Shown here piece by piece: positions 1-34,498 of a stretch of DNA of 34,498 nt; within the stretch, counting starts at the first letter, position 1; every line of letters begins with the position of its first letter. Source of the DNA: Deltaproteobacteria bacterium (GTDB lineage Bacteria > Desulfobacterota > Syntrophia > Syntrophales > UBA2210); assembly GCA_018399535.1 (NCBI GenBank), contig JAGYOR010000007.1, positions 1-34,498 of the forward strand. Reading direction: 5' to 3'. The position numbers and the translations under genes were made by a program. Under the pieces are notes generated by a model. The model searched no databases. It was not told where the DNA came from and saw nothing but the letters and a program-made list of their open reading frames with translations.

Positions 1-602
1 ATGGACAGTTCCCGCATCTCGACGCCGGGAATGTCTTCCTCGCCGATCCGGTCCCGCAGCAGGCGAAGTGCCCTGAAATACGGTCTCGCGTCTTCCGGAT
101 CGGAGGACCAGGGCGGCATGGTCATCAGTCCCTGAATCGACAGGTTCGAGAAGGAGGAAACCCGCCGCACAAGCTCGAGTGTCTCCTCGGCTGGAATACC
201 GCTCTTCGACTGTTCGCCGGAGATGTTCACTTCTATGAGAATTTTCATGGTACGATCGGCCGCCGCCGCGCGACGGTCGATTTCCCGCGCCAGCTCGAAC
301 TTGTCCACGGAATGGATCATATCGACGAACTGAACGGCGTATTTCGCCTTATTTTTCTGGAGGTGCCCGATCATGTGCCACTCGACGCGCGGGCCGATCA
401 GGTCGTATTTCCGCTTGCCTTCCTGAATATAATTTTCTCCGATGATGCGGATTCCGGCTTCGACAGCCTCAAGAATCCTTTCGTCATCTACCTGTTTCGT
501 CACCGCCATGAGTCGCACGTCCGACGGCTGCCTCCCCGACTTCAGGGCCCGTTCGGCAATGATTTCCCGTACCGTGGTTATATTTTTTTCTACGGTCGAC
601 AT
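1..602 (-). CDS. yggS: YggS family pyridoxal-phosphate homeostasis protein (3' end truncated by window edge)
   Basis: Minus-strand translation from ATG at 602: MSTVEKNITTVREIIAERALKSGRQPSDVRLMAVTKQVDDERILEAVEAGIRIIGENYIQEGKRKYDLIGPRVEWHMIGHLQKNKAKYAVQFVDMIHSVDKFELA..., with YggS motifs (AVTK, GENY, WHMIGHLQKNK, IHSVD). Absent from the ORF track because the stop lies outside the window. Confidence 0.93.
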   Translation of the reverse strand, partial: MSTVEKNITTVREIIAERALKSGRQPSDVRLMAVTKQVDDERILEAVEAGIRIIGENYIQEGKRKYDLIGPRVEWHMIGHLQKNKAKYAVQFVDMIHSVDKFELAREIDRRAAAADRTMKILIEVNISGEQSKSGIPAEETLELVRRVSSFSNLSIQGLMTMPPWSSDPEDARPYFRALRLLRDRIGEEDIPGVEMRELS

Positions 603-648
603 GGTCCAACCCCCTTATAAAATGTTACATAATTATTGTATAATTGGC

Positions 649-1269
649 TCACCGGCCTCCGAACCGAATAATATCGAACCGTTTCAATACTGACACAACT
701 TCCGCCAGGGGCAGGCCGATCACGTTGGAAACCGACCCCTGAATTCCGCTCACGAAGAAAGCCGCTTTCCCCTGAATGGCGTAACCGCCGGCCTTGTCGC
801 AGGCCTCCCCGCTCGCCAGGTACCATTCTATTTCATCATCATCCAGTTCCTTGAAAACAACGCCCGATTCAACGGCCTCGGTAAAACAGACTTCCCGTTC
901 CATGTTGACGATTGAAAATCCGGTTACAACCGTGTGCTCCCTGCCGCTCAGCCTGTGGAGCATGCGACGGGCGGCATCAGCGTTCTCGGGCTTTCCCAGG
1001 ATTTCATCATCAACGACGACGATGGTATCAGCGCCGAGAACCCAGGCTGACGGGTGATCGGCGCCGACGGATGCAGCTTTTTCTCCTGCAAGCCTGAGCA
1101 CGTGTTCTTTCGGACATTCGCCTTCCGCGGGTGACTCATCTACATCTCCCGGAACAACGGTGAATCGCAGGTCCAGGAGCGCGAGCAACTCGCGCCTCCG
1201 CGGCGAAGCCGAAGCAAGAATAAACTCGGGTCCCGTTCGTTCTTCTCCTGTCACGACCATAGTCGTCAC
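649..1269 (-). CDS. maf: Maf family nucleoside triphosphate pyrophosphatase
   Basis: ILASASPRRRELLALL, VLGADTIVVVDDEILGKP, GYAIQGKAAFFVSGIQGSVSNVIGLPL are Maf/HAM1-like signature stretches. Confidence 0.95.
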   Translation of the reverse strand: MTTMVVTGEERTGPEFILASASPRRRELLALLDLRFTVVPGDVDESPAEGECPKEHVLRLAGEKAASVGADHPSAWVLGADTIVVVDDEILGKPENADAARRMLHRLSGREHTVVTGFSIVNMEREVCFTEAVESGVVFKELDDDEIEWYLASGEACDKAGGYAIQGKAAFFVSGIQGSVSNVIGLPLAEVVSVLKRFDIIRFGGR

Positions 1270-1670
1270 CTTCTCACGGTTACCCAGACATTCCGACGAC
1301 GGGGACCGTCAAATTCACAGAAAAATATCGACTGCCAGGTCCCGAGGAGCGGCCGCCCCTCTTCGACAAGAACCGTTTGCGACGCGCCTGTGAGCGACGC
1401 CTTGATGTGCGCGTCCGCGTTGCCTTCCCGATGCCGGTACCCGGCATTCGGTGGAACCATGGATTCCAGTCCTTGAATGATATCAACCAGCACGTCGGGA
1501 TCGGCATTTTCGTTAATCGTTACGGCCGCAGTTGTATGAGGAACAAAAATACAACACGTTCCTTCGTCAACGCCGGACGTATCGATAATTTCCCTGATCC
1601 TGTCCGTAATGTCGATCAATTCGACGGACGAATTCGTCTGAATGGAAAATCGATGCATCGAGTCATTCAC
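1266..1670 (-). CDS. YjbQ / UPF0047 family protein
   Basis: CCIFVPHTTAAVTINENADPDV, HREGNADAHIKASLTGASQTVLVEEGRPLLGTWQSIFFCEFDGPR are typical of UPF0047; 4-bp ATGA overlap with maf. Confidence 0.93.
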   Translation of the reverse strand: MNDSMHRFSIQTNSSVELIDITDRIREIIDTSGVDEGTCCIFVPHTTAAVTINENADPDVLVDIIQGLESMVPPNAGYRHREGNADAHIKASLTGASQTVLVEEGRPLLGTWQSIFFCEFDGPRRRNVWVTVRR

Positions 1671-1786
1671 CTTTCAGTTCGTCTTTGACTTGCCTCCACC
1701 GGCATTGTATATATGCCATCGTCGCTCCTTATTCAAGGGGGCTGCGGAGAAACACGAAACCGGAAAACAGGGAGAGGCACGGCATA

Positions 1787-2551
1787 ATGTTTGTTTTCAT
1801 GGCTGTTTTTTCCTTCGTCGTCGGGGCGGTCGTCGGAAGCTTTCTCAACGTCTGCATCTACCGACTGCCCGAGGGCGCCTCGATCGTGACGCCCGCATCC
1901 CATTGCCTGTCCTGTGGCCAACCGATACGGTGGCGCGACAATATACCAATCGTGAGCTACTTTCTACTCGGAGGCGCCTGCCGTTACTGCAAAGCGAAAC
2001 TTTCCCCGCAGTATCCCGCCGTGGAGTTCCTGACGGCCGTGATCGCACTTCTTCTTTTCCTGCAGTACGGTCTCTCCGCTTCTCTTCTCGCCGCGTTCCT
2101 GTTCTCCGCCGCACTCATTGTGATCAGCGTCATCGATCTTCGGCACCAGATCATTCCTCACTGCATCACACTCCCGGGCATACCCCTGTTCTTTCTTGCC
2201 GGCGTTCTCTGGATGGATGTCGGCCCTCTCGACGCCTTTCTGGGCATCATGGCAGGCGCCGGGTCGCTCTATTTCGTCGCCGTATACTACGAATGGCTGA
2301 CAGGTCGCGAGGGAATGGGCGGCGGCGACATCAACCTGCTGGCTATGGCGGGAGCCTTCCTGGGTTGGAAAGCGCTCATTCACATCGTCCTGGTCGCATC
2401 TTTAACGGGCGCGATTGTGGGTATCATCGCAATGATATGGAAAGGAAAAACCTCTCAGTATGCCGTTCCCTTCGGACCCTTTCTTTCAATCGGGGCCGTT
2501 TCATACCTCTTTTTCGGAGATTACCTGCTGTATCTCATCGGCGGTCCCTGA
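1787..2551 (+). CDS. pilD: Prepilin leader peptidase / type IV prepilin peptidase (A24)
   Basis: VGSFLNVCIYRLP, CLSCGQPIRWRDNIPIVSYFLLGGACRYC zinc-binding N-domain, VISVIDLRHQIIP and GREGMGGGDINLLAM catalytic Asp motifs; start moved from 1685 to ATG 1787 where homology begins. Confidence 0.93.
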   Translation: MFVFMAVFSFVVGAVVGSFLNVCIYRLPEGASIVTPASHCLSCGQPIRWRDNIPIVSYFLLGGACRYCKAKLSPQYPAVEFLTAVIALLLFLQYGLSASLLAAFLFSAALIVISVIDLRHQIIPHCITLPGIPLFFLAGVLWMDVGPLDAFLGIMAGAGSLYFVAVYYEWLTGREGMGGGDINLLAMAGAFLGWKALIHIVLVASLTGAIVGIIAMIWKGKTSQYAVPFGPFLSIGAVSYLFFGDYLLYLIGGP

Positions 2552-2596
2552 TGCAACGAGGCACGGGTCCCCGACACGACCGGGGTGTCAATTGTC

Positions 2597-2626
2597 TTGA
2601 CTTACCCGGTTCACGCATATTATAAG
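2597..2626 (+). promoter_or_regulatory. Candidate sigma70-type promoter upstream of argS
   Basis: TTGACT (2597-2602), 18-nt spacer, TATAAG (2621-2626). Confidence 0.5.
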
Positions 2627-2723
2627 CGGCAGGGGAGTCGGTCGGCTTCCTTCGGCGAAAAAACACGTGGTTGGCCTTTGCGCCAACTTTTCCTTTTTTA
2701 TACCCGGGAGATTTGACAAACAG

Positions 2724-4388
2724 ATGAAAAAACTGCTCACTGAACTCATTGAACGGACAATCACCGCATGCATCGAAGCGGGAGGCCTGGCACCCTGCGA
2801 TATTCCCCCCGTTGAAGTCGACCTCCCCCGCGAAGACGCCCACGGCGATTACGCGACAAACATAGCCATGACCCTCGCCTCGCTGCAGAGACGAAATCCC
2901 AGGGCAATCGCGGAGCAGATCGTTTCTCATCTCGATGATCCCGAAAAAATAATCGAACGGGTGGAAATTGCGGGTCCAGGATTCATTAATTTTTTTATAC
3001 GAAAGGATTTCTGGACCAGGCTGCTCAGGGACGCCGACCGGTTGAAGGAACAGTACGGGACATCCTCCATCGGCGCCGGCGCGAAAGTGCAGGTGGAATT
3101 CGTCAGCGCAAACCCGACGGGTCCCCTCCATATAGGCCATGCCCGGGGGGCCGTCACGGGCGACGCTATCGCCCGGATTCTCGAGGCTTCGGGCTATTCC
3201 GTATCACGGGAATATTACATAAACGACGCCGGGAACCAGATGGACATGCTCGGCCGGTCTATTCTTTACCGGTATCGTGAGCTCTTCGGAGAAGAAGTCA
3301 CTCTTCCCGACAACTGTTACCAGGGAGACTACATAATCGGGCTGGCGGAAGAAATCAGGGATCGCTACGGAGCACGCTGGCTCGACGCCGATGCCGGTGA
3401 GGCGGTTTCATTTTTTACGGAGTTCGGCAGCGGCATCATCATGGAAGGCATCAAGGAGGATCTTCGCGCTTTCGGCATCACCTTCGACCGCTATTTCAGT
3501 GAAAAGGAGCTGCACCGGGACAACGGCGTCGGCCGTCTCCTCGATGAACTGGAAGAAAAAGGCTACGTGTACCGGGAAGGACAAACCCGCTGGTTCCGCA
3601 CCACCACATTCGGAGACGAGAAAGACCGTGTCGTTGTGCGGGAAAACGGATCGCCCACTTACTTCGCCGCCGACATCGAGTACCATAAAAACAAATACGA
3701 ACGGGGATTCGACCTGGTTATAGATGTCTGGGGAGCCGATCACCATGGTTACATCCCCCGCATGTACGCCGGCATTCAAGCCATAGGGGAAAAACCCGAG
3801 GCCTTCCAGGTCGTCCTGGTACAGCTGGTCAATCTTCTGAGAAACGGGATCCCTGTTCCCATGTCGACGCGGGCGGGCGAATTCGTCACGTTGCGGGAAG
3901 TCATAGACGAAGTGGGAAAAGACGCGGCCCGGTATAATTTCCTGATGAGACGATCGAACAGCCACCTGGATTTCGATCTTGAAGTTGCCAAGAGCCGGTC
4001 AAATGATAACCCGGTCTACTACGTCCAGTATGCCCACGCCCGCATCTCGAGCATTTTCAGAACGGCTCTTGAACGAGGGTACGCCGCTCCCGCTTATGAA
4101 GAGACCGACCTTTCGCGTCTTGCACTGGACGAGGAACGTGAACTCATCAAGTTGATAGACCGGTTTCCAGATCTCGTGGAAGGCAGCGCCCGGAGTCTCG
4201 AACCTCATCGTATCACCTTTTACTGCCACGAGCTGGCGGCTGCTTTCCACAGCTATTACAATAAAAACCGAGTTATAAGCGATGACGCGGAACTTTCCGG
4301 AGCCCGGCTCTTCCTTGTAAAAATCATTGGTGTCGTTCTTGGCAACGCCCTGCGGTTGCTGGGTGTTTCAGCTCCGGATCGAATGTAG
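2724..4388 (+). CDS. argS: Arginyl-tRNA synthetase
   Basis: [30 protein letters not shown] (HIGH motif), [42 protein letters not shown]; likely start at [13 protein letters not shown] (2724). Confidence 0.97.
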
Positions 4389-4442
4389 GCGAGTGAAACC
4401 GAACAGGTGGAAATTCCGGTTCGCCCGTGAAGGAACAGGCCG

Positions 4443-5045
4443 ATGGCAAAGAGGAACAAGAGTCGATTTGGACTGACGATCGGCAGAATCGGCATCACCA
4501 TCATGACTGTGGGGATTTCGATGCTGCTTCTGGCATCTTTCATGTTCGGCGTGCTGGTCGGGCGGAATATCGAAAGTTACCCGGAAAAAATAGCGAAGGG
4601 TATTCCCTCCGCTATTCGGGAAAAGATGTCCGCAATCGGTGAAACGCCGCCCGAGGTGACGGCGAAAGACGATATGGCGCTCACCTTCTACCAGACCTTG
4701 TCCCGGAAAGGGGACGATTTTTCGAAGGTAATGCCCGTCGACGAGACCGCGGCCCGTCCTAAACCGTCGCGCCCGCAAATATCAGATGAAGGACCGGTAG
4801 TTGAACCTCGGGCCTACACGATTCAGGTCGCTGCCTTTCGAGACAGGGTCGGCGCCGAAAGGCTTCGTGACAGGCTGGCTGAAATGGGATATGTCTCCCT
4901 GATTCACAGAGGCGAATCTTCCGAACAGGATGTGTGGTATCGGCTCAGAATCGAAGGGTTTGACAGTCGTGATGAGGCACAGCGGGAATCAGCCAGGATA
5001 GAGACCGGCATCAAGGGGCTTAAATGCCTGGTACTGAAAAACTGA
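4443..5045 (+). CDS. SPOR domain-containing single-pass membrane protein
   Basis: N-terminal TM segment IGITIMTVGISMLLLASFMFGVLVG; C-terminal YTIQVAAFRDRVGAERLRDRLAEMGYVSLI...WYRLRIEGFDSRDEAQ SPOR fold. Confidence 0.88.
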   Translation: MAKRNKSRFGLTIGRIGITIMTVGISMLLLASFMFGVLVGRNIESYPEKIAKGIPSAIREKMSAIGETPPEVTAKDDMALTFYQTLSRKGDDFSKVMPVDETAARPKPSRPQISDEGPVVEPRAYTIQVAAFRDRVGAERLRDRLAEMGYVSLIHRGESSEQDVWYRLRIEGFDSRDEAQRESARIETGIKGLKCLVLKN

Positions 5046-5068
5046 ATCGTTGCACAACGGTATGATCA

Positions 5069-6400
5069 ATGTTTGAAAATCTGACGGAAAAATTCGACAC
5101 AGTCTTTAAAAAACTCAAGGGCCGCGGAGTCCTTGACGAAGAGAACATACGGGAAGCCCTGAAGGATATTCGCATTGCCCTGCTTGAAGCAGACGTGAAT
5201 TTCAGGGTGGTGAGGGAATTTATAGAGGAAGTCCGGGAGCATGCCGTCGGACGGGAGGTGCTGGACAGCATCACGCCGGGACAGCAGATCGTCAAGATCG
5301 TTCACGACCAACTGGCGCTCCTGATGGCCGACGAGAACAACCAGCTGAAACTGGACGGCAGGTTTCCCTCGCCAATCATGCTGGTGGGCCTCCAGGGATG
5401 CGGCAAGACCACAACAGCTGCCAAACTGGCCCGGCATCTCAAGGAACAGGGGAACCGGGTTGCCCTCGTCTCGGCCGACGTATACCGTCCCGCGGCCATG
5501 GAACAACTGAAAATTCTCGGGAACAAAATCGACGTGCCCGTCTTCGAATCAGGAGAGGCAGAAAATCCCGTTAAAATCTGCGTCGATGCCGTCGAGTATT
5601 CCCGTGCGAACGGATTCGATACACTGCTCATCGACACGGCCGGCCGACTGCACATCGACCAGCCGCTGATGGAAGAACTTGCCAGGATAAAGGCGGCGGT
5701 GAATCCCTCGGAAATCCTTCTCGTCGCGGACGCCATGACCGGCCAGGAGGCCGTCTCAGTCGCCCAATCGTTCAATGAAACCCTGGCCCTCGACGGTGTG
5801 GTCCTGACCAAGATAGACGGCGACGCCCGCGGCGGCGCCGCCCTCTCCCTGAGAAAGGTGACCGGCACGCCGATCAAGTTCCTGGGAATCGGCGAAAAAA
5901 TCGATGCCCTGGAAGTTTTCCACGCCGAGCGGATGGCCTCCCGGATTCTCGGGATGGGCGATATCCTTACGCTCGTTGAAAAGGCGCAGAAGACGATCGA
6001 TGAAAAGGCCGCGAAAGAGCTTGAAAGAAAAATAAGGAAGAATGACTTCACGCTTGACGATCTTAAGACGCAACTGCAGCAGATCAAAAAAATGGGCCCG
6101 CTTCAGGACATACTCGGCATGATTCCCGGCGCCGGAAAAATAAAGGGCCTGAAGAACATGCAGCCCGATGAAGATGAACTGGTCAAGGTAACGGCCGTCA
6201 TCGATTCCATGACGAAAGAGGAACGCGCGCATTACAAGATAATAAACGGAAGCCGCCGCAAAAGAATCGCCGCTGGGAGCGGCACCACCGTGCAGGACGT
6301 CAACAGGGTTATAAAGAATTACGAAGCCATGAGAAAAATGATGAAAAAATTGTCGAAGGGCGGCATGAAATCATTTTCCAGAGGGAAAATACCCTTTTAA
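5069..6400 (+). CDS. ffh: Signal recognition particle protein Ffh
   Basis: GLQGCGKTTTAAKLARHLK, DTAGRLHID, TKIDGDARGGAALS, Met-rich M-domain at C-terminus. Confidence 0.98.
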   Translation: MFENLTEKFDTVFKKLKGRGVLDEENIREALKDIRIALLEADVNFRVVREFIEEVREHAVGREVLDSITPGQQIVKIVHDQLALLMADENNQLKLDGRFPSPIMLVGLQGCGKTTTAAKLARHLKEQGNRVALVSADVYRPAAMEQLKILGNKIDVPVFESGEAENPVKICVDAVEYSRANGFDTLLIDTAGRLHIDQPLMEELARIKAAVNPSEILLVADAMTGQEAVSVAQSFNETLALDGVVLTKIDGDARGGAALSLRKVTGTPIKFLGIGEKIDALEVFHAERMASRILGMGDILTLVEKAQKTIDEKAAKELERKIRKNDFTLDDLKTQLQQIKKMGPLQDILGMIPGAGKIKGLKNMQPDEDELVKVTAVIDSMTKEERAHYKIINGSRRKRIAAGSGTTVQDVNRVIKNYEAMRKMMKKLSKGGMKSFSRGKIPF

Positions 6401-6500
6401 TTGTCGTGCAACTATGTTATCAGTGAAATTTACGTCTTACAGAATATCGCGCAGATATAGGTAAAAAAACTTGAAAGGCCGGAGGTAGGAATCAATCAGC

Positions 6501-6770
6501 ATGGCGACGAAAATCAGACTTACCCGCATGGGTGCGAAGAAAAAACCCTTTTACCGCATTGTCGTGGCGGACAGCCAGTCACCAAGGGATGGACGATTCA
6601 TCGAGATAATCGGGAACTACGATCCGCTCCAGGACCCCGCCGTCATAAACATCAAGGAAGACCGCGTCGTGGAATGGCTGTCCAAGGGTGCGAAACCGTC
6701 CAGAACAGTCTCGAATCTTTTGCAAAAGAAGGGAATTTCGATCCCGAAGGAGACACCGGTTACACAATAG
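6501..6770 (+). CDS. rpsP: 30S ribosomal protein S16
   Basis: [50 protein letters not shown] upstream. Confidence 0.98.
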
Positions 6771-6834
6771 CATCTCAACCAGGACAAGATTCGTATCGGC
6801 TTTTTAATTCTTGTACGCTGTGGAGGTTGACACG

Positions 6835-7080
6835 ATGGACGGTGATACGATGAAAGATCTGATCAAGTATATCGCACAGGCGCTGGTAGACCACCCCGAC
6901 CAGGTTGATGTTTCCGAGGTGGTGGGTGAACAGACATCGGTCATTGAACTGAGGGTCACCAAGGAAGACCTCGGCAAGGTAATCGGGAAACAGGGGAAAA
7001 CCGCCAAGGCAATGCGCACCATTCTCAGCGCTGCCTCATCGAAACTCAACAAGAGGTCGGTACTGGAAATCATCGAATAG
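6835..7080 (+). CDS. khpA: KH-domain RNA-binding protein (KhpA/YlqC family)
   Basis: [21 protein letters not shown]...[20 protein letters not shown]; start chosen at ATG 6835, 8 nt after GGAGG (6822-6826). Confidence 0.92.
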
Positions 7081-7584
7081 TTGAAGGATTTCATAACTAT
7101 AGGAAAAATTGTCAAGCAGGTCGGCCTCAGGGGCCGGCTCAAGGCCGTCTCCTACTTGGCATCGGGCGATACTATCACGCGACAGCAGTCTGTTTTTATC
7201 GGCCACGACGCATCCAGCGCAGTTTCCCACCGGATCACCGGAATCACCGCTAAAGGAAAAACCATACTTCTCTCACTTGAAGGCATCGAAAATGCTGAAG
7301 CGTCGGCAGGTCTGAAGGGACGATATCTGTTTCTGCCCAGAGATGTTTTCGATCCGCTTGAAGAAGACGAATACTTCTGGGAAGATATCATCGGGCTTGA
7401 AGTTGTCAACGAGGAAGGTGAAAAACTGGGAGTCATCACCTCCATCATCGCCACAGGCAGTAACGATGTATACGTGTGTGAAGGCCCCGGGGGAGAGACT
7501 CTCCTTCCAGCGATTGAAGGGTTTATCAAAAAAATAGATATTCGCGGGGGAATCGTTATAGCATCCCCTCCCCGCGAGCTGTAA
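7081..7584 (+). CDS. rimM: 16S rRNA processing protein RimM
   Basis: TTG start abutting the khpA stop; IGKIVKQVGLRGRLKAV, YFWEDIIGLEVVNEEGEKLGVI, LLPAIEGFIKKIDI. Confidence 0.95.
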   Translation: MKDFITIGKIVKQVGLRGRLKAVSYLASGDTITRQQSVFIGHDASSAVSHRITGITAKGKTILLSLEGIENAEASAGLKGRYLFLPRDVFDPLEEDEYFWEDIIGLEVVNEEGEKLGVITSIIATGSNDVYVCEGPGGETLLPAIEGFIKKIDIRGGIVIASPPREL

Positions 7585-7593
7585 AGCGTCGCC

Positions 7594-8331
7594 ATGCGTT
7601 TCGATATTCTCACCCTCTTTCCTGAAATATTCGACTCCCCCTTTCGCGCGAGTCTTTTTAAACGGGCAATCGACAGGGGATTGATCGAAATCGGCGTCCA
7701 CAACATCAGGGACTACGCCGCCGGGAAGCACCGGGTTACCGACGATGTACCCTTCGGCGGCGGCGGCGGCATGATCCTCAAGGTGGAACCGGTTGATCGC
7801 GCCCTCCAGGCCGTTGTGCCCGACCGTCATTCGAGTCTCGTGATACTCCTGTCGCCGCAGGGGGAACCGTTCACGCAGGCAGCTGCCGAAGAACTCAGTC
7901 TCAGCAGCCACATCGTACTCATCTGCGGTCATTACGAAGGTGTCGATGAGCGGGTCGGGCGGCATCTCGCCGACCGGGAACTGTCCATAGGTGATTATGT
8001 CCTGTCGGGCGGGGAATTCGCGGCTCTCGTCGTCGTCGATGCCGTTTCCCGCCTGGTGAGAGGTTTCGCGGGCAATCACGAAACGATACTGAACGATTCG
8101 CACTCCACGGGACTGCTCGAGGGTCCCCACTATACAAGACCCCGCCGCTACCAGGACTGGAAGGTACCCGAGGTTCTGCTGTCTGGTCATGAAAAGAACA
8201 TTCGTCTATGGCGACGCAGGGAGTCACTGAAAAGAACGCTTGAACGAAGACCCGACCTGCTGACCCGGGCGGACTTGACGGAAGAAGACCAAATCATGCT
8301 CGGGGCGCTTCGGGATGAATCAGAAGGCTAG
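7594..8331 (+). CDS. trmD: tRNA (guanine-N1)-methyltransferase TrmD
   Basis: [53 protein letters not shown]. Confidence 0.98.
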
Positions 8332-8881
8332 TTTTTCCATCGCACTCCTCCACTATCCCGTCTACAATAAAAAGGGCGAAGTCGTGACTACGGCGGTGAC
8401 AAACCTCGACATTCACGACATTGCCCGGACCGGGAGAACCTACGGTGCACGCCGATTTTTCATAATTACGCCGCTTGAAATACAGCGGGACTTTGTTCAT
8501 CGCATTCTGGCGCACTGGCGGCAGGGGTACGGAGCATCCTACAATCCGGCAAGGAAGGAAGCTTTCGACATCGTGAGAGTACAACCGTCACTCCAGGCGG
8601 CGCGGAACGCAATTGCAGCGGAGTCGGGGCAACATCCCCGTCTCGTCGCCACCAGCGCTCAGGAAAAACAGGGAAATATATCATTCCGCGACATGCGGAC
8701 AGCGATGCTCGAGGAGGCCGGAGAATGGCTTTTCCTGTTCGGAACAGGCTGGGGTATCGCCGAGGATGTGCTGGGGGATTGCGATTTCCTTCTAGAGCCG
8801 ATCCGGGGAACTGCCGGGTATAATCACCTGTCGGTGCGATCGGCCGTATCGATCGTCCTGGACAGGCTGGCAGGAGCATGA
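8315..8881 (+). CDS. SPOUT-like SAM-dependent RNA methyltransferase family protein (PF09936-like)
   Basis: Starts 17 bp inside trm[45 protein letters not shown]...[25 protein letters not shown]...[17 protein letters not shown] has trefoil-knot-type C-terminal motifs. Confidence 0.85.
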
Positions 8882-8924
8882 CGAATCTGCTTCATTCCGC
8901 AGCGTCCCTTTTTTGTATTTTCCA

Positions 8925-8954
8925 TTGACTTTTGCGGGCCCTTTGTTTTATAGA
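8925..8954 (+). promoter_or_regulatory. Candidate sigma70-type promoter upstream of rplS
   Basis: TTGACT (8925-8930), 18-nt spacer, TATAGA (8949-8954). Confidence 0.45.
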
Positions 8955-9003
8955 TGCCGTTTCACATCGATATCGACGGCGTTACCGAGGAGGGTTTCGA
9001 ATA

Positions 9004-9351
9004 ATGAATGTTCTCGACATGATTGAAAAAGAACAGATGAGGATGGATATTCCTTATTTTAAGGCGGGGGATACCGTCAAGGTGCATGTCCGCATCGTTG
9101 AAGGCCAGAAAGAACGAATCCAGGTATTCAAGGGAACCGTCATCAGGAAACGTGCCGGACTTAACCGGGCAACGTTCACCGTGAGAAAAATATCCTCCGG
9201 TATCGGTGTTGAGCGAACCTTCCCGATTCATTCACCCGTCATCGACAAAATCGAGCTGGTAATGAGAGGCAGGGTAAGGCGATCCCGCCTGTACTATCTG
9301 AGAAATCTCAAGGGAAAGAAGGCACGTATCAGGGAACTCGGCAGAATTTAA
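9004..9351 (+). CDS. rplS: 50S ribosomal protein L19
   Basis: [49 protein letters not shown]...; start at 9004 rather than 8932. Confidence 0.98.
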
Positions 9352-9948
9352 ATGACCGAATTCGAGCAACAGGGCCGTCTTCTCGGATTCCACCGCATCG
9401 CGGGAGTTGACGAAGCGGGAAGGGGCCCTCTTGCCGGGCCCGTCGCGGCCGCGGCGGTAATCTTTCCGGAAGGATACGAGAACGGCGACATTCGGGATTC
9501 CAAGAAGTTGAGTCCCGCCAGGAGGGAACGGCTTTACCGGGTCATCATGGAAGACGCCCTTTCGGTAGGCATCGCCTTCGTTGAACCCGCTGTAATCGAT
9601 GCTATTAATATTCTTCAGGCCACCTTGCTGGCGATGCGAAAAGCCGTTCTGGATCTTTCGCCTCCTCCCGACTTCATCCTGATTGACGGCACCGCACGTA
9701 TTGATCTTTCTATCCCGCAACGGACGCTCATTCGGGGAGACTCGATCTGCCTCTCCATAGCGGCGGCATCAATCATAGCAAAGGTTTCCCGTGATCAATT
9801 GATGGATCGGTATCATATTCAGTACTCTCAGTATAACTTCGGTAAAAACAAGGGATACGGAACGAGCGAACACCGCGAAGCGATACGACGGTATGGTTAC
9901 TGCAAAATCCACAGGCGGTCCTTCAAGGTTACCTTCAACAAACCGTGA
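9352..9948 (+). CDS. rnhB: Ribonuclease HII
   Basis: IAGVDEAGRGPLAGPVAAAAVI, DSKKLSPARRERL, AASIIAKVSRDQLM. Confidence 0.97.
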   Translation: MTEFEQQGRLLGFHRIAGVDEAGRGPLAGPVAAAAVIFPEGYENGDIRDSKKLSPARRERLYRVIMEDALSVGIAFVEPAVIDAINILQATLLAMRKAVLDLSPPPDFILIDGTARIDLSIPQRTLIRGDSICLSIAAASIIAKVSRDQLMDRYHIQYSQYNFGKNKGYGTSEHREAIRRYGYCKIHRRSFKVTFNKP

Positions 9949-10297
9949 TCGGGGGTTCCTGGGAGAAAAAATAGCCGCCCGATATCTCCAAAAACAGGGA
10001 TATCTGATCCTGTCGTCGAATTACCGGTGTGTCTTCGGAGAAATCGATATTATTGCCCGCGACGGAGATGAAATAGTCTTCGTGGAAGTAAAAAGCAGGA
10101 CCTCCTCGGCATTCGGCGATCCCGAAGTATCAGTGAACCTGTCGAAACAGAAAAAACTGTCCCGGACGGCGCTCCGCTACCTGGAAAACCACGACCTGTA
10201 CGGGCGAAAGGCTCGTTTCGATGTACTGGCTGTTCGCATGACCCCGCGGGGAAATACAATACGCCACATCCGGGACGCCTTTGAGTTGGCGCTGTAG
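9893..10297 (+). CDS. YraN / UPF0102 family endonuclease-like protein
   Basis: GFLGEKIAARYLQKQGYLILSSNYRCVFGEIDIIARDGDEIVFVEVKSRTS; overlaps rnhB 3' end by about 56 bp. Confidence 0.93.
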   Translation: MVTAKSTGGPSRLPSTNRDRGFLGEKIAARYLQKQGYLILSSNYRCVFGEIDIIARDGDEIVFVEVKSRTSSAFGDPEVSVNLSKQKKLSRTALRYLENHDLYGRKARFDVLAVRMTPRGNTIRHIRDAFELAL

Positions 10298-10381
10298 CAT
10301 TCATCCATACCGTCGCTTTTTAAAAAGCACGGGTGCCAGCGGAAAAGGTCGTTCAATTGAGATGCCACGGAATTTGCAACC

Positions 10382-11221
10382 ATGAAACCAGGCACACTTT
10401 ATATTGTAGCCACGCCCATCGGCAACCTGGAAGACATATCGGTACGGGCGATCCGCGTACTCAGGGAAGCAGACCTCATCGCCGCCGAGGACACACGGCA
10501 TACAAAAATTCTTCTGAAGCATCACGGAATCAACACCCGCCCTACCAGCTTCCATGACCACAACGAGCGTGAAAAGACACCCGTTCTTATAGCGAAACTG
10601 CTCGACGGATCCACTATTGCCTGCGTTTCGGACGCGGGCACGCCAGGTGTCTCCGATCCCGGCTACCTGCTGGTAAAAGAAGCAGCCGCACGTGGTATAG
10701 ACGTGGTTGCCGTTCCGGGGCCGTCCGCCCTTGTTTCAGCCCTTTCCGTGTCCGGTCTTCCCATGGACAGTTTTGTTTTTCACGGCTTTCCTCCATCCCG
10801 ATCAGCCAGGCGCCGCCGATTTTTCGAGTCCCTGGCCGGAGAAACAAAAACCATGGTTTTCTTTGAATCGCCCGTGAGAATAGAGGCAAGCCTTCGGGAC
10901 ATGCTGGAAATTTTCGGTGACAGGTACATTTCTCTTTCCAGGGAATTGACCAAGCTCCACGAGGAAACCCGCCGCGGACGCATAGGGGAACTCGTGGAAA
11001 CACTCGAGCATGAACCGCTGAAGGGAGAGATTACACTGGTCGTTTCCGGAAGTGAGACGGTTATTCCGCACCTCTCCCCCGATGAAATATGGTCACGCTA
11101 CACGACCGTCGTCGCAGGCGACGCCGTTTCAACACGGGACGCCGTAGCCGCAATCGCCCGTGAAACAGGAATGCCTAAGCGGGAAATATACGAAATCGTT
11201 CTCAGCCGTTCCCGAAAATGA
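10382..11221 (+). CDS. rsmI: 16S rRNA (cytidine-2'-O)-methyltransferase RsmI
   Basis: LYIVATPIGNLEDISVRAIRVLREADLIAAEDTRHT, CVSDAGTPGVSDPGY, VPGPSALVSALSVSGLP. Confidence 0.97.
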   Translation: MKPGTLYIVATPIGNLEDISVRAIRVLREADLIAAEDTRHTKILLKHHGINTRPTSFHDHNEREKTPVLIAKLLDGSTIACVSDAGTPGVSDPGYLLVKEAAARGIDVVAVPGPSALVSALSVSGLPMDSFVFHGFPPSRSARRRRFFESLAGETKTMVFFESPVRIEASLRDMLEIFGDRYISLSRELTKLHEETRRGRIGELVETLEHEPLKGEITLVVSGSETVIPHLSPDEIWSRYTTVVAGDAVSTRDAVAAIARETGMPKREIYEIVLSRSRK

Positions 11222-11271
11222 TGGTGCCGCGCGCGGTTCGGAAAAAGCTCTGGCACTGACTTGTTAAAAAA

Positions 11272-11280
11272 TGCTATTAT
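11272..11280 (+). promoter_or_regulatory. Candidate extended -10 promoter element upstream of ctpA
   Basis: TGCTATTAT (TG-N-TATTAT) about 45 nt upstream of the ctpA start; no convincing -35. Confidence 0.35.
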
Positions 11281-11325
11281 CTTTTATGAATCGAGTCTGA
11301 ATACGGGACTATTTCGGAGGTTTCA

Positions 11326-12642
11326 ATGACACGCTGGTTTAAAAAAAGAAGGGCCGGCACGGTCTTTCTTGTTGTACTCTCGACTCTGTTGCTCGCCGCT
11401 CTTTGTTTCAGGGGAATCCCCGCATTCTCGGCGGACGAGACCACCTACAAAAATCTGAAAAAGTTCAGCGAAATACTCGACCTGGTAGAGAGAAACTACG
11501 TGGAAGAGACTGACTCGGACATGTTGATACAGGGCGCTATCGAGGGCATGATGAAAAACCTCGATCCGCACAGCACCTACATGACCGAGGAAATGTATAA
11601 AGAGCTGCAGGTGGACACCAGGGGAGAGTTTGGTGGACTCGGCATCGTCATTTCCATGAAGGACGGTATTCTTACTGTCGTTTCTCCCGTTGAAGACACG
11701 CCCGCTTTCGAGGCCGGCATCATGTCGGGAGACGCCATAGCGAAGATCAACGGCGAGGACACGAAGGACCTGACGATCATGGACGCGGTTCATAAGCTCC
11801 GTGGTCCCCGTGGAACCGAGGTTACCATCAGCATCATGCGAGAAGGATTCGATGAACCGAAGGATTACACCATCACCCGGGACATCATAAAAATAAAGAG
11901 CGTCAAGCACCGCATTCTGCAGGACGACATCGCTTACATCCGCATATCGTCGTTCCAGGAAAATACGACGGATGACCTGGAAGCGGCCCTGGAAACCATT
12001 CGGTCTTCCGGGACGGATCTCCAGGGACTGGTCGTCGACCTGCGTAACAATCCGGGCGGGCTTCTCGACCAGGCGGTAAGCGCGGCGGATCTCTTTCTCA
12101 AATCAGGAATCATCGTCACCACGAAAGGACGGGACGGTCGAGTTCCCGAGAAAAAATACCAGGCTCGAAACCAGGGCATGGAACCGGATGAACCCATTAT
12201 TATGCTGGTCAACGGTGGCAGCGCGAGCGGTTCGGAAATTCTTGCGGGGGCTTTGCGCGATAACCGCCGTGCCGTGTTGCTGGGCACCCAGACGTTCGGC
12301 AAGGGCGTCATGCAAATGATCATTCCCCTCAGGGACGGTTCGGCCGTCAAGTTGACCACGGCAAAATACTACACGCCCAGCGGCGTTTCCATCCAGGCCA
12401 AAGGCATAACGCCCGATTTCGTTGTGGAATACAGCAGACCGGAACCGCCGGCGCCGGCAAGAGAACAGGTAAGGGAAAAAGATCTTGAGGGTCATATCGA
12501 AGGAGATTTGCAGGAAATGCCCGAAGGCCCCGAACACCTGCACCGACTCGACGAAAAGGATTTTGAAATCGATAACCAGTTGCAGCGGGCAATTGATCTT
12601 ATCAAGGGCTGGGCATTCATGAAAACAATGCAGAAGGGTTAA
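11326..12642 (+). CDS. ctpA: C-terminal processing peptidase (S41 family) with PDZ domain
   Basis: LDPHSTYMTEEMYKEL, FGGLGIVISMKDGILTVVSPVEDTPA, VDLRNNPGGLLDQAV, NGGSASGSEILAGALRDNRRAVLLGTQTFGKG (catalytic Ser/Lys). Confidence 0.96.
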   Translation: MTRWFKKRRAGTVFLVVLSTLLLAALCFRGIPAFSADETTYKNLKKFSEILDLVERNYVEETDSDMLIQGAIEGMMKNLDPHSTYMTEEMYKELQVDTRGEFGGLGIVISMKDGILTVVSPVEDTPAFEAGIMSGDAIAKINGEDTKDLTIMDAVHKLRGPRGTEVTISIMREGFDEPKDYTITRDIIKIKSVKHRILQDDIAYIRISSFQENTTDDLEAALETIRSSGTDLQGLVVDLRNNPGGLLDQAVSAADLFLKSGIIVTTKGRDGRVPEKKYQARNQGMEPDEPIIMLVNGGSASGSEILAGALRDNRRAVLLGTQTFGKGVMQMIIPLRDGSAVKLTTAKYYTPSGVSIQAKGITPDFVVEYSRPEPPAPAREQVREKDLEGHIEGDLQEMPEGPEHLHRLDEKDFEIDNQLQRAIDLIKGWAFMKTMQKG

Positions 12643-12662
12643 ATGACGGGTTATCCTCAGGA

Positions 12663-13568
12663 GTGAAGAAAAAAAAGCAACAGCGGCGGACAAAGAAGGT
12701 CCCTGTCCGATTGCTGGTTCTGTCGATAGTGTTTGTTTTTATTGTCGGAGTAGCCTTCGGCGTCTTTTTTTTCTCCGGCCAGGAAGAACCGCCTCCCGAG
12801 ACCGGAAGGGCCGTACAGTCCCCTGTTACCAGGCAGTTTGTACCGCCGGCACCGGTAATGCCGGAAACGGGTGAACCCTTCAGGGACGAACCGGTTCCGA
12901 CGACTGCCCTTATGGCTATCGTGATCGACGATATCGGGTATGACCTTTCTATTCTCGACAAGCTTCTTTCTTTGAATATTGCCATAAATTTCGCCGTTCT
13001 GCCGCACTGTCCCTTTTCGGTACAGTCCGCGTGCAAGGCTTACGAGGCGGGGCATGAAATTATTCTTCATCTCCCCATGGAACCGCATGATTATCCCGAA
13101 AAAAACCCCGGCGAAGGGGCGCTTTTCGTGAACATGACACAACAGGAAATGACGGAACTCCTGCAGAAAAACCTGCGGGCCGTTCCCCACATATCAGGCG
13201 TCAACAATCACATGGGTTCACGGTTCATGGAAGATGGTGGAAAGCTGACGGTGATCTTCGCCGAGTTGAAAAAGCGGGATCTGTATTTTCTCGACAGCCT
13301 GACTACGGAACACTCAAAAGGAAGGACAGTCTCACAAACCGTCGGCATTGATTTCATCTCGCGGGACACCTTCATGGACAACAACCATGACGAAACAGAC
13401 ACTTTTCAAATCCTGAAACACCTGCTGGATAACAAAAACAGCTGGGACAGAATCGTCGTTATCGGCCATCCCTATCCCGGTACCGTTCGGGCGATACGAC
13501 GCATACTGCCCTTTCTCGACGAGTACGGGATCAAGCCCGTCTATCTTTCTTCAATCACAGGGCACTGA
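12663..13568 (+). CDS. Divergent polysaccharide deacetylase family protein (YibQ/DUF610-like)
   Basis: GTG start; MAIVIDDIGYDLSILDKLLSLNIAINFAVLPH, GHEIILHLPMEPHDYP, VNNHMGSRFM, FLDSLTTEHSKG. Confidence 0.9.
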   Translation: MKKKKQQRRTKKVPVRLLVLSIVFVFIVGVAFGVFFFSGQEEPPPETGRAVQSPVTRQFVPPAPVMPETGEPFRDEPVPTTALMAIVIDDIGYDLSILDKLLSLNIAINFAVLPHCPFSVQSACKAYEAGHEIILHLPMEPHDYPEKNPGEGALFVNMTQQEMTELLQKNLRAVPHISGVNNHMGSRFMEDGGKLTVIFAELKKRDLYFLDSLTTEHSKGRTVSQTVGIDFISRDTFMDNNHDETDTFQILKHLLDNKNSWDRIVVIGHPYPGTVRAIRRILPFLDEYGIKPVYLSSITGH

Positions 13569-13574
13569 ACCGTC

Positions 13575-15296
13575 ATGAGACACAAATATCTGTACAATTT
13601 TTATATTGTCCTCGCGCTGCTTGTCCCTTGTTGCGTGTTGCTGGACTGTGCCCATCTGTCGCCTGATGTTCCCGTAACAGAACGGGAGGAAAGCAAAACG
13701 ACCCGGGCTGATTCGTACTATCATTACATGAAAGGAGTCCTGCACAGCCTGCATGACGAAACTGACAAGGCAGCGGAGGAATATACCAGGGCACTCGGCG
13801 GCCACCCCGGTTCGCCGTACCTGGCCATGGAACTGGCCTCGTCGCACCTGCAAAAAAATGATATAGACGGTGCTGTCGCCATTCTCGAGGCGTCGGTGCG
13901 GCAAAACCCCGATCACGTCGACACCCACATCCTTTTAGGCACTTTCTACGAAAGAATGCAGGAATATGACACGGCCGTTCGTCACTATCGAATCGCCATC
14001 GAGCTGAAACCGGAGTTGCCGGATCCCTACTTGCTGTTGAGTACCGCCTACAGAAACCAGAGGGATTACGACGCGGCACGATCCGTTCTGGAAGAACTGC
14101 TGTGTATTAATTTTGACAATGCCATGGCGGCCTACCAGCTCGCTCACGTGTACCTGGAAACGAGGGACCTCGACAAAGCCAAGCATTGGTTGAGAAGAAC
14201 CCTGACGTTGGAACCGGGGTTTTCGTCAGCCATGAAAGATATGGCCGTCATTTTCGAATATGAACAGGATCTCGAAAAAGCCGTTTCCCTGTACCGTCAA
14301 TATCTTGATTTCATTCCACGTGACGCTGCGGCCAGAGCACGGCTGGGAAAACTGCTGCTCAACCGGGGACTGTATCGTGAAGCCGCCGAAGAATTTGAAA
14401 CTATTATCGACCAGGAATCCTACGGCGTCGATATCCGTTTATCACTGGGACTCGCCTACCTTTTCGGTGAAATCGATTTTAAAAAGAGTACGGAAATCTT
14501 TCTCGATCTCGTGAACGAAAATCCCGACGACGAGCGGGCGCGGTATTTTCTGGCCGTCTCCTACCAGGAACAGGGGGAAAAAGAGCTGGCACTTGAGGAA
14601 TTCGGACGCATTACTGCTTCATCCGCCATGTTCGCTCCCTCGCGCATACAGATGAGTCTCATACTGAATCTCGAAGGCGAAATGGCCGAAGCAGTGCGAG
14701 TCATAGACAAAGCAATCGCGGCAAAAAACGACGAACCGGATCTGTATCTGGTACTGGCGTCCCTGCACGAGGACAACGGCGACATTCAAAAATCCGAAAA
14801 GGTTCTTCGTGAGGCCCTCGTAATACTGCCCGGAAATACTGATATTATTTACCAGCTCGGGCTCATCTGTGAACAGATGGGACGACCCGACGAAGCAATC
14901 GACCTGATGAGGGATATTCTCGCTATCGATCCCGAAAACGCAGAAGCCCTGAATTTTATCGGCTACAGTTATGCCGACCGCGGCATCAATCTCGACGAAG
15001 CAGAAACCATGATCCTGGAAGCTTTGCAACTGAAACCGGGAAGCGGTCATATTATCGACAGTCTGGGGTGGGTTTATTTCAGGCAGAATCGCATTGCCGA
15101 GGCTCTTGACCAGCTCGAGAAAGCCCGGAAGCTCCTTCCCGACGATCCGACGGTTGCTCAGCACCTGGGCGACATCTATGAACGGAAAGGCCGCTACGAA
15201 CAGGCGCTCGAGATATACCGAAAGGCACTCGATCATGCGCCTGATGACAGCGAGATAAAACGGAAAATCGAAAACCTCAAAAAGATGATGCCATGA
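13575..15296 (+). CDS. TPR-repeat protein, probable lipoprotein
   Basis: Many degenerate TPR motifs (e.g. YLLLSTAYRNQRDYDAARSVLEELL, AEALNFIGYSYADRGINLDEAETMILEALQLKPGSGHIIDSLGWVYFRQNRIAEALDQLEKA); LLDC lipobox-like N-terminus. Confidence 0.88.
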   Translation: MRHKYLYNFYIVLALLVPCCVLLDCAHLSPDVPVTEREESKTTRADSYYHYMKGVLHSLHDETDKAAEEYTRALGGHPGSPYLAMELASSHLQKNDIDGAVAILEASVRQNPDHVDTHILLGTFYERMQEYDTAVRHYRIAIELKPELPDPYLLLSTAYRNQRDYDAARSVLEELLCINFDNAMAAYQLAHVYLETRDLDKAKHWLRRTLTLEPGFSSAMKDMAVIFEYEQDLEKAVSLYRQYLDFIPRDAAARARLGKLLLNRGLYREAAEEFETIIDQESYGVDIRLSLGLAYLFGEIDFKKSTEIFLDLVNENPDDERARYFLAVSYQEQGEKELALEEFGRITASSAMFAPSRIQMSLILNLEGEMAEAVRVIDKAIAAKNDEPDLYLVLASLHEDNGDIQKSEKVLREALVILPGNTDIIYQLGLICEQMGRPDEAIDLMRDILAIDPENAEALNFIGYSYADRGINLDEAETMILEALQLKPGSGHIIDSLGWVYFRQNRIAEALDQLEKARKLLPDDPTVAQHLGDIYERKGRYEQALEIYRKALDHAPDDSEIKRKIENLKKMMP

Positions 15297-16105
15297 AAGA
15301 GCGGCGATTGCTCAACCTGATCGTTGCAGCATCTATTCTCTGCGGCGCCTGTTCGACGACACACATCTTCCGCGGCGAAGATACGCCGGTTTCACTTGAA
15401 GAATCCGTCCTCGACAACCTGCTTCGTCCCGACCATGACGAAACAACCCGGGCCGTAGCTACCGTGACCATTCACCAGGAAATGGGAACCGATTTTTCCC
15501 GCCGTGTTGCGTTGGCCGTTCAGTACCCCTCGCGCATGAGAGTCGACGCCCTGCCGACTTTCGGTATCCCCGATTTCTTCATGTCGCTCCGGGACGGCAC
15601 ATTCAAAGTCTTCGTTCCCTCCAGGCAGACTCTGTATACGGGCTCGGCCACCACAGACAAAATGTATTCTTTTTTCGGCCTGGACCTGTCGCCGGAGGAA
15701 ATCATCGCGTTGCTGAGAGGAACTCCACCTGTTCCACCCGGGCGTAAAGATGACCGGTGGGTCAATGCATTCAGAAATCTACAGGGTGAATACCGGCTGG
15801 ATTTCCTGTCCCGGCGCGGACGTACTGTCCAGTCGGTCATACTCAACGAACAGCATAGAATGACAGAAACGAAAGTTTTTGATGAGAAAGGCGTACTTCG
15901 TTACCGTGCCTTTTTTTCAGAATACGCGACGATCAAAAACGGCGTCACGGAACGACCACTTCATATCATCGTCCACATCGAAAACCCGCTGAACCAGACG
16001 ACTCTCGAGCTCCGGCTCAGTGATCTATCGGTAACACGCGGCGATCCCGCCTCACTGTTTGATATTCCGCACACGCAGGGCGTGGATACGATTTACCTGG
16101 ATTAA
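15293..16105 (+). CDS. Outer-membrane lipoprotein of LolA/LolB-like (DUF4292-type) fold
   Basis: Lipobox ILCGAC; ATVTIHQEMGTDFSRRVALAVQYPSRMRVDALPTFGIPDFFMSLRDGTFKVFVPSRQTLYTG; 4-bp overlap with the TPR gene. Confidence 0.7.
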   Translation: MKERRLLNLIVAASILCGACSTTHIFRGEDTPVSLEESVLDNLLRPDHDETTRAVATVTIHQEMGTDFSRRVALAVQYPSRMRVDALPTFGIPDFFMSLRDGTFKVFVPSRQTLYTGSATTDKMYSFFGLDLSPEEIIALLRGTPPVPPGRKDDRWVNAFRNLQGEYRLDFLSRRGRTVQSVILNEQHRMTETKVFDEKGVLRYRAFFSEYATIKNGVTERPLHIIVHIENPLNQTTLELRLSDLSVTRGDPASLFDIPHTQGVDTIYLD

Positions 16106-16168
16106 AAAAAATCAGCGATCCCTCGGCGATGAGCCACCGCACACTGAGAACAGGTAGATAGAAACGAA

Positions 16169-16202
16169 GGGGCCGCCGGCTTGTAAAGAAACCGGCGGCC
16201 CC
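16169..16202. terminator. Hairpin between convergent operons (lipoprotein and ybgF)
   Basis: Perfect 11-bp inverted repeat GGGGCCGCCGG (16169-16179) / CCGGCGGCCCC (16192-16202); T-tract weak in both directions. Confidence 0.6.
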
Positions 16203-16215
16203 GAAACGATTGGTG

Positions 16216-17055
16216 CTATTGCAGTTCGAGAAGTTTGGAACGGGCAGACTCTGCGGCTGTCGTACCGGGGAAATCACTCACCACGCCCTGCAGGAGAAGC
16301 CGGGCACTGGACGTATCCCCGAGTTTTTCAAAGGACAACGCCTGCTTCAAAAGGGAATTAGGAACCCTGCTTCCCTGTGGATAATCCTGAATCACCTTTT
16401 GGTACTCCAGGATCGCCTGCTCGTATTCCCCTTCAAAGTAATAACTTTCCCCTATCCAGAACTGCGCGTTGTCGGAATATTCCGTTTTCGGGAACAACTC
16501 CAGGAATTTTCTGAATTTATTTCGTGAATCTGTGTAATTCCCTTCCTTGAACAGCCCGTAAGCCTCTGAATACATCGTTTCACTGTCCCGGGGCTTTTCG
16601 GGCGCGGGAGCCGACGTCTTCTTCGCGGCCCGAGGCCGGTCTTTCACTATTCCCAGCTCGGCTTCAATAGACTGGATCCTCGCTTCAATATCTTTCAGCA
16701 CTTCACGAGTATCGCCGGTTTCGAGATCAAGCGACCCGGCGCCTTCTTGCAACGCCCGCGCCTGCACTTCCTCGAGAGCGCCCCGCACCCGCTGGAGCTC
16801 ATCCCGGAGTTGAATAATGTCGGCGTTTACATCCGCCTGGTTCTTGCGCACGGACTTTACGGCATCTTCGATCTCGCGCCTGCTCTCGATTTCCTGTTCC
16901 AGGGATTCCTGGAACCCCGACATCGTGTTCTGAACAGCTGTTATTTTAGCGTCGAGATTTCGGCTTACATGCCGCAACTCATCCTGCGTGGCGCACCCGC
17001 CTGCCACGAACACCACCGCAAGCAGCGCCGCTGTAACAAGAACCTTCGATTTCAC
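16216..17055 (-). CDS. ybgF: Tol-Pal system protein YbgF/CpoB
   Basis: Lipobox VAGGC; coiled-coil N-part; C-terminal TPRs SETMYSEAYGLFKEGNYTDSRNKFRKFLELFPKTEYSDNAQFWIGESYYFEGEYEQAILEYQKVIQDYPQGSRVPNSLLKQALSFEKLGD. Confidence 0.95.
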   Translation of the reverse strand: MKSKVLVTAALLAVVFVAGGCATQDELRHVSRNLDAKITAVQNTMSGFQESLEQEIESRREIEDAVKSVRKNQADVNADIIQLRDELQRVRGALEEVQARALQEGAGSLDLETGDTREVLKDIEARIQSIEAELGIVKDRPRAAKKTSAPAPEKPRDSETMYSEAYGLFKEGNYTDSRNKFRKFLELFPKTEYSDNAQFWIGESYYFEGEYEQAILEYQKVIQDYPQGSRVPNSLLKQALSFEKLGDTSSARLLLQGVVSDFPGTTAAESARSKLLELQ

Positions 17056-17074
17056 CGATCATACGCTCCGACTG

Positions 17075-17662
17075 TTATTTATACCAACTGGTCGGGTAAA
17101 TGTTGAATTCAGCTCTCCTGTTTTTCGCCCAGGCTTCTTCGTTACTTCTCGGATCAACAGGGTTTTCCTCACCATAACTCAACGTGCTCAGACGGTCGGC
17201 ATCGACACCAAGTTTTACAAGATAATCTCTGGCTGCCGTTGCACGCCTTTCGCCCAGCGCGAGGTTATATTCGGCGGTACCCCGCTCGTCACAATGACCC
17301 TCAACAATGGCATTAAAATCCTTGTTTTTCAGCAACCATGCTCCGACCTCGTCGAGAATTGACCGTGCCTGCAACTTCAGGTCGTAACGGTCGAAATCAA
17401 AATGGATCGGCCGTTTCGCAAAAGCCTGAGCTTCGTTTACCTGCTTTTCCCACAATGCTTTCGCTCTCGCCTTCGCAGCTTCATCATCGGCTTTCTTGGC
17501 CGGCGCAGGAGCCGGCGCCTTCACCTCGGCGGCTTTTTCTTGCGCAGGCGGCGGCGTCTCCTTAACCGCTGTTTCCTTGAAACAGTAACATCCGCTCAGG
17601 ACAAAAACCAGCACCGTAGAAACAACGACCAACCTCCCCAAAATCTGCCAGTTCCGTTTCAT
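17075..17662 (-). CDS. pal: Peptidoglycan-associated lipoprotein Pal
   Basis: Lipobox FVLSGC; IHFDFDRYDLK, VEGHCDERGTAEYNLALGERRATAARDYLVKLGVDADRLSTLSYGEENP (OmpA-C). Confidence 0.97.
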   Translation of the reverse strand: MKRNWQILGRLVVVSTVLVFVLSGCYCFKETAVKETPPPAQEKAAEVKAPAPAPAKKADDEAAKARAKALWEKQVNEAQAFAKRPIHFDFDRYDLKLQARSILDEVGAWLLKNKDFNAIVEGHCDERGTAEYNLALGERRATAARDYLVKLGVDADRLSTLSYGEENPVDPRSNEEAWAKNRRAEFNIYPTSWYK

Positions 17663-17784
17663 TCCTTACCTCCTCTATTCCTCGTCTGGATGCGTTTTCG
17701 TGGGGGAATTCCGCGACAAGCAACGCAAAAAAACACCTCCCCCCCGTGGATCTCACCTGCGACGGCGTCATACGACATGCACCG

Positions 17785-19197
17785 TCAATACAACTTGAGC
17801 GCCGGAGACCACGAGGGCTGCTTCACTGAATCGAACCCCCCGATATCCTCAATTGTTCGGAAGTTTAAACCATTTGCATTAATAATGCAAATTTTTTCAG
17901 AATTGGAACGTCGAAGAGAAAAAGCGATGTACCTGCCATCGGGCGACCAGGAGGGACTGAGACAGTCACCATTCTGAAAGGTAAGTTGCTTGAAATTGGA
18001 GCCATCCGGTTCGATGGTAAACAGCTGGAATCGCCCGTCCACCGAGCTTTCAAAAACGATGGCATCCCCTGTCGGCGACCAGCGTGGCGAGGTGTTGTAG
18101 GAACCTTCGAATGTTATCCGTCGAACATTACCGCCGTCCGCATCCATGATGAAAAGGTGCGGTGCGCCGGACCTGTTCGACACGAAAACAATCTCCGAGG
18201 CATCGGGCGACCAGCGCGGTGACACGTCTATTGATGGACTGCGGGTAATTCTTCGCGTTTGCTTTGTGGCTACGTTGACCGCGTAGATGTCATCGTAACC
18301 GTCCTTGCTGAAAACACAAAGAATTTCCTTGCCATCGGGCGACCAGGACGAGGGCATGTTAAGACCGGCATATTCAGCAAAGACCGTCCTTTCTCTCGAT
18401 TCAAGATCGAGAATATATGCATCGGGGTTACCCCTCATGTACGAGAGAAAGGCAATCATCTTCCCGTCCGGCGACCAGCGGGGAAACAACGTCAAGGCCC
18501 CGTAGTCGGTCAACCGCGTCCAGCCGGAACCGTCATAATCAATCATAACCAGTTCGGATTTATTGTCCTTCTTGCCCACAAAAGCGATTCGCGTGTTGAA
18601 AACACCCCGTTCGCCCGTCAGAGCAAGCATCACCTCCTCGGCGAATTTCATGACCATTGTCTTTTTATCTTCGGGACGGCCCCAGTAGCGCTTACCCGTA
18701 ATCAGCGCACCCCTGACAACGTCAAAAAGCCTGAATTCCACCGCCAGTCGGCCGTCCTCGATTTCGAGTCCGCCCTTGACAAGAAAGTCAACACCAATGG
18801 AAAGCCAGTCGCCGAAACGTATCTCGGGAGCGATTATTCCCGCGCCTGCGGGGTCTTCCAAGAAAGCCGAACGTTCGATTACCCTGAAAAACCCGGTGAT
18901 ATCAAGCATCCTGCCCATTTCATCCGCAAACCACTCCCCTTCCTCCTTCGGATCTCCGTTTTCGTCCAGAGTCTTAAAATCCTGGACTGCAATGGGAAAC
19001 CGCTGGAAAGCGGGGGCGTCGATATCGATATATACCTTGCTCCATGCCGGAGAACCCCATGAAACGAGCAACCCCAGGACCACCGTCACAAGTATGCCGG
19101 CGCGGACAAACCGCCTTGTCGCGTTATCGTGTACGCGGCCGAAGCGCACCACGTTTCTCCGGTTTTTTTCGTTTCGTGATGCCATCGTGTGTCCCAT
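17785..19197 (-). CDS. tolB: Tol-Pal translocation protein TolB
   Basis: N-domain plus repeated WSPDGKxIAF-type beta-propeller motifs; in tol cluster. Confidence 0.97.
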   Translation of the reverse strand: MGHTMASRNEKNRRNVVRFGRVHDNATRRFVRAGILVTVVLGLLVSWGSPAWSKVYIDIDAPAFQRFPIAVQDFKTLDENGDPKEEGEWFADEMGRMLDITGFFRVIERSAFLEDPAGAGIIAPEIRFGDWLSIGVDFLVKGGLEIEDGRLAVEFRLFDVVRGALITGKRYWGRPEDKKTMVMKFAEEVMLALTGERGVFNTRIAFVGKKDNKSELVMIDYDGSGWTRLTDYGALTLFPRWSPDGKMIAFLSYMRGNPDAYILDLESRERTVFAEYAGLNMPSSWSPDGKEILCVFSKDGYDDIYAVNVATKQTRRITRSPSIDVSPRWSPDASEIVFVSNRSGAPHLFIMDADGGNVRRITFEGSYNTSPRWSPTGDAIVFESSVDGRFQLFTIEPDGSNFKQLTFQNGDCLSPSWSPDGRYIAFSLRRSNSEKICIINANGLNFRTIEDIGGFDSVKQPSWSPALKLY

Positions 19198-19291
19198 CTC
19201 CCTTTTTCGTGTTTATCCCGACTTCGCGACAGGCTCCTGAACGTCTGTTCCGTCTTACGGCATTCATTCCCGCTGAAAAAATGTCGCCTGC

Positions 19292-20041
19292 TCATTGGTA
19301 ATCGGAAGGACGGAACCGGATGCCCACTTCGATATACTGAGCATTGAGCCAGGCCGGCAATGCGGGAAACGGCGCCGCTTTTTTGACTGCGCTCTCCGCC
19401 GACTCGTCAAAACGCCTGTTCCCCGAACGTTCTTCAAAATCCAGGCGCTTTATAGACCCGTCACGCGCGATGGTAACCGCAAGAACCGCTTCGAGATTCC
19501 GATCAGCCAGGATTGTCTCGGGGAGAGCCCACCTCTCCTGTATCCTGCCCCAGAGTTCCGTATAATAGGCGTTCATCCTGTCGGTGCCCGCGTCGCCCGC
19601 CGCGGTTTGAGCCGGCCCTGGAGGACCCGGCTTCTGAGCCGTTTCTGAAGGAGATGCCGCCGTGACCCTCTTTCGAATCTGACGAATCGCCTCGTCAAGT
19701 TCACCTGAAGTTTCACGACGCTGAACTCGTATACGCTCGATCGGCGCCGCCATGGCGACATCGACGGGTCTTCGTACCGCCACCGCGGTCTCGCGGTCCT
19801 CGACGCCTATTTCCTCGCCGAAGGGGATGCCGACGCTCTGTGCCTCTTCACTCGACGCGGGTGACATGGTTACCAGATCGACTGTGTAGGCCGGCACGAA
19901 CGTCCGTTTCGGAGCGGGAAGAGAAGGTGAAAAAAAAACGACGAACAGCACCAAAGCGTGCAGCAAGGCCGAAAGTACAACCATGCTGTTCAGGCCGGCG
20001 CTTTCGTCACGCTGTTTTCTCAGCTGCTCAACCAGGGACAT
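19292..20041 (-). CDS. tolA: TolA-like/TonB-family protein (TonB C-terminal domain)
   Basis: Single N-terminal TM (VVLSALLHALVLFVVFFSPSLP), Pro-rich linker, C-terminal WGRIQERWALPE...LEAVLAVTIARDGSIKRLDFEERSGNRRFDESAESAVKKAAPFPALP. Confidence 0.88.
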   Translation of the reverse strand: MSLVEQLRKQRDESAGLNSMVVLSALLHALVLFVVFFSPSLPAPKRTFVPAYTVDLVTMSPASSEEAQSVGIPFGEEIGVEDRETAVAVRRPVDVAMAAPIERIRVQRRETSGELDEAIRQIRKRVTAASPSETAQKPGPPGPAQTAAGDAGTDRMNAYYTELWGRIQERWALPETILADRNLEAVLAVTIARDGSIKRLDFEERSGNRRFDESAESAVKKAAPFPALPAWLNAQYIEVGIRFRPSDYQ

Positions 20042-20048
20042 CCGTCTC

Positions 20049-20465
20049 TTATTCCTTCGGCGGATCCGTTATCATTCCCAACCGATCCACTCCGGCCTTG
20101 CGTACTTCCGACATGACCTGCACCACGAAACCATACGGGACCGTTTCATCCGCCCGCAGGTAAAGATCCCGGTCGATCCTGGCGGCAAATATGCTTTCCA
20201 GTTTCGTGTTCAGGTCGTCTAGCGTAGCCTTGTATCGATTGACGAATATTTCCCGGTCGGCGTTGATCGTCAACACCAGCTTTTCTTCCCCCACGTCGAC
20301 CGGCCGTGCCGTGACCCTGGGAAGATTCACGTCAATTCCCATTTGCAGCATTGGGGCGGTAACCATAAAGATCAGCAACAGAACAAGAACGACATCAACC
20401 AGGGGAACGACATTGATGTCCGCCATCGCCTTTCTCCGTTCACGGATATTTTTCCTGTATTTCAT
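20049..20465 (-). CDS. tolR: TolR / ExbD family protein
   Basis: DINVVPLVDVVLVLLLIFMVTAPMLQMGIDVNLPRV. Confidence 0.96.
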   Translation of the reverse strand: MKYRKNIRERRKAMADINVVPLVDVVLVLLLIFMVTAPMLQMGIDVNLPRVTARPVDVGEEKLVLTINADREIFVNRYKATLDDLNTKLESIFAARIDRDLYLRADETVPYGFVVQVMSEVRKAGVDRLGMITDPPKE

Positions 20466-21226
20466 GGTCGTTGCAGTTTCCGCACGTAGAACCGTTCGAT
20501 GATATTGAGGAACTCCGCCGAGAAGTTTTCTGTTTCAACGGTTATGGCCCGTATTTTCGCCAGGTAGTAATTATAAAAAATAACGGCGGGTATCGCCGCC
20601 GCGAGTCCGGCCGCCGTTGCCACGAGCGCCTCCGAAATACCCGGCGCCACTACGGAAAGCGTGGCCGCGCCCCTGGCGCCGATACCCTGAAACGAATTCA
20701 TTATGCCCCAGACCGTCCCGTACAGGCCGATAAAAGGACAAGCGCTCCCTGTTGTCGCCAGGAATACGAGGAAACGCTCCAGCCTGGTCATTTCATTGTC
20801 GCAGGCCCGGTTCAGCGTTCGTTCTATATTGTCCATTCCTCTGAATTCCAGAGCGGCCGACTCATCTTCGCCGGCAACACCCGGATCGTCACCTTCGCGC
20901 TTCGCCTCGGCCAGCCTGCCGAGTTCCGTATATCCGGCCCTGAACACCTCGGCGATCGTCGAATGACGGAATTTTTTCGACTCGGGGAATATGGCGGACA
21001 GCTTGTTGCTTCTCATGTATACATCAAGAAACATGTCGTTTTCTTTTCTCGTCCGCCTGATCACTCTGAATTTCACCAGGATCACCGCCCATGAAACAAC
21101 CGAAAACATGAGCAGCAACAGCAGGACGAACTGAACCATGGGCCCGGCATCAAAAATCATCTCAAGCATATTGCCGTGAAAAGGCTTTGCGATGTCGGCC
21201 GTCGTAACCGCCAGTACTTCGTTCAC
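20462..21226 (-). CDS. tolQ: TolQ / MotA-ExbB family proton channel protein
   Basis: VQFVLLLLLMFSVVSWAVILVKF, FLATTGSACPFIGLYGTVWGIMNSFQGIGARGAATLSVVAPGISEALVATAAGLAAAIPAVIFYNY; start set to GTG 21226, 7 nt after AAGGAG, instead of the ORF-track 21289. Confidence 0.95.
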   Translation of the reverse strand: MNEVLAVTTADIAKPFHGNMLEMIFDAGPMVQFVLLLLLMFSVVSWAVILVKFRVIRRTRKENDMFLDVYMRSNKLSAIFPESKKFRHSTIAEVFRAGYTELGRLAEAKREGDDPGVAGEDESAALEFRGMDNIERTLNRACDNEMTRLERFLVFLATTGSACPFIGLYGTVWGIMNSFQGIGARGAATLSVVAPGISEALVATAAGLAAAIPAVIFYNYYLAKIRAITVETENFSAEFLNIIERFYVRKLQRP

Positions 21227-21260
21227 CACGAGTCTCCTTGTGTGTTTGTTTTGACCTTCG

Positions 21261-21289
21261 TTTGTAATGTAATTCAGTAACCCTGTCAA
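21261..21289 (-). promoter_or_regulatory. Candidate sigma70 promoter for the tol operon
   Basis: Minus strand TTGACA (21289-21284), 17-nt spacer, TACAAA (21266-21261). Confidence 0.5.
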
Positions 21290-21480
21290 TATATCTTTTC
21301 AGACGGCTGTTTCTAACCGGATGATATTCATGGGATATTTTCGCATCCCTCCGAAAGTGATCATTTTTCATACCGGCAGCGGCGTCGTTTTTCCCGGATT
21401 GCTATTGATTCGGACGCCGGGAGCGAACGAGACGCGTTCATGCAATTGACATCACCGTCGTCTGTGATAAGAAGCCGGTC

Positions 21481-23145
21481 ATGATGTTCAACAGGCAAGC
21501 CGCCCGGCGGACACCGGCCATACTGACCATCCTTGTGCTGCTGTTCCTCTGGAACTGCGGCGAATCACCCAGCTCCGTGCCGGAATCTTCAGAAGAATGC
21601 GACAGGGCCGGCGAAACGACGGCCTACGGAGACATTCTTGTGGAGGGATCTATCGGCGACGCTTCGAACCTGATACCCATCCTCTCTTCCGACAGTGCCT
21701 CGCACGGCATATCACGGCTCATCTTCAACGGACTCGTAAAATATGACAAAGACATAAACCTGGTCGGTGACCTGGCTCGTTCCTGGGATATTTCCGACGA
21801 CGGACTTGTTATAACGTTTCACCTGCGTGACGATGTCACCTGGCATGACAGCAAACCGTTCACCGCCCATGACGTGCTCTACACGTACCAGGTAACTATC
21901 GATCCTAAAACGCCGACGGCCTACGCCGGCGACTTTTTGAAGGTTTCCAAGGCTGAGGTTATTGATGATTTCACATTCCGCGTAACCTACGACGAACCCT
22001 TCGCCCCCGCCCTGGCGAGCTGGGGGGCGGCGGTTCTTCCCCGGCACCTGCTGGAAGGCAGGGATATAACGAGGAGCCCCCTGGTACGCCACCCCGTCGG
22101 CACCGGTCCCTTCATGTTCAAGGAGTGGAAAACGGGACAGAAGATCGTGCTCGAGGCGAATCCGGATTATTTCGAAGGCAGGCCTCGCCTTGATGGATAC
22201 ATCATGCGCATCATCCCCGACATGGCCACCATGTTTCTCGAATTGCGGGCCCAAGGCGTTGACATGATGAACCTGACACCCCTCCAGTACACCAGACAAA
22301 CGGAAGCCCCGGTTTTTCAGAAAAACTACAACAAGTACCGGTATCTCGCCTTCGCGTACACCTACCTGGGTTACAACCTGGAAAATCCTCTCTTCAAGGA
22401 CCGGAGAATCCGGCAGGCCCTCAGCTACGCCATCGACACGGAAGAGATCATTCGGGGCGTTCTTCTCGGCCTCGGACGGGAAGCCACGGGTCCTCTCAAG
22501 CCGGGTACATGGGCCTATAATCCCGATGTCCGTCGGTATCCCTACGATCCTGAAAAGGCTTTGGATTTGCTTGCAGAAGCTGGATGGAAAGACACGACGG
22601 GGGACGGATTCCTGGACCGCGATGGCAAACGTTTCTCCTTCGAAATTATCACCAACCAGGGAAACGAGGTGCGGGCCAAGTGCGCCGAGATCATTCAACG
22701 ACGGCTGGCCGAGATCGGGATAGACGTCCGCATCCGCATCATCGAATGGGCTGCTTTCATCAACGATTTCATCAACAAGAAACGGTTCGACGCCACAATC
22801 CTGGGATGGTCCATTCCCATGGATCCCGATCTGTACGACATCTGGCATTCAAGCAAAACACGGCCGGGGGAGCTGAACTTTATTTCTTTCGCCAACGACA
22901 AGGTTGACGAACTGCTCGAAAAGGGCCGAAGCACCTTTGACATCAAGGAGAGAAAAGCCTGCTATTTCCGGATCCAGGAAATTCTCGCCGAGGAACAGCC
23001 CTATACGTTCCTCTATGTTCCCGATGCCCTTCCCATCATTCACGCCCGTTTCCGGGGGATCGAGCCCGCCCCCGTCGGAATCGGTTACAATCTCATCGAA
23101 TGGTACGTTCCCGAACCGGAGCAACGCTACGTGCTTACTCCCTGA
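21481..23145 (+). CDS. ABC transporter substrate-binding lipoprotein, peptide/nickel type (SBP family 5)
   Basis: Lipobox LLFLWNC; LIFNGLVKYDKDINLVGDLARSWDISDDGLVITFHLRDDVTWHDSKPFTAHDVLYTY, RIRQALSYAIDTEEII. Confidence 0.94.
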   Translation: MMFNRQAARRTPAILTILVLLFLWNCGESPSSVPESSEECDRAGETTAYGDILVEGSIGDASNLIPILSSDSASHGISRLIFNGLVKYDKDINLVGDLARSWDISDDGLVITFHLRDDVTWHDSKPFTAHDVLYTYQVTIDPKTPTAYAGDFLKVSKAEVIDDFTFRVTYDEPFAPALASWGAAVLPRHLLEGRDITRSPLVRHPVGTGPFMFKEWKTGQKIVLEANPDYFEGRPRLDGYIMRIIPDMATMFLELRAQGVDMMNLTPLQYTRQTEAPVFQKNYNKYRYLAFAYTYLGYNLENPLFKDRRIRQALSYAIDTEEIIRGVLLGLGREATGPLKPGTWAYNPDVRRYPYDPEKALDLLAEAGWKDTTGDGFLDRDGKRFSFEIITNQGNEVRAKCAEIIQRRLAEIGIDVRIRIIEWAAFINDFINKKRFDATILGWSIPMDPDLYDIWHSSKTRPGELNFISFANDKVDELLEKGRSTFDIKERKACYFRIQEILAEEQPYTFLYVPDALPIIHARFRGIEPAPVGIGYNLIEWYVPEPEQRYVLTP

Positions 23146-23251
23146 ACTGAAGATCTATTTCTTCACTATGGAAACCGAATGTTCCCGGAACGACTGATAA
23201 TCCGCACTACGTTCCTCTTACTGTCGTCGTCAGCACCCGAAATGGAATCTA

Positions 23252-23277
23252 TCATAAAAAAGCCCCGTTACCGGGGC
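23252..23277 (-). terminator. Rho-independent terminator of the FmdB gene
   Basis: Minus strand GCCCCG-GTAA-CGGGGC followed by TTTTTT. Confidence 0.88.
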
Positions 23278-23321
23278 ATGTAAAATGAATCCAGGTTAAG
23301 CTCCCGCGAGCCGTCGGCCGT

Positions 23322-23609
23322 TCAATCACCGGTCCCCGCATTGGAACTGTCCGTACTTGTAGACTTTTTTCCCGCCTCGACGGCCGTATGTTCCTCGGCC
23401 TTTACCTGATCCACCTGGTCCGACGGTTTCTTTCCGCCGTAATCGGTGACATACCAGCCGGATCCCTTCAACTGGAATGAAGACAGGGATACCTGTTTTC
23501 GCACTTTACCCTTGCAGAACCGGCAGGTCGTTATGGGCGGATCAGATATATTCTGAAAAACCTCGAACTCCTTCCCGCATTTTTCACATTTGTACTCGTA
23601 AATCGGCAT
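23322..23609 (-). CDS. FmdB family zinc-ribbon protein
   Basis: MPIYEYKCEKCGKEFEVFQNISDPPITTCRFCKGKVRKQVSLSSFQLKGSGWYVTDYG. Confidence 0.95.
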   Translation of the reverse strand: MPIYEYKCEKCGKEFEVFQNISDPPITTCRFCKGKVRKQVSLSSFQLKGSGWYVTDYGGKKPSDQVDQVKAEEHTAVEAGKKSTSTDSSNAGTGD

Positions 23610-23696
23610 TTCCCGCTACCTCCAGCAGAATAGTACCCGCGTCGGGACCGCCTGCTTTTATATGCGGCCGGGCCCGGCATCATTTCTATATCGAGA

Positions 23697-24242
23697 TCAG
23701 TTGAGCAAGCGCTCTTCCTCCGAGAATATGTCGCCCACGTGCAGGTCCGATCTGAAACAATCGATGACGAGCTTCATGTCATGATCCGCACCAGGCGCCA
23801 GAATCGTTCTCGTCAATTCGTGAACCCGTTCTTCCTCGATTATCTTTTCTTCCACAGAAGCATCAAAATCCGCGTCGCCGCGATTGAATCGCACCACGTG
23901 AATCAGCTCGTGCATAGCGATGTACTCCATGAGAGGCATCAGTTTCACAAAGGAGGTGCTCCGCTCGACGGCGTGAAGTATACGCCCGTCCTGAAGGCAT
24001 ATCTTAAAAAAATGAAAATTCTCCGGGTTATTGTCTTCTCCGTGTTTTCGATACGCGTAGCGGCACAGGTGAGCAAACGCCCGATCGTCCACCTCGTGAT
24101 CGGCAAGATAAAAACGGGTCTGCACGTCATACCGGTTGTTCCTGAACCCGCCCCGCCCGAGGTTGAAATAACGTTCCGCCAGGGCCTCTGCGCGGTTGAA
24201 AGACCATCCGACGACGGCCATCTGCTCACGGTTGAAATACAT
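23697..24242 (-). CDS. Uncharacterised HExxH zincin-like protein
   Basis: 181 aa with MHELIHVVRFNRGDADFDASVEEKIIEEERVHELT; HELIH encoded at 23898-23912; no clear TM segment or signal peptide. Confidence 0.7.
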   Translation of the reverse strand: MYFNREQMAVVGWSFNRAEALAERYFNLGRGGFRNNRYDVQTRFYLADHEVDDRAFAHLCRYAYRKHGEDNNPENFHFFKICLQDGRILHAVERSTSFVKLMPLMEYIAMHELIHVVRFNRGDADFDASVEEKIIEEERVHELTRTILAPGADHDMKLVIDCFRSDLHVGDIFSEEERLLN

Positions 24243-24332
24243 GGCGAAGACCCGTACCCTCTCACGCCTTCGGAACGTAATATAGCGATATATTTCCCGC
24301 TGTCAAGAGCGTTTCAAAACGTCCCGCGTGCC

Positions 24333-25865
24333 TTACGGCAACGGAATATTCGAGAGCATGTACTTCAGATCCTTGTCTTCGAATCGAATGGCCAGGCCGA
24401 AGAAAGGCGACGAATTGCCGTGCTTGCTTATAAAATCGTCCCAGCCCGCCGTCAGGTACACATTTTTAAAGAGCCGGTAATCAGCGTAGGCTTTAAGATG
24501 CGTGCGACGTTCATCGTCGAAATCGAAGGCCTCGAATGTGAACTGCAGGGCATCTTTGAAGGCGAAATAATCAACACCGACCCCGCCGGTGGACTCGAAA
24601 ATACCGCCTCGCAGAACGATGTCCCTGAAACGCTTGCCGATCTGGGCGTCGAAAAGCACTCCGCTTTTGTCATATTCTTCATAACGAACCGTCCTGCCGG
24701 TTGAGTAATCGGTCCGCTCGGTGACGGTTCTTTTTCCGCGAGGGTCGGCCACTATGCCCAGGGCGTAGAACATGTCTTCCCGCGGCTGGATCCGCACGGT
24801 AAAATAGGACTTCGCTTTGTCCGTCCGGGCGAGATATTCACCCCGGTAAGCAAGGTAGGTCCTGAACTGCTCCGTCTTGGAAACGTAACGGTTTATACCC
24901 TCCATGCTGCGGTCGATGCTTTTCAGACCCCGGTTGATGTTGTCCACGGTCTCGTCCTCGTAGACCAGTTTACCGATGGTTCCCTCACCGGAGCTGATCT
25001 GGGCGGTAACTTTTTGGAGGGACTCGACAGTCGACGTCAGGTTGTCGAAAAGTTCCCTGTTTTCTACAAGCTGGCCCAGTGTTCCCTCACCCCGGTTGAT
25101 TCGTTCGGTGATGTCGCCCAGAGCCGCCACGGATCGATTGAGGTTGTCGAACACATCCCTGTTTTCTACAAGCTGGCCGATCGTCCCTTCACCGTGGTTG
25201 ATCTTGTCGGAAATTTCACTCAGGGAAACAAACGTCCGCTGAATTTCATGGGATGCTTCCGTCAGGCTTTCCGCCAGTCGGCTGAAACTTTCATCGCTTT
25301 TCTCGACCACCCGGTTCAAGTTCACCGTCAAATCACGGGTATTTTCCACGATGGCGCGCAGGTTGGCTTCTCCTTCATCGCCTCCCATGACCTGCCTCAG
25401 GGAGGCGGTTACGGTCTTAATGTCGTTGGCAATGTTTCCCAGCTCCCGGAGCATCTTGTCCATATCGGCGGTCGCTTCCACATGATCGATTTCGCCGTCT
25501 TCGGGTATGTATCCATATTCCTCGCTGCCCGGTTTGATATCGACGTATTTGTCGCCCAGGATGCCATGGGTTTTGAGCGAGGCGATCACGTCCTTCTCCA
25601 GTTTGACCGATGGAAGGATACGCAAGGTTACCACGGCCCGTCCATCTTCAAGAACGATGCTTTCGACCCGTCCGACTTCCACGCCGGCGATCTGCACGGC
25701 CGCGTCCCGCTCCAGGCCGGCCACATTGTCGAAGGCAACCTTTACGGGATAGCCCTTTCGAATGCCGAATCCGTACTCTCCCACCCTGAAGGACATGTAG
25801 CCAAGAATGATCATGGCCGCCAGGACAAAAACCCCTACCTTCGCTTCGGTACTTATGGAGCGCAT
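24333..25865 (-). CDS. mlaD: MlaD/MCE family protein with helical repeats and a putative C-terminal beta-barrel domain
   Basis: N-terminal TM VGVFVLAAMIILGYMSF, MCE domain YPVKVAFDNVAGLERDAAVQIAGVEVGRVESIVL...LKTHGILGDKYVDIKPGS, three GEGTIGQLVENRDVFDNL repeats, C-terminal ~175 aa of alternating amphipathic strands ending ...FFGLAIRFEDKDLKYMLSNIPLP; start set to ATG 25865. Confidence 0.9.
   Translation of the reverse strand: MRSISTEAKVGVFVLAAMIILGYMSFRVGEYGFGIRKGYPVKVAFDNVAGLERDAAVQIAGVEVGRVESIVLEDGRAVVTLRILPSVKLEKDVIASLKTHGILGDKYVDIKPGSEEYGYIPEDGEIDHVEATADMDKMLRELGNIANDIKTVTASLRQVMGGDEGEANLRAIVENTRDLTVNLNRVVEKSDESFSRLAESLTEASHEIQRTFVSLSEISDKINHGEGTIGQLVENRDVFDNLNRSVAALGDITERINRGEGTLGQLVENRELFDNLTSTVESLQKVTAQISSGEGTIGKLVYEDETVDNINRGLKSIDRSMEGINRYVSKTEQFRTYLAYRGEYLARTDKAKSYFTVRIQPREDMFYALGIVADPRGKRTVTERTDYSTGRTVRYEEYDKSGVLFDAQIGKRFRDIVLRGGIFESTGGVGVDYFAFKDALQFTFEAFDFDDERRTHLKAYADYRLFKNVYLTAGWDDFISKHGNSSPFFGLAIRFEDKDLKYMLSNIPLP
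24894..25199 (-). repeat. Three in-frame 102-bp (34-aa) tandem repeats within mlaD
   Basis: NHGEGTIGQLVENRDVFDNLNRSVAALGDITERI / NRGEGTLGQLVENRELFDNLTSTVESLQKVTAQI / SSGEGTIGKLVYEDETVDNINRGLKSIDRSMEGI. Confidence 0.92.
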
Positions 25866-25954
25866 GCCGATCCCCCGATACAATTCTTACGTTTGTCGCA
25901 TATCACCGCCAGCGACGCAACTTAATCCTTCCTCTGCGGCGTTCGGAGAGGCCG

Positions 25955-26701
25955 CTACATGATGCTGATAGGCCCCTCGAGACTGCCGGCCATAAACTGC
26001 TGCACCACGGGGTTTTCCGAGTTTTTCACTTCCTCCGGGGCGCCGAATTCAATAATTTTACCGTCATACAGCATAGCAACCTGGTGACCGATGGAAAAAA
26101 TCGACTTTATGTCGTGGCTGATAACCACGCAGGTCAAATTGTATTTCCGCTGCGTTTCAAAAATCAGCCGGTCGATGGCCTCGGTCATGACAGGGTCGAG
26201 CCCCGTGGTCGGCTCGTCGAAAAGAACGATCTGCGGCTGCATGGCCATGGCCCGCGCCAGGCCTACCCTCTTTTTCATACCGCCCGACAACTCGGACGGC
26301 ATTTTCCCCTCAATGCCCGAAAGACCAACGTCCTGCAACCGCGAACGGACCCGCTCCCTTATCTCGGGTTCCTTCATCCGCGTGTGCTCGCGAAGGGGAA
26401 AGGCCACGTTTTCAAACACGTTCATGGAATCGAACAGCGCCGCCTCCTGGAAGAGCATGCCGAACTTCTTGCGCGTTTCGTTCAGGTCCCGGTCGTTCAT
26501 GGCAGTGATGTCGTCGCCGTCCACGAGAACCTTTCCTTGGTCAGGCTTGATGAGGCCGATAATGTGTTTTAAAAGCACGCTCTTGCCGCCGCCGGATCGA
26601 CCGATGATGATCGTGGTCTTTCCTTCCTCGATCGTGAGGTTCAGGCCGTCCAGTACTTTCTGGGTTTTAAACGACTTGGAAATGTCAACCAGTTGAATCA
26701 T
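25955..26701 (-). CDS. mlaF: ABC transporter ATP-binding protein MlaF
   Basis: [23 protein letters not shown] (Walker A), [34 protein letters not shown]; Mla-type adjacency. Confidence 0.95.
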
Positions 26702-26728
26702 CGTACACGCTGCCGTCCTTTTCAGGTC

Positions 26729-27508
26729 TCAGAACATCAGGGCCGTCAGGAAATAATCGCTGATCAGTATAGTGATGGCGGCAATAACCACGGCCTCGGT
26801 GGTCGCCTTTCCGACGCCCTCGGCCCCGCCGGTGGTGTTGAACCCCTTGTAACATCCCACGAACGAGAGTATGAGGCCGAAAAAGGCGGCCTTGACGAGA
26901 CCGTTATAAATATCCGATAACTGCACAAAGGTCGTCATGTTCTTCATGAACATGCCCTTGTTGATATCCAGGATGGGTACGCCGACGAAATAGGCCCCCA
27001 CCACCCCGACAAAAACGGAAACCACGGTAAGCACGGGCAGCATGGTGATGCCGGCGATCACCCGGGGAACAATAAGGGTTTTTACCGGGTTGGCGGCCAT
27101 GACGTAAAGGGCGTCGATCTGTTCCGTCACCCGCATGGTGCCCAGTTCAGCCGCCATTGCCGATCCCGCCCGGGCCGTCACCATGAGTGCCGTCAGAACC
27201 GGTCCCAGTTCGCGAGCCATGGCCAGGGCTACCGTTGACCCGACCAGCGTCTCAGCGCTGAACATGCGGAACCCGTAGCATATCTGCAGCGTCATAACCA
27301 TTCCCGTAAAAAGTCCCGTGAGAACCACAACGAAGATGGACTTGACCCCCACGAATTCCATCTGCTTGACTATGAGTCGCATCTTGAAAGGAGGCCGCAC
27401 CGCCCAGGCCACCACCGACAGGAACAGCAGGAGCATCCTTCCCATCTCTTCCAGTGCGGAAAAAATCGATCTGCCGAACCGGTCGAAAAACGCGATCACA
27501 CTGTTCAT
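26729..27508 (-). CDS. mlaE: ABC transporter permease MlaE
   Basis: ARELGPVLTALMVTARAGSAMAAELGTMRVTEQIDALYVMAANPVKTLIVPRVIA and GFNTTGGAEGVGKATTEAVV are MlaE/YrbE signatures. Confidence 0.96.
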   Translation of the reverse strand: MNSVIAFFDRFGRSIFSALEEMGRMLLLFLSVVAWAVRPPFKMRLIVKQMEFVGVKSIFVVVLTGLFTGMVMTLQICYGFRMFSAETLVGSTVALAMARELGPVLTALMVTARAGSAMAAELGTMRVTEQIDALYVMAANPVKTLIVPRVIAGITMLPVLTVVSVFVGVVGAYFVGVPILDINKGMFMKNMTTFVQLSDIYNGLVKAAFFGLILSFVGCYKGFNTTGGAEGVGKATTEAVVIAAITILISDYFLTALMF

Positions 27509-27570
27509 TGATCACCTTCTGCTCTTTTCACGGACACCCTCGTTTTTTTATTTTTATATCCGCAGCCCTC

Positions 27571-28656
27571 TCACAGGGGACCTTTTTTCTTCCGGTGAAC
27601 CTCGAGGGAATACTGAATAATCCGGTCCATGAGATCGGACTGGCTGATGCCCGACTCGGCCGCCTGGTGAAAAAGCACCGTCGACGGCGTCATGCCGGGC
27701 AGGCTGTTCGGCTCGAGCACCACTACTTCACCGTCGTCCTTCACAAACATGTCGATCCGCGCGTACACCTGCAGCCCCAGCGTTATATAGGCCTTTCGGG
27801 CCGTTTCCCGTACCTTCTCGAGAACATCAGGCGGCAGGCGCGCGGGGGTCTTGTTTTCGCCCTGGCCGTAGAGAAACTTGTCTTCCAGCGACAGGATATC
27901 CGCCGTGGGAATCGTTTCAGACGGCGTCAGTGCCTTTGGATCATCCGTTCCTATGACGCCGCAGGTGACCTCCATGCCGGCAATGAACTCCTCCACGAGC
28001 ACTTCGTTGTCCCACTGCATGGCGGCTTCCACCGCCGCGACCGCTTCTTCGCGGGCGTCGACCCTCGTCACCGCCGTCGAGCATCCCTCGCGGGTGGGCT
28101 TCACCACGCAGGGCAGACCTATATTCAGCTCCATTCGTTCGACGACGCCTTCCGGGTCGGCAGTCCATTCCGCGCGCGGCACCACCACTGTTTTCGGCAC
28201 GCCGATCCCCTCCAGGGAAAGCAGTCGTCGTGCGACGTACTTGTTCATGCCCAACGCCGAAGCCAGCACGCCCGAACCCACGTAGGGAATGCCGAGCAGT
28301 TCCAGCAGCCCCTGGAAACAACCATCCTCGCCGTACTTGCCGTGAAGGGCGATATAAACGACGTCCACCTCGTTCTTCAGTTCCTCGTAGGGAATACGCC
28401 GCGCCTCGCCGTCAAGGTCTTCTTCGATATCGGCGGTGGCGTTTCTCATGAGATGCTTGAGGGGAATCAGCCAGAGCCCACCCCTGCCATCCATGAAAAC
28501 GGGGATTGGCTTGTAGCGACCCTTCGGAAGTTTTCCAAAAATGTTCCGGCCGCTTTCGAGAGAAATTTCCCGTTCCGATGAGATCCCCCCCATAACCACG
28601 CCGACCCGTATTATGGAAGGCGAAGAATCGGCCTGTTCCATCAAAGCCATAAGCAA
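27571..28656 (-). CDS. D-alanine--D-alanine ligase family protein (paralog A, nearer mla)
   Basis: GGISSEREISLESGRNIF, ALHGKYGEDGCFQGLLELLGIPYVGSGVLASALGMNK, YARIDMF...VVVLEPNSLPGMTPS; ORF-track start is TTG, ATG 28650 or 28641 equally possible. Confidence 0.92.
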   Translation of the reverse strand: MLMALMEQADSSPSIIRVGVVMGGISSEREISLESGRNIFGKLPKGRYKPIPVFMDGRGGLWLIPLKHLMRNATADIEEDLDGEARRIPYEELKNEVDVVYIALHGKYGEDGCFQGLLELLGIPYVGSGVLASALGMNKYVARRLLSLEGIGVPKTVVVPRAEWTADPEGVVERMELNIGLPCVVKPTREGCSTAVTRVDAREEAVAAVEAAMQWDNEVLVEEFIAGMEVTCGVIGTDDPKALTPSETIPTADILSLEDKFLYGQGENKTPARLPPDVLEKVRETARKAYITLGLQVYARIDMFVKDDGEVVVLEPNSLPGMTPSTVLFHQAAESGISQSDLMDRIIQYSLEVHRKKKGPL

Positions 28657-28693
28657 CCATCCGATTATTATTATTACGTATCAGGCATATACT

Positions 28694-28720
28694 GAGAAAA
28701 AAGAACCTTGTAAAGCTCTT
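28694..28720 (-). terminator. Terminator/attenuator-like hairpin between the two ddl paralogs
   Basis: Minus strand AAGAGCTT-TACA-AGGTTCTT (8-bp stem including G-U pairs) followed by TTTTCTC. Confidence 0.45.
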
Positions 28721-28788
28721 TTCCCTGTATACGGCAATCATCCCCGGAGTCCCGGCGCCGTTGCAGAAAATCATATTCAGGTTGTTTA

Positions 28789-29856
28789 TCAGAGCGGACC
28801 CCGTTTCGCGCCGTGAACAACGAGCGAAATATCGATCAAGCGGGATATAATGTCCGAGGGGAACAGGCCCGCTTCCGCGGCCTGTTCAAAAAAAAATGAC
28901 GAAGGCGCCATGCCCGAAGAAGAATTGGGGTCGGTGATCACCACCTCGCCGCTGTCAAGGTAAAATCCGTCGATCCGGGCATAACATCGGAAGCCCAGTG
29001 AACGGTAGGCCCGCACCACTTCCTTTTTTATAATTTCCACCGCCCTGCCTGGTATGGACTTGGGTGGCGTAAATTTGCGGCACATTCCGGGCATGTATTT
29101 GTCGTCATACGTAAAAAAAGCGCTCCGGGGCTGAATTTCCGTCACCGCCAGTGGACGGGGACCGTCATCCTCGTCGATCACGATGGAAGAAAACTCGGCG
29201 CCCTCGAGATACTCCTCGACAAGCACGGTTCTGTCCCACGTGAAAGCGCTTTCGATACCGTCGGCCAGGGACTCCGGATCCCGCACGATGGTAACGCCGA
29301 CACTGGACCCTTCCCGAAGGGGCTTCGTCACCAGCGGGAACCCGAAAGAATCGGCCAGTTTCTTCTCCGTCTGCCGACGGTCGCGCGACCATTCCTCTTC
29401 GCTCACGGTCATACTCCGGGGCACGCGGATACCCGATTCACGAAGCAGCCTCTGCTGAACATGCTTGTCCATCCCCAGTGCGGACGCGAGTACTCCCGAT
29501 CCCGTATAGGGAATTCGGAGAATTTCCAGCAGTCCCTGAATGCAACCGTCATCGCCGTACTTTCCGTGCAGTGCTATAAAGACTACATCGATCCTGTCGC
29601 GCAGGTCCTCGAAGGCGATCCGCTCCGCCTCTCCCCGGAGGCGCTCAATGATATCAACGGTGGTATTCTGGGATACGAGTTTCCAGGGCAGTATCCAGAG
29701 CCCGGCCTCGGCGTCCATGAAGACCGGCAACGGGTCGAAACGGTCGCGGTCCAGGTTGTCGTATACATTGCGTCCGCTGTTGAGCGACACTTCCTTCTCC
29801 GAGGACATTCCGCCGAACAGCACCCCTACTTTTATTTTTTCTGTCATGGCTTCCAT
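28789..29856 (-). CDS. D-alanine--D-alanine ligase family protein (paralog B, next to alr)
   Basis: FGGMSSEKEVSLNSGRNVY, ALHGKYGDDGCIQGLLEILRIPYTGSGVLASALGMDKHV, KPLREGSSVGV, YARIDGFYLDSGEVVITDPNSSSGM. Confidence 0.9.
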   Translation of the reverse strand: MEAMTEKIKVGVLFGGMSSEKEVSLNSGRNVYDNLDRDRFDPLPVFMDAEAGLWILPWKLVSQNTTVDIIERLRGEAERIAFEDLRDRIDVVFIALHGKYGDDGCIQGLLEILRIPYTGSGVLASALGMDKHVQQRLLRESGIRVPRSMTVSEEEWSRDRRQTEKKLADSFGFPLVTKPLREGSSVGVTIVRDPESLADGIESAFTWDRTVLVEEYLEGAEFSSIVIDEDDGPRPLAVTEIQPRSAFFTYDDKYMPGMCRKFTPPKSIPGRAVEIIKKEVVRAYRSLGFRCYARIDGFYLDSGEVVITDPNSSSGMAPSSFFFEQAAEAGLFPSDIISRLIDISLVVHGAKRGPL

Positions 29857-29906
29857 ACGGCAATTCTGAAATACCGGGCGGCTTCGTCTTTATCGCGAAT
29901 GACCGG

Positions 29907-31862
29907 TTACAAATCCCAGGAAAAAGTCACCCCGCTGTTGGGAAAGATCCAGTCCCGGGTTCCCAGTCGAAGGGTAACCGCTCTTCCCCGATCAACGGTT
30001 ACCTCGGGGGTATGATGTTTGCCGGCGAAAAAGCTGGTCTCGCGGACATTGCGGATTCCCGTACCGGCATAGTCGAAGCATATCTCGAGTCCCCTGGTCG
30101 GATAAACCAGGTACACGGAGAACGTCCTGCTCGTCTTGAGTTTCTTGGTGACGATTTCAATTTCAACCTTTACGTCCCGATTCAATTTGTCCCGAAGTTC
30201 ATCCCCGCCGCACCATACCTCGAGCCCGCGGTCGGTGACCTCCCGGCGCCTGACGGCCGCGTCTCGGCCGTCGATGCGGACACTGTCGACCATGAAATCT
30301 TGTTCGGGAACTTCCCCCGGCGGTGACGGCAGGAGCCAGCGGTATTCGCATCGTTCCTCGTCGAAAAGCGACGAAAGCTGCTCGTTGTTAAGCGCGCAAC
30401 CGATGAGAAAGTGCTGATGGCGCAGTGTTTTCATATATTCCACGTGCGTCGTGACACTGAAATAATCCCGCGCTTCCTTTTCGTCAGCGACCTTGTCCCT
30501 GTCGGCCTCGCGCACGCGAACCCGGTATTTGAATCCCGTTCGGAGCTCCAGCGGTCGGTTTTCTTTACCAAAGAGCGTCTCGAACATTTCATAAAAAATC
30601 GCGTCGCCCATCTCGGCGTCGGAAGCGCGGGCCCGGAAGCAGCTTCGTATAATATTGTCGATGCGGGCGAGGGAACGCTCCTCATCGGGAAGAAATACAC
30701 GACGCAGCCGGGGCTCGACCGAATCGGTCTCGCCCCGGTTGAGAAAAACGCGGGGCGCGCGTTTGCCCAGGGCACACGCAACCTCGTAGCTGATCGTCCC
30801 CGACTTTCGCGCTATCTCGTCGGCGGTTATGACGTCGTCACCCTGCTTTCCCATGAGCACCACCTCGTCTCCCGTCGCGCAGCCGGGCACGTCGGTGACG
30901 TCGAGATTACACATGTCCATCGATACGCGGCCCACGACGGGAACGCGGCGACCCCGCACGAGCGCCTCTCCCCTGTTGGACAGGACGAATCCGTAACCGT
31001 CGCCGTACCCGACCGGAATGGTCGCGATCCTGGCGGGTCCGCCCGTCCGATAGGTCCTTCCATACCCGACGCTGTAGCCTGCAGGAACATCCTTCAACAG
31101 GACGATCGTGGTTTTGAAGGTCATAACAGGGGCGAGATCTACCGTTGATTTCCTTTCCGGTCCGGGATAAATGCCGTACGTCATGATGCCGGGACGAATC
31201 AGGTCAAGGTGAAACTCCGGAAAGTTGATGACCCCGCCGCTGTTTGCCAGGTGCTTCACGGGAACAGTGATTCCTTTCCGCTCCAGGGTTGAAAGCAGCC
31301 CTTGGAAAAGACGCCCCTGTTGATAATTATATTCGTCGCCGGCAGACTCGCTGAGGGAGAGATGCGAGAAAATACCTTCGATACTTATATGTTCGAGTCC
31401 CTGAATCTCTTCGATGACGGAAACCGCGTCATCATACAGGACACCGCCACGGCCCATGCCCGTATCGATCTCCACGTGCACGTCCATTGACGTGCCGCGG
31501 CCGGCGAGACGGCGGGAAAGTTCCCGGGCGAAAACCGGATCGGAAACACAGGGCACCAGGGAATACTTGATGATATCGTCGATCTCGGCCGTTGTGGAAG
31601 GACTGAGAATAATTATCGGCGCTTCGATGCCGCTTACCCGCAGCTGGACGCCCTCGTCGGCATTGGCCACTCCGAGGCATGACACGCCGTTTTTCAGTGC
31701 CGCCCGGGATATTTCAATGGCGCCGTGCCCGTAAGCGTCCGCCTTGACCACCTGCATGACGCGGACATCGCTCCCCACCAGTCGGCGGATCACGTTCCAG
31801 TTATGCCTGAAGTTGTCCAAGTCGATCTCGACCCAGTTTCTGTAAGCCGGTGTATTCGACAT
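29907..31862 (-). CDS. alr: Alanine racemase with ~270-aa C-terminal extension
   Basis: VEIDLDNFRHNW, VVKADAYGHGA (PLP Lys), IDTGMGRGG, SVGYGRTY, GRVSMDMCNLDVT (catalytic Tyr region replaced in context by MDMCNLD), YEVACALGKRAPRV; one continuous 651-aa frame, canonical Alr ends near residue 375. Confidence 0.93.
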   Translation of the reverse strand: MSNTPAYRNWVEIDLDNFRHNWNVIRRLVGSDVRVMQVVKADAYGHGAIEISRAALKNGVSCLGVANADEGVQLRVSGIEAPIIILSPSTTAEIDDIIKYSLVPCVSDPVFARELSRRLAGRGTSMDVHVEIDTGMGRGGVLYDDAVSVIEEIQGLEHISIEGIFSHLSLSESAGDEYNYQQGRLFQGLLSTLERKGITVPVKHLANSGGVINFPEFHLDLIRPGIMTYGIYPGPERKSTVDLAPVMTFKTTIVLLKDVPAGYSVGYGRTYRTGGPARIATIPVGYGDGYGFVLSNRGEALVRGRRVPVVGRVSMDMCNLDVTDVPGCATGDEVVLMGKQGDDVITADEIARKSGTISYEVACALGKRAPRVFLNRGETDSVEPRLRRVFLPDEERSLARIDNIIRSCFRARASDAEMGDAIFYEMFETLFGKENRPLELRTGFKYRVRVREADRDKVADEKEARDYFSVTTHVEYMKTLRHQHFLIGCALNNEQLSSLFDEERCEYRWLLPSPPGEVPEQDFMVDSVRIDGRDAAVRRREVTDRGLEVWCGGDELRDKLNRDVKVEIEIVTKKLKTSRTFSVYLVYPTRGLEICFDYAGTGIRNVRETSFFAGKHHTPEVTVDRGRAVTLRLGTRDWIFPNSGVTFSWDL

Positions 31863-31963
31863 ATTGATCCTGCGTCCCGCAGCCTCGGGAGCCGTAACCC
31901 CGCCTGCAGGAAAAAATAATGTTAGCGGTCGTTTTTACCAGAGGGAACGAAAAAAGAACAGCC

Positions 31964-34210
31964 TCATTTCCTGGTCATTCTGAAAACACCATCCCACCCG
32001 GGTTCGGGAGGATTGTTCCGCAGCGCTTCGCAACGTTCGATATAGACGGCGGCCGGGCGGTCGTCGGGTCGCATGTCGAGTACCTTTTTAAAACGGGCGA
32101 CGGCATCGTCCCATTGACACCGGCGGTAGTAGTCGAGACCTTCCTCGAAAACAGGCACGTGTGAAAAATCACCTTCCTCGCCGCGGAACCCCATCAGTTC
32201 GTAGATCCTGACCGGCAAGTTCTTACCCTTAACCTGCACCTGGTCCAGCTCGCGGCACAACACCACGTCTTTCACCTGCTCATAGGTGAATTCGCTGATG
32301 ACAATATTGGTCCCGTACTCCTTGTTGATGCCTTCCAGTCTCGAGCCCAGGTTCACGTTGTCGCCCATAACCGTGTAATCGAAACGCATTTCCGAACCCA
32401 TGTTGCCCACCACCATGTCGCCGGTGTTGATCCCGATGCCGATATCCAGGACGGGCCGTCCCTCGGCGGTCCACTTGCTCTGAAGTTTCCTCAGCTCGCT
32501 CATCATGTCCAGAGCGGTCCGGCAGGCCCTGAACGCGTGATCCGGCTGGTCCAGGGGCGCCCCGAACACGGCCATGATGGCGTCGCCCATGTACTTGTCG
32601 AGCAGACCTTCATGCTCAAAAACCTTGTCGGTCATGGCCGTCAGATATTCGTTCAGCAGATAGACCAGTTCCTCCGGCGTGAGCGATTCGGAAATAGTTG
32701 TGAAACCTCGAATGTCGGAGAAGAGAACCGACAGATCCTTCTTGTCGCCTCCAAGCTTGAGTTTCGACGGATCTTTCAGCATCTCGTTGATGACCGACGC
32801 CGTCAGGTAATACTGGAAAGCGCCCTTGATCTTCTTTTTCTCGCGTTCTTCGGTAATGTACTTATAAAGCGTTATACCGATGTACACCAGGAGAACGGTG
32901 ATTACGGGATACACCATGTTCAGCCATAAGCTGTAATTCGTAAAAATAAACCGGTTGAACAGCACGTAAACGACGACAAGTACAAAAGTAATGACAAGAC
33001 CCGCCGCCGCGCGCACTTTCGAGAGCAGGGGAACCATGAGGAGACCCAGCAGGACGATGGTCAGAAGGTCGGCCAGGAACGCCCAGGACGGCCGCTGAAC
33101 GAAATCCTCGTGAAGAATATTATCGATGACGGTGGCATGAATCTCGATACCGGGATAAACGGTACTGAACGGCGTGACGCGCAAGTCGTAAATGCCCGTT
33201 GCCGTCGCTCCCATCAACACGATTTTGTCCTTGAACGTCTCCGGAGGCAGCCTGTCGTTGACGATGTCGGAGGCTGAATAGTGTGGAAACGTCCCACCCG
33301 GTCCACGGTAATTGAGCAACATTCGGCCATGCCTGTCCACGGGAACCCGTGTCTCACCAAAAACGACCTCTTCCACGCCCCCTTCGGAAACGAGCATGCC
33401 GAGAAGCGGCCAGTCACGGTACACGCACAGCGTCGCCAGAGAGAGCGAGGGGTATATTTTGCCGTTAAACCCGATAGCCAGCGGCGACCACCGGTTTGTT
33501 CCGTCAACATCGGGAAACGCGTTAAAATAACCGGAATTTTCAGCCACCTCGGAAAGCATGTCAATGTTGGTCGCAGCCGCCAGCGCGGTGACAATCGGAG
33601 CATACGCACCTTCACTCGTGGCCCGTATCGCCTGGTAGTGAGACCCCTCCAGGTTCCGCGCGGTTCTTTCCACCGCCTGTTCATCGAGATGAGCCGTTTC
33701 GCGTTCGCTGGTATAAAAAAAGTAGCCCAGTGTCACCTTCCCCGCATCCTCGATAGCCCGGGCAAGCGCGACATCCGTGTCCGCTTCTTCCATTCGCCGT
33801 TCCACCAGCTCCTGTATACGGGCATCATCCAGGCCCATGTGCTGAAATTCCCGATTCAGTTCTTCCAGGATACCCCTGCTGGCGTGCTCGTCCGGCTCCG
33901 CGAAAACAATATCAAATCCGATCGCCTTCACGCCGTATTCATCAAGTTTATTCACGATATCGGCGATCACCGTCCTTTTCCATGGCCAGCGCCCCAGCTC
34001 GGAGAGGCTCTTTTCATCGATGGCCACGATCAGCGTCTCGGGACCGGGCTCCACCACACCACGCGAAATAAAACGGAGATCAAGGGCTTTCAGCTCCATG
34101 AAGCTCAGAAAGGGAACTTTCAGATACGACGAGAAGACCATCACGACGACAACCAGGAAGGCAATCTTGAAGGGCGAAACGGTAAAAAGCCGCCGTATCG
34201 TGTTTTTCAT
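31964..34210 (-). CDS. CHASE2 sensor domain adenylate/guanylate cyclase
   Basis: N-terminal TM, CHASE2-like (DLRFISRGVVEPGPETLIVAIDEKSLSELGRWPWKR...), TM cluster, cyclase domain DLSVLFSDIRGFTTISESLTPEELVYLLNEYLTAMTDKVFEHEGLLDKYMGDAIMAVFGAP. Confidence 0.96.
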   Translation of the reverse strand: MKNTIRRLFTVSPFKIAFLVVVVMVFSSYLKVPFLSFMELKALDLRFISRGVVEPGPETLIVAIDEKSLSELGRWPWKRTVIADIVNKLDEYGVKAIGFDIVFAEPDEHASRGILEELNREFQHMGLDDARIQELVERRMEEADTDVALARAIEDAGKVTLGYFFYTSERETAHLDEQAVERTARNLEGSHYQAIRATSEGAYAPIVTALAAATNIDMLSEVAENSGYFNAFPDVDGTNRWSPLAIGFNGKIYPSLSLATLCVYRDWPLLGMLVSEGGVEEVVFGETRVPVDRHGRMLLNYRGPGGTFPHYSASDIVNDRLPPETFKDKIVLMGATATGIYDLRVTPFSTVYPGIEIHATVIDNILHEDFVQRPSWAFLADLLTIVLLGLLMVPLLSKVRAAAGLVITFVLVVVYVLFNRFIFTNYSLWLNMVYPVITVLLVYIGITLYKYITEEREKKKIKGAFQYYLTASVINEMLKDPSKLKLGGDKKDLSVLFSDIRGFTTISESLTPEELVYLLNEYLTAMTDKVFEHEGLLDKYMGDAIMAVFGAPLDQPDHAFRACRTALDMMSELRKLQSKWTAEGRPVLDIGIGINTGDMVVGNMGSEMRFDYTVMGDNVNLGSRLEGINKEYGTNIVISEFTYEQVKDVVLCRELDQVQVKGKNLPVRIYELMGFRGEEGDFSHVPVFEEGLDYYRRCQWDDAVARFKKVLDMRPDDRPAAVYIERCEALRNNPPEPGWDGVFRMTRK

Positions 34211-34309
34211 GCGCGCCGTCCTCTTCGAAAGATACGTGATAGTACCAGAGCATCAGTCAAAGTCAAGAGAAAGCAAAGAGATAGAACCCCCGGCGCCGGT
34301 TGATTGGAC

Positions 34310-34338
34310 TTGACAACGGAACTTCTCTGCGATAAAGA
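34310..34338 (+). promoter_or_regulatory. Candidate promoter of tRNA-Thr
   Basis: TTGACA at 34310-34315; weak -10 (TAAAGA at 34333-34338, 17-nt spacer). Confidence 0.4.
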
Positions 34339-34358
34339 CCCTCTCACATTAAAGAGAA

Positions 34359-34434
<76 letters not shown>

Positions 34435-34442
34435 GAAATAAC

Positions 34443-34486
34443 AAGGCCTTACGTCACTTCTGGATGTAAGGCCTTTTCAATTTTTT
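34443..34486 (+). terminator. Rho-independent terminator after tRNA-Thr
   Basis: Perfect 10-bp stem AAGGCCTTAC (34443-34452) / GTAAGGCCTT (34466-34475), then TTCAATTTTTT. Confidence 0.88.
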
Positions 34487-34498
34487 CTCCTGTGTAAC

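Follow-up and report, generated by a model that had tools for sequence, protein, structure and literature searches.

An elongated MlaD that carries a barrel and forms part of an MlaEFD bridge was described in Veillonella by Grasekamp et al. 2023 (PMC10665443). The barrel of the Veillonella MlaD comprises ten strands, and fractionation data assign the ends of the protein to the inner and the outer membrane (PMC10665443). Barrel-type MlaD is widespread in diderms, among them some Proteobacteria and related phyla, and tends to co-occur with the absence of MlaA and MlaC (PMC10665443). The same paper points out that a phospholipid would not fit through so narrow a barrel, and that no hexameric ring formed by such barrels has so far been described (PMC10665443). 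Whether phospholipid crosses the periplasm by a bridge or by a shuttle is debated, a question that bears on the pattern reported below. Our literature search, mostly of papers outside subscription, found no paper on a bridge MlaEFD in Desulfobacterota.

The locus analysed here lies in a window (the whole stretch of DNA under analysis) of 34,498 nucleotides from a Syntrophales-like Desulfobacterota genome. The original prediction of a bridge-type system in a proteobacterium-like genome is supported, except that it is not a first case, as such systems have already been published for Proteobacteria and related phyla (PMC10665443). The MlaEFD bridge architecture is thus known, and the locus adds one more case; the new part is the comparative pattern of bridge and shuttle in the order.

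The operon and the architecture of MlaD

The genes mlaE, mlaF and mlaD adjoin in this order on the minus strand (Table 1), and profile matches bear out that mlaF and mlaE next to mlaD encode the ABC transporter. The mlaD reading frame, originally given without a strand, is confirmed and belongs to the minus strand. Translation could also begin at an in-frame TTG at 25883 (24333-25883, 516 aa); homologues begin at the internal ATG 25865, in agreement with the original coordinates, and a G-rich, SD-like stretch is located 5' of this ATG. An origin of mlaD by frameshift or chimeric fusion is ruled out, because the architecture is common to ~70 distinct full-length homologues.

Two tandem D-Ala-D-Ala ligase genes (27571-29856) are located directly upstream of mlaE, and are tandem in several close relatives as well. 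The alanine racemase gene (29907-31862) possesses a C-terminal extension of ~270 aa without Pfam match, and alr occurs near mlaE in many homologous loci of several phyla. The window furthermore contains a complete Tol-Pal cluster (16216-21289) of tolQ, tolR, a TonB/TolA-like gene, tolB, a Pal-like lipoprotein gene and ybgF. The gene of a protein with a metalloprotease-like HELIH motif is kept beside the barrel mlaD in close kin within the order, and beside the deletion remnants described below.

Table 1. Positions of the features in the window; the last row refers to loci of other genomes of the order.
Feature	Positions	Strand	Details and basis
HELIH-motif protein	23697..24242	-	181 aa; without Pfam or NCBIfam match
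mlaD, long form with barrel	24333..25865	-	510 aa from ATG
Short helix past last strand	24348..24377	-	conserved FxDxDxK at the junction; AF2, alignment
Candidate BAM-type beta-signal, last strand	24381..24404	-	FFGLAIRF (G..phi.[FYW]); alignment of homologues
Predicted C-terminal beta-barrel of MlaD	24378..24863	-	ten amphipathic strands and one polar hairpin; AlphaFold, face analysis
Helical linker of MlaD, proposed hexameric periplasmic tunnel	24864..25475	-	~204 aa; AF2 helices, low confidence
Three GEGT(I/L)G repeats in the linker	24972..25193	-	34-residue period; residues 231, 265, 299 of 516
Single MCE domain of MlaD (Pfam MlaD)	25527..25757	-	residues 43-119, E 1.6e-20
N-terminal transmembrane helix of MlaD	25779..25850	-	residues 6-29 of 510; AF2 helix
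mlaF, ATPase	25955..26701	-	PRK11831 E 2.6e-70, under equivalog cut-off
mlaE, permease	26729..27508	-	PF02405 E 1.6e-80; TIGR00056 over cut-off
Barrel-end remnants of mlaD beside the HELIH gene	L141 3353-3550; L142 331-636; L143 1100-1231; L144 5898-6047		

The N-terminal part of MlaD consists of a transmembrane helix and one MCE domain, as had been predicted and as the AF2 helix and the Pfam MlaD match confirm. In Foldseek comparisons this MCE domain reaches a TMt of up to 0.90 against the MCE domain of E. coli MlaD (5uw8), and the protein scores 110.9 bits with the NCBI equivalog of E. coli-type MlaD (TIGR04430), below the cut-off of 135. Between MCE domain and barrel, 71 homologues possess a linker of 156-265 residues (mean 188). 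As one continuous helix, the linker would reach up to ~28 nm, enough for the periplasm. In long MlaD proteins lacking the barrel, the very C-terminus is formed by a conserved hydrophobic tail of the EQTPITVLGTIIGLFF type (L050, L069, L073, L074, L077, L081, L082 and others).

The barrel domain (~175 aa) is conserved in ~70 distinct full-length homologues from Desulfobacterota, Nitrospirota, Nitrospinota, Deferribacterota, Acidobacteriota and CSSED10-310. AlphaFold models the full protein (50 sequences) with a transmembrane helix, an MCE domain, a helical stretch of low confidence and a barrel of pLDDT 84-97. The barrel was also folded alone, because Foldseek with the whole protein returned MCE proteins only among the matches listed; this model (pLDDT 90.4, pTM 0.79) contains twelve strand segments. 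In the mean over 71 homologues, one face favours the membrane in ten of the twelve, and both faces are polar in segments four and five, so that these two are read as a loop hairpin and the barrel as ten-stranded. For the barrel, Foldseek ranks first a designed transmembrane barrel of ten strands (8uzl, with a TMt of 0.66 by target length and a weak E of 7.9e-4), and transmembrane barrels make up 44 of the best 50 matches, likewise with weak E-values. The beta-signal is found at the corresponding alignment position in 70 of 71 homologues, as against a mean of 18.5 and a maximum of 31 in shuffles, and the source genome encodes Omp85/BamA and TamB. By model and sequence pattern, the C-terminal domain is thus a predicted transmembrane beta-barrel of ten strands. 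The putative outer-membrane barrel of the original prediction is accordingly recovered in the AlphaFold monomer, with its dyad pattern and beta-signal, and a transmembrane barrel is modelled rather than a soluble, non-barrel domain. Searches of Pfam and PDB with the barrel sequence yielded neither a named family nor a solved structure. Fission into a barrel-less MlaD and a separate barrel gene beside it was also considered and rejected; no ORF outside the MlaD proteins matched the barrel profile in the fetched loci.

Bridge and shuttle operons in the source genome and its relatives

The genome-wide search for mlaC and mlaA proposed with the original prediction found neither MlaC (PF05494) nor MlaA (PF04333) in the whole source genome (2.06 Mb, 230 contigs, 96% complete); the positive controls E. 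coli and Caulobacter matched. MlaC is likewise missing from all five sampled members of the genus. Contig C112 of the source genome contains a second MCE locus (L115:5764-9424), which encodes a STAS-MlaE fusion, an ATPase, a 323-aa MCE protein and a PqiC-like lipoprotein (PF03886). Since its arrangement matches that of Mpc, the Mla-Pqi chimera of Brucella (PMC12436622), the source cell may hold two bridge-type systems.

Of 198 genomes sampled from the phylum, 35 possess the barrel. MlaC is present in 7/35 genomes with barrel versus 96/163 without, and MlaA in 6/35 versus 83/163. MlaC is accompanied by a short MlaD in four of the seven genomes with both barrel and MlaC, and by no MCE gene within the fetched stretch in the remaining three. 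The 149 genomes of the same order comprise 44 with the barrel only, 83 with MlaC only, 13 with both and 9 with neither, a near-exclusion with a Fisher p of 2e-17 that ignores shared ancestry. Three of the 13 barrel matches in genomes with both are remnants. The contrast is repeated within several families (e.g. f2, f3, f86, f87, f88, f90, f91, f93) and therefore does not reflect one split.

All 16 MlaC loci opened in the order, twelve from genomes with a barrel match as well and four from genomes without, contain MlaC beside its own separate short MlaD. The order MlaC loci are nearly always a run of mlaE, mlaF, mlaD, mlaC and mlaA, with gaps at contig ends. In the MlaE tree, the sampled MlaC-type operons group together (11 rows, support 100/100) and are separated from the barrel rows; the rows L036 ('short') and L072 ('long_nobarrel') are truncations at contig ends, not real architectures.

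Four genomes of the order (G206, G302, G305 and G247) possess the barrel coding region as fragments only. In G302, G305 and G247, ddl is followed by a piece of the final 50-113 codons of mlaD and then by the HELIH gene; the gap between ddl and the HELIH gene measures only 0.25-0.37 kb and lacks mlaE, mlaF and the greater part of mlaD. Further internal deletions are present in the mlaD fragments of G302 and G305. The fragment of G206 is still located 5' of the HELIH gene, but has a different gene upstream. Given these differing breakpoints, the remnants look like separate deletions. Misassembly may explain an individual draft genome, but is improbable as the cause of four differing junctions. 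The MlaEFDCA operon is present in G206, G302 and G305, and no MlaC is listed for G247; MlaC thus occurs in 3/4 remnant genomes versus 10/53 genomes with an intact barrel (p 0.03, on small numbers). The most economical interpretation is that the shuttle operon is able to take the place of the bridge. In-place deletion remnants of a bridge operon are unreported in the papers found by our literature search, which mostly covered papers outside subscription.

Separate MlaC operons and barrel remnants in shuttle genomes make bridge and shuttle look interchangeable. On balance we favour the view that the bridge MlaEFD and the shuttle MlaEFDCA are functionally interchangeable and have repeatedly replaced each other within one order, in that the shuttle would arrive, both would coexist and the bridge would be deleted in place, leaving remnants. 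Close relatives in this order possess one system or the other, some both and some the bridge remnants, and hence provide natural replacement pairs for tests of whether both systems serve the same function. The pattern agrees with the published view of the E. coli shuttle as a derived solution.

Proposed transport route and its alternatives

Very probably, the locus encodes an MlaEFD lipid transporter of the bridge type known from Veillonella parvula, with a hexameric tunnel, barrels inserted by BAM and phospholipid transit independent of MlaC and MlaA. Gene order, domains, the modelled barrel, the beta-signal, the absence of mlaC and mlaA and the alternation with the MlaC-type operon are shown by the present analysis; we infer the hexamer, the tunnel, the insertion into the outer membrane, the lipid cargo and the direction of transport. 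At the inner membrane, MlaF and MlaE would supply the power, and six MlaD subunits would form an MCE ring that extends as a helical tunnel through the periplasm. Each MlaD chain would end in a 10-strand barrel placed by BAM into the outer membrane; with ten strands, both barrel ends would face the periplasm, which a bridge requires. The barrels would fix the mouth of the tunnel to the outer membrane, and phospholipid would travel along the tunnel with no need of the two shuttle partners. The originally suggested Veillonella-type bridge MlaD, with a shuttle perhaps unnecessary, gains support from the barrel model, the absence of mlaC and mlaA and the location of MlaC in separate operons elsewhere.

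Alternatively, the barrel could be a mere anchor or spacer in the outer membrane that tethers the envelope, with no lipid passing between the membranes along MlaD. A 10-strand barrel too narrow for a phospholipid (PMC10665443) fits such a role, and the fairly uniform length of the linker (mean 188 residues) would be needed by a tether as well. This explanation is nevertheless unlikely: the operon retains a lipid ABC permease, an ATPase and a lipid-binding MCE domain, the alternative to it in other genomes is a full MlaEFDCA lipid system and not a tether, and Veillonella mla mutants exhibit lipid phenotypes (PMC10665443). Quite improbable is a soluble periplasmic beta domain in place of the outer-membrane barrel; the lack of any sequence match to a Pfam family or solved structure would suit it, against which stand the barrel model, the alternating membrane-facing residues, the beta-signal and the transmembrane barrels as nearest folds. 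Least probable of all, and barely credible, is a shuttle that still passes the lipid on, with an MlaC or MlaA encoded elsewhere in the genome or absent from the draft assembly (96% complete, 230 contigs), for although MlaC accompanies a barrel match in 13 order genomes (a remnant in three of them), MlaC occurs in 0/5 sampled genomes of the genus and in the order always adjoins its own short MlaD in the loci checked. The bridge-type transporter therefore remains the preferred reading.

Comparison with known systems

In architecture, the locus resembles MlaEFD of V. parvula with its three genes mlaE-mlaF-mlaD and without MlaA or MlaC. Both MlaD proteins possess a transmembrane helix, one MCE domain, long helices and a C-terminal 10-strand barrel (modelled here). 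The V. parvula MlaD is 419 aa long as compared to 510 aa here, where the linker GEGT repeats, the polar hairpin and the helix past the last strand are additional differences; the V. parvula locus is located beside tolC/tamB, the present one beside alr-ddl-ddl.

The six-component Mla system of E. coli (MlaA, MlaFEDB, MlaC) has the permease, ATPase and MCE families in common with this locus. It possesses a short MlaD (~150-185 aa) without linker or barrel, the soluble shuttle MlaC and the outer-membrane lipoprotein MlaA, in contrast to the 510-aa MlaD here with neither partner. In the order studied here the six-component type occupies a separate operon, and its MlaE rows form a separate clade.

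Mpc of Brucella (PMC12436622) is likewise a bridge-type MCE needle with MlaE and MlaF, but reaches the outer membrane via a PqiC-like lipoprotein instead of a barrel. The barrel-less long MlaD shares the MCE domain and the GEGT-repeat linker with the protein described here, the barrel being replaced by the short hydrophobic tail of the EQTPITVLGTIIGLFF type.
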